The notes under the pieces were generated by a model. The model had not been told where the DNA came from. It saw nothing but the letters and a program-made list of their open reading frames with translations, and ran no database searches. A program made the translations under genes and the position numbers. Source: Luteimicrobium album (GTDB taxonomy: Bacteria > Actinomycetota > Actinomycetes > Actinomycetales > Cellulomonadaceae). From it: 64,000 nt of DNA. The DNA lies in the NCBI RefSeq assembly GCF_030161555.1, contig NZ_BSUK01000001.1, positions 4,030,001 to 4,094,000 on the forward strand. The letters are read 5' to 3'. Below are positions 1 through 64,000 of the stretch, piece by piece (positions within the stretch are counted from its first letter, which is position 1; each line of letters opens with the position of its first letter).

Positions 1-2
1 TC

Positions 3-1166
3 GTGGGCGACCCGGACATCATGGACACGTGGGCCACGAGCTCGCTGACCCCGCAGATCGCGGGCGGCTGGCTCGAGGACCCCGAGCTGTTCGCGCGCGT
101 CTTCCCGATGGACCTGCGCCCCCAGGCCCAGGACATCATCCGCACGTGGCTGTTTTCCACGGTCGTGCGCTCGCACCTCGAGTTCGGGACGCTCCCCTGG
201 AAGGACGCCGCGATCAGCGGCTGGATCCTCGACCCCGACCGCAAGAAGATGAGCAAGTCCAAGGGCAACGTGGTCACGCCGCAGGGTCTGCTCGACGAGC
301 ACGGGTCCGACGCCGTCCGCTACTGGGCCGCAGCCGCGCGCCTCGGCACCGACGCGGCGTTCGAGGTCGGCCAGATGAAGATCGGTCGCCGCCTCGCGAT
401 CAAGATCCTCAACGCCAGCAAGTTCGCACTGTCGTTCGGGGCGTCGCAGGGCGACGGCACCGACGAGTCGCACACCGTCTCGCTCGACCCGTCCCTCGTG
501 ACCGTCGAGCTCGACAAGGCGATGCTCGCGGGGCTCGCGACGGTCGTCCAGCAGGCCACCGAGGCGTTCGAGGCGTACGACCACACGCGCGCGCTCGAGG
601 TCACCGAGACGTTCTTCTGGACGTTCTGCGACGACTACCTCGAGCTCGTCAAGGACCGGGCGTACGGCGCCGGCGCGGGCGCCGACGACGCGTCCCCTGA
701 GACCGCGTCGGCCCGCGCCGCGCTCGCGCTCGCGCTCGACACGCTGCTGCGCCTCTTCGCGCCGTTCGTACCGTTCGCGACCGAGGAGGTCTGGTCCTGG
801 TGGCGCGCCGGCTCGATCCACCGCGCGACCTGGCCCGTGGCCGCCCCGCTGCGGGACGCCGCCGGCGACGCCGACCCGCTCGTGCTCACCGCCGCCGGCC
901 ACGCGCTGGCCGCGCTCCGCAAGATCAAGTCCGAGGCGAAGGTCTCCATGCGGGTCCCGATCCTCGCGGCGACCGTCGCGATCCCGGCCGACCTCCAGCC
1001 GGGCGTCCGCTCCGCCGTCGACGACGTGCGTGGCGCCGGGCGCGTCACGGGCCCCCTCGAGATCGTCGAGCCGGCCGAGGGCCAGGGCGACCCGGCCGTC
1101 CAGGGCGGGATCGTCGTCGTGAGCTCGGAGCTGGGCGAGCCGGAGCCGAAGAGTCCCCGCGCCTGA
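3..1166 (+). CDS. valS: Valyl-tRNA synthetase, C-terminal part
   Basis: Charges tRNA-Val with valine in the cytoplasm. The gene enters from the left edge, so only about 387 C-terminal residues are present. The visible part starts in the catalytic core with DTWATSSLTPQ, carries the class I KMSKS signature at visible residues 82-86 (KKMSKSKGN), and continues into the helical anticodon-binding domain. The end (EPEPKSPRA) is short and Pro/Glu-rich; I do not see the coiled-coil arm that many bacterial ValRS carry at the C terminus. It converges with the next gene across a long inverted repeat. Family assignment is secure; the true start is outside the window. Confidence 0.95.
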   Translation: MGDPDIMDTWATSSLTPQIAGGWLEDPELFARVFPMDLRPQAQDIIRTWLFSTVVRSHLEFGTLPWKDAAISGWILDPDRKKMSKSKGNVVTPQGLLDEHGSDAVRYWAAAARLGTDAAFEVGQMKIGRRLAIKILNASKFALSFGASQGDGTDESHTVSLDPSLVTVELDKAMLAGLATVVQQATEAFEAYDHTRALEVTETFFWTFCDDYLELVKDRAYGAGAGADDASPETASARAALALALDTLLRLFAPFVPFATEEVWSWWRAGSIHRATWPVAAPLRDAAGDADPLVLTAAGHALAALRKIKSEAKVSMRVPILAATVAIPADLQPGVRSAVDDVRGAGRVTGPLEIVEPAEGQGDPAVQGGIVVVSSELGEPEPKSPRA

Positions 1167-1240
1167 TCTGAGCCGACCCGCAGCATCCCCGCCGGGGCCC
1201 GGCAAGCCGACGCCCGCAGGGGTGACCCGACCGCCGAGGA

Positions 1241-1343
1241 GCGGAGGCGGGGGTAGGCGCGCGGTCGTGGGGGGCCTGGCGGGAGCCGGAGCGAGGAACG
1301 AGCGGAGGCGGATGGTAGACCGCGCGCCTACCCCCGCCTCCGC
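1241..1343. terminator. Long inverted repeat between convergent genes
   Basis: Arms at 1241-1266 and 1318-1343 are perfect 26-nt reverse complements separated by 51 nt. They lie between the 3' ends of valS and the minus-strand baeRF gene, so a bidirectional transcription terminator is the simplest reading. The spacer holds a further direct copy of the first ten or so bases of the left arm (GAGCGGAGGCGG near 1300). No U-tract follows, which is common for actinobacterial terminators. Confidence 0.6.
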
Positions 1344-1366
1344 TTCACCCACCCAAGACGACCGAC

Positions 1367-2565
1367 CTAGACGACGTCGCGCAACCGACCCCGGTCCGAC
1401 GACATCGTCGGCGCCGCCTCGCTCGGCGTGCCCGCGTCGTGCCACCGCAGCACGGCGCCCACGCCGTCGACGAGCTCCGCCGCGCCGTCGGGCACGAACG
1501 TGAGCCCGGCGTCCTGGCCGAGCGCGGCTCGCACGAGCGCGACGGACGCGGGCAGGGGTGGACGCCGTCGGTGGCGCCAAGGTCCTCGACGTCGCCGCGG
1601 TCGAGCGCGACCTGGAGCGCTTCGGGCCCGACCCAGATCTCGCGGTCGTCGAGCTCGCCCTCGCCGCCGAAGCCCTCGGCGAGCAGCAGGTCGGAGACCT
1701 GTCCCCGCTGGAGGACGGTCACGACGTCGCCGAGCGAGGTGACGCTGCCGTCGTCGCGCCCCTGGCCGGTCCGGTAGGCGTCGACGACGCGTGCGCGGCG
1801 CCGGTCGCGGCAGGCGGTGACGGCCTCGGCGAGGCGGGCCGCGAACACGCCCTCCTTCGCCCCCGCGCCGCGGGAGCCTCCGGGCACGTCGACGGCGAGG
1901 TCGAGGGTCTGCCGCGACAGCGCCGCGCGGACGAGCGCGAGCGCGCGGACGTCGCCGGTCAGCACGACGAGCTCGGGCCGGTGCTCGGTCACCTGCTTGT
2001 CGACCTCGTGGGCGACGGCCTCGGCGTTGCGGTCCCACGAGTCCTCGACACGGTGGTCGATGCGCTTGTCGGCGGTGGTGCCGGTGCGGACCTTGTTGAG
2101 GACGTCGTGCCCGGCCTCGACGGTGAGGGGCTCGGGCTGGCGCGCGGGGTCGCCTCCCCAGGACCACGTCAGGTCGGCGCCGACCCGGTCGACGACGACG
2201 ACCAGGTAGTCGACCGACTCGTCCGCCGAGCGGGCGGCGTCGAGCAGGACGGGCACGGGGCCGTACTCGGCGCGCGAGACGGTCGGCGGCTCGGCGAGCA
2301 CCCGTTCGAGGAGGATGCCGTCGTCCTCGGTGGCGATGAGGACCCGGCCGTGGGGTCCGGCGAGCCGGAGCGGCTTGAGGACGCGGGCCTCGAGGGCGTC
2401 GCACACGCCCTGCGGCGCCCCTTGCGCGGCGAGGTCGCGCCTGAGGACGCGCCACCGCCCTTCGACGTCCGGGTCGGCGGCCTCGATGCCTCGCGTGGCG
2501 TCGAGGTAGACGGTCGCGAACGGGCCGGGGTGTCCGGCCAGGGGCCGCAGCCAGTCGATCTTCAC
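1367..2565 (-). CDS. baeRF family 2 (eRF1-like) protein, frameshifted
   Basis: Resembles the bacterial archaeo-eukaryotic release factor (baeRF) family 2, the group of mycobacterial Rv2629. I recognise it from the N terminus (KIDWLRPL, FATVYLDATR), the central VVVVDRVGADL and the conserved LVLTGDVRALALV stretch. Function in translation quality control is known only by analogy to Pelota/Vms1-like proteins. The GTG at 2565 is preceded by GGAGGT at good spacing. The frame breaks near 1555-1558 in a run of four G; adding one base joins GVHP to the other frame (ASVALVRAALG...LRDVV) and gives 399 residues. The break is most likely a sequencing error. Confidence 0.75.
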
Positions 2566-2696
2566 GTACGCACCTCCGGGCGCAGGCGGCGGGCGCTGGC
2601 CGCTCGGTGGAGTCGCCCGACGATCCCCTCGTGCGGGCCGGCGCCCCGGGTTCCCCCAGCGTCGTCCTGATCGGGCGTGCCCGCCACCGGACGGCG

Positions 2697-3581
2697 TCAG
2701 GCGTGCGGGAGCTCCTCGGCGACGGCACGCAGGACGTCGACGAACGCGCGGATCTCCGGGCGGCGACCGGCGCCGGCCCGGTGGGCGACGCGGGTGCGGC
2801 GGGTGGTCCCGACGGGGTCGAGGCGGACCGGCGGCGGCACGTCCACCGCCGCGAGCTGCGGGACGATCGCCACGCCCTGGCCCGCGGCGACGAGCGCGAG
2901 CACGGTGGCGAAGTCGTCGACGACGTGCCGCGTCACGGGCTCGTAGCCCGCGGCACGGCACAGATGCACGGCGGCCGCGCGGCACAGCGTGCCGGGCCCG
3001 GCGAGGATCCACGGCTCGTCGCGGACGTCCGCGACCGTGCGCGCCGCCCGGCCGCGCGTCGCGAGGTGCACGGCCTCCTCGAGCAGGGGCGCGCTCTGGA
3101 TGCCCCGCGCCGCCGCCCGTGGGACGACGTCGTAGTCCTGCACCAGGCCGATGTCGACCCGGTCGTCGCGGAGCGCCGCGGGCACGTCGGCGGGGTCGAG
3201 CTCCACGACGTGGAGCCGGAGCCCCGGGTGCCGTTCCGCGAGCCGGGCGAGCGCCGTCGGGAGGAGCGTGCGGACGGCCGTCGGGAAGGCGCCGATCCGC
3301 ACGGTCCCCACTGCGGTGCCGCGGGCCGCGAGGACGGACGCCTCGGCCTGCTCGAGCGCGAGGAGCACGTCGTCGGTCGCCGCAGCGAGCGCGGCCCCGG
3401 CGTCCGTCAGGCGGACGCGCCGGCCCGTGCGTTCGAGCAGAGGGATGCCCGCCTCGCGCTCGAGCGTCGCGAGCTGCTGCGAGACGGCGGACGCCGTGTA
3501 CCCGCGAAGCTGGGCCACCGCGGCGATGGTCCCGAGCCGGGACAGGTCGTCGAGCAGCCGCAGGCGGCGAGGATCGAGCAT
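2697..3581 (-). CDS. LysR-family transcriptional regulator
   Basis: DNA-binding regulator of about 294 residues. The N-terminal winged helix-turn-helix is clear (LDDLSRLGTIAAVAQ, then SAVSQQLATLE), followed by an effector-binding domain. It is divergent from the DapA-family gene starting at 3654 with only 72 bp between them, the classic arrangement for a LysR regulator and its target. An ATG at 3581 is preferred; a GTG two codons upstream (3587) is possible. The inducer cannot be read from sequence. Confidence 0.85.
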   Translation of the reverse strand: MLDPRRLRLLDDLSRLGTIAAVAQLRGYTASAVSQQLATLEREAGIPLLERTGRRVRLTDAGAALAAATDDVLLALEQAEASVLAARGTAVGTVRIGAFPTAVRTLLPTALARLAERHPGLRLHVVELDPADVPAALRDDRVDIGLVQDYDVVPRAAARGIQSAPLLEEAVHLATRGRAARTVADVRDEPWILAGPGTLCRAAAVHLCRAAGYEPVTRHVVDDFATVLALVAAGQGVAIVPQLAAVDVPPPVRLDPVGTTRRTRVAHRAGAGRRPEIRAFVDVLRAVAEELPHA

Positions 3582-3653
3582 CAGCACACCTTACGGCTAC
3601 CACCACGTTTACGCGCTCGACACTGATGCTCGGAGCCGGCCAGGCTGGGACGC

Positions 3654-4541
3654 ATGGCCCTCACCGGAGTCCTCGTCCCCCTCGTCACGCCGTTCGACCA
3701 GCGCGGGGCCGTCGCGTTCGACGCGCTCGAATCGCTCGCCCGCCGGGTGCTCGACGACGGCGCCACCGGCCTGGTCGCGCTCGGCACCACCGCGGAGCCC
3801 TCGTCCCTCTCGGCGGCCGAGCGGCAGGCAATCCTCGACGTCGTCGAGCGGGTCGCGGAGGATCGCCGGGCGACGCTCCTCGTCGGCGCGAGCAGCGCCG
3901 AGGACCTGGTGGCGCTGCGAGGTCGCGCCGCGGTCACGGCCGCCCTGACGCTCGTCCCGCCGTTCGTCCGCCCCGGCGAGGCTGGAACGGTCGCCCATCT
4001 GACGGCGCTCGCCCGGCTCAGCCCCGTGCCGCTCGTCGTCTACCACGTGCCGCACCGGACGGGTCAGGAGCTTCGTCCCGACGCGCTGCGCCGGCTCGCC
4101 CACGTGGACGGGATCGTCGGGACGAAGCTGAGCACGCCCGCCGACGCTGCGGCGGCGGCGCTGCTCGGCGATCTGCCCGACGGCTTCGACGTGCTCGCCG
4201 GCGACGACGCGGTCCTCGCACCGATGCTCGCGCTGGGCGCGACCGGTGGTGTGCTCGCGTCGGCCCACCTGGCGACCGCGGCGTTCGCACGGCTGGTCGC
4301 GGCGTGGGCGGGGCCGCGGGTCGACACGGCGAGCACGCGCGAGCTCGGCGCACGGCTCGCCCGGCTGTCCGCCGCCTGCTTCGCGGAGCCGAACCCCGCC
4401 GTCGTCAAGGGCGCGCTGCACGCGCAGGGACGCATCCCGACCGCCGCGGTCCGCCTGCCCCTGCTGCCGGCGAGCGCGGCGAGCGTGGACGCCGCCCTGG
4501 CGGCGCTCGACGCGGTCGAGCCCGCGGTCACTCAGGCGTAG
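3654..4541 (+). CDS. Dihydrodipicolinate synthase/N-acetylneuraminate lyase family protein
   Basis: A 295-residue class I aldolase-type TIM barrel. Visible family motifs are the GTTAE loop (the GTTGE position), YHVPHRTGQ with the catalytic tyrosine, and GTKLST with the Schiff-base lysine. Members condense or cleave pyruvate-containing substrates; DapA makes lysine/diaminopimelate precursor, but the family also holds sugar-acid aldolases and dehydratases. Its location next to a divergent LysR gene rather than dapB or lysine genes argues for a catabolic or accessory member, so I give no symbol. Its last codons lie in a 17-bp tandem duplication shared with the end of the chorismate mutase gene. 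Confidence 0.8.
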   Translation: MALTGVLVPLVTPFDQRGAVAFDALESLARRVLDDGATGLVALGTTAEPSSLSAAERQAILDVVERVAEDRRATLLVGASSAEDLVALRGRAAVTAALTLVPPFVRPGEAGTVAHLTALARLSPVPLVVYHVPHRTGQELRPDALRRLAHVDGIVGTKLSTPADAAAAALLGDLPDGFDVLAGDDAVLAPMLALGATGGVLASAHLATAAFARLVAAWAGPRVDTASTRELGARLARLSAACFAEPNPAVVKGALHAQGRIPTAAVRLPLLPASAASVDAALAALDAVEPAVTQA

Positions 4542-4564
4542 GTGTCGCTCAGGCGTAGGTGTCG
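4531..4564. repeat. 17-bp perfect tandem duplication
   Basis: The 17 bases at 4531-4547 are repeated exactly at 4548-4564. The first copy supplies the last codons and stop of the DapA-family gene; the second supplies the last codons and stop of the opposing chorismate mutase gene. With one copy the two genes would overlap tail to tail and both would still end at the same codons. It may be a real recent duplication or an assembly artefact. Confidence 0.8.
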
Positions 4565-4874
4565 AGCGGGGGCACCTCGGTGCCCGCGTGCGCGGCGGCG
4601 ATCAGCTCGTGGTGCCGGATGACCTCGGCGACGATGAACTCACGGAACTTCTCCGCGAACTCCGGGTCGAGGCCCGCGGAGTCGGCGATCGCCGTGAGCC
4701 GCGCGATCTGCTGGCGGTCACGCTCGGGGTCCGCGGGGGCAGCCCGCCCTGCGCCTTGAGCTCGCCGACGCGGCGCGTGAACTTGAAGCGCTCGGCCAGC
4801 AGGTGCATGAGCGCGGCGTCGACGTTGTCGATGCTCGCGCGCAGGGTGAGGATCTCGGAGGGGATCTCGGGCAT
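4549..4874 (-). CDS. Chorismate mutase (AroQ type), frameshifted
   Basis: Converts chorismate to prephenate for phenylalanine and tyrosine synthesis. The first frame reads [23 protein letters not shown]...[11 protein letters not shown], the second continues [13 protein letters not shown]...[14 protein letters not shown], together the all-helical AroQ fold including the basic residues of the active site (R near the N terminus, the VGELK lysine). The break lies in the run of five G at 4735-4739; one added base gives 108 residues, normal for the actinobacterial secreted-less form. ATG at 4874. It follows clpX on the same strand. Confidence 0.8.
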
Positions 4875-4942
4875 GTCCCGATCCTCCCACGCGGATCCGG
4901 GCACCCCGTCCACGTCCGGCTCCGACGACGGCGCGTCCGGGG

Positions 4943-6241
<1,299 letters not shown>

Positions 6242-6376
6242 GGATTGCCTCCGTCCGTCGGACCCCCGCGCGCGGGGGCTGGCACCGGCGGTCCCCCGCC
6301 GGCCCCTCATCGTCCCATTGCACACCACCGGAGCGTCGGATGTCAGCCGCGTTACCGGTCTCGTGTCGGGACGGGT

Positions 6377-6408
6377 GCCCGGCACCGGCCGGGAGGCCGG
6401 TGCCGGGC
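6377..6408 (-). terminator. Hairpin between clpP2 and clpX
   Basis: Arms 6377-6390 and 6395-6408 pair perfectly (14 bp, loop GGGA). It sits 18 nt after the clpP2 stop, on the clpP2-to-clpX side, and would end or attenuate the clpP1P2 transcript. A second short palindrome of 16 bp lies at 6263-6278 in the clpX leader. Confidence 0.7.
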
Positions 6409-6425
6409 GGATGCTCGCGCCGGGC

Positions 6426-7124
6426 TCAGGCCCGGGTGAGCGCTGCCGCCTTGCGGCTCTCGAGGACCTCGTCCACGAGGCCGTAGTCCTTGGCCTGCGC
6501 GGCAGTGAGGATCTTGTCGCGCTCGATGTCCTGGCGGACCTCCTCGACCGACTTGCCCGAGTGGTGCGCCAGCGTGTCCTCGAGCCACTCGCGCATGCGA
6601 ATCAGCTCGTTGGCGTGGATCTCGATGTCGGACGCCTGCGCGTAGCCGCCGCCCTCCATCGCGGGCTGGTGGATGAGGACGCGTGCGTTCGGCAGCGCGA
6701 GGCGCTTGCCGGGCGTGCCGGCGGCGAGCAGCACGGCCGCGGCCGAGGCCGCCTGCCCGAGGCAGACGGTCTGGATCTCCGGCTTGATGTACTGCATCGT
6801 GTCGTACAGCGCCGTCATGGCCGTGAACGACCCGCCCGGCGAGTTGATGTAGATGATGATGTCGCGGTCCGGGTCCTGGCTCTCCAGGACGAGGAGCTGC
6901 GCCATCACGTCGTCGGCCGACGCGTCGTCCACCTGCACGCCGAGGAAGATGATGCGGTCCTCGAACAGCTTGGTGTAGGGGTCCTGGCGCTTGAAGCCGT
7001 AGGCGGTGCGCTCCTCGAACTGCGGGAGCACGTAGCGCGACGACGGCGCCCCGTACGGAAGCGCGAGGCCGCCGGCGCCCGCGAGGCGCTGCGCGGTGGA
7101 CAGGTACTGGGATTCGGTGCTCAC
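6426..7124 (-). CDS. clpP2: ATP-dependent Clp protease proteolytic subunit ClpP2
   Basis: Serine peptidase subunit of the Clp protease, 232 residues. The catalytic triad is visible: Ser in [10 protein letters not shown], His in VLIHQPAM, Asp in DIERDKIL. The handle region reads INSPGGS. Actinobacterial Clp needs two different ClpP proteins that form a mixed tetradecamer; this one has the longer N-terminal extension typical of ClpP2 and lies 40 bp downstream of clpP1 in one operon. Confidence 0.95.
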
Positions 7125-7164
7125 TAGGTCCTCCTCGGAAGGTCGATGGGTGCGGGGACCGCGG

Positions 7165-7814
7165 TCAGGACTCGCTGGCCGTGCCGCCGCCGCCCGAGAC
7201 GGCCTCGGAGCTCGTCACGACGTGGTCGACGAACCCGTACTCGAGGGCCTCCTCGGCCGTGAACCAGTTGTCCCGGTCGTTGTCCTGGAGGACCTTCTCG
7301 AGCGGCTGGCCCGTCTGCTCGGCCGTGAGCTCGGCGAGCACCTTCTTCATGTGCATGATGAGCTGCGCGTTGATCCGCACGTCGGTCGCGGTGCCGCCGA
7401 TGCCGCCCGAGGGCTGGTGCATCATGACGCGCGCGTGGGGGTCGCGTAGCGCTTGCCCTTGGCGCCCGACGAGAGCAGGAACTGCCCCATCGAGGCCGCC
7501 ATCCCGACCGCGATGGTCGCGACGTCGGGCTGGATGTACTGCATGGTGTCGTAGATCGCCATGCCGGCCGTGATCGACCCGCCCGGCGAGTTGATGTACA
7601 GCCAGATGTCCTTGTCCGGGTCCTCAGCGGCGAGCAGCATCATCTGTGCGCAGATCGCGTTCGCGTTCTCGTCGCGCACCTCGGAACCGAGCCAGATGAT
7701 CCGCTCGCGCAGGAGCCGGTTGTAGATCGAGTCGTTGAGCCCGAAGCCCTGGCCCTCGGCGCGCAGGGCGGGCGCCGTCGCGTCGTGGGTGGTGCTGGCG
7801 GAGTGCTCGGCCAT
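7165..7814 (-). CDS. clpP1: ATP-dependent Clp protease proteolytic subunit ClpP1, frameshifted
   Basis: First gene of the clpP1-clpP2 operon. Triad residues are Ser in [10 protein letters not shown], His in MMHQPSGG and Asp in [15 protein letters not shown] is present. The frame breaks in the run of five G at 7437-7441: the first frame ends ...KRYATP then a stop, while the next frame resumes ARVMMHQP. One added base restores 216 residues. Because this protease is essential in actinobacteria, a true mutation is unlikely and the break is read as a sequencing error. A GAGGAG ribosome-binding site precedes the ATG at 7814. Confidence 0.93.
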
Positions 7815-7886
7815 GTTCTCGTCGCTCCTCGTCGTCGTCCGTCCGGTCGTCCCTGCGGTGCCCCCGCGGTCCGTCCGGCTGATGTG

Positions 7887-7948
7887 ACCCTAACGTCCCC
7901 GGCGGGCCCGCCACGTCCCGTCCGGCGGCCTTTTCGCTGACGGCGCAC
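7887..7948 (-). promoter_or_regulatory. clpP1P2 promoter with ClgR-like box
   Basis: On the minus strand a TAGGGT -10 hexamer lies at 7892-7887, about 75 nt before the clpP1 start. Some 40 bp further upstream, 7931-7948 has the CGC-N5-GCG core flanked by T/A-rich ends that, from memory, defines the binding site of ClgR, the actinobacterial activator of clp genes. The centre would fall near -60 from the likely start point, a usual activator position. Confidence 0.5.
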
Positions 7949-8009
7949 CTGGCCGGGCGATCGGCGCACCGTGCGCCGCCGCCGCGCTCCCCCGCCCCGA
8001 CGACGACAG

Positions 8010-8035
8010 CCCCCGCCTCCTCCAGGAGGCGGGGG
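8010..8035 (-). terminator. Terminator downstream of tig
   Basis: Perfect 11-bp GC stem (8010-8020 with 8025-8035) and TCCA loop, 35 nt beyond the tig stop codon. Confidence 0.75.
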
Positions 8036-8069
8036 CCGTGCGCGGGTGCCGGGGTCGCCGGCGGGTGGC

Positions 8070-9466
8070 TCAGGCCTTGTCGGCGGTCTCGTCGGCCGCG
8101 TCCGACGCGGCCTCGGAGGCGGCGTCGGCGACCGCGGAGGCGGCGGCCGAGTCGGCGAGGGCGTCGGCGTCCGCGGCGTCCGCGTCGGCCTCGTCCGAGC
8201 CGATGAGGTCGGACAGGTCGACGACGTTGCCCTCGGAGTCCTTGACCTCGACGCGGCGGAGCGCGACCGCGAGCGCCTTGGAGCGCGCGACCTCGCCGAC
8301 CATCGCGGGGATCTGGCCGTTCTGGTCGATGGTCTGGACGAACTCGTTCGGGTCCATCCCGTACTGGCGCGACGACTGCACGAGGTACTCGAGCAGCTCC
8401 TCCTGGGCGACCTGGACCTCGAGCTGCTCGGCGAGCGTGTCGAGGACGATCTGGTTGCGGAGCGCCTTCTGCGTCTCCTCGGTCACCTCGGTGCGGTGGG
8501 CGTCGTCCTCGAGGCGGCCCTCGGACTCGAGGTGTCGGTGCACCTCGGCCTCGACGACGCCCTGGGGCACGGGGACCTCGAGGTTCTCGAGGATGGCCTC
8601 GAGCAGGAGGTCGCGGGCGGCGACGACCTGGTTCTGCGTCTTGATGCCCTTGACCTGCTCGCGCAGGTCGTCCTTGAGCTCGTCGAGGGTGTCGAACTCG
8701 CTGGCGAGCTGGGCGAAGTCGTCGTCAGCCTCGGGCAGGTCGCGCTCCTTGACCTGCGTCGCGGTGACGGTGATGTCGGAGTCCTTGCCCTCGTGCTCGC
8801 CGCCGGCCAGCGGGGAGCGGAAGGTCGTGGTCTCGCCCGCGGACAGGCCGACGAGCGCCTCGTCGAGGCCGTCGAGCATGGTGCCCGACCCGATCTGGTA
8901 GCTGACGCCCGACACGGAGTCGATCTCGTCGCCGTCGATCTCGGCCTTGAGGTCGAGCACGACGAAGTCGCCGTCCTTCGCGGGACGGTCGACGCCGACC
9001 AGGGTGCCGAAGCGCTCGCGCAGCGCGTCCAGGCGCTCGGCGACGTCCTCGTCGGTGACCGAGGCCGCGTCGACGGTCACGGCGAGGCCGGACAGCTCGG
9101 GCAGCTCGATCTCGGGGCGGACCTCGACCTCGGCGGTGAAGTGGAGCTCGCCGTCCTTCTCCGACGGGTCGGGCACCTGGGTGACCTCGACCTCGGGCTG
9201 GCCGAGGGGCGCAGGTCGTTCTCGCGCACGGCCTCGCTGTAGAACCCGCCGAGACCGTCGTTGATGGCGTGCTCGAGGACCGCGGCACGGCCGACGCGCT
9301 GGTCGATGACGCGCGGCGGGACCTTGCCCTTGCGGAAGCCGGGCACCTGCACCTCGCTCGCGATGTGCTCGTAGGCGTGCTCGATGCTCGGCTTGAGCTC
9401 GTCGTACTCCACCTCGACGGTCAGCTTGACCTTGGTGGGGTCCAGGCTCTCGACGGCGCTCTTCAC
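8070..9466 (-). CDS. tig: Trigger factor, frameshifted
   Basis: Ribosome-bound chaperone with peptidyl-prolyl isomerase activity. The ribosome-docking signature is GFRKGKVP in the N-terminal domain, followed by the FKBP-like domain ([14 protein letters not shown]) and the helical C-terminal chaperone arms. The frame breaks in the run of four G at 9206-9209 (ENDLRP to LGQPEVEVT); one added base gives 465 residues. I choose the GTG at 9466 ([10 protein letters not shown]) because GGAG lies 9 nt upstream; an upstream TTG at 9481 is also open. The last 40 or so residues are almost only Ala, Asp, Glu and Ser, an unusually long acidic tail. The gene is alone between clpP1 and the cupin gene. Confidence 0.93.
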
Positions 9467-9627
9467 TTCGATGATCTCCAACCGGTGGGCGCGCGCCTAC
9501 GGTCAGGTCGGCGCGGGGGTTCGTGTGGGCCTGACGCTCGCTCTCGGGCATCGGGGGCCGGCACACGGGCGTACGGGCAACCCAACGATCGTACGTCATC
9601 GAGGGCCGGCGCGACCAAGGGCCGGGG

Positions 9628-10008
9628 TCAGCTCCCGGGCCCGAGCACGGGCCGGTGGTGCCGGGTGAGCGTGACCTCGCCGTCCGTCTCGACGATCACG
9701 GCGACGACGTCGGTGTCGGCCCAGGTCTGGTGCGTCTCGCCCGGCTCCCAGACGGCGCACCGCCCGGCGACGAGGTCGACGGGGGCGTCGTCACCAGCGG
9801 CCACGCGTGCCCCGCCGGAGAGGACGGCGAAGACCTGGCGCCGCGTCGCGGGGTGGCGGCCGAGCGCCCCACCGGCGGCGAGGTGAGCGACGTGGACGCT
9901 CGTCGCCTCGTCGGCGTCGGCGGCGACGACGTCCGGGAGGAAGTCCATCACGACGCCGGTGCTCGCGAACCGGTCGATCTCACGGCGGGGCAGCTCGTAG
10001 AGGCGCAC
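9628..10008 (-). CDS. Small cupin-domain protein
   Basis: A 126-residue single-domain cupin. The two cupin motifs are visible around GGALGRHPATRRQVFAVLSG and the second at WEPGETHQTWADTD, with histidines in metal-ligand positions. The substrate is not evident. The open frame runs on into the neighbouring tRNA-Pro gene, so I place the start at the GTG at 10008 (VRLYELPRREID) outside the tRNA. Confidence 0.7.
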   Translation of the reverse strand: MRLYELPRREIDRFASTGVVMDFLPDVVAADADEATSVHVAHLAAGGALGRHPATRRQVFAVLSGGARVAAGDDAPVDLVAGRCAVWEPGETHQTWADTDVVAVIVETDGEVTLTRHHRPVLGPGS

Positions 10009-10028
10009 CCGGCGATCGTGCCATGCGA

Positions 10029-10104
<76 letters not shown>

Positions 10105-10225
10105 TGACGCGCTGCGGGGCAGCGCGACCGTGCGAGTCTATCCAGGTCGCAGCGCCGGGTCGCGGTTTTGCTAAGGTGGGGCCCGCACGTCGGCCCGACC
10201 GCTGTCCGCGGCGCCGGCGACCTGT

Positions 10226-10296
10226 GCGGATGTAGCTCAATGGTAGAGCCTCAGTCTTCCAAACTGATGACGCGGGTTCGATTCCCGTCATCCGCT
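10226..10296 (+). tRNA. tRNA-Gly (UCC)
   Basis: Acceptor stem GCGGATG pairs with CATCCGC, D-arm GCTCAATGGTAGAGC, anticodon loop CTTCCAA (TCC), T-loop GGTTCGATTCC. CCA is not encoded. A TAAGGT -10-like box lies at 10172-10177. Confidence 0.95.
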
Positions 10297-10339
10297 CCCC
10301 GTTCCCCTCGCGGCCGCCGTCTCACCAGTCGTCGCGCCG

Positions 10340-10369
10340 TTGCAGCATGTGGACACGCGGCGATAGCCT
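10340..10369 (+). promoter_or_regulatory. Promoter of the cysteine operon
   Basis: TTGCAG (10340-10345) and TAGCCT (10364-10369) are spaced 18 bp and would start transcription near 10376, about 35 nt before the leader peptide. Confidence 0.5.
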
Positions 10370-10410
10370 CGACCCGCAGCACACCATCCGCACCCAGGAG
10401 GGATCCGTTC

Positions 10411-10497
10411 ATGGGCGAGGCCCTGACCGGTCACCGCGCGACGACGCGCGGCCTCGTCCTGCGTGCCGCCACCCCCACCTGTCGCTGCTGTCGGTAG
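10411..10497 (+). CDS. Cysteine-rich leader peptide (attenuator uORF)
   Basis: A 28-codon reading frame starting with ATG after a strong AGGAGGG ribosome-binding site and ending in the residues TCRCCR and TAG. Short polycysteine peptides of this kind are known in actinobacteria as cysteine-responsive attenuators upstream of sulfur-assimilation genes: when charged tRNA-Cys is scarce, ribosomes stall at the Cys codons and change the fold of the downstream RNA. The peptide lies 165 bp before cysK and its stop codon overlaps the left arm of a hairpin at 10496-10548. It is shorter than gene finders usually accept. Confidence 0.85.
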   Translation: MGEALTGHRATTRGLVLRAATPTCRCCR

Positions 10498-10548
10498 AGC
10501 GTTGACCTCCGGTCTCCCGGAAGGCTCGCCCGAGCGCGTCAACGCTCT
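10496..10548 (+). promoter_or_regulatory. Attenuator hairpin downstream of the Cys leader peptide
   Basis: Arms 10496-10506 and 10538-10548 are perfect 11-nt reverse complements, separated by 31 nt. The left arm begins in the leader stop codon, so a ribosome stalled on the last Cys codons would cover it and prevent this stem, while one that terminates normally would let it form. The stem is followed by TCTCCCCC rather than a T-run. Which conformer terminates or hides the cysK start cannot be decided by eye. Confidence 0.65.
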
Positions 10549-10662
10549 TCTCCCCCACGCCCGCCGGCGGCCCTCGTGCTGCCCGTGCGGGCCGTCCGGC
10601 ACACCCCGGGCACCTGACCCCACCCCCGCCCTGTCACGGGCCAGCCCACCGAAGAGGAACAC

Positions 10663-11598
10663 ATGGCACGCATCTACGAGGACGCGACGAAGCTCATCGG
10701 CAACACGCCGCTCGTGCGTCTCAACAAGCTCACCGAGGGCCTCGAGGCGACCGTCGTCGCCAAGCTGGAGTTCTACAACCCCGCGAACTCGGTCAAGGAC
10801 CGTATCGGCGTCTCGATCATCGACGCCGCCGAGGCGTCGGGCGAGCTGAAGCCGGGCGGGACGATCGTCGAGGGCACGTCGGGCAACACCGGCATCGCGC
10901 TCGCGTGGGTCGGCGCCGCCCGCGGCTACAACGTCGTGCTGACCATGCCCGAGACCATGTCCAAGGAGCGCCGCGCGCTCCTGCGCGCCTACGGGGCCGA
11001 GCTGGTGCTCACCCCCGGCGCCGAGGGCATGAAGGGTGCCGTCGCGCGGGCCGAGCAGATCGCCGCCGAGCGTCCGGGCGCCATCCTCGCCCGCCAGTTC
11101 GCCAACGAGGCGAACCCGGCCATCCACCGCAAGACCACCGCGGAGGAGATCTGGGCCGACACCGACGGCGCGGTCGACATCGTCGTCGCGGGGATCGGGA
11201 CCGGCGGCACCATCACGGGCGTCGGCGAGGTCCTCAAGGAGCGCAAGCCCGAGGTCAAGATCGTCGCCGTCGAGCCGGCCGAGTCGCCGATCCTCACGGG
11301 CGGCCAGCCCGGCCCGCACAAGATCCAGGGCCTCGGCGCGAACTTCGTCCCGGAGATCCTCAACACCGAGATCTACGACGAGGTCCTCGACATCGACGCG
11401 GACACCGCCGTCGCGACGGCGCGCGCCACCGCCAAGGAGGAGGGCCTCCTCGTCGGCATCTCGTCGGGTGCCGCCATCGAGGGCGCCCTGGAGGTCGCGA
11501 AGCGGCCCGAGAACAAGGGCAAGCTGATCGTGGTGATCGTCCCCGACTTCGGTGAGCGGTACCTGTCGACCATCCTCTACTCGGACCTGCTGGACTGA
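10663..11598 (+). CDS. cysK: Cysteine synthase A (O-acetylserine sulfhydrylase)
   Basis: PLP enzyme that makes cysteine from O-acetylserine and sulfide, 311 residues. The PLP lysine is in NSVKDRIG, the substrate loop is TSGNTG, and the phosphate-binding loop is GTGGT. ATG at 10663 follows GAGGAACAC. It heads a two-gene operon with cysE and is preceded by the polycysteine attenuator, which fits end-product control of cysteine synthesis. Confidence 0.96.
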
Positions 11599-11760
11599 GC
11601 ACCCGACATGACCGGTGTCCTGCCGCGCGCGTCGCGCCCCGTCCCACCCCGACAGGGGGCCGGGACCTCGACGCGCGCGGCGGGCGCCGTCGGCCCCGCC
11701 GCACCACCCGCGGGGAAGCGCGCGGGCGGCCGTGACGTTGCCCCCTCGGGAAGGAGTCGC

Positions 11761-12357
11761 GTGAGCCGTCTGCGCAGTGTCTGGTCCACCGTCCGCGAGG
11801 ACCTGGAGGTGGCGCGCCAGCGCGACCCCGCGGCACGCTCCCTTCTCGAGGTCGCCCTGGCGTACCCCGGCGTCCACGCCGTGTGGGCGTACCGGGTCGC
11901 GCACACCATGTGGCGCAACCCCGCGCTGCGCCTCCCGGCTCGGCTGGTCTCCCAGCTCGCCCGCGCCGCCACGGGAATCGAGATCCATCCCGGCGCCACG
12001 ATCGGCCGGCGCCTGTTCATCGACCACGGCATGGGCGTCGTGGTCGGAGAGACCACGGTCATCGGCGACGACGTCCTCCTCTTCCACGGCACGACCCTCG
12101 GCGGCCGCTCGATGACCAAGGGCAAGCGCCACCCCACGATCGGCGACCGGGTCACGGTCGGCGCGGGCGCGAAGGTCCTCGGCCCCATCTGGGTCGGCGA
12201 CGACGCCCAGGTGGGCGCGAACGCCGTCGTCGTCAAGGACGTCCCACCGGGCGCCGTCGCCGTGGGCGTACCCGCGAAGATCCGCCTCCCGCAGCCGCCC
12301 GCCCGCCACCCCCAGTCGGTCGAGGACCCGTCGCAGCTCATCGAGTACGTCATCTGA
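11761..12357 (+). CDS. cysE: Serine O-acetyltransferase
   Basis: Makes O-acetylserine, the substrate of CysK, from serine and acetyl-CoA. Hexapeptide-repeat left-handed beta-helix sequence is evident ([28 protein letters not shown]) with the catalytic His in IDHGMG. The open frame extends 51 codons upstream, but the GTG at 11761 has AAGGAG in front and gives 198 residues, the usual length of the short actinobacterial form. It is 160 bp downstream of cysK. Confidence 0.93.
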
Positions 12358-12368
12358 CCCTCGCCGTG

Positions 12369-12421
12369 AGTGCGGAGCTTTTGCGCGAGACGCCTGGCGT
12401 GTCGCGCAAAAGTTCCGCACT
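12369..12421 (+). terminator. Terminator of the cysteine operon
   Basis: 20-bp hairpin, arms 12369-12388 and 12402-12421 with one G-U pair and a 13-nt loop, 12 nt beyond the cysE stop. Confidence 0.8.
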
Positions 12422-12436
12422 TAGCGAGAAGTTGTT

Positions 12437-12458
12437 CTAGTAGTAATAGAACTACTAG
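12437..12458 (+). promoter_or_regulatory. Operator of the YtrA-type regulator
   Basis: CTAGTAGT (12437-12444) and ACTACTAG (12451-12458) form a perfect 8-bp inverted repeat with a 6-bp AT-rich spacer, ending 9 bp before the GTG of the GntR gene. AT-rich palindromes at this place are typical autoregulatory sites of YtrA-subfamily GntR repressors. The spacer region could double as the -10 box. Confidence 0.65.
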
Positions 12459-12467
12459 AGTGATGGT

Positions 12468-12823
12468 GTGATCTTCCGACTCGACGTCACGAGCGGCGAA
12501 CCTCTGTTCGCGCAGCTCGCCGCGCAGGCGCGGCTCGCCGTGCTGCGCGGCGAGCTGCGGCCCGGCGAGCGACTGCCCGCCGCACGCGAGCTCGCCCAGG
12601 CGCTCGACGTCAACATGCACACCGTCCTGCACGCGTACCGGGAGCTCCGCGACGAGGGCCTCGTCGAGCTCCGTCGCGGCCGCGGCGCCGTCGTCGCGGG
12701 GCGACCCCCGCCGAGCTCGACGCCGTGCAGGACGCCGTCGCCGCGCTCGTGCAGGCCGCACGCTCCGCCCATCTGTCCGCCACCACCACCACGACCCTCG
12801 TCCAGGAGGCGTTCCAGCGATGA
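12468..12823 (+). CDS. GntR-family regulator, YtrA subfamily, frameshifted
   Basis: Short GntR repressor: winged helix (EPLFAQLAAQARLAVLRGEL, RLPAARELAQALDVNMHTV) with only a short C-terminal dimerisation segment, as in YtrA. The frame breaks in the run of five C at 12705-12709; the second frame continues AELDAVQDAVAALVQAAR...VQEAFQR and gives 118 residues. Its TGA overlaps the ATG of the following membrane protein gene (ATGA), so the two are translated together and the membrane protein is probably the regulated target. Confidence 0.8.
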
Positions 12824-13860
12824 CGACGACCCCACGGCCCGATCCGTTCCCGGTACCGGGCGCCCGACCGGACCCTCCCGCGCCGGAGGGCTGGCGCAGG
12901 CACGCCCGCGCGACGGCGCTCTGGAGCGGCGGTGTCGCGCTCGCGCTCCTGGTCGCCTCGGCGCTCGTCGCCGCCTCCTGGGGAGACGAGCTCCCGGACC
13001 CTGTCGCGAGCCACTGGAGCGGGAGCGGCAGCCCCGACGGGTTTTCGTCGCTCGGCAGCACGATCGCGGTCGGGCTCGGGATCGGCGCCCTCTGCGTCGT
13101 GGTGTTCGCGGCGATCACCTGGTTCTGGGGGAGGCAGGCCTCGACGCGCCGCATCATGGCCGCGGCCATGATCTGGATGGCCGGGCTGATCTCGCTGGCG
13201 CTCGTCGGGATGCTCGACCAGCAGCGAGGGCTCCCCGACGCGCACCAGGCCGGCTCGGTGAACGGCGTCCTTCTCATGGCCGTCCTGGTGCCACTGCTGC
13301 CGGCCGCGGCTGCGGCCCTGCTCGTGCACCCCGACCCGCCGCTGCCCGCCACCGGCATCCTGGCCTCCGACGCGCCGCGGACCACCCTGCGCCCGGACGA
13401 GCGCGCCGCCTGGGTAGGGCGCGCGTCGGGCCGGGCGCTGCCCGCCGTCGTCCTCGGGACGACGATCGTGGTCCTCGCAGTCGCCGTCGCCTCGCAGCTC
13501 TGGTTCCTGCTCGCCGTCGCCGTGGTCCTGCTGGTGCTGCTGCTGTCGATGGCGTCGTTCCACGTCCGCGTGTCGGAGAGCGGACTGACGGTCCGGTCGG
13601 TCTTCGGGTGGCCCCGCACGGCCGTCCCGGCGGACGAGGTCGAGCGCGCCGACGTCGTCCGGGTGCGCCCGACGCGCGACTTCGGCGGCTACGGCTGGCG
13701 GCTCGGGCGGCAGGGCCGCACCGGCATCGTCCTGCGGTCGGGCGAGGCCCTCGAGGTCACACGCACGGGTGGCCGGCGGCTCGTGGTCACGGTCGACGAC
13801 GCGGCGGACGCCGCCGCGCTGCTCAACACGATGGCCGAACGGGCGCGGGCCGCGCGGTAG
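12820..13860 (+). CDS. DUF1648-type membrane protein
   Basis: A 346-residue membrane protein with about six hydrophobic segments. The N-terminal third has the DUF1648 pattern ([18 protein letters not shown], found also in SdpI-type proteins), and the C-terminal cytoplasmic part is a beta-rich, PH-like segment ([19 protein letters not shown]). The role is unknown; YtrA-linked membrane proteins often respond to cell-envelope stress. It overlaps the GntR gene by 4 nt and is followed by a hairpin. Confidence 0.75.
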
Positions 13861-13863
13861 AGT

Positions 13864-13902
13864 GCGCAACTACCTGAGACGGACGGTCTCAGGAAGTTGC
13901 GC
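13864..13902 (+). terminator. Terminator of the GntR/membrane protein operon
   Basis: 17-bp stem with one mismatch (13864-13880 with 13886-13902), 5-nt loop, starting directly after the stop codon at 13860. Confidence 0.75.
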
Positions 13903-13936
13903 GGCTCGCGCACGACCTCGACGCGGAGGAGACCCC

Positions 13937-14993
13937 ATGCGCTTCGGCATCACCACCGGCTACTGGTCCGCAGGCCCTCCCGAGGGCGTGCAAGAGGCGA
14001 TCGTCGAGGCCGACCGGCTCGGCATCGACTCGGTCTGGACCGCCGAGGCGTACGGTTCCGACGCGTTCACCCCGCTGGCGTGGTGGGGCTCGCAGACGTC
14101 GCACGTGCGGCTCGGGACCGCCATCGCGCAGATGTCGGCGCGCACGCCGACCGCCACGGCCATGCAGGCGCTCACGCTCGACCACCTCTCGGGCGGCCGG
14201 TTCGTCCTCGGGCTCGGGGCGTCCGGGCCGCAGGTGGTCGAGGGCTGGTACGGGCAGCCCTACCGCCGCCCGCTCGCCCGCACGCGCGAGTACGTCGACG
14301 TCGTCCGCCAGGTGCTCCGACGGGGGCGCCCGTCGCGCTCGACGGCGAGTTCTACCAGCTCCCGCTGTCCGCCGAGCGGGGCGGCACCGGGCTCGGCAAG
14401 CCGTTGCGCCCGACGGTCCACCCGCTGCGTGCGGACCTGCCGATCCTCCTCGCCGCCGAGGGGCCCAAGAACATCGCGCTCGCCGCCGAGATCTGCGACG
14501 GCTGGCTCCCGGTCTTCTACGCCCCCGGCTCGACGCGATGTTCCGCGGCTTCCTCGCGGACGGGTTCGCCGCCCGGTCGGGCGACCTCGCGCCGGTCGAG
14601 CGCTTCGAGGTCGCCGCGAGCGTCCCGGTGAGCCTCGACGACGACGTCGAGCGCGCCGCCGACCACCTCCGCCCGTGGATCGCGCTGTACGTGGGCGGCA
14701 TGGGCGCCAAGGGCGCGAACTTCCACCGCAACGCCGTCGACCTGCTCGGCTACTCCGACGCCGCGGACGAGATCCAGGACCTCTACCTCGCGGGGCGCAA
14801 GGAGGAGGCCGCGAGGGCTGTGCCGACGGCGCTCGTCGAGGACGTGGCGCTCGTCGGGCCGGCGGAGAAGATCGCCGCCGAGCTGCCGCGCTGGGAGGCG
14901 AGCGCCGTCACGACGATGCTCCTCCAGGCCGACGCCGACGCCGTCCGGACGGTCGTAGGCGCCGCGGCCGCGACGGGGCTGCTCACGCGCTGA
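13937..14993 (+). CDS. LLM-class (F420-dependent type) oxidoreductase, two frameshifts
   Basis: Luciferase-like TIM-barrel oxidoreductase of the actinobacterial F420-binding type, judged from [14 protein letters not shown] at the N terminus, [19 protein letters not shown], and the central [20 protein letters not shown]. The substrate is unknown. The frame breaks twice: in the run of five G at 14322-14326 and near 14530 (a missing C before GACGCGATG). With both bases added the protein is 352 residues. ATG at 13937 follows GGAGGAG. It stands alone between terminators and the FCD regulator. Confidence 0.82.
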
Positions 14994-15034
14994 CGCCGCG
15001 GGGGCCGCGGGGAGGCTCGTCCCGTCGTCGTCTT

Positions 15035-15051
15035 CATTTGTCCTACAAATG
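15035..15051 (+). promoter_or_regulatory. FadR-type GntR operator
   Basis: CATTTGT-CCT-ACAAATG is a perfect 7-3-7 palindrome, 15 bp upstream of the regulator start. The inner TTGT-N3-ACAA matches the TNGTNNNACNA pattern of FadR-subfamily GntR proteins, so autoregulation of the following two genes is likely. Confidence 0.7.
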
Positions 15052-15065
15052 GCTCATCGGCTACG

Positions 15066-15812
15066 GTGACGGACGTGCCCAAGCTCTCCCCCAACGTCCC
15101 CCTGTCGACCCAGGTCGCCGACCAGCTGCGCGGTCGCATCGCCGACGGCGAGTTCCCCGTCGGCTCCCGGATCCCCACCGAGGCGCAGCTCACCGACGAG
15201 CTCGGCGTGAGCCGCAACAGCGTCCGCGAGGCCCTGCGGTCGCTCGCCCACGCCGGGCTCCTGCGCGCCCGCGCCGGGGACGGCACCTACGTCACCGCGA
15301 CGAGCGAGCTGGCGCCCGCCCTCGAGCGCGAGCTCGAGCGCGCACGGGTGGCCGACGTCGCGGAGGTGCGGCTCGTGCTCGAGCGCGAGGCCGCACGCCT
15401 GGCCGCGGCGCGAGCGACGCCCGTGCAGCTCGGCGCGCTGGAGCACGCGCTCGCCGCGCGTGAGTCCGCCGGCACCGGTGCGACGTACGCGGCCGCGGAC
15501 CTCGACTTCCACCACGCGCTCCTCGACGCGAGCGGCAACCTGCTGCTCGCCGAGCTGCACCGCGGAACCGGCGGCGTCGAGGACAGCCTGCTCCGGACGA
15601 CCCCGCTCGACGCGACGTTCACCGACTTCCGCGCCTCGACCCGTCGTCTCGACGACGCGCACGCCGATGTGGTCGTCGCGGTCCGGGCCGGCGACCCCGA
15701 CCGCGCGGCCGCCGCCGTCGAGACCATGATGGGCCTCGCCCGGGCGCTGGGGTCCTGGACCGACATCGGAACACAGGGAACTCCGGGCAGCGTGGCAGGA
15801 GGCGCGCGGTGA
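15066..15812 (+). CDS. GntR-family regulator with FCD domain
   Basis: A 248-residue regulator: N-terminal winged helix ([35 protein letters not shown]) and an all-helical FCD ligand domain ([29 protein letters not shown], with metal-ligand-type Asp/His). A GTG at 15066 is used. Its stop overlaps the start of the MFS gene (GTGA), so the transporter is very probably under its control through the palindrome at 15035-15051. Confidence 0.88.
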
Positions 15813-17038
15813 GCCCCGCGGCGCCCGCGCCCCGCGCGCCTCGCGCCCTGCTCGCGCTGGTCGGCGTGCTCCTCGTCGCCGCGAACCTCCGCGCCTCGAT
15901 CACGTCCGTCGGCCCGGTGCTCGACGACGTACGCAGCGACCTGCACCTGTCGTCGGCCGCCGGTTCCGCTCTCATCAGCCTGCCGCTCGTCGCGTTCGCC
16001 CTCGTGTCCCCGGTGACCCCGGCTCTCGCGCGGCGGCTCGGCCTCGAGCGCGCGCTCGCGTGCGCGCTGGGCGTGCTGGCCGTCGGCGTCGTCCTGCGGT
16101 CGGTGCCGGGCCCAGGCCTCCTCTGGGTCGGCACGGTGCTCCTGGGCGTCGCGATCGCGGTCCTCAACGTGGCGCTCCCGGCCGTCGTCAAGCGCGACCA
16201 CCCGACCCGCATCGGCACGCTCACCGGGGCCTACTCCGCCGTCCAGTCGACGTTCGCCGCGCTGGCCGCGGGGCTGGCCGTGCCCGTCGCAGACGCGGCG
16301 ACGTCGGGCTGGCGGCTCGCGCTCGGGATCTGGGCGGGTCTCGCGCTCGTCGCCCTGGCCTTCGTGCTGCCGCAGCGTCACCGTCCGACGGTCGTCTCGT
16401 CCGCGCAGGACGCGGTCGCGCTCGACGACGCCCCGGCGGTCTCGCCCGCCCCTCCGGATCCCGGACGACGGTCGCCGTGGGGCACCGCGCTCGGGTGGCA
16501 GGTGACGCTCTTCATGGGCCTGCAGTCCGTCACGTTCTACGTGCTCATCACCTGGTTGCCCTCCGTCGAGCACGACCACGGCGTCAGCGCGTCGGCCGCC
16601 GGCGTCCACCTGCTGCTCCTCAACGGCTTCGGGATCGCGGGGAGCCTGGCGTGCTCCGCGCTGCTGCACCGCCTGCGCGACCAGCGGATCCTCGGCCTCG
16701 GCGGGCCGCTCCTCTTCGCGAGCGCCGTCGCGGGCCTGCTGGCCGCCCCTGGAGCGGCGGCGCTGTGGGCGTGCCTCGCGGGCGTCGCAGGCGGCATGTG
16801 CATCGTGCTCGCGCTCTCGCTGTTCGGTCTGCGCACCACGGACCACCACCAGGCCGCGAGCCTGTCGGGCATGGCCCAGTCCGTGGGCTACGTGCTCGCT
16901 GCCGCGGGACCGATCGTGTTCGGCGCGCTGCACGACGCGACCGGCTCGTGGCACGCGCCGCTCGTGACGCTGCTCGGGGTGTCTGCGGGGCAGGCCGTGT
17001 TCGGGACGCTCGCCGGCAGGGCGCGCACGCTCGCCTGA
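15809..17038 (+). CDS. MFS transporter, CynX/NimT type
   Basis: A 409-residue permease with about twelve hydrophobic segments and the ANLRASITSVGPVLDDVRSDL opening (split here by position only) typical of the CynX/NimT group, which includes cyanate and 2-nitroimidazole exporters. The substrate is not known. Translationally coupled to the FCD regulator. It ends 6 bp from the convergent alkyltransferase-like gene with no room for a terminator. Confidence 0.82.
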   Translation: MSPAAPAPRAPRALLALVGVLLVAANLRASITSVGPVLDDVRSDLHLSSAAGSALISLPLVAFALVSPVTPALARRLGLERALACALGVLAVGVVLRSVPGPGLLWVGTVLLGVAIAVLNVALPAVVKRDHPTRIGTLTGAYSAVQSTFAALAAGLAVPVADAATSGWRLALGIWAGLALVALAFVLPQRHRPTVVSSAQDAVALDDAPAVSPAPPDPGRRSPWGTALGWQVTLFMGLQSVTFYVLITWLPSVEHDHGVSASAAGVHLLLLNGFGIAGSLACSALLHRLRDQRILGLGGPLLFASAVAGLLAAPGAAALWACLAGVAGGMCIVLALSLFGLRTTDHHQAASLSGMAQSVGYVLAAAGPIVFGALHDATGSWHAPLVTLLGVSAGQAVFGTLAGRARTLA

Positions 17039-17044
17039 GGCGAG

Positions 17045-17374
17045 TCAGTCCGGGAGCCAGACCGCGTCGCGCAGCCGGACGCGGGCGCCGTCGGCGGTGA
17101 GCGGGCAACCCTCCGCGCGGAGCTCGTCGAGGGCACGCACACGGTGCCGGGCGGGCGGGTTGCCGGTCGCGTTGACGACGCGCCACCAGGGCACGTCACC
17201 GCCCGCCCGGGACAGGACGGTCCCGACCTGACGCGGACCGCCGCGGTCGCGGACGCCCAGGTCGGGGTCGGAGTGGTCGCGCAGGTACTCGGCGATCAGT
17301 CCGTACGTCGTCGCGCGGCCGGGCGGGACCCGTTCGACGACCGAGAGCACCGCGTCGAGGTAGGCGTCGTCCAC
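17045..17374 (-). CDS. Alkyltransferase-like protein (Atl)
   Basis: A 109-residue homologue of the DNA-binding domain of O6-alkylguanine-DNA alkyltransferase. The active-site PCHRV of true MGMT is PWWRVV here, so the acceptor cysteine is missing; Atl proteins instead flag alkylated guanine for nucleotide excision repair. The tyrosine of the flipping helix (TTYGLIAEYL) is kept. It lies 9 bp downstream of the methyltransferase gene. Confidence 0.85.
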   Translation of the reverse strand: MDDAYLDAVLSVVERVPPGRATTYGLIAEYLRDHSDPDLGVRDRGGPRQVGTVLSRAGGDVPWWRVVNATGNPPARHRVRALDELRAEGCPLTADGARVRLRDAVWLPD

Positions 17375-17383
17375 GCGGGCAGC

Positions 17384-18139
17384 CTAGGCCCGGCGGGCGA
17401 CGACGAGCGTCCGGCTCGAGTGCGCGACGAACGAACCGTCCCGCCGGATCCGGGCGTCGAGCGCGCTCAGCTCCGCGCCGTAGCGCTCGACGGTGAACCC
17501 CGGCACCCACCAGACGAGCTTGCGGAGCAGGTAGACGACCGCGCCGACGTCCGCGATCTCGATCCGGAGCCGCTCGGTCCGTAGCTCGGCGACCTCGAGC
17601 CTGGCGGCCCGTGCCTCGGCGGCCTCCGCGAACGGGTCGCGCCCTCGCCGGTGCTCCTCGTCGAGCGGACCGAGGAACGCCTCGATCAGCTCGAACCCGC
17701 TCGCGGGCCCGACGTGCTGCGCCAGGTACGTGCCGCCGGGCGCGAGCACGCGTGCGATCTCGGCCCACGGCGGCACGACGGGGTGCCGGCTGGTCACGAG
17801 CTCGAAGGCTCCGTCGGCGAACGGGAGCGGCGCGTCGTCCCGGGCCGTCACGACGGCGCAGCCGAGCGGGTGAAGCAGCGCGGTCGCGCGGGCCGCGTTG
17901 GGCGGCCAGCCCTCGGTCGCGACCATGACGCGGGGGAAGGGCGCCGCCGTCGCGAGCACCTCACCGCCACCGGTCTGCAGGTCGAGCGCGGAGCCGACCC
18001 CGGTCAGCGCCGCCGCGAGGCGCTTCGCGTACCGCCAGCTCGGGCGCTCCTCGGTCGCGCGGCCGTCGAGCCACGAGAAGTCCCACCCGTCGACGTCGGC
18101 GGCAGCGGCGTCGGCGACGAGGTCGTCGTAGGGGCGCAC
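17384..18139 (-). CDS. Class I SAM-dependent methyltransferase
   Basis: A 251-residue methyltransferase of the UbiE/YcgJ type. Motif I is degenerate (ALDLQTGGGEVLA), a tail motif EIARVLAPGGTYLAQHVG is clear. The substrate is unknown. A GTG at 18139 is chosen, 4 bp after the stop of the acetyltransferase gene, so the two are likely co-transcribed. Confidence 0.75.
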   Translation of the reverse strand: MRPYDDLVADAAAADVDGWDFSWLDGRATEERPSWRYAKRLAAALTGVGSALDLQTGGGEVLATAAPFPRVMVATEGWPPNAARATALLHPLGCAVVTARDDAPLPFADGAFELVTSRHPVVPPWAEIARVLAPGGTYLAQHVGPASGFELIEAFLGPLDEEHRRGRDPFAEAAEARAARLEVAELRTERLRIEIADVGAVVYLLRKLVWWVPGFTVERYGAELSALDARIRRDGSFVAHSSRTLVVARRA

Positions 18140-18143
18140 GGCC

Positions 18144-19482
18144 TCAGAACACCCAGCTCGAGCACGGCGCGACCGGCCACGCGAACGCGGCCGACGCCCG
18201 CGCGAGCGCCCCGGCCGGTGACCGGCGACGAGCCCGGCGGCGGCGAGGGCGACAAGCGTCTCCCCGCCCAGGTACGCGGCCCCGAGCTCGCGCACGTCGA
18301 GCGTGACGTCGGCGGGCTCGTCCGTGCGCACGACCTCGGCACCCGGCGCGAACGCCCGTGCCCGCAGTCGCCAGCTCCCGCTGTTCCCCGCGAGCCGCGC
18401 GTCGTGCACGCCGAGGACGACGTCCACGTCGGCCGCGTACTGCCGGGCCGCGAGCGCCGTCGGGACGTCGAGGACCCGGACCCACAGGTTGTCGAAGAGG
18501 GTGGGCGTCGCCTTGCGGCGGTCGACGAGCCACTGCGCGACGACGTCGTCGGTCGGGATCATGAACGGGTGGACGTCGTCGGTCAGGTCGAGGTCGAGCA
18601 GCACGTCCCACAGGGCGCGCGCCGCCGCGGCGTCGAGCGCCACGAACTCTCCCCGCTGACGTGGCCGCGCGGACCCTGCAGCTCCCAGTCGAGCTTGCGG
18701 CGGAACGTCGTGTACCCGCGGGGCTCGCCGTCGCGCTCGACGATGACGATGCGCTCGGGCTCGCGGCCGTCGCGGCGCAGCGGCGTGTCGGCCCAGAAGT
18801 ACCGCTGGAGCTCGGAGGTCTCGCGCCCGACCCAGCCGGGCCGGTTGAGGCCCGAGCCGCCCACGTCCGCGCCGGCGCGCTCGTGCAGGTCCTCGACGAG
18901 TGCCGCGTGGCGCTCGTAGTCGCTCGTCTCGATGCGGACGGTGTGGTCGGCGGCGCCGGGCACGTCGCGCAGAGCGGCTCCGCGCGGGATCGTCACGCGG
19001 AGGTCGTCCGCGGCCTTGCCGTAGCCGAACCGGCCGTAGATGGCGGCCTCGGCCGCGAAGAGCGCCGACACGGGCTCGCGTCGCAGGAGCGAGCGGCGGA
19101 AGTGCTCGTCGATCATGGCGGTGAGGATCCCCCGCCGCCGGTGCGCGGGGTGGACCCCGACCCACGTGAGCCCCGAGACCGGGACGACGCCGCCCGGCAC
19201 GGGGAACCGCGCGAAGGGGTAGGACGCGTGCACGCCCACCAGCTCGGTCCGGACGGGGACCGCGCCGTCGGCGGGCGCCGCGTCCGGGTCGTCCGGCTCG
19301 GCGACCACCCCGACGGCGCGGTCCCAGCTCAGCGGTGACGGCTCGGCCGCGAGGGCCTCGACGTCCTTGCCGGTGGGGAACGCCCAGGCGTCGAGGGTGA
19401 GGACGTCGCGCAGGTCGTCGGCGGCGAGCTGTCGGAAGTCGTAGCCGTCGGGCAGGGATGCGCGTGGGGAGCGGTGGGGCAT
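18144..19482 (-). CDS. Eis-type GNAT acetyltransferase, two frameshifts
   Basis: Related to enhanced intracellular survival (Eis) proteins, which acetylate amines such as aminoglycosides. The GNAT core reads SGLTWVGVHPAHRRRGILTAMI with the acetyl-CoA loop RRRG, followed by a second GNAT-like region and an SCP2-like C-terminal domain. Frames break in runs of four C at 18651-18654 and 18209-18212. With both restored the protein has 446 residues and ends in Phe; in Eis the terminal carboxylate acts in catalysis, so an end at Phe supports the reconstruction. The real substrate is not known. Confidence 0.8.
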
Positions 19483-19509
19483 GGCGTCGACTCTGGCAGA
19501 CGACTGCGA

Positions 19510-19538
19510 CCCCCGCACGGTCTTTCGCCGTGCGGGGG
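19510..19538 (-). terminator. Terminator of the MFS gene
   Basis: Perfect 11-bp stem (19510-19520 with 19528-19538), 7-nt loop TCTTTCG, 17 nt after the stop of the minus-strand MFS gene. Confidence 0.75.
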
Positions 19539-19554
19539 CCGGGAGGCGATGTCG

Positions 19555-20826
19555 TCAGCGACGGCGCAGCATGAGGGCGCACGACGCCGCGACGGCGACG
19601 AGCACCACGAGCGCGAAGACGCACAGCACGGACGGGGCGCCGAAGTGCGCGAGGGCGACGCCCACGGCGACGACGGGCACCGTGAGCCCGGCGTAGGCCG
19701 CGAGGAACATCGCCGCGAGCACCTCGCCGCGGTTCTCGGGGGCCGACGAGGCGACCGCGACGCCGATCGTCGACCGGAACACGAGCCCCTGTCCCGCCCC
19801 GGCGAGGACGCCGCCCACGACGAACAGCACGAGCGAGAGCGCAGGGCCGCTCACTGCCACGACCGCCAGCCCGGCCACCATGAGCGAGCCGCCGAGCACG
19901 AGCTGCGCGCACGGGCGGACCCGGACGAGCGCGAGCTGGGCGAGCGCGCCGGCGCCCAGGACGCCGAAGACGATCGCGCCGGCGGCGAGGTGCGACGCGA
20001 CGTGGAGGGTGCCCGAGACGAACGACGCGGTCAGCGACGTGAAGACCCCGATCACGCTGAACGAGGCTGCCGCGCCGGCCGCTGCCACCGCGAACGGCCG
20101 ACGCGCCTCGCGCGGCAGCGACACGCGCTGCGGCCGGTAGGACGGGCGAGGGTCCGGGAGGACGGCGGTCTCGGGGACGAGGGCCACGCCGACGAGCGCG
20201 GCGGCCAGCAGGACGCCGAAGACGACATGGGGCGTGACGAGCGGGCCCGCGACGTACTGGGCGAGGATCCCGCCGACGAGCGGACCGAGGGCCAGGCCTC
20301 CCGTGTTGACGACGGTGGCGACGGTGCCGGCCGTGCGCGCGCGTCCGGATCGGTCGCCGAGCTCGCCGAGGTGCGCGGTGGCCGTCGCGGTGAGCGCGCC
20401 GACGCCCAGACCGCACACGAGGCGCGCGACGATCAGCCCGGCCGTGTCCTTCCAGGCGAGGAACAGGCCCGCCGCGACGAGCTCGGTCGCGAGCGCCGCG
20501 ACGAGCACCGGCTTGCGTCCGACCCAGTCGGACACGTGGCCGACGAGGTACAGGGCAGCCATGACCCCGACGGCGTAGGCCGCGAAGATCACCGTGACCA
20601 TGGTCGTCGCGAAGCCGTCACGGGCCTGGTACAGCGGGTAGAGCGGGGTGGGGAGCGTCGAGAACGCCATGGTGACCAGGAAGGCGCCCGCGACGACCCA
20701 GAAGCCGGTGCCGTGCCCGAGCCGGCCGCTGACCGGCGCGTGCTGAAGGGTCGGGCGGCTGCTGCGGGCGGCGGCCCGTCCTGCGATCGGCGACGCCGAG
20801 GGCGCGGGGCTCGTGGTGGTGGTCAT
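19555..20826 (-). CDS. MFS transporter
   Basis: A 423-residue permease with about twelve hydrophobic segments. The cytoplasmic loop motif GHVSDWVGRKPVLV (the GxxxDRxGRR-type motif A) is clear, with LVCGLGVGALTATATAHLGEL in the following helix. Probably a drug or metabolite efflux pump; the substrate is not known. It is divergent from the LysR gene at 20920; the 93 bp between them should hold both promoters and the LysR sites. Confidence 0.82.
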   Translation of the reverse strand: MTTTTSPAPSASPIAGRAAARSSRPTLQHAPVSGRLGHGTGFWVVAGAFLVTMAFSTLPTPLYPLYQARDGFATTMVTVIFAAYAVGVMAALYLVGHVSDWVGRKPVLVAALATELVAAGLFLAWKDTAGLIVARLVCGLGVGALTATATAHLGELGDRSGRARTAGTVATVVNTGGLALGPLVGGILAQYVAGPLVTPHVVFGVLLAAALVGVALVPETAVLPDPRPSYRPQRVSLPREARRPFAVAAAGAAASFSVIGVFTSLTASFVSGTLHVASHLAAGAIVFGVLGAGALAQLALVRVRPCAQLVLGGSLMVAGLAVVAVSGPALSLVLFVVGGVLAGAGQGLVFRSTIGVAVASSAPENRGEVLAAMFLAAYAGLTVPVVAVGVALAHFGAPSVLCVFALVVLVAVAASCALMLRRR

Positions 20827-20919
20827 GCCTCGATCGTGCGCTGCACCGACTCATCGTGTCCAACGAATCCTTCCGCATAGACTTATCGCCATTGACGATC
20901 AGTGTGGGACGATGACCCC

Positions 20920-21822
20920 ATGGACCTGCGCCAGCTCGAGATCTTCGAAGCCGTCGCGGAGGAGCTCAGCTTCACGCGCGCCGCCGAGCGGCTCTACGCC
21001 GCCCAGTCGACCGTCTCGGCGGCCGTCCAGTCGCTCGAGCACGAGCTCGGCGCCACGCTCTTCGACCGCTCGACGCGCCGGGTGAGCCTCACCGCCGTGG
21101 GCGAGGCCGTCCTCGCCGAGGCCCGGGACGCGATCGACGCCGTCGACCGCATGCGGACGGCCGCCGACGAGTCCGCCGCCGGGCTGCGGGGGCGTGTCCG
21201 GGTCGGGATGATCAGCAACCTCGGTGACCTCGACCTGCCCGACCTCTTCGGCGACTTCCATCGCTCCTACCCGCTCGTCGGGCTCCGGCTCGCCACGTCC
21301 CCCGAGGGCTCCACGGGCCTCCTGGAGGACCTCGCCCGCGCCCGGGTCGACGTCGCGTTCGTCGGGCTGCCCGCGGAAAGCCTCGTCGGGCTGGAGCGGA
21401 TCGAGCTCCTTCGCACCCGCTTCGTCGCGCTGCTCCCCGACGGGCACCCGCTCGCCGACCGGCGCACGGTCACGCTCGCAGACCTCGCGGACGAGCCGTT
21501 CGTCGACACGCCCGAAGGCTTCGGCCATCGCGTCCAGCTCGACCGGGCGTTCGCGGCGGCCGACCTCGCGCGCCACGTCCGGACCGAGGTCGCGGACCTC
21601 GCGACCGTGCCGGGCTACGTCCGCACCGGGCTCGGCGTCGCGATCGTCCCCCTGATGGGCACCGTGGACGCTCCGGGCGTCGTCACCGTCGAGGTCGACC
21701 CCCACCTCGAGTGGTCCCTCCACGCCGTCGCTCCCCGGCACGCGCGCGGACAGCCCGCGACGGCACGACTGCTCGACCTGCTGCAGGAGCGAGCCGGGCG
21801 GCCTCCGGCTCGCGGCGACTGA
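20920..21822 (+). CDS. LysR-family transcriptional regulator
   Basis: About 300 residues. The HTH is canonical (MDLRQLEIFEAVAEELSFTR, AAERLYAAQSTVSAAVQSLE), followed by two periplasmic-binding-like subdomains. The ATG at 20920 is preferred because LysR proteins start directly at MDLRQL; a GTG at 20902 is also open. It probably controls the divergent MFS gene. It ends 25 bp from the convergent glycosylase gene. Confidence 0.88.
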   Translation: MDLRQLEIFEAVAEELSFTRAAERLYAAQSTVSAAVQSLEHELGATLFDRSTRRVSLTAVGEAVLAEARDAIDAVDRMRTAADESAAGLRGRVRVGMISNLGDLDLPDLFGDFHRSYPLVGLRLATSPEGSTGLLEDLARARVDVAFVGLPAESLVGLERIELLRTRFVALLPDGHPLADRRTVTLADLADEPFVDTPEGFGHRVQLDRAFAAADLARHVRTEVADLATVPGYVRTGLGVAIVPLMGTVDAPGVVTVEVDPHLEWSLHAVAPRHARGQPATARLLDLLQERAGRPPARGD

Positions 21823-21847
21823 GCGGGGCCCTGGAGCACCGCGAGCG

Positions 21848-22948
21848 TCACCGCTGGCAGGTCGCGCACGAGTAGAGGTTGCGGCCGGCGACCTCGCGGA
21901 CGAGCACCGGGTTCCCGCACACGCGGCACGGCAGTCCCTCACGGTGATAGACGTAGAACGACGCGTCCGACGGGACCGCGCCGGGCACGGCGTCGCTGTT
22001 CTGCCGGACCCGGTGGCGACCGGTCGTCCCGCCGGGGACGCGGTCCTCGGGGAGCGTCGTGACGATCGCGCCGGTCCGCACGCCGTCGAGCATGAGCTCG
22101 ACGAGGTCGTCCCACACCGCCCGGAGGTCCTCGACCGGCACCGACGAGCCCGGCCGGAACGGGTCCAGCCGCGCCCGATACAGCACCTCCGCGCGGTAGA
22201 TGTTCCCGACGCCCGCGACGACCGACTGGTCCATGAGCCGCGCGCCGACGGGCGTCCGGGACCGCCGCACGGCATCGACGAACCGCTGCGGGTCGTCGTG
22301 CGGGTCCGGCTCCGTGCCGGCCCGGGCGGCGTCGCCCCAGCGGATCGGGTCCGGTCCCAGCCGCTCCACGACGGCGCGGGCCTCGCTGGGCGTGAGCACC
22401 TCGCACGTCGTGGGCGCGGTCAGGTCCGCCACCGCGTGGACGCCGCGCAGGCGCACCCGCACCGCGCCCCGCGGCGCAGGCGGCTGCCAGTCCGGGACGG
22501 GCGCGTCCGCGACGACCTCGAGCGCCACGTCGCCCTCGGGCCCCGAGGCCGACGCGGGCGACTCGTCGCCGCGCGGCAGCGGGACCGGCTCGTCGAGCGC
22601 CCCGGCCACAGGAGGCAGGGTCTCGGTCTCGCCTATCCGTCTGCGCGGCGCCCCGATCGCTTGCACGACGACGGCGCTCCCGTCGCCCGCGAACGTCCAG
22701 GCCCCGTAGAGCCCCAGGTGGACGCGGAGCACGCGGACGTCGTCGGGGGCGCGCGTACCGCCGTCGGCCGGGACGAAGTCGACGAAGAGCTGCTTGCCCC
22801 ACGCGCTCGCGCCCGCGAGCACGCGCCCGTCGAGGAGTGCCGCGCCGCCCGCGAACCGACCCTGCGGGCTGGTCACGGTCAGCCGCTGACCCGCGAACAG
22901 GTCCGTGAGGGCGCGCGCGAGCCGGTGGACGGTGTGACCCTCGGGCAC
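21848..22948 (-). CDS. Fpg/Nei-family DNA glycosylase
   Basis: Base excision repair glycosylase/AP lyase of 366 residues. After removal of the initiator the catalytic Pro-Glu pair is exposed (PEGHTVHRL, the Nei-type start). The helix-two-turn-helix is around QSVVAGVGNIYRAEVL, and the C-terminal zinc finger has CRVCGN and CATCQR. An extra Ser/Pro/Glu-rich insertion lies in the middle (about residues 110-165). GTG at 22948. It is 30 bp downstream of rpiB. Confidence 0.9.
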   Translation of the reverse strand: MPEGHTVHRLARALTDLFAGQRLTVTSPQGRFAGGAALLDGRVLAGASAWGKQLFVDFVPADGGTRAPDDVRVLRVHLGLYGAWTFAGDGSAVVVQAIGAPRRRIGETETLPPVAGALDEPVPLPRGDESPASASGPEGDVALEVVADAPVPDWQPPAPRGAVRVRLRGVHAVADLTAPTTCEVLTPSEARAVVERLGPDPIRWGDAARAGTEPDPHDDPQRFVDAVRRSRTPVGARLMDQSVVAGVGNIYRAEVLYRARLDPFRPGSSVPVEDLRAVWDDLVELMLDGVRTGAIVTTLPEDRVPGGTTGRHRVRQNSDAVPGAVPSDASFYVYHREGLPCRVCGNPVLVREVAGRNLYSCATCQR

Positions 22949-22978
22949 GGCCGGTCCGTCCTCGTCAGCGGCGCGCCG

Positions 22979-23427
22979 TCAGCGGGACGCCTCGTAGTCG
23001 GCGAGTTGACCGATCCGTCGCGCGTGGCGCTCGTCGCCCGAGAACGGGGTCACGAGGAACGTGTCGACGAAGCCCGTGGCCTCCTCGACGGTGTGCTGGC
23101 GCGCACCGACGGCGATCACGTTCGCGTCGTTGTGCTGGCGGCCCAGCTCGGCCGTCGCGGCGTTCCAGGCCAGCGCGGCCCGCACGCCCGCGACCTTGTT
23201 CGCGGCGATCTGCTCGCCGTTGCCCGACCCCCGATCACGACGCCGAGGCTCCCCGGGTCGGCGACCACGGCCTCGCCGGCCTCGATGCAGAACGACGGGT
23301 AGTCGTCCTCGCGGTCGTAGGCGTGGGCGCCGTGGTCCACCACATCGTGGCCCGAGGCCTGCAGGTGGGCGACGAGGTAGGACTTCAGCTCGTATCCGGC
23401 GTGGTCGGAGGCGATGTGGACGCGCAT
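22979..23427 (-). CDS. rpiB: Ribose-5-phosphate isomerase B, frameshifted
   Basis: Interconverts ribose-5-phosphate and ribulose-5-phosphate. The start MRVHIASDHAGYELK is typical. The frame breaks in the run of five C at 23228-23232; after adding one base the active-site loop reads IGGSGNGEQIAANK, the actinobacterial form with Glu as the base in place of the Cys of the E. coli type. Restored length 149 residues. ATG at 23427. Confidence 0.9.
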
Positions 23428-23503
23428 GGACTCATCATGCCGCACCCGGACCCGGCGCGTCCGGGACGTCCGCCCGCGACCGGCGGTGGCATAGCGTGTG
23501 CGC

Positions 23504-25557
23504 ATGACGACCGACACCACTCCCACCGCGGGCGCGGCGCCGTCGGGCATCGAGCTCGACGGACTGGACCCCGCCACCCGACCCCAGGACGACCTGTACC
23601 GCCACGTCAACGGGCGCTGGATCTCGTCTCACCGGATCCCGGCCGACCGCGCGATGGACGGCACGTTCCGCCGCCTCTTCGACGAGGCCGAGGAGCAGGT
23701 CCGGGAGATCATCCAGGACGCCGCCGCCGGCTCGGGCGACGGCACCGCGTCGTCGGCCGAGGAGCGCAAGGTCGGCGACCTGTTCGCCTCGTTCATGGAC
23801 ACCGAGACCGTCGAGGGCCTCGGTGCGACCCCGCTGCGCACCGACCTCGACCTCGTCGCCGAGGCGACGACGCAGGCCGAGCTCACGGGTGCGCTCGGCG
23901 CGCTCCAGCGCACCGGTGCGCTGTCCGCCGTCGCGTTCTTCGTCGACAACGACGCCAAGGACCCCGAGCGCTACGTCGTGCACCTCACCCAGTCGGGCCT
24001 GGGCCTGCCGGACGAGGCCTACTACCGCGAGGACCAGTACGCGGAGATCCGTGCGCAGTACGCGGCGCACGTCGGGCGGCTGCTGGCGCTCGCCGGCTCG
24101 TTGGGCGCCGACACCGACGAGACCGCGCAGGCCGACGCCGGCGCGCGCGTCCTCGGGCTCGAGACGGCGCTCGCCTCGCACCACTGGGACGTCGTCAAGG
24201 ACCGCGACGCCGACCTCACGTACAACGCCACGACCTGGGCCGAGCTCGCGCGAACCGTCCCGGGCTTCGACTGGGACGCCTGGGCGCACGCGCTCGAGGT
24301 GCCGGACGGCGCGTTCGACCGGCTGGTCGTCCGGGAGCCGAGCTTCCTCGAGGGCTTCGCCACGGTGTGGCAGGACGCCCCGCTCGAGGACTGGAAGCTG
24401 TGGGCGGCGTTCCACGTCGCCTCGGCCCGTGCTCCTTACCTGTCGGACGCGTTCGTGCAGGAGAACTTCTCGTTCTACGGCCGCGTGCTCCAGGGCACCG
24501 AGCAGGTCCGCGACCGCTGGAAGCGCGGCGTCGCGGTCGTCCAGGGAGCGCTGGGCGAGGCCGTCGGCAAGGTCTACGTCGAGCGGCACTTCCCGCCCGC
24601 GCACAAAGCCCACATGGACGAGCTCGTCGGGAACCTCGTCGAGGCCTACCGGGCGTCGATCAGCGGGCTCGACTGGATGAGCGAGGAGACCCGCGTCAAG
24701 GCCCTCGCGAAGCTCGACGCGTTCACCCCGAAGATCGGCTACCCGGCGCGCTGGCGCGACTACACGAGCCTCGTCGTCGAGCGCGACGACCTCGTCGGGA
24801 ACGTCCGCCGGGCGAACGCCTTCGAGCAGGACCGCGAGCTCGGCAAGATCGGGAAGCCGATCGACCGCGACGAGTGGTTCATGACGCCGCAGACCGTCAA
24901 CGCCTACTACAACCCGGGCATGAACGAGATCGTCTTCCCGGCGGCGATCCTGCGCCCGCCCTTCTTCGACCCCGACGCCGACGACGCCGTCAACTACGGC
25001 GGCATCGGCGCCGTCATCGGGCACGAGATCGGGCACGGGTTCGACGACCAGGGCTCCAAGTACGACGGCGCCGGCCGGCTCGAGAGCTGGTGGACCGAGG
25101 AGGACCGGGCCGAGTTCGAGAAGCGGACCTCCGCCCTGATCGCCCAGTACGACGCGTTCGTGCCGCAGCAGCTCGGACCCGACGGCCCCCACGTCAACGG
25201 CGGTCTCACGATCGGCGAGAACATCGGCGACCTCGGCGGGCTCTCGATCGCGATCACGGCCTACCGCATCGCGGTGACCGGCGACCCGGAGGGCTCGCTC
25301 GACGGCGCCGCCGAGCGGGCTCCCGTCATCGACGGGCTGACGGCGCTCCAGCGGGTGTTCCTCGGCTGGGCGCAGGTCTGGCGCACCAAGGGCCGCGACG
25401 AGGAGGTCCGCCGCCGCCTGTCGATGGACCCGCACTCCCCGACGAGTTCCGCTGCAACGGGGTCGTGCGGAACGTGGGCGAGTTCTACGAGGCGTTCGAC
25501 GTGGCGCCCGGGGACGCCCTCTACCTCGACCCCGCGGATCGCGTGCGGATCTGGTGA
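23504..25557 (+). CDS. M13-family zinc metallopeptidase, frameshifted
   Basis: Neprilysin-like peptidase (PepO type) of 684 residues. The zinc site is HEIGH (first His near residue 507) with the third ligand in GENIGDLGG. No signal peptide is seen, so it acts in the cytoplasm as other bacterial M13 enzymes do. The frame breaks in the run of four C at 25437-25440 (MDPHSP to DEFRCNGVV); the C terminus then reads ADRVRIW, the family-typical end. A TAGCGT box at 23492-23497 lies 6 nt before the ATG, so the mRNA is probably leaderless. Confidence 0.9.
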
Positions 25558-25580
25558 CGCGCACGCGCCCGTGAACGCGC

Positions 25581-25613
25581 ACGCCCGGCCCCGACGACGT
25601 CGGAGCCGGGCGT
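25581..25613. terminator. Bidirectional terminator
   Basis: A 9-bp stem (25581-25589 with 25605-25613) extended by an inner 5-bp stem (25591-25595 with 25599-25603), between the convergent M13 peptidase and membrane protein genes. Confidence 0.75.
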
Positions 25614-25635
25614 CCGCGTCCGGGCGCGGGGGCGC

Positions 25636-26830
25636 TCAGACGCCGCCGATGCCAGCGCGCGCGATCGTGAAGCCCTTGCCGGTGGACTTGTCGAGGCACC
25701 GGACGCCGGTCTCCGAGCTCGTGCACGCGAGCTTGCCCACGGTCACCGACTCGCCGTAGTCGAGCACGTGGACCGACTTCGCCGCGGCTTTCGGCTTGCC
25801 GCCGCGCGGGACGCACGGCGTGGTCACGGTCCCGTCGGCCGCGACCTTCGCCACGTAGCCCACGGTGCCGTCGCACCCTTCGACCGGGGTCGGCTTCTTG
25901 GCGAGGCTCGCGATCCCACACGTGGCCTCGGACGCCGTCACGGTGCAGGAGATGTTCCTGCTCGGCGACGCGAACTGCTCCGAGACGACGGGCTGGGCGG
26001 CTGTCCCGGTCCCCGCGCTCGACGAGGCGCCGGCCGACGGCGTGGCCGCGGGGCTGTCCGAGCCGCCGAACAGGGTGAACCCGAGCACGAACGCCACGAC
26101 CACCAGCACGCCGACGACGCCGCCCAGCACCATCACCCGCGGCTCCGGACGACCGAGCGCGGCCGTGGCGCGGCGAGGAGCGGGCTGCCCTGGCGCGGCA
26201 GGGGTCGGCTCCGGCTGGGCGTCACCGACAGGCGACGGCGGGACCCCCGCCGCGGGCTGCGCCGAGGGGGCCGCGACCCGGGGTGCCGACGACGGGGCGA
26301 CGGGCCGGGGCGCCGAAGGTCGCGTGGCTGCGGCGGGGGCGGGGGCGCGGAGATCTGCCCGGCGACCCAGGTCGCCTGGGCGTCGTCCTGCGCGCCCGGG
26401 TACGGCACGGTCCCGACGTGGACCGCCAGCGGGTCGGCGTACAGCCCCCGTACGGCCCGGCGGGCGGCGTCGCCGGCGCACGGCGCGCCGAGTACGACGG
26501 CGTCCGGGTGGGGACCGGGGCGGCGGACGGTGCGGGGTTCGTCGTCGGCGACAGGTAGCGGGTCGGGTCGGAGTCGCCCGGGACGGGCCGCAGCGGGGCG
26601 GCGACACGGGTGGCGTCAGCCCTGTCGTGGGTGGCCGGCGGCGTCGGCGCTCCGAGCGCCGGCATGAGGCTCGTGGGGGCGTCGTCGGGGGCGGCCTGCG
26701 CCGACCCGGCGACGTGCACGGCGGGCGCGGGGCGCTGTGCCGGTGGCACGGCCGCCGGCGGTGCCGGCGGCTTGGGCACGGGCACGCCGGACTCGGTCGG
26801 GTGCGGGGTGGTGGGGTCGGTGCCCGACAT
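25636..26830 (-). CDS. Proline-rich single-pass membrane protein, two frameshifts
   Basis: Not recognised as a named family. Restored length 398 residues: a Pro/Ala/Thr-rich N-terminal cytoplasmic half, one hydrophobic segment (VMVLGGVVGVLVVVAFVLGF), then an extracytoplasmic Ser/Ala-rich linker and a compact C-terminal domain of about 120 residues with six cysteines (in ISCTV, ATCGI, EGCDG, TPCVP, LACTS and VRCLD), probably disulfide-bonded. Frames break in runs of five C/G at 26445-26449 and 26335-26345. ATG at 26830 follows AAGGAG. The layout resembles actinobacterial cell-surface sensors or envelope proteins, but the function is unknown. Confidence 0.65.
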
Positions 26831-26955
26831 CCACGCTCCTTCCTGGCGGGGTCACCGGGCAGCATGACACGCGACCACCCGCCGACGCCAAATGGTCGCT
26901 ACCGGACAAGTGGTACCGACCGGTGGGCGTCGACGGGTGGGACACCTCGGGCGGA

Positions 26956-27578
26956 TCAGTCGAAGACGGGCCCCTGGGTGCGGGTGCGCTTGAGCTCGAA
27001 GAAGCCGGGCGTCGAGGCGACGAGCACGGCACCGTCCCACAGCCGGCCCGCAGCCTCGCCCTTCGGGGCGGGCGTCACCACCGGACCGAAGAACGCGACG
27101 TCGCCGAACGCGACGACCGGGGTGCCGACGTCCTCGCCGACGCGCGAGATCCCGTCGGCGTGCGAGGCGCGCAGGCGGTCGTCGTAGGCGTCGGTGGTCG
27201 CGGCGTCGGCCAGCGACTCGGGCAGGCCGACCTCGGCGAGGGCCTCGCGGACCACGGCGTCGTAGTCCTTGCGTCCGCCCGGGTGCAGCCGGGTGCCGAT
27301 CGCGTCGTAGAGGGCTTCACGACGTCGTCGCCGTGCTCGGCCTGGGCCGCGATCACGACGCGGACAGGGCCCCACGCCTTGTCCATCAGCTCGCGGTAGC
27401 TCTCCGGCAGGTCCCGTCCCTCGTTGAGCACCGCGAGGCTCATGACGTGCCACCGCACCTGCACGTCACGCACCTGCTCGACCTCCCCGATCCACCGGCT
27501 GGTCATCCAGGCCCAGGGGCACACGGGGTCGAACCAGAAGTCGGCGGTCGTGGTGGTCGCGGCCTGGGTCTCGGTCAC
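26956..27578 (-). CDS. DsbA-family oxidoreductase, frameshifted
   Basis: Thioredoxin-fold protein of the actinobacterial DsbA/mycothiol-dependent nitroreductase-like group (Rv2466c relatives). The N-terminal motif is [17 protein letters not shown]; only the first Cys of the usual CPWC is present. The frame breaks at 27312-27316 (GDDVVK to [12 protein letters not shown]); one added base gives 207 residues. GTG at 27578 with GAGGAG upstream. No signal peptide. Confidence 0.82.
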
Positions 27579-27985
27579 GGGGGCTCCTCGCTGAGTGAGA
27601 TGTGTGGGATGGTCGCGGGCGGCGTCCGAGCCACCCGCAACGCTCGCAACACCCCCACCGCATCTCCCTATTCCGTCCGTCGACGACGCAGGGTTCACCG
27701 AGGGTGCCGACGGGCGCGCCCGTGGTCCGGTCGGGCGGCTCCGCCCGCCGACCATACGAACAGGCACCTTTCAACGCCGAAAAGGGGCATAACCCCATGG
27801 TCGGCACGGGCGACCGTGCGTCATCGCATGCTCGCCCCGCCCGACGGCGCCGCCCGGCACGAGAGGTCGCGATCGGCGGCCTCGAGGCGAGCTCGACGCC
27901 GATCCTGACCTCTCGCGGCGGTCGTGACCGCTGGGGGCAGCTCACGACAGCTCACGTCCCGGCCCCAAGGGACCCAGACGCCGCC

Positions 27986-28050
27986 GAGTCAGCGCGAATC
28001 ACCCGAGTCAGCGCGAATTCCCCGCTGACTCGAACGAAACGCGCTGACTC
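27986..28050. repeat. Nested direct and inverted repeats (GAGTCAGCG units)
   Basis: GAGTCAGCGCGAAT occurs at 27986-27999 and again at 28005-28018, followed by two reverse-complement units CGCTGACTC at 28023-28031 and 28042-28050. The outer and inner pairs can form either one two-step hairpin or two alternative ones; 28005-28015 with 28040-28050 pairs perfectly over 11 bp. It could be a terminator, a dispersed repeat or part of a small RNA. Confidence 0.75.
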
Positions 28051-28247
28051 GCGGTGAGGGAGGGCCGACGACGGTGACCGGACGAGCGATCCCGACGACG
28101 CGGACACGGGGAGACGACGGCCGTGCGGGTGGGTGCGGGGAGGCGGTGAAGGGCGTCAAGGAGTGCGCACGGCCCCCAGGGCCGCAGCACGACAGCCCGA
28201 ACCACCTCGCCGCACCCACCCGCGAACCCGACCACGACACGTCACCA

Positions 28248-28284
28248 CGTCACCGTCGGCGAACAGGGCGTCACCGTCGGCGAA
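28248..28284. repeat. 16-bp direct repeat upstream of pepN
   Basis: CGTCACCGTCGGCGAA at 28248-28263 and 28269-28284, exactly 21 bp (two helical turns) apart; a third partial copy (CGTCACC) starts just upstream. Two sites on one DNA face suggest binding of a regulator in front of pepN. Confidence 0.6.
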
Positions 28285-28408
28285 TCCCTTCGGTCCCCTC
28301 CGAGCAGCGTGGGATGATCGACCGTGGCTGCGGCCCACCCGCCGCGCCGCTCGCGCGCACCGCACCCGGCCCGCGCGCGACCGACCGCTTGCTACGAAGG
28401 AGTCGTCC

Positions 28409-30979
28409 GTGCCCGGAGAGAACCTCACCCGTGTCGAAGCTACGGAGCGCGCGGGGGTGGTGCAGTCCCGTTCGTACGACGTCGTGCTGGATCTGACGAC
28501 CGGCCCGACGACCTTCCGCTCGACGACGACGATCCGGTTCGACGCGACGCCGGGGGCGAGCACGTTCGTGGACCTGGTGGCGCCGACGGTGCACGCGGTC
28601 ACGCTGAACGGCCGCTCCTTGGACCCCGCGACGGTGTTCGCGGACTCGCGGATCGCGCTGGACGGTCTGGAGGCCACGAACGAGCTCGTGGTGGACGCGG
28701 ACTGCGCGTACACGAACACGGGCGAGGGCCTGCACCGGTTCGTGGACCCGGCGGACGGCGAGGTGTACCTGTACTCGCAGTTCGAGGTGCCGGACTCGCG
28801 GCGGATGTTCGCGGTCTTCGAGCAGCCCGACCTGAAGGCGACCTTCGCGTTCACGGTGACGGCGCCGTCGTCGTGGGCGGTGGTGAGCAACTCCCCGACG
28901 CCCGAGCCGACGCCGGCAGGTGCCGGCCGCGAGGACGCCGCGACGTGGACGTTCGAGCCGACGCCGGTCATCTCGTCCTACATCACCGCCCTGGTGGCGG
29001 GGCCGTACGTGTCGGAGCACAGCGAGCTGACGTCGTCGGACGGCCGGCCGATCCCGCTCGGCGTGTACGCGCGCAAGTCGCTGGCGCCTTACCTGGACGC
29101 GGACTACGTGTTCGACAAGACGCGCGAGGGCTTCGCCTACTACGAGGAGAAGTTCGGGGTCCCGTACCCGTTCGCGAAGTACGACCAGCTCTTCGTGCCG
29201 GAGTTCAACGCGGGCGCGATGGAGAACGCGGGCGCGGTGACGTTCACCGAGACGTACGTGTTCCGGTCGAAGGTGACGGACGCGGTGAAGGAGCGCCGTG
29301 TCGTCACGATCCTGCACGAGCTCGCGCACATGTGGTTCGGCGACCTGGTCACCATGAAGTGGTGGAACGACCTGTGGCTGAACGAGTCGTTCGCGGAGTG
29401 GGCGTCGACGATCGCCACGGCCGAGGCCACGGAGTGGACGGGCGCCTGGACGACGTTCAACGCGATGGAGAAGACGTGGGCGTACCGGCAGGACCAGCTC
29501 CCGTCGACGCACCCGATCGTGGCGACGATCAACGACCTCGAGGACGTGCAGGTCAACTTCGACGGCATCACGTACGCCAAGGGCGCGTCGGTGCTGAAGC
29601 AGCTCGTCGCGTGGGTGGGCGTGGACGCGTTCTTCGCGGGGGTCGGGAACTACTTCCGCAAGCACGCGCACGGCAACACGGAGCTGCGCGACCTGCTGGT
29701 CGAGCTGGAGGCGACGAGCGGCCGCGACCTGTCGGGCTGGTCGGGCCTGTGGCTCGAGACGGCGGGCGTGAACACGCTGCGCCCGGAGGTCGAGTCGTCG
29801 GTGGGCGGCGTGGTCTCGGAGTTCGTGGTCGTGCAGACGGCGCCCGCGGACCACGACACGCTGCGCCCGCACCGCCTGGCGGTCGGCTTCTACGACCTGG
29901 TGGGCGAGGGCGACGAGCAGCGTCTGGTGCGCACGCACCGCGTCGAGCTGGACGTCGACGGCGAGCGCACGGACGTCCCGGAGCTCGTGGGCGTCGCCCG
30001 CCCCGACCTGGTCCTCGTGAACGACGGCGACCTCGCGTACGCGAAGATCCGCCTCGACGACGTGTCGCTCGCGACGGCGATCGAGCACCTCGCGAAGATC
30101 GAGGACCCGCTCGCACGGTCGCTCGTGTGGGGCAGCGCGTGGGACGCGACGCGCGACGGCGAGATGCCGGCGAGCGACTACGTGCGCCTCGTCCTCGGCA
30201 ACATCGCCACCGAGACGGAGTCCACCACGATCCGGACGACGCTCGGCCAGCTCGCGCTCGCGGCGTCGTCGTACGTGGCACCGGAGCGGCGCGCCGAGAC
30301 GCTCGTGCACGTGGGCGACGCGCTGTGGGAGCTCGCGCAGGCGGCCGAGGCCAGCTCGGACGCGCAGTTCCAGTTCGTGAAGTCGTTCGCGAACGTCGCG
30401 GGCACGGACGCGCACGCCGAGGTGCTGCGCGCCCTCCTCGACGGCCAGACGCGTCTCGACGGCCTCGAGATCGACACCGACCTGCGCTGGGAGCTCCTCG
30501 AGGGCCTCGTCGTGACGGGCCGGGCGGACCAGGCGGAGGTCGACGCGGCGCTCGCGTCCGACAACACCGCGAACGGCCAGCAGGCCGCCGCGCGCGCGAC
30601 GGCGGCGACCCCGACGGCCGAGGCGAAGCGTGCGGCGTTCGACCGGCTCGTCGACAGCACGGACGCGCCGAACGCGATCGTCCGCGCGACGGGCCTCGGG
30701 TTCACGCACGTGACCGACCCGGCCGTCCTCGAGGGCCTCGTCGAGCCGTACTTCGCCGCGCTCGTCCCGCTGTGGACGCAGCGCAGCTACCACATGGCCG
30801 ACCAGATCATCCACGGCCTGTACCCGGCGCCGCTCGCGAACGCGACGCTGCGCGACGCCGGCCAGGCGTGGCTCGACGCGAACGTCGACGCGCCTCCGGC
30901 GCTGCGGCGCCTGGTCACCGAGAACCTCGCCGCGACCGAGCGCGCGCTCGCCGCGCAGGCGGCCGACACCCGCGCCTGA
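28409..30979 (+). CDS. pepN: Aminopeptidase N (M1 family)
   Basis: Zinc aminopeptidase of 856 residues that removes N-terminal residues from peptides in the cytoplasm. The substrate-binding motif is GAMEN (about residues 269-273), the zinc site HELAH (first His near 303) with the third ligand in LNESFAEW. The C-terminal ERAP1-like helical domain follows. Many codons of upstream open frame exist, but the GTG at 28409 with GAAGGAG in front matches the family start. It is intact, unlike many neighbours. Confidence 0.95.
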   Translation: MPGENLTRVEATERAGVVQSRSYDVVLDLTTGPTTFRSTTTIRFDATPGASTFVDLVAPTVHAVTLNGRSLDPATVFADSRIALDGLEATNELVVDADCAYTNTGEGLHRFVDPADGEVYLYSQFEVPDSRRMFAVFEQPDLKATFAFTVTAPSSWAVVSNSPTPEPTPAGAGREDAATWTFEPTPVISSYITALVAGPYVSEHSELTSSDGRPIPLGVYARKSLAPYLDADYVFDKTREGFAYYEEKFGVPYPFAKYDQLFVPEFNAGAMENAGAVTFTETYVFRSKVTDAVKERRVVTILHELAHMWFGDLVTMKWWNDLWLNESFAEWASTIATAEATEWTGAWTTFNAMEKTWAYRQDQLPSTHPIVATINDLEDVQVNFDGITYAKGASVLKQLVAWVGVDAFFAGVGNYFRKHAHGNTELRDLLVELEATSGRDLSGWSGLWLETAGVNTLRPEVESSVGGVVSEFVVVQTAPADHDTLRPHRLAVGFYDLVGEGDEQRLVRTHRVELDVDGERTDVPELVGVARPDLVLVNDGDLAYAKIRLDDVSLATAIEHLAKIEDPLARSLVWGSAWDATRDGEMPASDYVRLVLGNIATETESTTIRTTLGQLALAASSYVAPERRAETLVHVGDALWELAQAAEASSDAQFQFVKSFANVAGTDAHAEVLRALLDGQTRLDGLEIDTDLRWELLEGLVVTGRADQAEVDAALASDNTANGQQAAARATAATPTAEAKRAAFDRLVDSTDAPNAIVRATGLGFTHVTDPAVLEGLVEPYFAALVPLWTQRSYHMADQIIHGLYPAPLANATLRDAGQAWLDANVDAPPALRRLVTENLAATERALAAQAADTRA

Positions 30980-30985
30980 GGCGGA

Positions 30986-31025
30986 GGCCGTCCGCCCGGG
31001 GGCTCAGTCCTCCGGGTGGACGGCC
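30986..31025. terminator. Bidirectional terminator
   Basis: 14-bp stem with one G-U pair (30986-30999 with 31012-31025) between the convergent pepN and malQ genes; the loop contains the malQ stop codon. Confidence 0.65.
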
Positions 31026-33147
31026 TCGTCGACGACCTGGAGCAGCGACTGCAGCCGGGCCGAGTCGAACAGGTCGTCGAGCAGCACGGGCCGGCCCGAC
31101 GCGTCGCCGAGCGGCACCTTCCAGTTCGGGTACTCCTGGTCGGTGCCGGGCTGGTTCTGGGCGCGCCGCTCCCCGTCGCGTCGGCGAGCGACACCCCGAC
31201 GAGCGCCGCAGGGCTCTGCGCGACGTACCGGTGCAGTGCCTCGACGAGCTCGCGCTCGGAGGGCTCGTCGCCGACGAGGCCGCGGGACCTCAGCGCCCGC
31301 ACCATCGCCTCGCGCTCGCGGCGCGCGTCACGCCGGACCTCTTCGACGGGCTCCGTGAGCAGCCCCAGGCGGTCGCGCAGCTCGACGTGCTCGCCCGCGA
31401 GGTACCCGGCGGTCGGCGGCAGGTCGTGCGTCGTGACGCTCGTGAGGGTCGCGGCCCGGTAGTCCTCGGGCGCGCGGGGGCGCCGTCGTCGGTCTTCTCG
31501 AACCACAGGACGGACGTCCCGAGCACGCCGCGGTCGGCCAGGTAGTCGCGGATCCAGGGCTCGACCGTGCCCAGGTCCTCCCCCACGACGAGCGCGCCGG
31601 CGCGCTGCGCCTCGAGGCACAGGATCCCGACGAGCGCCTCGTGGTCGAAGCGCACATACGTGCCCTGGTCGGGCGTCGTGCCCTCGGGGACCCACCACAT
31701 CCGGAACAGGCCGAGGATGTGGTCGACGCGCAGGCCGCCCGAGTGCCGCAGGACGCCGCGCAGCATGTCTCGGTAGGGCGCGTAGCCGAGCCGCTCGAGC
31801 TCGAGCGGGTTCCACGGCGGCTGCGACCAGTTCTGCCCCTGCTGGTTGTACATGTCGGGCGGGGCGCCCACGCCGACGCCCGCGGCGAGCGCCCCGCGCT
31901 GCGCCCACCGGTCGGCCCCGAAGGGGTGGACGCCGACGGCGAGGTCGTGCATGACGCCGATCCGCATCCCGCCGCCCGTGGCCTGCTCCTGCGCGTGGGC
32001 GAGCTGCTCGTCGGCGATCCACTGCAGCCAGCACCAGAAGTCGACCTGGTCGGCGAGCTCACGGCGCAGCTGCGCGACGAGCGGGCTCGCGGGGTCCTGC
32101 GCCTCCTCGGGCCACTCGGCGCCGTCGTAGTGGTCGACGAGCGCGCACCACAGCGCGAAGTCCTCGAGCCCCTTGCCCTGGTCGGCGCGGAACTGGGCGA
32201 ACGCGGCGTCGCGCGCGGCGGAGCGGGGCTGGGAGAAGACGACCTCGAGCGCCGAGCGCTTGGCGCCCCACGCGGTGTCGCGGTCGATCGGCCCGGGGTC
32301 GGTGTCGAGGTCGCGCACGGTGTCGAACGACCACTCGACGAGCGACCGGTCCGCAGCCGACAGGTAAGCCGTCTCGCGGACGTCCTCGACGCGAATGTAC
32401 AGCGGGTGGACGAACCGCCGGGTGGTCGGCAGGTACGGGGAGGGGTGAGGGGCGCCGACGGCTCGGCCGCGTGGAGCGGGTTCACGAGCACGAAGTCGGC
32501 GCCCTCGCGGCGGGCCGCGAGCCAGGCCAGGTCCGCGAGGTCGGCGAGGTCGCCGACCCCCACGACTGACGCGAGCGCACCGAGTAGAGCTGCGCCATGA
32601 GGCCCCACGCGCGCCCGTCGGGGCCAAGGTCCGGCAGCTCGAGCCGGTCGGGCGTCACAACGAGCGTCGCGTGCGCGGTCCGCGTCCCGCTCGTGGCGTG
32701 CAGCACGTGCCAGCCGAGCGGCGCGTCGACCGGGATCTCGAAGGTCGCCTCACCCACGAGGCGCCCGTCGACCGTGCGAGGCTCCACGAACCGGTCCACC
32801 TGGGGCGGATCGAGGCGGCCGCCGTCCTCGAGCTCGAGCCACACCTCGACGGGCTCGCCGTGGTCCACGTGGACGGGGAACGGCGTCGTCCGACCCTGCC
32901 GGGCGACGACGGACGCCGGCAGCATGCGACGCCACGGGTCGTCACGGCGGTGCGCGAGGTGCACGCGCACGAGGTCGGGCGTCGTCGCGGGCACGCCGAG
33001 GGCGCCGAGCACCGCGCGCAGGGTCTCGTCGGGGACGACGACCCGCTCGCCGAAGAAGCTCCAGTACTCCGACGCGACGCCGTACGCCTCCGCGAGCTCG
33101 CGCAGGGGCGCCGCGCCGGCCGGGGCAGGGGTGGACGAGTCGCTCAC
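31004..33147 (-). CDS. malQ: 4-alpha-glucanotransferase (amylomaltase), four frameshifts
   Basis: GH77 enzyme that transfers maltooligosyl units. After correction (breaks in G/C runs at 31171-31174, 31476-31480, 32449-32452 and 32557-32561) the protein has 715 residues, normal for the actinobacterial form with its extra N-terminal domain. The catalytic nucleophile is in RVDHILGLFRMWW, the acid/base in GEDLGTVEPW, the third acid in THDLPPTAGYL; SPYLPTTRRF is the donor-side motif. GTG at 33147. It stands alone, without other maltose genes in view. Confidence 0.9.
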
Positions 33148-33238
33148 ACTCGCGATCCTGCCAGAACGGTCGCCGACCTGCCTCGACGTGGCCCGGCGCG
33201 CCCGGCAAGTGCTCATGGCGGCCCACTACCCTGGGGCC

Positions 33239-34152
33239 ATGCTCCACGCCGCCACCACGCCGACGCCGAGCCCGTCCCCGACCGACCTCGGCCCGCTCCC
33301 CCGCCGGACCCGTCGCAGTGGTGGGACTGGTTCGTCGGCGTCCCGCTGCGGATCGCGATCACGATCGTCGTCTCGATCCTGGTGCTCGTGCTGTTCCGCT
33401 GGCTCATCCACCGGACCATCGACAAGATCGCGCGCGGCTACCAGTCCGAGTCTCTGACCGGCGGCCTGCTCAAGGTCGACCCCGTGGTCGCCGAGCGGCG
33501 CGCCCAGCGGGCCCGCACGCTCGGTACCGTCCTCCGGTCGACCGCCTCGATCGTCGTCGGGACGATCGCGGTCCTGCTCGTGCTGGGCGACCTGGGCGTC
33601 GATCTCGCGCCGTTCATCGCGTCCGCGGGGGTCGTCGGCGTCGCGCTCGGCTTCGGCGCGCAGAGCCTGGTCAAGGACTTCCTGTCGGGCACGTTCATGC
33701 TCCTGGAGGACCAGTACGGCGTCGGGGACACGGTCGACTTCGGGGTCGTCCACGGCACGGTCGAGGAGGTCGCGCTCCGCGTGACGAAGGTGCGCGACGC
33801 GGCCGGGACCCTCTGGTACCTGCGCAACGGCGACATCGCCCGCGTCGGGAACCAGACCCAGGAGTGGGCCAACGCCGTCGTGCCCGTGGTCGTCGCGGCG
33901 GACGCGGACCTCGGCGCGGCGCAGGCCGCGGTCCGGCGCGCGGTCGACTCGGTCCAGGCCGACGCCGTCCTCGGCGGCGCCTTCCTCGAGCCGCCGACGG
34001 TCGAGGTCGGCGATGCGATCACCGCCGACGGCGTCCAGCTCTCGGTCTCGGTGCGCACGCGCCCCGCGATGCAGTGGGACGTGCAGCGGGCCCTGCGTCT
34101 CGCCGTGCGCGACGAGCTGCGCGACGCCGACGTGACGCTCGTCTCCGCGTAG
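33239..34152 (+). CDS. MscS-family mechanosensitive channel, frameshifted
   Basis: Small-conductance mechanosensitive channel of 304 residues. Three hydrophobic segments are followed by the pore-lining TM3 and the family motif LGFGAQSLVKDFLSG, then the beta domain (FMLLEDQYGVGDTV) and the alpha/beta C terminus. The frame breaks in the run of five C at 33298-33302, near the N terminus (GPLPP to DPSQWWDW). A TACCCT box at 33227-33232 six nt before the ATG suggests a leaderless mRNA. Confidence 0.9.
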
Positions 34153-34159
34153 CCCCGCG

Positions 34160-34681
34160 CTACGCCGCCGCGGCGAGCGTCCAGGCGAGCAGCGGGGTGC
34201 CCGCGGTCACCCGCCGTCCCGGCTGCACGAGGAGCTCGACGCTGCCGGGCTCGGCCTGGAGCGCGACGACCGGCGACAGCACGCCCAGCCCGCGCGCCTC
34301 GACGGCGTCGGGGTCCCAGCCGATGACCGGGTCGCCCTGCGCGACCTCCTCGCCCTCCGCCGCGTACAGAGCGAAGCCCTCACCCGCGAGCCGGACCGTG
34401 TCGATGCCGAGGTGGACGAGGACCGTCGTCCCGGGTGACGGCTCGACCGCGAACGCGTGGGCGAAGAGTGTGACGAGCCGGCCCGCGACGGGTGCGTGCG
34501 CGAGGGCGGGCCCGTGCACGGGACGGTCCGGCTCGATCGCGACGCCCGGGCCGGCGATCCCGGCCGCGAACACGTGGTCGGGCACGTCCTCGAGGGCGTG
34601 CACGATGCCGTCGAGCGGGGCCGACAGGACGAGGCGGGTCGCGGGGACGACAGCGACGACGTCCTCGTGCGGCGACGTCAT
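34160..34681 (-). CDS. PTS glucose-type EIIA protein
   Basis: A 173-residue stand-alone EIIA of the Glc superfamily. The domain opens at [20 protein letters not shown], and the phosphorylated His is in VHLGIDTV. Such proteins pass phosphate from HPr to an EIIB and may also regulate uptake of other carbon sources. No EIIBC, ptsI or ptsH is in the window, so its partner is elsewhere. ATG at 34681. It ends 7 bp from the convergent mscS. Confidence 0.88.
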
Positions 34682-34783
34682 GCAGCCTCCCGTCTCGTGG
34701 TGAACCTCGCCCACCCTAGACCGCGCCGGCCGAGCGCGCCGGGGGAACGCAGAACGGGCCCCCGCACCGGCGATACTAGGGCG

Positions 34784-35182
34784 GTGAGCGCTGCACCGAC
34801 CACCCCCGGTTCCTTCTACGACGAGGTCGGCGGGCATGAGACCTTCGTCCGGCTGGTGGACGTCTTCTACGAGGGCGTCGCGACCGACGAGGTCCTGCGC
34901 CCCCTGTACCCCGAGGAGGAGCTCGGGCCCGCGCGGCAGCGCCTGACGATGTTCCTCGAGCAGTACTGGGGCGGCCCGACGACGTACTCCGAGACCCGCG
35001 GTCACCCGCGCCTGCGCATGCGGCACGCGCCGTTCAAGGTCAACCCGGACGCGCGGGACCGCTGGCTGGCCCACATGCGCGGGGCCGTGGACGCGCTCGA
35101 CCTGTCGCCGCTGCACGAGGCCACGCTGTGGGACTACCTCGAACGCGCCGCCCACTCGCTCGTCAACACCTTCGAGGAGTAG
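34784..35182 (+). CDS. glbO: Truncated hemoglobin, group II (GlbO-like)
   Basis: A 132-residue heme protein for oxygen or NO chemistry. Visible family features are the B10 Tyr region ([12 protein letters not shown]), FLEQYWGGP, the proximal His in [10 protein letters not shown] and the G8 Trp in [16 protein letters not shown] box at 34772-34777 lies 6 nt before the GTG, so a leaderless mRNA is likely. It is directly followed by the TesB-type gene, whose ribosome-binding site lies in its last codons. Confidence 0.92.
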
Positions 35183-35184
35183 CC

Positions 35185-36126
35185 GTGGCCGACACCACGC
35201 GCGACCAGGGCACCGCCCGGCTCGCCCACCTGCTGCACGTGCTCGATGTCACGGCGCACGGCACGGTCACGGAGGCCGGCTCGGGCGCGAACGTCGGCGA
35301 CGACCTGTTCACGGGCGAGACCCTCCACCAGCCGAACGGCCGCGTGTACGGCGGCCAGGTGCTCGCCCAGGCCCTCACCGCGGCGTGGCGGACGGTCGGC
35401 GGGCCCGACGGCGACGGCACGGGCACCCGGCTCCCCCACTCGCTGCACGGGTACTTCCTGCGGGCGGGCGACCTCGACGTCCCGGTGGACCTCACGGTCG
35501 AGCGGCTGCGCGACGGCCGCTCGTTCAGCGCGCGCCGCACCCACGCCATCCAGCACGGCCGGCCGATCCTGTCGATGATCGCGTCGTTCCAGGAGCAGCA
35601 GGACGGCATCGAGTTCCAGGCGCCGGCGCCGAAGGACGTGCCGCCGCCCGAGGACGTCCCGGGAGCGCTCGAGACGCTGGGCCGCATCGACCACCCGCAG
35701 GCGCGGCACTGGTCGCACGACTCCGCGTTCGAGGTACGGCACGTCGAAGGCGCGCTGTTCCTCGGCCCCGCGGCCGAGCGTTCCGACCGGCAGCACGTCT
35801 GGGTCCGCTCGCGCGGCTCCGTCCCGGACGACCAGTTCCTGCACCGCGCCCTGCTCCTGTACGCGTGCGACCAGCTCATGCTCGAGCCCGTCCTGCGGGT
35901 CAGCGGGCACGCGTGGTCGAGCCCGGGCCTGTCGATGGCGAGCCTGGACCACGCGATGTGGTGGCACCGCGACGTGCGCGTCGACGACTGGCTGCTGTTC
36001 GAGCAGGAGGCGTCGAGCGCGCAGGGCGGCCGGGGGCTCGCGTCCGCGCGCGTGTTCACGCGGGACGGCGTGCTGGTGGCGTCGATGAGCCAGGAGGGCA
36101 TGGTCCGGCTGCCGGTGCCTAGCTGA
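35185..36126 (+). CDS. Acyl-CoA thioesterase II (TesB type)
   Basis: Double hot-dog acyl-CoA thioesterase of 313 residues. Motifs: GRVYGGQVLAQAL and SLHGYFLRAGD in the first hot dog, SFSARRTHAIQHGRPI with the conserved catalytic-region residues, and SPGLSMASLDHAMWWHR with the catalytic Asp in the second. GTG at 35185, GGAG overlapping the glbO stop; coupled to glbO. Confidence 0.92.
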   Translation: MADTTRDQGTARLAHLLHVLDVTAHGTVTEAGSGANVGDDLFTGETLHQPNGRVYGGQVLAQALTAAWRTVGGPDGDGTGTRLPHSLHGYFLRAGDLDVPVDLTVERLRDGRSFSARRTHAIQHGRPILSMIASFQEQQDGIEFQAPAPKDVPPPEDVPGALETLGRIDHPQARHWSHDSAFEVRHVEGALFLGPAAERSDRQHVWVRSRGSVPDDQFLHRALLLYACDQLMLEPVLRVSGHAWSSPGLSMASLDHAMWWHRDVRVDDWLLFEQEASSAQGGRGLASARVFTRDGVLVASMSQEGMVRLPVPS

Positions 36127-36147
36127 GGCACCCGGGCAAGACTGGGG

Positions 36148-37719
36148 ATGACCTCGACACCCCCGACCGGAGCCGCCCGCACGCCGACACCACGGCTCGC
36201 CGCCGTGACCGGTGTCACGGGCTACGTGGGCGGCCGGCTCGTCCCCGAGCTCCTGGCCGCCGGCTTCCGGGTCCGTGCGCTCGCACGGGACCCCGCACGC
36301 CTGGCCGGGCGCGAGTGGGCGGACGACGTCGAGCTGGTCCGGTGCGACGTGGGCGACCCCCACGAGCTGAGCACCGCGCTCGAGGGCGTCGACGTGGCCT
36401 ACTACCTGGTCCACTCGTTGGGTTCCGGGCGCGACTTCGAGGCCCGCGACCGGCACCTCGCGCGCACGTTCGGACAGGCCGCACGCGAGGCCGAGGTCGG
36501 GCGCGTGGTCTACCTGGGCGGCCTGGCGCCGTCGGGTGTGGCGCTGTCGCGGCACCTAGCGAGCCGGCGCGAGGTCGGAGAGATCCTCCTCGCCTCCGGA
36601 GTCCCGACGACGGTCCTCCAGGCCGCCGTGATCCTGGGCTCCGGCTCGGCCTCGTTCGAGATGGTCCGCTACCTCACCGAACGACTGCCCGTCATGACGA
36701 CGCCGCGCTGGGTCGCGAACCGGATCCAGCCGATCGCGGTGCGCGACGTGCTGCGCTACCTCGTCAGCAGCGCGGACATGCCCGCCCACGTCTCACGCAC
36801 GTTCGACGTCGGCGGGCCCGACGTCCTGACGTACGGCGAGCTGATGCAGACGTACGCGCGGGTCGCCGGGCTGCCGCGCCGCCTCATCGTCCCCGTCCCG
36901 GTCCTCACCCCGCGCCTGTCCAGCCTCTGGGTCGGGCTCGTGACGCCCGTCCCCGCCGGGATCGCGAAGCCGCTCGTCGAGTCCCTCGAGCACGAGACGG
37001 TGTGCCGCGAGCACGACGTCCGCGCCCTCGTGCCCGACCCGCCCGAAGGGCTCGTCGGCGTCGAGCGGGCGATCGAGCTGGCGCTGCGGCGGATCCACGA
37101 CGGCGAGGTCACCACCCGGTGGTCGTCCGCGGCACTGCCGGGCGCACCGAGCGACCCGCTGCCGACCGACCCCGACTGGTCCGGCGGCTCGTTCTACGTC
37201 GACGAGCGGCGGACCGTCGTGGACGCTCCCGCCGATGTGCTGTGGGGGGTCATCGAGGAGATCGGCGGCCACCGGGGCTGGTACTCGTGGTCGCTCGCGT
37301 GGCGCGTCCGAGGCCTCATGGACCGCCTCGCCGGCGGACCGGGGCTGCGCCGCGGCCGACGCGACGAGCACCACCTCCGGGTGGACGACGCCCTCGACTT
37401 CTGGCGGGTGGAGGCGATCGAGCCGGGCAGGCGGGTGCTGCTGCGCGCCGAGATGCGCCTGCCCGGACTGGCGTGGCTCGAGCTGCGCGTCGACACCGCC
37501 GCCGAGGAGCTCGCGGAGCGCACGCCCGACGTCGCCGGCCCGGGGCCCGAGGCGGCGGCGGGGCCGGGCCGCACCTACTTCGCCCAGCGCGCGCTGTTCT
37601 CGCCGCACGGCCTGCTCGGCCAGCTCTACTGGTGGTCGGTCAAGCCGTTCCACGGCATCGTCTTCGGCGGGATGCAGCGCAACGTCGCCGCCCAGGCGGC
37701 CCGGCGGGCGCACGGCTGA
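36148..37719 (+). CDS. NAD(P)-binding SDR fused to DUF2867
   Basis: A 523-residue two-domain protein. The N-terminal part is an atypical short-chain dehydrogenase/NmrA-like Rossmann fold (VTGVTGYVGGRLVPEL, YYLVHSLGSG, RVVYLGGLAP), the C-terminal part (about residues 345-520) is the DUF2867 domain (SFYVDERRTVVDAPAD, FWRVEAIEPGRRVLL, YWWSVKPFHGIVFGGM). This fusion is common in bacteria; a biochemical role is not established to my knowledge. Confidence 0.88.
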   Translation: MTSTPPTGAARTPTPRLAAVTGVTGYVGGRLVPELLAAGFRVRALARDPARLAGREWADDVELVRCDVGDPHELSTALEGVDVAYYLVHSLGSGRDFEARDRHLARTFGQAAREAEVGRVVYLGGLAPSGVALSRHLASRREVGEILLASGVPTTVLQAAVILGSGSASFEMVRYLTERLPVMTTPRWVANRIQPIAVRDVLRYLVSSADMPAHVSRTFDVGGPDVLTYGELMQTYARVAGLPRRLIVPVPVLTPRLSSLWVGLVTPVPAGIAKPLVESLEHETVCREHDVRALVPDPPEGLVGVERAIELALRRIHDGEVTTRWSSAALPGAPSDPLPTDPDWSGGSFYVDERRTVVDAPADVLWGVIEEIGGHRGWYSWSLAWRVRGLMDRLAGGPGLRRGRRDEHHLRVDDALDFWRVEAIEPGRRVLLRAEMRLPGLAWLELRVDTAAEELAERTPDVAGPGPEAAAGPGRTYFAQRALFSPHGLLGQLYWWSVKPFHGIVFGGMQRNVAAQAARRAHG

Positions 37720-37734
37720 GCCACGTCCGGCGCG

Positions 37735-38567
37735 TCAGTCCACGAGCGCGACCTCGTCGCCCACGCGCAGCACGCCGGGGCCGTCCGGGATGGCGTTGAC
37801 GGCGAACAGGAGCTGCTTGTCGACGTTGCGGTGCCGCGCCAGCGTGCGCAGGGGCTCGCGGCGACGCTCCCCGACTCCTGGTCGGTCGTCGTCATGACGC
37901 AGCGCGCGCACGGGTTGGCGACCCGCAGCACGACGTCGCCGACGCGCAGCCGACGCCCGGTCCACGCGTCCTCCGCCCACGCGGGCGCGCCCTCGACCAC
38001 GACGTTCGGGCGGAACCGCGTCATCGGAACGACCTCGTCGGGTGAGGACTCCGCCGCGATCCACCCGTTGAGCGCGTCGAGCGACGACGCGCTCGCGAGC
38101 AGCAACGGGTACCCGTCGGCGGCGCTCACGACGTCGCCGGGCTGAGACCAGCCCTGCTCGACGGGCCGGCGCGTCGGGTCGTCCATCCACACGAGCCGCA
38201 GCTCCCGGCCGGCCACCCGGGAGAGCCACGCGTCCGCCTCGGGCCCGCACGACGTGGCCTGGAACCGGTTGCCCCACACGTCCGCCTCGACGGGCGGACC
38301 GGGGACCGCCCCGACGTCGAGGTCCTCGAGACCCGGCGCGGAGAGCCGGACGCCCGCACCGGTGAGGCGCGGGCGCACCGTCGCCAGCGCGCGCACCTCG
38401 CGCTGGCTCACGAGCTTCCCGTCCGCGTCGACCGTCAGCCAGCGCCGATCCCCCGCCAGCCCCCACGGCTCGACGACGGCCTCGTCCAGGTCGATCCGGT
38501 GGCAGCCCTTGACGGGGTAGACGTGCAGCGACGCGACCCGCATCGGAGGGCTCGCCGCGCCGCTCAC
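37735..38567 (-). CDS. MOSC-domain protein, frameshifted
   Basis: Molybdenum-cofactor sulfurase C-terminal-like protein of 277 residues, of the YcbX/mARC type. MOSC N-terminal beta-barrel: LHVYPVKGCHRIDLDEA; MOSC domain: RFRPNVVVEGAPAWAEDAW and the conserved Cys in NPCARCVMTT. Probably delivers Moco-dependent reduction chemistry. The frame breaks in the run of four C at 37869-37872. A GTG at 38567 overlaps the stop of the upstream thioesterase (GTGA); an ATG at 38543 (MRVASLHVYPVKG) is the alternative. Confidence 0.88.
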
Positions 38568-39061
38568 CCGCGCCGCCGGAAGGCGATCGGCTCCTCGACG
38601 AACGGCTCCCACGCGGCGCGCTCGTCGGGCGAGATGCGGCGCGGGCGCCCGCTCGCGGCGTCGACCACGACGATCGTCGTCGCGGCCCGCGCGTACGGCT
38701 CGCCGCCGGTGGTCGGGCCGACGCGCTCGAACCGGGCTGCGCCGTCGTGCACCTCGTAGCAGACCTCGAGGCTCGCGCCGCCGATCTTCCCGATCCACAT
38801 CTCGACCCGGACGGGCGTGCGCGTGAACGCGAGGGGGCGCAGGTACTCGATCTCCTGGCGTGCCACGAACGTGTGCGACGAGGCGCCGGGGCCGTTCTCG
38901 ATGACGGCCGTCGGCCACGCGTCCTCTCCAGCGCCGGGGTGCTGCCAGAAGGCGGTGATGCGGGCGTCCTCGAGGAGCCGGAACATCTCGACGTTGTTGA
39001 CGTGCTGGTAGGCGTCCAGGTCGGACCAGCGCAGCGAGACGGGGACGTGCAGTCGGGTCAT
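38564..39061 (-). CDS. 4HBT-type acyl-CoA thioesterase
   Basis: Single hot-dog thioesterase, 165 residues. The start RLHVPVSLRWSDLDAYQHVNN carries the catalytic Asp region of the 4-hydroxybenzoyl-CoA thioesterase/YbgC group. It is 67 bp downstream of the first dynamin-like pair and coupled to the MOSC gene. Confidence 0.88.
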   Translation of the reverse strand: MTRLHVPVSLRWSDLDAYQHVNNVEMFRLLEDARITAFWQHPGAGEDAWPTAVIENGPGASSHTFVARQEIEYLRPLAFTRTPVRVEMWIGKIGGASLEVCYEVHDGAARFERVGPTTGGEPYARAATTIVVVDAASGRPRRISPDERAAWEPFVEEPIAFRRRG

Positions 39062-39128
39062 GGTTCCCGAACCTACCGCCGCGGACCGCCCGGTCCGAGG
39101 CAGGCCGCCCGCCGGGCGGGTGTGATCC

Positions 39129-40762
39129 TCACGACGCCGCGATCGCCGCGGACGCGCGGCACGTCGACAGCGCCGCGAGCTCCTCCCCGACCGGGAGCCG
39201 CACGCGCTCGTCCGCGACGCTCGCGACCGCGTCCCGCAGCCGCGACCGGGCGACCCGCGCCCGACGGCGCGCCCCGAGCCCGGCGAGCCCGCGCGCGACG
39301 AGCGCGAGCAGCAGGCCCGCGACGACGCCCGCGACGAGCAGCCCCGTCGGCACCGGGATCCCGTGCCACGTGGGGGTGCCGGGGCGCGGGAGCTGCAGGT
39401 ACCCGAGGGCCGCGAGCACGCCGAGCCAGAGCAGACCGAGCACCGCGACCCCGAGCAGCACCCACTGCACGACGTCGACGGCGCGCCACCAGCGAGGAGG
39501 GCGGGCCGCGGACAGCCGCGTCGCGACGACCGCGCGGTCGAGCGCGTCGGGCAGGCTCGCGACGGCGTCGGCGGCCCGCTGGTCGACCGCGCGCGCCCAC
39601 GCCTCGGGCGCACCCTGCGTGACGGTCCGCACGAAGCCCCGGACGGCGACGCGCGCCTGGGCGGCGACCGCCGGCGCCTGCGACGGGAGCGACGAGCGCA
39701 CGAGGTCCGGGTCGCGGTCCGGGCCGTCGAGGCGCAGCCTCCGCAGCGGGTCGGGGCGCAGGCGACCGAGCCAGCGCGTCACGGGCCACCCCGTCGCGGC
39801 GCGCGCCCGCTTGAGCGCCGACGCCCGGACCGCGTCGACGACCGTGTCGACCCCCGCCGCGGCCTCGAGCGCACGGTGCAGCTCGGCCTGGGCGGTGCGC
39901 GACGCGCGGTCCGGCAGGTCGTCCCCGCACGCCGCGAGGACGTCGCGCGCGACCGCCCGGACGTCGGCCGTGCGGCGGGCGGTCGCGGCCTCGCGCCGTC
40001 GGACGGCGTCGGCCAGCAGCTCGCGCAGCTCGGCGAGACCGGCGCCGGTGCGCGCCGAGACCCCGAGCACCGGGACGTCGCCCAGGCCGTCCTCGCGCGC
40101 GAGCCGCCGGACGTCGGCGAGGCAGGCGGCGGCGTCGGCGGGCGCGAGCCGGTCGACCTGGTTGAGGACGAGCACCATGACGTCTGCATGGCCGGCGAGC
40201 GGGCGCAGGTACCGCTCGTGCAGCGCCGCGTCGGCGTACTTCTGCGGGTCGAGCACCCACACGAGCAGGTCGGCGCGCTCGACGAGGCGCTCGGCCCGCT
40301 CCCGGTGCTCGACCACGACCGAGTCGTGGTCCGGGAGGTCCAGGAGCACGAGGCCCTCGGGGGCGTCGGGCAGCCCGGGCGCCCCGACCGGGGACATGCT
40401 GGCGGGGTCGGCGGCCTCGTGCCGCTCGCGCACCCCGAGCCAGTCGAGCAGCGGGCCGGCTCCCCGCCCCGCACCCAGGCGGCCGCGTCGGACGTCGTGG
40501 GGCGCCGGACCCCGACGTCCTGGACGTCGCCGCCCGCGAGCGCGTTGAACAGCGACGACTTGCCCGCGCCGGTCGCGCCCGCGAGCGCGACCACGGTGTG
40601 CTCGCTCGACAGCGCCGCGCGCGCCCGGCTGCCGCCGAGCACCGCGTCGACCCGGGCGAGGAGATCGGGGTCCAGGCGCCCGGTTCCGGCCTGGCGCGCG
40701 GCCTCGAGCGCGCTCGCCCGCTGCGGCAGGCCCAGCGCGGCCCCGCGGCGACGCGGGCTCAC
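39129..40762 (-). CDS. Dynamin-like GTPase B1 (pair 1), frameshifted
   Basis: Restored length 544 residues. P-loop GATGAGKSSLFNAL, switch-like GVRRPTTSD, G3 LLDLPDHDSV, G4 NQVD, then VLGVSARTGAGL. Two hydrophobic helices near the C terminus (VVQWVLLGVAVLGLLWLG and GLLVAGVVAGLLLALVA) anchor it in the membrane. It is paralogous to the gene at 45300-46839. The start GTG at 40762 overlaps the stop of A1 (GTGA), so the two are made together. The frame breaks in GGG at 40453-40455. It resembles the B partner of actinobacterial dynamin pairs such as Streptomyces DynA/DynB, which remodel septal membranes; that role is inferred. Confidence 0.82.
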
Positions 40763-42693
40763 GTCCGGCCGCCCCGCAGGACGCGGCGCCAGAACCCGCC
40801 GCGGCCCCGCTCCCTCGAGCCCCCGGCCTCGTCCCCGGCAGCGCCGCCGCGCGGCTCCTCCTCGGGGAGGTCCGCGCCGCGCAGCCCGCCGACGACGGCA
40901 CGCGGCGCCGCACCGGCCTCCGGTTCCACATCCGTCGCTCGCGCCGTGCGCTCGTCCCGGGCCGCGCGCTCGACGTCGTCCGCGGCCGTGCGCAGACCCG
41001 GCCCGGCGTCGTCGGCGGCACCCAGGGCGTCGAGGACGGCCAGGTAGCGGTCCGCCTCGGCCGCGAGGACCGCACGGACGCGGGCCTCGAGCGCGTCCCG
41101 CGCGGCGCGGGTGAGCTGCCGGACGGCCTCGTCGCCGAACACGGCCGACAGCACCGCCTGGGAGGCCGCGGCCGTGCCGCCCGCGATCCCCAGCTCGGCA
41201 CCCGTGAGGCCGGCGGTCGACGCGAAGACCAGGACCATGAGGACCGCGCCCACGCCGTTGATACCGAGCGACAGGGCTCGCGCGGTCCCGCGCTTCGCGG
41301 CGCCCCGGTCGCGGACGAGCGCGAGCACGTCCTCCTGCCACGCCCGCACCTCGGCCGCCGTCCGCTCGCGCAGGGCGCCGTGCGCGGTCGGCGGGACGGC
41401 GCCGTCCGGTCCCGAGACGAGCGCGCGCCCGGCGGACGTGCCGCGCCAGGCCGCGGCGGCGCGCTGGTCCGCGGTCTCCGCGGCGTCGAGCACGAGGCCC
41501 TCGAGGCTCGAGCCGATCGCCCGCTCGAGCCGCGGGACCGCCTCGGACCTGCCCCGGAAGAACGCGGCGACCCGGTCGCGCGCCCGGCCCACCGCCCGCT
41601 GGAAGCCCGCGAACAGCTCGTTCCCGCCGACGAGCTCCTGCCAGCGGCCCAGGACCTCGCCGCGCAGCAGGCTGCCGTCCGCGGTCGCCTCGACGAGGCC
41701 CCGCGCGGCGTCCTCGTAGGGGCGGTCGACCGCGCGGCGCAGCTCCGCGTCCGCGGCCGTCTGCGCGGACGCCGGCTGGGCGAGCCCGCGCAGCCGCCGG
41801 ACGAGGTCGTCGACGACGCCGTCGCGCGTCGCGTCGACGACGCCGCGGCGCGCGCCCTCGTCCGCCGCGAGGCGGGTCAGCCATCGCGCCAGGGGCGCGA
41901 CGACCCGCTCGGGCAGGAGACCGTCCTCGTCCGGCGCCGTCTCGGGGACCAGGAAGATGCGCGCGGCGCCGAGCCCCTCGGCCTCGGCGAGGCGGGCGAG
42001 GTCGGCCTCCACGGCCTCGGCACCCGGGTCGACGCGGTCGAGCACCAGCGCGACCTGCGCCCGACGGCGCCCCGCGGCCGCGAGCAGGTCCCAGGGCACC
42101 GCGTCGGCGTACCGGGCGGCGGTGGTGACGAACACCCACAGGTCGGCCGCCGCGAGGAGCTGGTGCGCGAGCTCGCGGTTCTCGGTCGCGACCGAGTCGA
42201 CGTCGGGGGCGTCGACGAGCGCGAGGCCGCGCGGCACGCGGTCGCTCGCGACCAGGCGCAGCGCGCGGGGTCCCGGGTCCGACGGCGCAGCGACGGGGCT
42301 CCCGGGCCGGTCGACCCGCACGCGGGACAGCCCCGGCAGCACGCGGTCCGACGTGAACCACGCCGCGTCGAGGGGGTGGTGGACGAGCACGGGGGCGCGC
42401 GTCGTCGGGCGCAGGACGCCGGGCGCGCTCACGACCTGGCCCACGAGCGCGTTGACGAGCGTCGACTTGCCCGCACCCGTCGACCCGCCGACGACCGCGA
42501 GCAGCGGCGCGTCGCGCGACCGGAGCCGCGGCAGCAGGTAGTCGTCGAGCTGGCCGAGGAGCTCGCTCCGGGTGGCCCGGGCGTCCGCCGCGTCGTCGGT
42601 GGCGAGCGGGAACGAGGCCGCGTCGAGCACCTCTCGCGCGGCCGTGACGGCCGCGGCGAGACGCGCCTCGGCGCCTGCGTCGTCGCTGCTCAT
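40759..42693 (-). CDS. Dynamin-like GTPase A1 (pair 1)
   Basis: A 644-residue dynamin-family GTPase. After a short helix, LGQLDDYLLPRLRS precedes the P-loop GGSTGAGKSTLVNAL; further motifs are GVLRPTTRAPV, LALVDAPDVDSV (G3) and LVLDRVDP (G4). A long helical region follows, with one hydrophobic stretch (GINGVGAVLMVLVFASTAGL) around residues 490-530 and an Arg/Gly-rich tail. It shares the same order of motifs with the gene at 46836-48596 and is therefore the A member of the first of two pairs. ATG at 42693, downstream of ettA and its terminator. Confidence 0.85.
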   Translation of the reverse strand: MSSDDAGAEARLAAAVTAAREVLDAASFPLATDDAADARATRSELLGQLDDYLLPRLRSRDAPLLAVVGGSTGAGKSTLVNALVGQVVSAPGVLRPTTRAPVLVHHPLDAAWFTSDRVLPGLSRVRVDRPGSPVAAPSDPGPRALRLVASDRVPRGLALVDAPDVDSVATENRELAHQLLAAADLWVFVTTAARYADAVPWDLLAAAGRRRAQVALVLDRVDPGAEAVEADLARLAEAEGLGAARIFLVPETAPDEDGLLPERVVAPLARWLTRLAADEGARRGVVDATRDGVVDDLVRRLRGLAQPASAQTAADAELRRAVDRPYEDAARGLVEATADGSLLRGEVLGRWQELVGGNELFAGFQRAVGRARDRVAAFFRGRSEAVPRLERAIGSSLEGLVLDAAETADQRAAAAWRGTSAGRALVSGPDGAVPPTAHGALRERTAAEVRAWQEDVLALVRDRGAAKRGTARALSLGINGVGAVLMVLVFASTAGLTGAELGIAGGTAAASQAVLSAVFGDEAVRQLTRAARDALEARVRAVLAAEADRYLAVLDALGAADDAGPGLRTAADDVERAARDERTARATDVEPEAGAAPRAVVGGLRGADLPEEEPRGGAAGDEAGGSRERGRGGFWRRVLRGGRT

Positions 42694-42733
42694 GCCGCCA
42701 GTCTGCCCGAGGCGGCCGTCCCCCGCCCGGGTG

Positions 42734-42777
42734 CACGAGAGCCCCGGCCCGGACGGATCCGGGTCGGGCCTCTCGTG
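42734..42777 (-). terminator. Terminator of ettA
   Basis: 20-bp stem with one mismatch and one G-U pair (42734-42753 with 42758-42777), loop CGGA, 13 nt after the ettA stop and before the A1 GTPase gene. Confidence 0.8.
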
Positions 42778-42789
42778 GGCTCGCCTGCG

Positions 42790-44472
<1,683 letters not shown>

Positions 44473-44636
44473 CGGATGTGTTCCGCCTGTCACGATCGTT
44501 CGGGAGGACGAGGGGCGCCGCCCGCCGCGGCACCGGGACGGCTCCTGGGAGCCTGCCCGGCGCGGGCCGGGCGCCCGCGACCCACCAGCCTACGCGGTCG
44601 GGGCGCCGCGCCGCGCTCCACGCCTGCCACCAGGTG

Positions 44637-45209
44637 CTACGCGCTCGCCCCGAGCGGCTCGAGCTCCTCGTCGCCCGCTCCGGCACGGCCCGCCTCGTTC
44701 GTGTGCTCGCCCGTCGCCTCGAGGTCGTCCGCGAGCGCCGGCAGGCCCGCCGCCCAGGGGTCGTCCGCGAGCGGCGGCTCGGCCTGCGCGGCGTCGGCCG
44801 GCCCCTCGGCCGCTGAGGCGGTCCGGTCGCGCTCGTCCGGCGCGGCCCGGTGGATGGTCCGCGCGAACCGCGCCTGCCCGCGCGACAGGTCGTGGCCGAC
44901 GGCGCGCGCCTCGAGCACGAGGGAGGTCCGCGGCCCGTCGGGGCTGATCCACTCGTCCACGCCGAGCACGCCCGTCGCGATCACGGGCTCGCCCTTGCGC
45001 AGCGACTCCGCCACGTTGCGGGCCATGTCGCGCCACGACTTGACCGTGAACCAGAGGGTCTGCCCGTCGACCCACTCGCCCTTGGTCCGGTCGAAGAACC
45101 GTCGCGTCGTCGCCATCCGGAACGTCGTGAAGGACGTGCCGGTCGCGGACACGAACTGGCGCGGGTCGTCGCCCACGAATCCGGTCAGGGTCGTCAGGGC
45201 CTCGCTCAT
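44637..45209 (-). CDS. ssb: Single-stranded DNA-binding protein, SsbB-like
   Basis: A 190-residue SSB with one OB fold (TLTGFVGDDPRQFVSATGTS, TVKSWRDMARNVAESLRKGEPV, VLGVDEWISPDGPRTSL). The C-terminal part is Ala/Glu-rich and ends EELEPLGASA, without the acidic DDDxPF tip through which housekeeping SSB recruits repair and replication proteins. This is the feature of the second actinobacterial SSB (SsbB of Streptomyces, linked to chromosome segregation). It lies between the second dynamin pair and ettA. Confidence 0.9.
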   Translation of the reverse strand: MSEALTTLTGFVGDDPRQFVSATGTSFTTFRMATTRRFFDRTKGEWVDGQTLWFTVKSWRDMARNVAESLRKGEPVIATGVLGVDEWISPDGPRTSLVLEARAVGHDLSRGQARFARTIHRAAPDERDRTASAAEGPADAAQAEPPLADDPWAAGLPALADDLEATGEHTNEAGRAGAGDEELEPLGASA

Positions 45210-45299
45210 CGCTGTCTCCTCGGGTCGTGGGGCGGCCCGTCGCCGGCCCCGTCCCGCACAGCGTGCCGCCCGGTGCCGTCCCCGCGGCGGGCCGCGACC

Positions 45300-46839
45300 T
45301 CAGGGTGTGGACGACTCGGCCTCGACGGCGACTGTGGGTAGTCCTCGCGCCGCGGTGAGCGGGGCTCCGCGCGGGGCGTCCTGCGCGAGTCCGGCGAGCC
45401 GGCGCACCTCGTCGCGCTGCCCGAGGATGCGCTCCGTCGGTGCGAGCAGCCCACCCCGCACGACCCGCTCGAGCGCCATCCGTCCCGACCGCACGACGGC
45501 CTCGCGGCGCCGTCGGGCGAGGGTGCGGCGGGTGCGCAGCGCCACGAGGAGCAGGGCGAGCGCGACGACCACCGCCGCGACCGCGACGATGGCGAGCACC
45601 TCGCCGAAGGGCTCGCCGACGTGGATCACGTGCAGGCTCGCGAGGACCGCGATCACACCGGCGACGAGCGCCACGACGAGCAGGACGAGCGCCGTGCGAC
45701 GCAGCGGCCGCGCGGACGACGGCCCCCGTGTGTCGAGCGGGATCGTCTCGAGCTCGCGCCGGCACGCGAGGACGATCTCGCTCGGCGTCGCGAGCCCGGA
45801 CGCGAGCGCGTCGGCCCACCCGCGTCGCAGCCCCTTGCCGGCCCGGGCGAGCCAGCGCGACCGGGAGCCGGCGACGGCGTCGGTCTGGATCTCCCCGAAC
45901 TCCGGACGGCCGTAGCCGCGGCGGATCACGCTCTGCACCTGCGCGCCGACCCCTCGAGCCCGACGGCCTGCACCAGCGCGCCGACCTCCTCGTGCAGCGC
46001 GGCGTCCGCGTCCCACGGGGCGCCGGGCGGCGTCGAGTCGAGCAGGACACGGCTGGCACGGTCCAGCTCGGCCGCCGCCCGTCCCGCGGCCACGGAGCGG
46101 CGGGCGACCGCCTGCTCGAGCACGTCGCGTAGGTCGCCCACGCCCTCGCCCGTGCGCGCCGAGACGCCCAGCACCGGGACGTCGTGCAGGCCGTCCTCGA
46201 CGAGCAGCCGTTCCACGTCGGCGAGCAGCGACTCGCGCCGCCCCTCGGGGATGGTGTCGACCTGATTCACCACGACGACCATGGACGCCTCCATGCCCAC
46301 GGACTCGCGCAGGTAGCCGGAGTGCAGGGCGTCGTCGGCGTACTTCTGCGGGTCGACGACCCACACGAGCAGGTCCACGAGCGGCAGGACCCGGTCGACG
46401 ACCTGCCGGTGGGCGGGCTGGATCGAGTCGTGGTCGGGCAGGTCCAGCAGGACCAGCCCCCGCAGCCCCTCCTCGGCGTCGCCGTCGAGCAGCGACTCGC
46501 GCGTGATCCGGCGCTCCCGGCTCACGCCGACCCAGTCGAGCAGCGGCTCGGCGTCGTCGCTCCACGAGCACGCGGTCACCTCGGCCGTCGTCGGACGCCG
46601 GACCCCGACGTCCGCGAACGTGAGCCGCGAGATCGCGTTGAACAGGCTCGACTTGCCCGAGCCGGTCCCCCGGCGAGCGCCACGACCGTGTGGTCGACGC
46701 CGAGCGCGAGCCGCTCGCGCACCGACCCGACCGCGGTCTCGACGTCGGACACCACGTCGGGGCCGACCCGGTCGTGCGCGATCCGCAGCGCGTTCTCGAG
46801 GTCGTCGGTGCGCGCGCGCAGGCGGGCGTCGTCGGTCAT
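45300..46839 (-). CDS. Dynamin-like GTPase B2 (pair 2), two frameshifts
   Basis: Restored length 513 residues. P-loop GGTGSGKSSLFNAIS, VGVRRPTTAEV, G3 LLDLPDHDSI, G4 NQVD, VLGVSARTGEGV, and two C-terminal hydrophobic helices (TALVLLVVALVAGVIAVLA and VLAIVAVAAVVVALALLLVA). The match to B1 runs over the entire GTPase domain, including LLVWVxDPQKYADxALH. Frames break in the run of five C at 46667-46671, inside the P-loop, and in four C at 45950-45953. ATG at 46839 after GAAGGAG overlaps the stop of A2 (ATGA). Confidence 0.82.
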
Positions 46840-48596
46840 GCCGCTCCTTCCGTCCCGTGCGTGGGTGCCGCAGCCGTGCGGCCCGTTCCCCGTCCGACGG
46901 CGGCCGGGCCGGACGGCGTCCGAGCACCGCCTCCCCGCATGGCGCGGGCGTGGCGGGTCTGCCGCACGAGCTCGGCGCGGCGCAGGCGCAGACCCGACGC
47001 CGCGTCGTCGGCGAACGGGGAGCCGTCGACGCGGGCGAGGACGCCCTCCGCGATCGCGCCGGGGACCGCCGCCACCCGGTCGGCGAGCGAGCCCCGGAGC
47101 CGCTCCACGATCGTGCCGGCGTCGTCGCCGACGACCCGCGCGGCCGCGCGCGCCGCGTCGTCGAGGCCCGCAGCCCCGAGCAGCAGGAGCGCCCCGAGGC
47201 CGCGGTCGCCGTAGGCCTGCCGGGCGGCCGTGGCCCGGGTGCCCGTGAGCTCCCGGACGGCGGACGTCGCCTCGTCCTCCCACGCGCTCGCCGCCGCGCG
47301 GGCCCGAGACGGACGATCGAGCGCGCCCTCGCTGACGAGAGGTGCGACGTCCGAGCCGCCCTCGGGGGCGCCGTCCCCGGTGAGTGCCGCCTGCAGGGCG
47401 GCGTCGGCCGCGTCGGCCGTGCTCTCCCACGTGTGCCCGACGGACGCCAGCAGGTCGGCGAGGACCGGCTCGATCGCCGCCTCGCGCTTGCGTCCGGCCC
47501 GCTTCGAGGAGCGGGCGACGCCGTCCTTCACCTTGACGGCGTCGACCCGCGCGTGCGCGAGCTGCGCCCAGCCCGACGCCACCGACCCGTGCGCGACGCC
47601 GCCCGCGAGGACGCCGCGCCGCGCGGCGGCCGCCACGTCGGGCAGGGCCGCGCGGACCGCCGACCGGATCTCGGCGCCGGCCGCGACCTGCGCCTCGACC
47701 GCCTCCGCGAGCCGTGCCACCCAGGCGGGCAGCGCGTCGAGCGAGCCCTGGAGCGTACGCACCACCACGGACCGCGAGCGCTCCCGGCCCGCGAGCAGCG
47801 TGAGCCAGCGCCGCACGGGCGCCACCACGGGGTCGTCGAGCAGGCCCTCGTGGGGTCCCAGGTCCGGTACGACGAACAGCGGCGTCGACTCCATCCCGTG
47901 CTCGCGCAGCCGCGCCATGAGGTCCGCGCGGATCGTCGGGAGGGTGTCGCGCGGCACCCGGTTGAGGACCATCGCGACGCTCGCGCCGCGCTCCGTGGCG
48001 AGCTCGAGCGTCTGCCAGGGCAGCGCGTCGCCGTACCGGGCCGCCGTCGTGACGAACAGCCACAGGTCGGCACCCTCGAGCAGCAGCCGGGCGGTGTCGC
48101 GGTTCGACTCCTCCAAGGAGTCGAGGTCGGGTGCGTCGAGCAGAGCGATCCCCCGGGGCACCGCCTCGCTCGCCACGACACGCGACTGCGTCGTGACCGG
48201 TGCCTCCGCGGGCACCACGTCCGCGTCCGCCGGGTGGTGCGCGTACACGGGCTCGCGCGTCGTGGGACGCAGGACGCCCGCCGGCGAGACCTCGGCCCCC
48301 AGCACCGAGTTGTACAGCGTCGACTTGCCCGCACCCGTCGAGCCCGCCACCACGACGACCGCCGGCGCGCTCAGCTCCTTGAGCCGCGGCAGCAGGTGCT
48401 GGTCGAGCTGGCCGAGCAGGCGCTCGCGGGAGCCGAGGGCGTCGGCGCGTCCGGGCAGGTCGAGCGGCAGACGCACCGCTGCCACGTCGCGGCGCAGGTC
48501 GCGCACGACGTCGTAGAGGGTGGGCGTGAACGCCTCGGCGGCCTCCGGCGCGCCTCGGTCGGCGCCTGACGGTGGTCGCTGGGTCACGTCCATCAT
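46836..48596 (-). CDS. Dynamin-like GTPase A2 (pair 2)
   Basis: A 586-residue dynamin-family GTPase. LGQLDQHLLPRLKE precedes the P-loop AGSTGAGKSTLYNS; GVLRPTTREPVYAHHP, LLDAPDLDSLEESNRDTARL (G3 region) and VLNRV (G4 position) follow, then LWLFVTTAARYGDALPW, which is almost identical to A1. No strong transmembrane helix is seen, only a mildly hydrophobic stretch near residue 470. It starts the run A2-B2-ssb-ettA-A1-B1. Double ATG at 48593-48596. Confidence 0.85.
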   Translation of the reverse strand: MMDVTQRPPSGADRGAPEAAEAFTPTLYDVVRDLRRDVAAVRLPLDLPGRADALGSRERLLGQLDQHLLPRLKELSAPAVVVVAGSTGAGKSTLYNSVLGAEVSPAGVLRPTTREPVYAHHPADADVVPAEAPVTTQSRVVASEAVPRGIALLDAPDLDSLEESNRDTARLLLEGADLWLFVTTAARYGDALPWQTLELATERGASVAMVLNRVPRDTLPTIRADLMARLREHGMESTPLFVVPDLGPHEGLLDDPVVAPVRRWLTLLAGRERSRSVVVRTLQGSLDALPAWVARLAEAVEAQVAAGAEIRSAVRAALPDVAAAARRGVLAGGVAHGSVASGWAQLAHARVDAVKVKDGVARSSKRAGRKREAAIEPVLADLLASVGHTWESTADAADAALQAALTGDGAPEGGSDVAPLVSEGALDRPSRARAAASAWEDEATSAVRELTGTRATAARQAYGDRGLGALLLLGAAGLDDAARAAARVVGDDAGTIVERLRGSLADRVAAVPGAIAEGVLARVDGSPFADDAASGLRLRRAELVRQTRHARAMRGGGARTPSGPAAVGRGTGRTAAAPTHGTEGAA

Positions 48597-48666
48597 CTTT
48601 GCTGCTCACCGCGCCAGCGCAAACCGCGCCGCGCCGGAGCGCGGCGGGTGACTACGATGGGCGCGC

Positions 48667-48742
<76 letters not shown>

Positions 48743-48751
48743 GCCACGGCG

Positions 48752-49182
48752 TCAACGCCCCTCCACGGGCCCGAGCGCGGGCTTGAGGTCGAGCACCGGT
48801 GTCCCGTCGACGGCTTCCAGATGATCGACCCGGACGCGCACGCCCTCGACCGCGAGGACGCGCGCCGTGTGCAGCCCGATCGGGTTGGGTCGGTCCGCGG
48901 AGCGGGTCGCGAACACACCGAGGACCGGGCGAGCGAGGTCTCCCCGCGGGTGCACCGCCAGCGTCGACCGGTCCGCCCGGTCCAGCCAGGTGACGACGAC
49001 GACGGCGTCCCCGCCTCGAGCCCAGCGACCGCCGGGGCCGGCGCGGGGTCGAGCTCGAGCCACGCGGGCGGCGCACCCTCGTCGGGCTGGCGGGGCGCGT
49101 CGTCGAGCCGGGTGAGGTCGGAGGAGACCCGCCCGAGGACGGTCAGCTCGACGGTCGCGGGCCGTGCCGGGTCGTCGTGCAT
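48752..49182 (-). CDS. TrmO/TsaA-like tRNA methyltransferase, frameshifted
   Basis: Related to TrmO (YaeB), which adds the N6-methyl group of m6t6A37 in tRNA, using SAM in a small beta-barrel. The family signature is VFATRSADRPNPIGLHTARV. The frame breaks in the run of four C at 49009-49012 (AGLEAG to DAVVVVTWLDRADR); restored length is 143 residues, shorter than E. coli TrmO because the C-terminal domain is absent, as in many bacterial members. ATG at 49182. Confidence 0.82.
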
Positions 49183-49230
49183 GGCCTCAGCGTACGAAGG
49201 GGGCACGGTCGGGGCCAGGCGTCACAGTTT

Positions 49231-49258
49231 TGTCGGAGTCCGACAGCGTGTTGTCGGA
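49231..49258 (+). promoter_or_regulatory. Palindrome upstream of bioY
   Basis: TGTCGGA-G-TCCGACA (49231-49245) is a perfect 7-1-7 palindrome, and a third half-site TGTCGGA lies at 49252-49258. It is 109 bp before the bioY start. A repressor operator for the biotin transporter is likely, but the sequence does not match the BioQ site as I remember it. Confidence 0.5.
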
Positions 49259-49366
49259 TGCCTCCAACGACCGGGCCCGAACTCGCGCGCGAACTGCGCT
49301 CCCCCGCGGCCGCCCATGCGGGACAGTTGTCGACGACGCACCAACCGACCGCGACCCAGGAGACCC

Positions 49367-50001
49367 ATGAGCGCCACCGAGCCCGTCACGACCACGGACG
49401 TCACGACCGAGCCCGCGCCCCCGCCGCAGCCCGCCGGTTCGCCGTCACCGCACCCGACGCAGCCCGCATCGCCTCGTTCGCGGCCCTGATCTGCGTGCTC
49501 GCGCTGACCCCGGCGATCTCGGTCGGCTCGGCCCTCGCGCCGATCACCCTGCAGACGCTCGGCGTGATGCTCGCCGGCGCGCTCCTCGGCTGGTGGCGCG
49601 GCGCGCTGGCCGCCGTGACCTACCTCCTGCTCGCGCTCGCCGGCCTCCCCGTGCTGGCGGGCGGCACGGGCGGCGTCGAGCCGTTCGTGGGTCCGAGCGC
49701 CGGCTACCTGTACGGGTTCGTGCTCGGTGCGGCGGCGACGGGCTGGCTCGTCGACCGGATCCGCGGCCGCGTCACCGCGCCGAAGGTGTTCGGCGCCGCG
49801 ATCGTCGGCGGCGTGGCCGTGATCTACGCGATCGGCATCCCCGTCTCGGCGGCCGTCGCCGGGATCCCGCTGTGGACCGCGATCACAGGGTCGTGGGTCT
49901 TCCTGCCGGGCGACCTCATCAAGGCGGTCCTCACCGCGCTCGTCGTGGCCGCCGTCGTCCGCGCCTACCCGCCGGCCGGGCCGGCAGCCCGCCGCCGGTG
50001 A
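49367..50001 (+). CDS. bioY: Biotin ECF transporter S component BioY, frameshifted
   Basis: Membrane protein that binds biotin and works with BioM and BioN. Restored length 211 residues, with about six hydrophobic helices; family motifs include ITLQTLGVMLAGALLG, YLLLALAGLPVLAGG and PSAGYLYGF. The frame breaks in the run of five C at 49418-49422, in the Pro-rich N-terminal tail. ATG at 49367 with CAGGAG upstream. Its stop overlaps the bioM start (GTGA). Confidence 0.92.
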
Positions 50002-50780
50002 GCCTCCTCCGACGCACGAACGTCGTGCCCGACGCCGGTACCGGCGCCGGCGCCGGGCACGACGGTGCGCCCGGCGCCGCCGTCCCGTTGACCGTCCGCC
50101 TCGACGACGTCCACGTCCGGCTCGGCGAGCGCGACGTGCTGCGCGGGATCGACCTCGAGCTCGCCGAGCACCGGGTCGGCGTCGTCGGCGCGAACGGCTC
50201 GGGCAAGTCGACGCTCGCCCGACTCCTCAACGGGCTCGTCGTCCCGACGCGCGGTCAGGTGGCCGTCGGCGGGCTCGACACCCGGACGCAGGGTGCGGCG
50301 GTGCGCCGCCTCGTCGGGTTCGTGTTCACCGACCCGGACGCGCAGATCGTCATGCCGACCGTCGCCGAGGACGTCGCCTACTCCCTGCGCCCCCGACGGG
50401 GCGAACCCGGCCTCCCCGAGGCCGAGCGGGCCGCCGTCGTGCACGCCGCCCTCGTCGAGCGTGGTCTCGCCGGCCACGCCGACCACCCCGCCCACCTCCT
50501 CTCCGGCGGCCAGAAGCAGCTCCTCGCGATCACGTCGGTCCTCGTCACCCGGCCGCGCCTGCTCGTGGCCGACGAGCCGACCACGCTCCTCGACCTGCGC
50601 AACGCCCGCGCGATCGGGCGGCTCCTCGGCTCCGTCGAGCAGCAGGTCGTCGTCGTCACCCACGACCTCGACGTCCTCGACGGCTACGACCGCGTCCTCG
50701 TGGTCGACGACGGCCGCGTCGTCGCCGACGACGAGCCCGCCCCCGCGCTCGCCTTCTACCGCCGGCTCATGGGGGCGTGA
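49998..50780 (+). CDS. bioM: Biotin ECF transporter ATPase BioM
   Basis: ABC ATPase (EcfA type) that powers biotin uptake, about 260 residues. Walker A GANGSGKST, signature LSGGQKQLLAI, Walker B LLVADEPTTLLD, H-loop VVVTHDLDVL. Overlaps bioY by 4 nt and bioN by one base (TGATG). Confidence 0.93.
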   Translation: MSLLRRTNVVPDAGTGAGAGHDGAPGAAVPLTVRLDDVHVRLGERDVLRGIDLELAEHRVGVVGANGSGKSTLARLLNGLVVPTRGQVAVGGLDTRTQGAAVRRLVGFVFTDPDAQIVMPTVAEDVAYSLRPRRGEPGLPEAERAAVVHAALVERGLAGHADHPAHLLSGGQKQLLAITSVLVTRPRLLVADEPTTLLDLRNARAIGRLLGSVEQQVVVVTHDLDVLDGYDRVLVVDDGRVVADDEPAPALAFYRRLMGA

Positions 50781-51403
50781 TGGGCCGCTTCCGCTCGGGC
50801 GCCGGGCTGCTCGGCGCGTACGTGCCGCGGGACTCGGTGGTCCACCGCGCCCCCGCGGGCCTCAAGCTCGCGGCACTCGCGGTCGTCTCGGTCGCCGTGC
50901 TGCTGGTGCGCTCCTGGTCGGGCGTCGGGGCGCTCGCGGTCCTCGTGCTCGCCGTCGCCGTCGCATCCCGGGTCGGGCCGCGCGCCCTGCTCGTGCAGCT
51001 CCGGCCGCTGGTCTGGCTCGTGCCCGCGGTGCTCGCGCTCCAGTGGTGGGCGCACGGCCCGGCGCGCGCGGCCGTGCTGAGCGCGCGGCTCGTGCTGCTC
51101 GTGGCGCTCGCGGCGCTCGTCGTGCTGACGACCCGCACGACCGAGGTGCTCACCGCGATCGAGCACGGCGCGCGGCCCCTGCGCGTCGTGGGCGTCCGGC
51201 CGGAGCGGGTCGCCCTCGTCCTCGCGCTCGCGATCCGGTCCGTACCGGTCCTCGCCGCGCTCGCCGACGACGTCCACGACGCCCAGCGCGCCCGCGGGCA
51301 CGAGCGGGACCTCCGGGCGTTCGCCGTGCCGCTCGTCGTCGGGACCCTGCGCCGGGCCGACGCGCTCGGCGACGCCCTGCGGGCGCGCGGCGTCGACGAC
51401 TGA
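50780..51403 (+). CDS. bioN: Biotin ECF transporter T component BioN
   Basis: EcfT-type membrane protein of 207 residues that couples the S component to the ATPase. About five hydrophobic segments; the two coupling-helix motifs are AQRARG and ALRARG near the C terminus, the Ala-Arg-Gly signature of the family. Third gene of the bioYMN operon; it ends 7 bp from the convergent PAP2 gene. Confidence 0.92.
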   Translation: MGRFRSGAGLLGAYVPRDSVVHRAPAGLKLAALAVVSVAVLLVRSWSGVGALAVLVLAVAVASRVGPRALLVQLRPLVWLVPAVLALQWWAHGPARAAVLSARLVLLVALAALVVLTTRTTEVLTAIEHGARPLRVVGVRPERVALVLALAIRSVPVLAALADDVHDAQRARGHERDLRAFAVPLVVGTLRRADALGDALRARGVDD

Positions 51404-51410
51404 CAGCCCC

Positions 51411-52127
51411 TCAGAGCGCTGGGGCCGGGCGATGCGGGACGAGCACGAGCACCCCGACCGCGAACCCCAGGGCGGCCCCGGAGACCACGTCCGTGACGAA
51501 GTGGTAGCCGAGGTACAGGCGGCTCAGCGCCACGAGCGCCGTGACCGCCACCGCGCCCGACGACGCCGCCCACCGCCACCGCGCGGACCTTCCCCGGGCG
51601 ACCCCGAGCAGGCAGACGAGGGCCGTCGTCAGGGTGGCCGCCGCCATCGTGTGACCGGACGGGAACGAGTGCGTGACCACCGCCCCAGGGACGGTCTGGG
51701 TCAGGTCGGGCGGGCGCGGGCGGGCGATCGCGGCCTTGAGCACCAGCGCCAGGACGGCCTGCACGGCCATCGCCGCGGCCAGCAGCACGGGTCGCCACCA
51801 CCGCGCCCCGCGCCACCACCACAGCGCGCAGCCCACGGCCACCGCGGCCGGCAGGACGACGGCGCCGAACAGGTCCGTGACCACCGTCAGGACACGTGTC
51901 GCGGCGGGCGTGCGGTGCGCTACGAACCAGGCGAGGACGGGCTCGTCGGCGTGCGCGAGCCCCGCGCCCGTCGCCACCTGCACGAGCACCGCGACGAAGA
52001 CCAGCACGGCCGCCGCCGACGACCACCAGGCCGTGCGCGCCGTCCGACGAGGCTCCCCATGCCCGCACCCTACGGGCGCCGAAAAGACCGTGCGCTGTGT
52101 CACACCCTGCTGGGAGGCTTGAGCCAT
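51411..52127 (-). CDS. PAP2-superfamily membrane phosphatase
   Basis: Integral membrane lipid phosphatase with about five to six hydrophobic segments. The three PAP2 motifs are complete: KAAIARPRPP, HSFPSGHTM and SRLYLGYHFVTDV. It may dephosphorylate phosphatidic acid or undecaprenyl pyrophosphate. The start is uncertain: an ATG at 52127 (MAQASQQG) gives 238 residues, a GTG at 52103 gives 230; neither has a good ribosome-binding site, and the frame stays open far upstream. Confidence 0.85.
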   Translation of the reverse strand: MAQASQQGVTQRTVFSAPVGCGHGEPRRTARTAWWSSAAAVLVFVAVLVQVATGAGLAHADEPVLAWFVAHRTPAATRVLTVVTDLFGAVVLPAAVAVGCALWWWRGARWWRPVLLAAAMAVQAVLALVLKAAIARPRPPDLTQTVPGAVVTHSFPSGHTMAAATLTTALVCLLGVARGRSARWRWAASSGAVAVTALVALSRLYLGYHFVTDVVSGAALGFAVGVLVLVPHRPAPAL

Positions 52128-52231
52128 CACCGCGGTGAGGTCCACGAGCACGTTGCGGACATCCGCAGCACGCGACCAGGTCTGATCAGCCCGGCCGGCT
52201 CGCACATCACACGCACAGCAGGGAGAACACG

Positions 52232-52374
52232 ATGCATCCCGAGATGATGTTCCGCGCCGCGGACATCGCCAGGAGAGAGAGCTCGAGGAGGCGACGCGAC
52301 GCCGAGAGGCCATGCGCTTCGTCACCTCGCGCGTCCCGGCACGCACCCGCGTGCCGCACCGCAGGGCCGCATGA
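52232..52374 (+). CDS. Small charged protein (47 residues), frameshifted
   Basis: Starts MHPEMMFRAADIAR after AGGGAG and, once one G is added near 52271-52273, continues ERELEEATRRREAMRFV to a stop at 52374. The N-terminal Met-His/Asn-Pro-Glu followed by a long charged helix is a pattern I know from short conserved actinobacterial proteins of unknown function. The uncorrected frame runs on for 106 codons with no such features. Confidence 0.5.
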
Positions 52375-52548
52375 CCCGCACCACCGGGGCCAACCGCCGG
52401 AGCAGAGCCGGCGACGGTCCCGTCGCAGCACGCACGACCCCGAGTGCCCCGTCGGCACCGGCCCACCCGGCCGGAGCGGCGGGGCACTCGTCCGTCCCGG
52501 CCCGGTGACGGACGGCACACCGTCGGCCGCGGCACGTACCCTGTGGTC

Positions 52549-53217
52549 GTGAGCACCCTGACGCCATCCCCCAGCCCCAGCACCGACCGGATCGTCTGGA
52601 TCGACTGCGAGATGACGGGCCTGTCGCTCACCGCGGACGCGCTGATCGAGGTCGCCGCGGTCGTCACGGACTCCGAGCTCCACGTGCTCGGCGACGGGAT
52701 CGACGTCCTCATCACCCCGCCAGCCGAGGCCCTCGAGCAGATGGGCGACTACGTGCGCACCATGCACACGTCGTCGGGCCTGCTCGACGAGCTCGCCGGC
52801 GGCACCACGATGGCCGACGCGCAGGCGCAGGTCCTCGACTACGTCCGCACCTGGGTCCCCGAGCCGAACAAGGCGCCCCTCGCCGGGAACTCCGTGGGGA
52901 CCGACAAGACGTTCCTCGACCGTGACATGCCCGAGCTCGTCGAGCACCTGCACTACCGGATCGTCGACGTGTCGTCGATCAAGGAGCTCGCCCGCCGCTG
53001 GTACCCGCGCGTGTACTTCCAGGCCCCCAAGAAGCAGGGTGGCCACCGGGCCCTCGCCGACATCCTCGAGTCGATCGACGAGCTGCGCTACTACCGCGAA
53101 GCGCTGTTCGTCCCGCAGCCGGGTCCCGACTCCAAGTCGGCCAAGGCCGTCGCGGCCCGCGTGCTCGCGGAGCCGTCGCGCGCCGGCTCGTCGACCGCCG
53201 CGGAGGCCGAGGCCTGA
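52549..53217 (+). CDS. orn: Oligoribonuclease
   Basis: 3'-5' exonuclease that degrades RNA fragments of 2-5 nt, including pGpG from c-di-GMP turnover; DEDDh family, 222 residues. Motif I is WIDCEMTGL, motif II in NSVGTDKTFLDRDM, motif III HRALADILESI with the catalytic His and Asp. A TACCCT box at 52537-52542 lies 6 nt before the GTG, so the mRNA is probably leaderless. Confidence 0.95.
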   Translation: MSTLTPSPSPSTDRIVWIDCEMTGLSLTADALIEVAAVVTDSELHVLGDGIDVLITPPAEALEQMGDYVRTMHTSSGLLDELAGGTTMADAQAQVLDYVRTWVPEPNKAPLAGNSVGTDKTFLDRDMPELVEHLHYRIVDVSSIKELARRWYPRVYFQAPKKQGGHRALADILESIDELRYYREALFVPQPGPDSKSAKAVAARVLAEPSRAGSSTAAEAEA

Positions 53218-53231
53218 CGGACCGGCGGACG

Positions 53232-53267
53232 ACGAAGGCCCGGGTCCGATCGGACCCGGGCCTTCGT
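53232..53267 (+). terminator. Terminator of orn
   Basis: A perfect 36-bp palindrome, so a stem of up to 16 bp, 15 nt after the orn stop and just before the opposing tRNA-His; followed by TCTGGGG. Confidence 0.85.
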
Positions 53268-53272
53268 TCTGG

Positions 53273-53345
53273 GGTGAGTAACGGGACTTGAACCCGCGAC
53301 CCCTGGACCACAACCAGGTGCTCTACCAGCTGAGCTATACCCACC
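53273..53345 (-). tRNA. tRNA-His (GUG)
   Basis: Acceptor GTGGGTA pairs with TACTCAC, anticodon loop TTGTGGT (GTG). The extra G-1 at 53345 opposite C73 is the identity element of tRNA-His. CCA is not encoded. Confidence 0.95.
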
Positions 53346-53464
53346 ATGCGGGGCGTGCTGCCACGAATCCCGCGGTTCGACCCCGGCGCTTGCCGCACCC
53401 GGGGCCGACGAAAAGTGTACCCGGTCGCCGGGGGTCTCCGTGACCACCCCGGCGACTGCGCGGC

Positions 53465-54403
53465 CTACGACACCCGGGCCCGGAGCGCCCGGAGCGCGAT
53501 GGCGTCGGCGAACCGGTCGAGCGCGTCACCGTCGTACGCGAGGAACAGCGACGGCTCCGTGAGCTCGAGCTCGATCAGCTGCGGCGCGCCGAGCGCGTCG
53601 GGCACAAGGTCGACCCGCGCGTAGAGGGGCTTGGCCGCGCTCGGCAGGACCTCCGCCGCGGCGGCCAGGGTCCGCTCCGCGACGGCGAGCTGCTCCGGCG
53701 TGGCGACAGCGCGGTCGATCTGCTCCTTGACGTACAAGGCGGCGTCATCGGCGTCGTACGGCCCGCTGAGGAGCGCGCGCTTGGAGATGGCGTGCGAGAA
53801 CCGGCCGTCGACGAAGACCAGGCCCGTCTCGCCGGTCGTGTCGACGGCCTGCTGGTAGGGCTGGATCATGACGTGCCGGCCCTGCCCGAGCAGCTCGAGC
53901 GCGTGCCGGATCCCGAGCCCGCGCTCCGTCGCGTCCCCCGACTCGTACCGCCCCGTGCCCTGCGCCCCGGCGCTGACGGTGGGCTTGATCACGAAGTCGC
54001 CGTGCGCCGGCATCCGGGTGTGCACGGCCCGGGCGCTGAGGTTCCGGTCCGGGTCGAGCCACACCGTCGGGATGGTGGGCACGCCGTGCTCCGCGAGCTC
54101 ACGCAGGTACGCCTTGTCGCTGTTCCAGGCGATGACGTCGGCCGGGTTGAGCAGGCTGGGCACCGTCCGCGCCCACGCGACGAACTCGTCCCGCCGCGGC
54201 GCGTAGTCCCAGGCGGAGCGGACGACGACGAGGTCGTACGACGCCCAGTCGACGTCCGGGTCGTCCCACACGGCCGGGGTGGCGGCCACGCGCCGGTCGG
54301 CGAGCGCGGCGATGAGGGGGACGTCGTCGTGGTCGAGGTCGGGAAGCTCCGCGCAGGTCACGAGCGCGGCACGAAGACGGCTGGGGGCGAAGTCGTCGGT
54401 CAC
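53465..54403 (-). CDS. RimK/DcsG-like ATP-grasp protein
   Basis: ATP-grasp ligase of 312 residues. The N-terminal pre-ATP-grasp region (LRAALVTCAELPDLDHDD, LVVVRSAWDYAPRRDEF) resembles the group that contains DcsG of cycloserine biosynthesis; the ATP-binding part has FVIKPTVSAGAQGTGRY, and the metal-binding end IELELTEPSLFL. Members join a carboxylate with an amine using ATP. No biosynthetic neighbours are present, so the product is unknown. Confidence 0.8.
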   Translation of the reverse strand: MTDDFAPSRLRAALVTCAELPDLDHDDVPLIAALADRRVAATPAVWDDPDVDWASYDLVVVRSAWDYAPRRDEFVAWARTVPSLLNPADVIAWNSDKAYLRELAEHGVPTIPTVWLDPDRNLSARAVHTRMPAHGDFVIKPTVSAGAQGTGRYESGDATERGLGIRHALELLGQGRHVMIQPYQQAVDTTGETGLVFVDGRFSHAISKRALLSGPYDADDAALYVKEQIDRAVATPEQLAVAERTLAAAAEVLPSAAKPLYARVDLVPDALGAPQLIELELTEPSLFLAYDGDALDRFADAIALRALRARVS

Positions 54404-54419
54404 ACCCCGAGCCTAGGCG

Positions 54420-55175
54420 TCAGCGGCGGGGCCTGCGCGCGTAGGCGAGGTCGTGCACGACGCGGCCCGCGGCGGTGCCCTTGCGCTCGAAACCCGTCAG
54501 CACGCGACCCTCGAAGCGCGGCGCCCACCCGTCCGGCCTCGTCTCACCGTGACGCACGAACCCGGGTGCAGCCTCGAGCAGATCGCGGACCTGCTCGGCG
54601 TACGGCTGCCAGTCGGAGGCGAACCGGAGCACGCCGCCGTCGACGAGGACGCGCGACGCGAGCGGGAGGAACGCCTCGTCGACGAGGCGCCGCTTGGTGT
54701 GCCGGGACTTGCGCCACGGGTCGGGGAAGAAGACCCAGAGCTCGTCGACGCTCGCCTCGGGCAGTGCGGACGCGAGCACCTCGGGCGCGTTGGCCTGGAC
54801 GAGGCGCAGGTTCTCGACGCCGGCCTCGGCGGCCTGCCGGGCGGTGTGCGCGAGACCCGGCTCGTACACCTCGACGGCGACGTAGCGAACACCCGGGTGC
54901 GCTGCGGCGGCCGCGACGACGGCATCGCCCTGCCCGGAGCCGATCTCGACGACGAGCGGCCCCGTACCGGGCGGCACGGCGCCGAGGTCGAGGACGAAAC
55001 TCGCCTCGACGGAGGTCGACGCCGCGGCACGCGGCACGTCGACGAGGTAACGACGCCGCTGCTCGTCCCAGAGCCGTTGCTGCGCGTCGCTCAGCCGACG
55101 GCTGCGGCGCACGAACGAGACCGGCACCGACCGGTAGGACGACGGCGCTCCGGTGGTGGTGGCGGGATCGGGCAC
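54420..55175 (-). CDS. trmB: tRNA (guanine46-N7)-methyltransferase
   Basis: Makes m7G46 in tRNA. A 251-residue class I methyltransferase with motif I VEIGSGQGD and the family signature FFPDPWRKSRHTKRR. A GTG at 55175 is chosen; TAGACT (55188-55183) stands 7 nt upstream, suggesting a leaderless mRNA. It is 17 bp from the ATP-grasp gene and divergent from the discoidin gene. Confidence 0.93.
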   Translation of the reverse strand: MPDPATTTGAPSSYRSVPVSFVRRSRRLSDAQQRLWDEQRRRYLVDVPRAAASTSVEASFVLDLGAVPPGTGPLVVEIGSGQGDAVVAAAAAHPGVRYVAVEVYEPGLAHTARQAAEAGVENLRLVQANAPEVLASALPEASVDELWVFFPDPWRKSRHTKRRLVDEAFLPLASRVLVDGGVLRFASDWQPYAEQVRDLLEAAPGFVRHGETRPDGWAPRFEGRVLTGFERKGTAAGRVVHDLAYARRPRR

Positions 55176-55213
55176 GGGCCCCAGTCTAGGTGGGCGGCCG
55201 TCGTCGTCCCGGA

Positions 55214-55243
55214 TTGACAGCGTTGCCATATGGGGTCGAGACT
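55214..55243 (+). promoter_or_regulatory. Promoter with LacI-type operator for the discoidin gene
   Basis: TTGACA (55214-55219) is a consensus -35 box; a GAGACT -10-like box follows at 55238-55243. The 14 bases at 55215-55228 fit the LacI/GalR operator pattern TGNNANCGNTNNCA at every fixed position and are symmetric in purine/pyrimidine order. The operator overlaps the -35 box, so repression by a carbohydrate-sensing LacI protein is expected. Confidence 0.6.
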
Positions 55244-55302
55244 GCCCTCGGACCCGCACCGCAGGCCCGCCTTTCCACCCGATTCCGAGGAAGCAATCGA
55301 GC

Positions 55303-58300
55303 ATGGAGACCATGTCGTCACCCCGGGGCCGGCGCGCCCGCGACCTCTTCCGGCGGGCCGTGGTCGGCGTCGCCGCCGCGGCCGTCGCGATCCCCGGCGC
55401 CGCCATCGCGCCGGCCGTCGCGGCCGGCGCCCCCGCGTCGGCGCAGCGCGCCGCCTACGACGCCCCCGACCCGATCGCGGCGCAGTACTACGCGGCGCTG
55501 CTGCGCCACACGCGGTGGGCAGAGACCGTCTGGGACTCGTCCGCCGGTGTCTTCAAGGCCGCCGACTTCGACTTCGACGTCGTCCTGGGCAACGCCGTCC
55601 TGCTGACGCACGGCGACTACGACGAGAAGCTCGCCGGCGTCTCCAAGGACGTCCTGCGCCAACAGACCGTCGCGACGATCGAGCACTACGCCGCGCTCAA
55701 CCGGCTCGTGAACCCGAAGGGGACGTGGGGCAAGCAGCTCTTCTGGGACTCGACGTTCGAGTCTTACTTCCTCGATGCGGGCCGCCTGCTCTGGGACGAC
55801 CTGGACGCGCAGACTCAGGCGAACCTCACGACCATCGCCGTCGGGCAGGCGAAGTACACGGCCGACCTCGACTACGGGCAGGACCCGCTCTCCGGGACCT
55901 GGACCGCGGACTGGCCCACGGGCAAGTACGACGGCGACACCGCGCAGGAGGAGTCCGGCGTCTACGGTCAGGCCCTCGCCCCGGGGCTCGCGTGGGCGCC
56001 CGACGACGCCGACGCCGGACGCTGGTCCACCCAGTTCGGCGACTGGCTGCGCAATGCCGCCGGCCAGCCGACCGCCGACGCCAACAACCCGGCCGTCGTC
56101 GCGGGCAAGCCGATCTCGAGCAACACGACCCACAACATCTACGACACGTACGTCGTCGACAACCACGGGTCGGTCGAGCCGCACTACCAGTCCGACATCT
56201 GGCGCTCGGGCGGGCGCAACGCGATCCAGTTCATCCTCAACGACCAGCCGCTGCCCGCGATCCTGACCCAGCAGCCGAACTCGGCCGAGCTGTGGCGCTC
56301 GCTCGAGCTGCTCATGTCCGACCAGGGCGAACCGTTCATGCCGATGAAGAACGACCGCGAGTTCCTCTACGGCCGCGACGTGCTCCCGGTGGCGTTCGTC
56401 GGCCAGGTGCTGCGCGACCCTGACGCGGTTCGTGCGGAGGCGAACCTCGCGGACGCCCTCGCCGACTACCAGGCGTACGCGCCGACCGACCGGCTCACGA
56501 AGTTCTCGGGCGAGCCGAAGTATGAGCCCGAGGCACGCGCCGAGATCGGCATCGCCTACCTCCTGCACGTGCACGCGGCGGAGTCCGCCGACGGCGTCGT
56601 CGAGCCGACCTCCGAGGCCGACTTCTTCTCGCACCTGGCCGGGGTGCGCGACTACGGCGACGAGGCGGGCCTCACCGTGCAACAGTCGGCGGACGCCTGG
56701 GCGGGCGCGTCGAGCCGCGCCGGCTACGTCAAGTTCCCGTGGGCACCGCAGCACGACAGCTGGCTCTTCTACGAGTCCGACACGACCCCGTTCCTCTACC
56801 CGCGGACCAGCACGCCCGTCGACGACCGGACCACGACGACCTACACGGCCCCGCGGGACGGGTTCGAGGGCACCGCGTCGATGTTCCGTCTCGGCGGCGG
56901 GTACGCGGGCCAGGTGACGCTCCCCACGGGCGGCGCCGCGTACGCGTCGAGCGGCGCGGGACGCGACGACGGGACGGTGACGGTCCGCAACCTCGACATG
57001 TCCGGCTACGACGGGCTCGACGGCTCCCGCACCTACACGACGGCGGAGGGCTCGACCACCGAGAGCCTGCCGGTCACGCGTCCCGCCGACCCCGCGGACG
57101 CCCAGGCGGCTCGTGTCGACGATCTCGCGCTCACCATGCCCGTGACGGCACGCTACGTGCGCATGCTCGGCGAGCAGGGCGACACTAAGTACGGGTACTC
57201 GCTGTACGCGCTGCACGTCTACGGCACCGACGGGTCCGCCACGGCCGACCTGGCCGCGGGCCGGCCCGCCACGGCCTCGAGCGAGGACGCCGCGAACGGC
57301 CGGACGGCGGTCCGCGTCACCGACGGCGACCCGGCGACCCGCTGGGCCGTGTCCACGGCCGAGCGCACCCGCGCGGACTCGTGGGTCCAGGTCGACCTCG
57401 GCACGGAGCAGACGGTCGGCGCGGTGCGGCTGGCCTGGGAGGCCGCCGCGGGCGCCCGCTACCTCGTGCAGACCTCGACCGACGGCGTCACGTGGACCAC
57501 CCGCACGGCCTACGGCGCCGCCAACCCGCTCGACACGAACGCCAAGCGCGTGGACTCGGTCGACCTCACGCCGTCGGGCGCGTCGTCGCCGGCACCCGTC
57601 GAAGCCCGGTACGTCCGGATGCAGGGTGTCCAGGGCGACGCGTCCTACGGCTACTCGCTGTACTCGTTCCGCGCATACACGCCGGCGGGCGTCGACGCCG
57701 CTGCGGGCCGTCCGGCCACCGCGTCCAGCGCGGCGTCGGGGAACCCCGCGAGCGCCGTCACGGACGCGAGCGCGACGACCCGGTGGGCCGTGTCGGTGGC
57801 CGACCGCTCCCGTGACGACTCGTGGCTCCAGGTCGACCTCGGCACGCCCACGCAGGTGGCGTCGGTCCAGCTCGCCTGGGAGGCGGCCGCGGGCAGGCAG
57901 TACCGGGTCCAGACGTCGCTCGACGGCACCACGTGGACGGATGCCGCGACCTTCCGGTACACCGGGGACCAGATCACCAGCACCCGGGGGAACTGGCTCG
58001 ACGTCGACGGCAAGGCGGGCTTCGTCGTCCGCGGGTCCGCCGCGCCGGTCACGGTGTCCCGCGAGGACGACGCGCACCACGTCGTGCGTCTCGCCGACTC
58101 GCCCGACGGCGCCACCTCGCCGTTCCTCGTGGAGATGCTCCCGGGCGACGCCTCCGCCACGAAGAGCGAGGCGGCGCTCCCTCAGCCGACGACGGGCGAC
58201 GCCGGGCTGCTCGCGAGCACCCTCGACGGCTACCTGTCCCTGTTCAACCTGACCGGTTCGGAGATCACCACGCAGGTCACGCTGCCCTACGGCGGCGGCG

Positions 58301-59264
58301 ACGTGTCGCTGTTCGAGGGGCGGCAGAAGCTCGGGGCAAGCTCGTCCACGCTCACCGTCACGGTGCCCGCGGGCACCGCCGGCGTCCTGGCACCGCGGTT
58401 CGAGGTCCCGGTCTCCGCGGCCCGCCGCGGGCTCGAGACCACCGTCGAGGACGGCCGGACGCTGACGGTGCAGGGCGGCTCCGCTGGGACGCTCAGCGTG
58501 AAGAACGTCGAGACCGGCGACCGCCGGACCGCCGTGGTCACGTCGCAGCGCCCGGCCACCGTCACCTTCGCCACGGCCTCACCGTTCCCGGTCCAGGACC
58601 TCGCGCTGAGCACGATCACCTTCCCGGGCTCCGTGCTGCCGGACGGGATGACCTCGCCTGCCCGCGCGGTGGACGGCGACCCCGCCACCTCCTGGACCCC
58701 CGGGCCGGACGGGAGGATGGTCGTCGACCTCGGTGCCGCGCGCGCCGTCGGCTCCGTGGTGCTCCAGTGGGACGGGACCAAGGTGCCCGCGTCCGTCGTC
58801 TCCGTGAGCGACGACGGGCTCACGTTCCACGACGTGGGCGGCACGTCGAAGGGTGCGCCGACCGGCGTCGTCCACGTGGGCGCCACCACCCGCTACGTCG
58901 CGGTGTCCACGCAGTGGAAGGACGGCGACGCCGACCTCGCCTCGCTGGCAGCCGTGCCGCCGGGCGCGGCCCAGGACCCCGTTCCCGCGCTCACCGTGGT
59001 GGCGCCCGACCGTACGGTCCAGGGCTTGCCCGAGCTCGTCGGCGTCCACGTGAGCTCGCGCGGCACGCTGCTCGGTGGGGCGGTCCGCGTGTCCGTCGAC
59101 GGCGCGCCCGTGCGCACGGCAACCCTGCTCCTGGGAACGACCGTGGTGGCGCTGCCCGCCACGCTGAGCGCGGGCCGGCACACGCTCGACGTCGCGTACC
59201 TCGGGGCTCCGCCACGTCCTCGGTGACGAGGAAGCAGGTCTTCACGGTCGTGAAGCGACGCTGA
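55303..59264 (+). CDS. Secreted multidomain discoidin (F5/8 type C) protein, frameshifted
   Basis: Restored length 1,320 residues. An Arg-rich signal peptide (GRRARDLFRR, a hydrophobic Ala-rich core, cleavage near APASA) is followed by a large helical domain, residues about 45-420, rich in Trp, Tyr and Asp, which looks like an alpha/alpha toroid of a polysaccharide lyase or glycosidase. The most conserved-looking part is IYDTYVVDNHGSVEPHYQSD near residue 280. A beta-rich part follows, then discoidin-like modules near 648-735, 796-885 and 1107-1190 (AAGRPATASS, WVQVDLGT) and a C-terminal Ig-like domain. The frame breaks at 59203-59206. The substrate is unknown; the LacI-type operator supports a carbohydrate role. 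Confidence 0.75.
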
Positions 59265-59288
59265 TACGCCCAGGCCCTGCAGGAACGG

Positions 59289-59321
59289 CGAAGGCCGCCC
59301 GCGACGCGCGGGCGGCCTTCG
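59289..59321 (+). terminator. Terminator of the discoidin gene
   Basis: Perfect 15-bp stem (59289-59303 with 59307-59321), 3-nt loop, 25 nt after the stop. Confidence 0.85.
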
Positions 59322-59333
59322 GCGTGTGGGTGG

Positions 59334-59409
<76 letters not shown>

Positions 59410-59462
59410 GCGAGAAGAAGAGTAGCAGCCTCCGGCCCTGACCCTGAAATCGGCTCCTCGGG

Positions 59463-59816
59463 CTACAGGTAGAGGCCGGTCCGTTCGCCGGCGGCGGGCT
59501 GCTCGAAGACGCCGTGCACGTCGCGCTCGCGCAACAGCACGTAGTCCTTGCCGGCCAGGTCGACCTCCGCACGCTCGTCCGGGTCGAACAGCACCCGGTC
59601 CCCCACCTCGACCCGGCGGACGTTCTCGCCGACCGCGACGACCCCGCCCCAGGCGAGCTTCTTGGGCCCGACGGCGGTCGCGGGGATCACGAGCCCCGCG
59701 GACGTCTGACGTTCGGCCGAGTCGGTTTCGGGGAGCACCAGGAGCCGGTCGTGCAGCATGCGGACGGGCAGGTGCGGCTGGCCGGGCGTCTCGGCGGCGG
59801 TGGGGGTCGTGCTCAC
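59463..59816 (-). CDS. GroES-like co-chaperonin protein
   Basis: A 117-residue protein of the GroES fold: [12 protein letters not shown] at the start, [10 protein letters not shown] for the mobile-loop region, [15 protein letters not shown] and [11 protein letters not shown] at the end. The start has an extra Thr/Pro-rich 18 residues. No groEL is adjacent, and the mobile loop ([11 protein letters not shown]) differs from the usual (E)xKTxxGIVLP form. It is a divergent second GroES rather than the housekeeping groES. The next gene, bcp, is divergent. Confidence 0.85.
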
Positions 59817-60028
59817 GGGTCAACGCTACCGGCCGCGGTGGGACCGTCCGACGCCCGTCCGCACACCACGGCCCGCGGGGCTGTGCGTCGTCGTCGAGGA
59901 GCCGAGATCCGTTCGTCGGACCGGCCTCGGCGTACGGATCTCGGCTCCTCGGCGACCGACCGGTGCCGCCTCTGGCGCTCCGCTCGCCTAAAGTCACAAC
60001 GGACCCCACGACCCACCGGAGGAACCCG

Positions 60029-60508
60029 ATGACCGCGCACCGCCTCGCCGTCGGCGACGACGCACCCGACCTCACGCTGCCGACCGCGGACGGCGGCACG
60101 TACCGCCTCGCGGACCACCGGGGACGCAGGGTCGTCGTGTACTTCTACCCGGCGGCCGGGACGCCGGGCTGCACCAAGGAGGCGTGCGACTTCCGCGACT
60201 CGTTGGCCTCGCTCCAGGGCGCCGGCTATGACGTGGTGGGGGTCTCGCCCGACGACGCCGGCAAGCTCGCGAAGTTCGTCGCCGACGAGCAGCTCACGTT
60301 CCCGCTCGTGAGCGACACCGAGCACACGACGCTCGAGGCGTGGGGGGCGTGGGGCGAGAAGAAGAACTACGGCCGCACCTACACGGGCGTGATCCGGTCG
60401 ACGGTCGTCGTCGACGAGGACGGCAAGGTCGCGCTCGCCCAGTACAACGTGAAGGCGACGGGCCACGTCGCGAAGCTGCGCCGCGACCTCGGGATCGACG
60501 CGAGCTGA
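60029..60508 (+). CDS. bcp: Thioredoxin-dependent thiol peroxidase (Bcp/PrxQ)
   Basis: Peroxiredoxin of 159 residues that reduces peroxides. The peroxidatic Cys is in [17 protein letters not shown] (C near residue 47), and the resolving Cys five residues later makes the PrxQ pattern. ATG at 60029 with GGAGG upstream. It probably works with the thioredoxin encoded 200 bp downstream. Confidence 0.93.
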
Positions 60509-60553
60509 CGGGGCAGCAGCCCGACACGGCGCCGAGTGGCGCACGCACGGACG

Positions 60554-60591
60554 ACGACGGCCGATCACCCGAACGGGTGACCGGCCGTCGT
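60554..60591 (+). terminator. Terminator of bcp
   Basis: 17-bp stem with one mismatch (60554-60570 with 60575-60591), loop GAAC, between bcp and tRNA-Leu. Confidence 0.8.
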
Positions 60592-60609
60592 GCGTAGACT
60601 GGCGCTCGC

Positions 60610-60692
60610 GCGCGAGTGGCGTAATCAGGCAGCCGCGCCGGATTTAGGTTCCGGTGCCTTCGGGCGTGCGGGTTCGAATCCCGCCTCGCGCA
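60610..60692 (+). tRNA. tRNA-Leu (UAG)
   Basis: Acceptor GCGCGAG pairs with CTCGCGC, anticodon loop TTTAGGT (TAG), a long variable arm (TGCCTTCGGGCG) of class II tRNA, T-loop GGTTCGAATCC. CCA is not encoded. Confidence 0.95.
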
Positions 60693-60713
60693 CCGGTGCT
60701 GCCGACAGCCGGC

Positions 60714-61091
60714 TCAGTTCTGCGGCGCGGCTTCCTTGGCCTTCTCGATCTGGGCGCGCACGTCGTCCATGTCGAGGCCTCGCACCTGGTCGATGACCTG
60801 CTGCAGCGCGGACGCGGGCAGCGCGCCGGGCTGGGAGAACACGAGCACGCCCTCGCGGAACGCCATCAGCGTCGGGATCGACGTGATCTGCGCCATCGCG
60901 GCGAGACCCTGCTCCGCCTCGGTGTCGACCTTGCCGTAGACGATGTCGGAGTTCTCCTCCGAGGACTGCTCGAAGACGGGCGCGAACATGCGGCATGGGC
61001 CGCACCACGACGCCCACCAGTCGACGAGGACGATGTCGTTGTCGAGGACGGTCTTCTCGAACGTCTCGCCCGTGATTGCCTGGGTGGCCAT
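60714..61091 (-). CDS. trxA: Thioredoxin
   Basis: A 125-residue thioredoxin with active site WCGPC in VDWWASWCGPCRMFAP and the cis-Pro loop SIPTL. The C-terminal helix is about 15 residues longer than in standard thioredoxin (VRAQIEKAKEAAPQN), a form seen in several actinobacteria. ATG at 61091 with GGAAGG upstream. Confidence 0.93.
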   Translation of the reverse strand: MATQAITGETFEKTVLDNDIVLVDWWASWCGPCRMFAPVFEQSSEENSDIVYGKVDTEAEQGLAAMAQITSIPTLMAFREGVLVFSQPGALPASALQQVIDQVRGLDMDDVRAQIEKAKEAAPQN

Positions 61092-61206
61092 CTGGCTTCC
61101 TTCCATCGGGTTCCGCCCGCTACAGCGATCCCGGGAGGCGCGGTATTCCCGGGTCGGCGGCACTCGGCCGTGCGCCGTCGGGCACGCACACGGTAGAACT
61201 GGACCC

Positions 61207-61779
61207 GTGACCGACACCGCCGACCTCCCGCCCGACGACGACTTCCCGCCCGAGCGCCCCCACCCCGCGGGCTGGCTCACGCCGGAGGCCATCGCGGCGG
61301 CCCGTGCCCAGCTCCCGCTCGTCTACGTCGACGCGGTGCCCGTGCGGGTCGACGAGTCGGGTGACGTGGTCGCGGTCGGGCTGCTGCTGCGCGTGAGCCC
61401 CACGGGCGCCATGACCCGGGCCCTGGTGAGCGGGCGCGTGATGTACCACGAGCGGATCCGGGACGCGCTCCTGCGGCACATCGAGAAGGATCTCGGCCCG
61501 GTGGCGCTGCCCCTGGTCCCGCCGTCGCCGCAGCCGTTCACGGTCGCCGAGTACTTCCCGACGCCGGGCATCACCTCCTACCACGACCCGCGCCAGCACG
61601 CCGTGTCGCTCGCGTACGTGGTGCCGATCTCGGGCGACGCCCAGCCGCAGCAGTCGGCGCTGGACCTGGCCTGGCTGACGCCCGAGCAGGCGTGCAGCGA
61701 CGAGGTGCAGCTCGAGATGCACGGCGGTCAGGGCACGCTCCTGCGGCAGGCCATGGCGCACGTCGGCCGCCTGCCGTGA
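61207..61779 (+). CDS. Nudix-like protein (DUF4916 type)
   Basis: A 190-residue Nudix-fold protein. The Nudix box is visible but degenerate: GRVMYHERIRDALLRHIEKD has the first Gly, Glu and Arg, but His replaces the Glu after Arg and the metal-binding Glu pair is Lys-Asp. It may not hydrolyse Nudix substrates in the normal way. GTG at 61207, with TAGAACT (61194-61200) 6 nt upstream, so probably leaderless. It is coupled by GTGA to the next gene. Confidence 0.75.
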   Translation: MTDTADLPPDDDFPPERPHPAGWLTPEAIAAARAQLPLVYVDAVPVRVDESGDVVAVGLLLRVSPTGAMTRALVSGRVMYHERIRDALLRHIEKDLGPVALPLVPPSPQPFTVAEYFPTPGITSYHDPRQHAVSLAYVVPISGDAQPQQSALDLAWLTPEQACSDEVQLEMHGGQGTLLRQAMAHVGRLP

Positions 61780-62420
61780 CGCGGTCGGGTCCCGCCCGCG
61801 CCCTGCACGCCGCGGTCCTCGTGGTGTCGGGCACCGGGATCGGGATCGAGCTGGCGCGGGCGCTCACCGACGACCCCGGCCCCGCCGGATCGACCCTCGA
61901 GCGTGTCGTCCGGCTCTTCAGCTACTTCACGATCCTGTCGAACCTCCTGGTGGCGGTCGTGGCGGCGCTGCTCGTGCTGGATCCACGACGCGACGGCCGG
62001 GTCTTCCGCGTCGCACGGCTCGACGGCGTCGTCTGCATCACGGTGACCGGGCTCGTCTACGTGACGGTCCTGCGCGGGGTCGCCGACCTCACGACCGCCG
62101 GCCAGGTGTCGAACGCTCTGCTCCACTACGTGTGCCCGCCGCTGTGCGTGCTCGTGTGGCTTCTGACGGGTCCCAGGCCGCGGATCGATGCCCGTACGCT
62201 TGCGTGGACACCGGTGGCTCCGCTCGCGTGGGTGGCCTACACCTTCGTCCGTGGCGCCGTCGTCGGCTGGTACCCGTACCCGTTCCTCGACGTGACGCTG
62301 CACGGCTACACCGGAGCGCTCACCGCGACGCTCGTCGTGGCGCTGCTCCTCCTCGCGCTCGCCGCGCTCGCCGGGTTCGTGGACCGCAAGCTCCCGCCCC
62401 GACCCGGAGACGCCGCATGA
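61776..62420 (+). CDS. Pr6Pr-family membrane protein
   Basis: A 214-residue protein with about six hydrophobic segments. The order LFSYFTILSNLLVAVVAALL, VTGLVYVTVLRG, and LLHYVCPPLCVLVWLL with HGY...near the end fits the Pr6Pr (FAR-17a/AIG1-like) family. The function is unknown. Coupled to both neighbours by 4-nt overlaps. Confidence 0.78.
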   Translation: MTRSGPARALHAAVLVVSGTGIGIELARALTDDPGPAGSTLERVVRLFSYFTILSNLLVAVVAALLVLDPRRDGRVFRVARLDGVVCITVTGLVYVTVLRGVADLTTAGQVSNALLHYVCPPLCVLVWLLTGPRPRIDARTLAWTPVAPLAWVAYTFVRGAVVGWYPYPFLDVTLHGYTGALTATLVVALLLLALAALAGFVDRKLPPRPGDAA

Positions 62421-62833
62421 CCCCCGAGCCGAGCCCCAGCACCTCGCCCCGAGCCGCAGCGCCGCCCTGGCGCCCGGCGGTCCTCGCCGCGCTGGCGGAC
62501 GTCGTGTGGGTGGTCGCGTTCGCGGCGATCGGTCGCCGTTCGCACGACGAGCACGAAGGGATCGCAGGCGTCCTCGCGACGGCGTGGCCGTTCCTCGTGG
62601 GCGTCGCGGTCGGCTGGCTGGTGGCCCGCGCGTGGCGCCGCCCGCTCGCCCTGTGGCCGACGGCCGTGGCCGTGTGGGCCGCGACCTGGGCCGTCGGCAT
62701 GCTGCTGCGCCTCGCGACCGGCCAGGGCATCGCGCCGAGCTTCCAGGTCGTCGCCGCGGTGTTCCTCGGTCTGGGCCTGGTCGGGTGGCGCGCGCTCGCG
62801 TGGGTGGTGGCCCGCCGCCGCCCGGCCCGCTAG
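62417..62833 (+). CDS. DUF3054-family membrane protein
   Basis: A 138-residue protein with four hydrophobic segments. The N-terminal DVVWVVAFAAIGRRSHDE is the DUF3054 hallmark, and GMLLRLATGQGIAPSFQVVA lies in the last part. Function unknown. ATG at 62417 overlaps the previous stop (ATGA). It ends 3 bp before the convergent rdgB. Confidence 0.82.
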   Translation: MTPEPSPSTSPRAAAPPWRPAVLAALADVVWVVAFAAIGRRSHDEHEGIAGVLATAWPFLVGVAVGWLVARAWRRPLALWPTAVAVWAATWAVGMLLRLATGQGIAPSFQVVAAVFLGLGLVGWRALAWVVARRRPAR

Positions 62834-62836
62834 CGC

Positions 62837-63472
62837 CTAGCCGCGGGCCAGGACCCGAGCGACGTCGGGAGCGAGCGCCCGGAACGCGCGGCCCCGGTGG
62901 CTGACGACGTTCTTCTCGGCGGGCGACAGCTCCGCCGTCGACCGGGTCTCGCCGTCGGGCCGGAAGACCGGGTCGTACCCGAACCCGCCGTCGCCGTGCC
63001 GTTCGCGCAGCAGGCTCCCCCGCAGCTCGCCGACCCGCACGACCTCCTCGCCGTCCGGCGTCACGAGCGCCGCCGCGCACACGAACGCGGCGCCGCGGTG
63101 GGCGTCGGGCACGTCGGCGACCTGGGCGAGCAGGAGGTCGAGGTTCGCGGCGTCGTCGCCGTGCCGGCCGCTCCAGCGCGCGGAGAACACGCCGGGCGCC
63201 CCGCCGAGCACGTCGACCGCGATCCCGGAGTCGTCCGCGACCGCGGGCAGACCCGTGAACGCGACGAGCGCGCGGGCCTTGATGAGGGCGTTCTCCTCGA
63301 ACGTCACGCCGTCCTCGACGGGCTCGGGCGCGCCGACGTCGCCCGCCCCGACGACCGTTGCGGGGTCGAGGGTCGCGAGCGCCGGGACCGCGTGCAAGAT
63401 GTCGCGCAGCTCGCCGACCTTGTGGGCGTTGTGGGTCGCGAGCACGAGGCGGGCGCCGCCGGGGACGCTCAT
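62837..63472 (-). CDS. rdgB: XTP/dITP diphosphatase (RdgB/HAM1)
   Basis: House-cleaning enzyme that removes non-canonical purine nucleotides, 211 residues. Motifs: [45 protein letters not shown] (phosphate and metal site; shown here only by its position after residue 75), GFGYDPVF and SHRGRAF. ATG at 63472 overlaps the rph stop (ATGA). Confidence 0.93.
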
Positions 63473-64000
63473 CGGTGGCCCTCCGGCTCGGCGGCGAGCG
63501 CGGCGCGCTGGAGCTGCGCGAGGGTCGCGTTGCCCGCGACGGCGAGGTCGAGGAGGGTGTCGAGCTCCGCGCGGTCGAAGGGCGCGTGCTCCGCGGTGCC
63601 CTGCACCTCGACGAACGTCCCGGACCCGGTGACGACGACGTTCATGTCGGTCTCGGCTCGCACGTCCTCCACGTAGGGCAGGTCGAGCATGGGGGTCCCG
63701 TCGATGATGCCGACGCTCACGGCCGAGACGGAGTCGGTGAGGACGGGCGTACCGGCGGGCACGAGGGTCGGCCGGATCAGCCCGGACCGCTGGCCCCACG
63801 CGACGGCGTCGGCGAGCGCCACGTAGGCGCCGGTGATGGCCGCGGTGCGGGTGCCGCCGTCGGCCTGGAGGACGTCGCAGTCGAGGACGATCGTGTTCTC
63901 GCCGAGCGCCTTGACGTCGACGACGGCGCGGAGGGACCGGCCGACGAGGCGCGAGATCTCGTGGGTGCGGCCGCCCACCCGGCCCTTGACCGACTCGCGG
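63469..64000 (-). CDS. rph: Ribonuclease PH, C-terminal part
   Basis: Phosphorolytic 3'-5' exonuclease for tRNA 3' end maturation. The 5' end is beyond the right edge. The visible part has [44 protein letters not shown] and [15 protein letters not shown], all typical of RNase PH. It is translated with rdgB, a common gene pair. Confidence 0.95.

Follow-up and report, generated by a model that had tools for sequence, protein, structure and literature searches.

We analysed a 64,000-nt stretch of the Luteimicrobium album genome (the window, C1:4030001-4094000; the genome is 4.18 Mb and its near relatives are Cellulomonas-like actinobacteria), in which a region of 364 nt leads from a tRNA-Gly gene (10226-10298) to cysK (10663-11598). 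This region carries, in order, a promoter-like pair, a Shine-Dalgarno (SD) sequence, a short leader ORF, a stem, a C-rich spacer and the SD of cysK, followed by cysK itself, with cysE downstream of it:

10340-10369, forward strand: predicted leader promoter, with -35 TTGCAG (10340-10345), 18 nt, and -10 TAGCCT (10364-10369)
10396-10402, forward strand: SD of the leader ORF, AGGAGGG, by sequence
10411-10497, forward strand: leader ORF of 28 codons with an ATG start, MGEALTGHRATTRGLVLRAATPTCRCCR-stop, ending T-C-R-C-C-R-stop
10480-10491, forward strand: putative sensor codons TGT CGC TGC TGT, the penultimate codon being the TGT at 10489-10491
10496-10506, forward strand: left arm of the stem, AGAGCGTTGAC, its first two bases inside the TAG stop (10495-10497)
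10538-10548, forward strand: right arm of the stem, GTCAACGCTCT, making 11 perfect pairs with the left arm
10549-10650, forward strand: C-rich spacer (C > G), a candidate Rho-loading region
10651-10658, forward strand: SD region of cysK, GAAGAGGA, by sequence
10663-11598, forward strand: cysK, cysteine synthase A (TIGR01139, 456.7 bits)
11761-12357, forward strand: cysE, serine O-acetyltransferase (NF041874 / TIGR01172)

A first-pass annotation of this DNA had described a 28-codon frame with a strong ribosome-binding site that ends TCRCCR-stop, and a stop codon overlapping the left arm of an 11-bp stem, and both descriptions were borne out. The leader stop lies 165 nt from cysK, and the GTG start of cysE at 11761 was picked by eye, using the SD GGAAGGAG and homology. 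Taken alone, the fold of the window is modestly unusual (z -1.93, with 8 of 200 shuffles equally good), and the leader peptide matched none of the NCBIfam families. Directly 3' of cysE there is a 20-nt inverted repeat with one mismatch (12369-12388 / 12402-12421), possibly an operon terminator, and the gene past it, from 12468 on, is GntR-like by eye.

cysK was present in 117 of the 121 genomes of the family, and one locus per genome was used, for a total of 110 loci (the genomes with cysK left out of this set were G022, G036, G046, G073, G079, G113 and G119). In 99 of these loci the 600 nt preceding cysK contain an SD-led poly-Cys ORF, as against 4 of 1100 shuffles, which ignore relatedness. 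Our leader finder, which asked for two Cys within the last seven codons, placed 104 of the 110 leaders, and the remaining six were placed via the motif TGTC..TAG[AG]GC; an SD-like word precedes the start in 97 of the 104, as well as in the six placed by motif. The N-terminus, the length (14-43 codons in 100 of the 104 placed leaders) and the last residue all vary, and what is constant is the Cys codon together with the stop. At the penultimate codon, TGT is used by 107 of the 110 loci, TGC by two and AGC by one, so that Cys stands there in 109; the bases from the stop on read TAGAGCG in 91, TGACGAC in eight, TAGGGCG in four and TAGAGCA in two, with five other forms occurring once each. Among the 95 Cys codons of the genes in the window, 11 are TGT and 84 are TGC, and a T stands in third position in 147 of the 2242 leader codons other than TGN. 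Where Cys stands in penultimate position, the next base is C in all but one case (108 of 109 loci).

By motif, the cysK leader is not leaderless. In the window, 41 nt separate the end of the TTGCAG-18-TAGCCT pair from the leader ATG, which suggests that the leader has a 5' UTR. Across the family, a TANNNT word ending 5-27 nt before the start was found in none of the 97 SD-led leaders; within 110 nt upstream such a word is present in 71 of the 97, of which 32 have it at 30-49 nt and 32 at 60-79 nt (no threshold was set on the -35). The first-pass annotation was therefore right, as far as motifs go, in giving this peptide a ribosome-binding site of its own, unlike the leaderless peptides of mycobacteria.

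To assess the stem, we set aside, from the 110, near-duplicates (14 loci) and loci lacking 8 or more stem pairs (also 14), and aligned 55 of the 82 non-redundant loci that were left, a set that leans towards paired sequences because its loci were chosen for having a stem. In these 55 selected loci, 96.3% of the 540 cells at the 10 aligned pairs are paired, versus 86.0% in shuffles, and 62 cells are changed on both sides, versus 19.4 in shuffles, neither value being reached by any of 500 shuffles. Sliding the partner by 1-3 columns lowers pairing in the same loci to 24.5-48.2%. Six of the 10 pairs show at least one two-sided change, a count matched by 66 of 500 shuffles and thus no evidence by itself. 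The variation is unevenly spread: the pairs from alignment columns 12-15 are almost invariant and those from columns 16-21 vary, the base of the stem, GAGCG / CGCTC, being almost constant in sequence and the interior conserved in neither sequence nor length. Two less biased checks, whose shuffles ignore relatedness, gave the same picture: in 87 of 110 loci, versus 169 of 2200 shuffles, a 7-nt word 22-112 nt past the stop is exactly complementary to the left arm (G-U allowed), and 6 or more pairs can form from the stop on in 90 of 104 loci versus 735 of 2080 shuffles. The word GAGCG, a conceivable partner in a mutually exclusive antiterminator, also occurs within the 5' UTR and ORF of 38 of the 104 leaders, versus 17.4 expected by composition, relatedness being uncorrected and no conserved pairing having emerged from it.

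The first-pass annotation had set conservation of the Cys codons and of the two arms in relatives as a test of its proposal. The Cys codon passes in all loci but one, and in the loci aligned the stem persists through compensatory changes; a stem of at least 8 pairs was not found in 14 of the 110, nine of which belong to a single genus, g8, and retain their Cys codons. These nine leaders (L008, L009, L010, L052, L058, L064, L065, L081 and L094) carry TGTCGC TGA at their end, with CGAC or a similar word next, in place of TAG AGCG; the stem is present in the tenth locus of the genus, L046.

Beyond the family, a covariance model of the stem was used to delimit its range. Within the genome of the window its one significant match is the window copy (E 2.3e-7), the next match having an E of 3.1, and cysK adjoins none of three weak matches in that genome. 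Across the order, 33 of 198 genomes match (15 in the family, 13 in f9, two each in f12 and f13, one in f3), and all 33 matches adjoin cysK (30 loci and G248 were checked, G012 and G017 by coordinates). Class-wide, 4 of 394 genomes match, two of them within the family; the other two matches, L228 (E 0.001) and L229 (E 0.008), come from outside the order, lack a cysK in the surrounding stretch and were taken as chance. Searches across more than 40 genomes, as here, used stricter filters that lose weak matches, and scarcity elsewhere is not proof of absence. Among 80 named genomes, a set partly overlapping those of the family and order, 15 carry an SD-led poly-Cys ORF as defined above versus 14 of 1600 shuffles, and 13 of these 15 show TGTCNN-stop (Cellulomonas, Actinotalea, Cellulosimicrobium, Oerskovia and Demequina); no such ORF turned up in the Arthrobacter-type and Microbacterium genomes of this set. 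A re-check by motif of seven more genomes near those genera was positive in six, including Demequina, Actinotalea and Myceligenerans, and found no motif in Pseudactinotalea suaedae. Of 30 family loci inspected (out of 110), 29 have cysE 3' of cysK on the same strand, and the remaining one is cut by a contig end.

How the stem might act was addressed from the sequence that follows it. At most two T are present in the 8 nt 3' of the stem in 101 of 106 family loci. Of the features of trp-type attenuation, the leader peptide with regulatory codons is thus present and the hairpin followed by a U-tract is not, with the exception of L111 (genus g17, 55.8% GC), where the stem runs into CTCTTTTTCT, a true U-tract. 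The scarcity of T is not merely a matter of high GC, because two other loci of moderate GC, L076 (56.8%) and L103 (58.4%), lack a U-tract. An ordinary intrinsic terminator was rejected on account of these U-poor tails; a terminator scan of 10200-12500 reported none, but it allowed loops of 3-8 nt only and was blind to the stem at 10496-10548. The spacer between stem and cysK is strongly biased towards C: its composition in the window is 0.545 C and 0.273 G, and C exceeds G in all of 106 family spacers (49.5% versus 26.9%, the corresponding values upstream of the leader being 37.2% and 33.6%). The C skew of the region upstream of cysK (0.26) is the second highest of 25 upstream regions in the window (mean 0.018). 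Such an excess favours Rho-dependent or U-less termination. For M. tuberculosis, a review calls about 54% of termination sites Rho-dependent and assigns only 2-4% to the canonical hairpin with poly-U; it adds that mycobacterial genes rely mainly on hairpins that lack a U tail. Together, the U-poor tails, the C-rich spacers and these mycobacterial reports favour premature termination of a non-canonical kind, which we hold, with moderate confidence, to be the most likely way in which the stem would repress.

These data suggest that cysK-cysE is likely preceded by a ribosome-mediated cysteine attenuator. The leader mRNA would begin about 35 nt 5' of the SD-led 28-codon ORF, as judged from the promoter motifs. 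When Cys-tRNA is ample, the ribosome would reach the stop and depart, and the stem at the stop would form; covariation speaks for the stem, its timing being our inference. Formation of the stem would then cost downstream expression, most likely through premature termination without a U-tract, either by Rho acting on the C-rich spacer with help from the stem or at the stem itself as a U-less hairpin terminator. When Cys-tRNA is scarce, the ribosome would wait at the penultimate UGU with its leading edge over GAGCG of the left arm, so that the stem could not close and cysK-cysE would be transcribed. The geometry is compatible with such masking: with UGU in the A site, eight nt (UGU CNN UA) precede the first stem base, the G of TAG. 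Standard toeprint distances place the edge of the ribosome about at the end of GAGCG, so that the left arm would be covered over roughly its first five bases. The conserved block TGTCNNTAGAGCG spans the stretch from the A site to the ribosome edge, as fits direct masking of the stem base. A stall at codon -4 or -5 would fall short of the stem; this geometry accounts neither for the additional Cys codons further upstream nor for the C that follows the penultimate codon. A difficulty for the version with Rho is that the stalled ribosome sits upstream of the spacer, and how it would shield the spacer from Rho is not obvious. The earlier reading of the layout as a translation-dependent cysteine sensor nevertheless gains support from the conservation of Cys codons and stem in the family, and from this conservation we conclude that the leader and hairpin probably switch cysK-cysE on under cysteine shortage.

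The same sensor could instead act on translation, the stem or a downstream alternative fold hiding the SD of cysK. Mycobacterial Cys leaders are reported to regulate downstream translation (PMC9031893), and the wording of another report is 'translation attenuation in M. smegmatis' (PMC13236596). In our loci, the cysK SD and start were predicted to be more open when the leader was masked to stop+9 (0.560) than without masking (0.538; 110 loci, up in 40, down in 24, Wilcoxon p 0.024). However, the same masking gave no rise in the window (0.660 vs 0.652), and in the 55 of 110 loci compared with shuffled leaders (every second locus) the cysK start was more open in the real ones (0.595 vs 0.567; 37 of 55 loci). 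The CUCUUC tail in the window could pair with GAAGAG of the cysK SD, but this pairing is kept, among the relatives listed, only in the nearest one. The masking effect, which is small, and the comparison with shuffled leaders thus point in opposite directions, sequestration of the cysK SD finds no clear support, and we regard translational control by this sensor as rather unlikely.

Other explanations dispense with the stalled ribosome altogether. The near-constancy of GAGCG / CGCTC exceeds what a stem needs and would suit a DNA operator for a sulfur regulator, the ORF being incidental, but the right end of the repeat lies anywhere from 28 to 106 nt past the leader stop across relatives, a variability that fits RNA rather than a DNA operator, and conservation extends to the ORF itself, to its SD and to the in-frame TGT at the penultimate position, making an operator highly improbable. 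A metabolite-binding riboswitch with an accidental ORF, to which we give next to no credence, would likewise present a conserved structured leader ahead of a biosynthetic operon; yet no Rfam family, riboswitch or T-box, matched the stretch at the gathering threshold or at E up to 5, the interior of the structure varies in sequence and length, and it is the Cys codons that are conserved. Were the ORF to encode a functional small Cys-rich peptide, the conservation of its SD and Cys residues would be accounted for, but neither the N-terminal sequence nor the length is conserved, and the synonymous choice of TGT, needless for a peptide, is; this too we find barely conceivable. Attenuation by a ribosome waiting at the Cys codons remains our preferred reading.

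Cys leader peptides themselves are already known, and what seems new here is an SD-led Cys leader with a covarying stem. Canestrari and colleagues reportedly described, in 2020, polycysteine leaderless short ORFs of mycobacteria in which ribosome speed senses cysteine. The leaderless Cys ORFs of M. smegmatis are presented as cysteine-responsive attenuators (PMC9031893). The cysK leader resembles this mycobacterial type in that Cys codons directly precede the stop codon of a short ORF ahead of cysteine genes, but differs from it in being SD-led with a 5' UTR, in the stem at the stop codon, in the penultimate position of UGU, in its target, cysK-cysE, and in that SD sequestration is not clearly supported. 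Candidate Cys leaders were also proposed for cys operons of Mycobacterium and P. acnes and for cbs of B. longum (Seliverstov et al., 2005; PMC1262725); these are likewise actinobacterial, have Cys runs near the stop, and Rho was suggested for them, but the relevant passage of that paper reports no conserved terminator-capable hairpin, in contrast to the covarying stem at the stop of the cysK leader. In the same source, ilvB leader ORFs of Actinobacteria overlap a hairpin that a stalled ribosome could block directly, as in the cysK leader, whereas their branched-chain codons and poly-U set them apart; codon substitutions in the S. coelicolor ilvB leader are reported there to be without effect (PMC1262725). 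Attenuation was further proposed for uORFC-8-2 before cysS in Rhodobacterales, which combines tandem Cys codons with RNA stems, but it belongs to another phylum and another gene, has its Cys codons inside the first stem, a U-run and a dominance of UGC (PMC8632094); here the target is cysK and mostly no U-run is found. A passage of a further paper names eight leader peptides and calls none of them cysteine-dependent there, the metL one ending RCMCRRMCAF (PMC8079986). A full-text literature search, with subscription papers mostly outside its scope, gave no SD-led cysK leader for this family among the titles and abstract openings listed.

If true, our reading would mean that ribosomes sense cysteine not only on the leaderless mRNAs of mycobacteria but also, in a family of actinobacteria, on SD-led leaders that carry a defined, covarying RNA stem. 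The fixed spacing from the sensor codon to the stem base would also provide a clean test case for the control of transcription by leader peptides in high-GC bacteria, which seldom use U-tract terminators.

The genome of the window holds a further Cys leader candidate. A leaderless poly-Cys ORF, MTASARPLAPVIPAAVVCAGTRPGMRPVAPCCC-stop (L233 5729-5830; C1:363728-363829), lies about 233 nt 5' of a sulfite reductase gene, upstream of this gene and of a PAPS-reductase-family gene; it ends CCC-stop (TGTTGTTGTTGA) and has a -10, TAGCGT, 7 nt before its ATG, as expected for a leaderless mRNA. Similar leaderless ORFs were found in 14 of 29 family loci under a strict filter, and their last six codons comprise 36 TGT and 7 TGC. 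From the sulfite reductase and cysK leaders, two Cys-leader architectures, leaderless and SD-led, appear to coexist in one genome, both favouring UGU. This also bears on the codon itself: the word CTGTC as the cause of TGT in the cysK leaders was set aside, since TGT is favoured in the leaderless leaders of these 14 loci too, and codon choice is the simpler cause. UGU, which is decoded by wobble, is used in preference to UGC in the leader and probably sharpens the response, and this strong preference makes a testable claim on codon choice in amino-acid sensors. More tentatively, one may picture an attenuator free of any antiterminator combined with shared control, in which a ribosome starved at the one penultimate UGU directly masks five almost invariant base pairs of a U-less stem and so blocks Rho termination in the C-rich spacer, and a single charged tRNA governs two operons via two types of leader, both tuned by UGU; this composite scheme is possible, and we offer it as speculation.

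Elsewhere in the same genome, a second, more distant cysK-like gene adjoins two short ORFs without an SD (L234 927-983 and 1341-1379), which end in ACR and DCCR.
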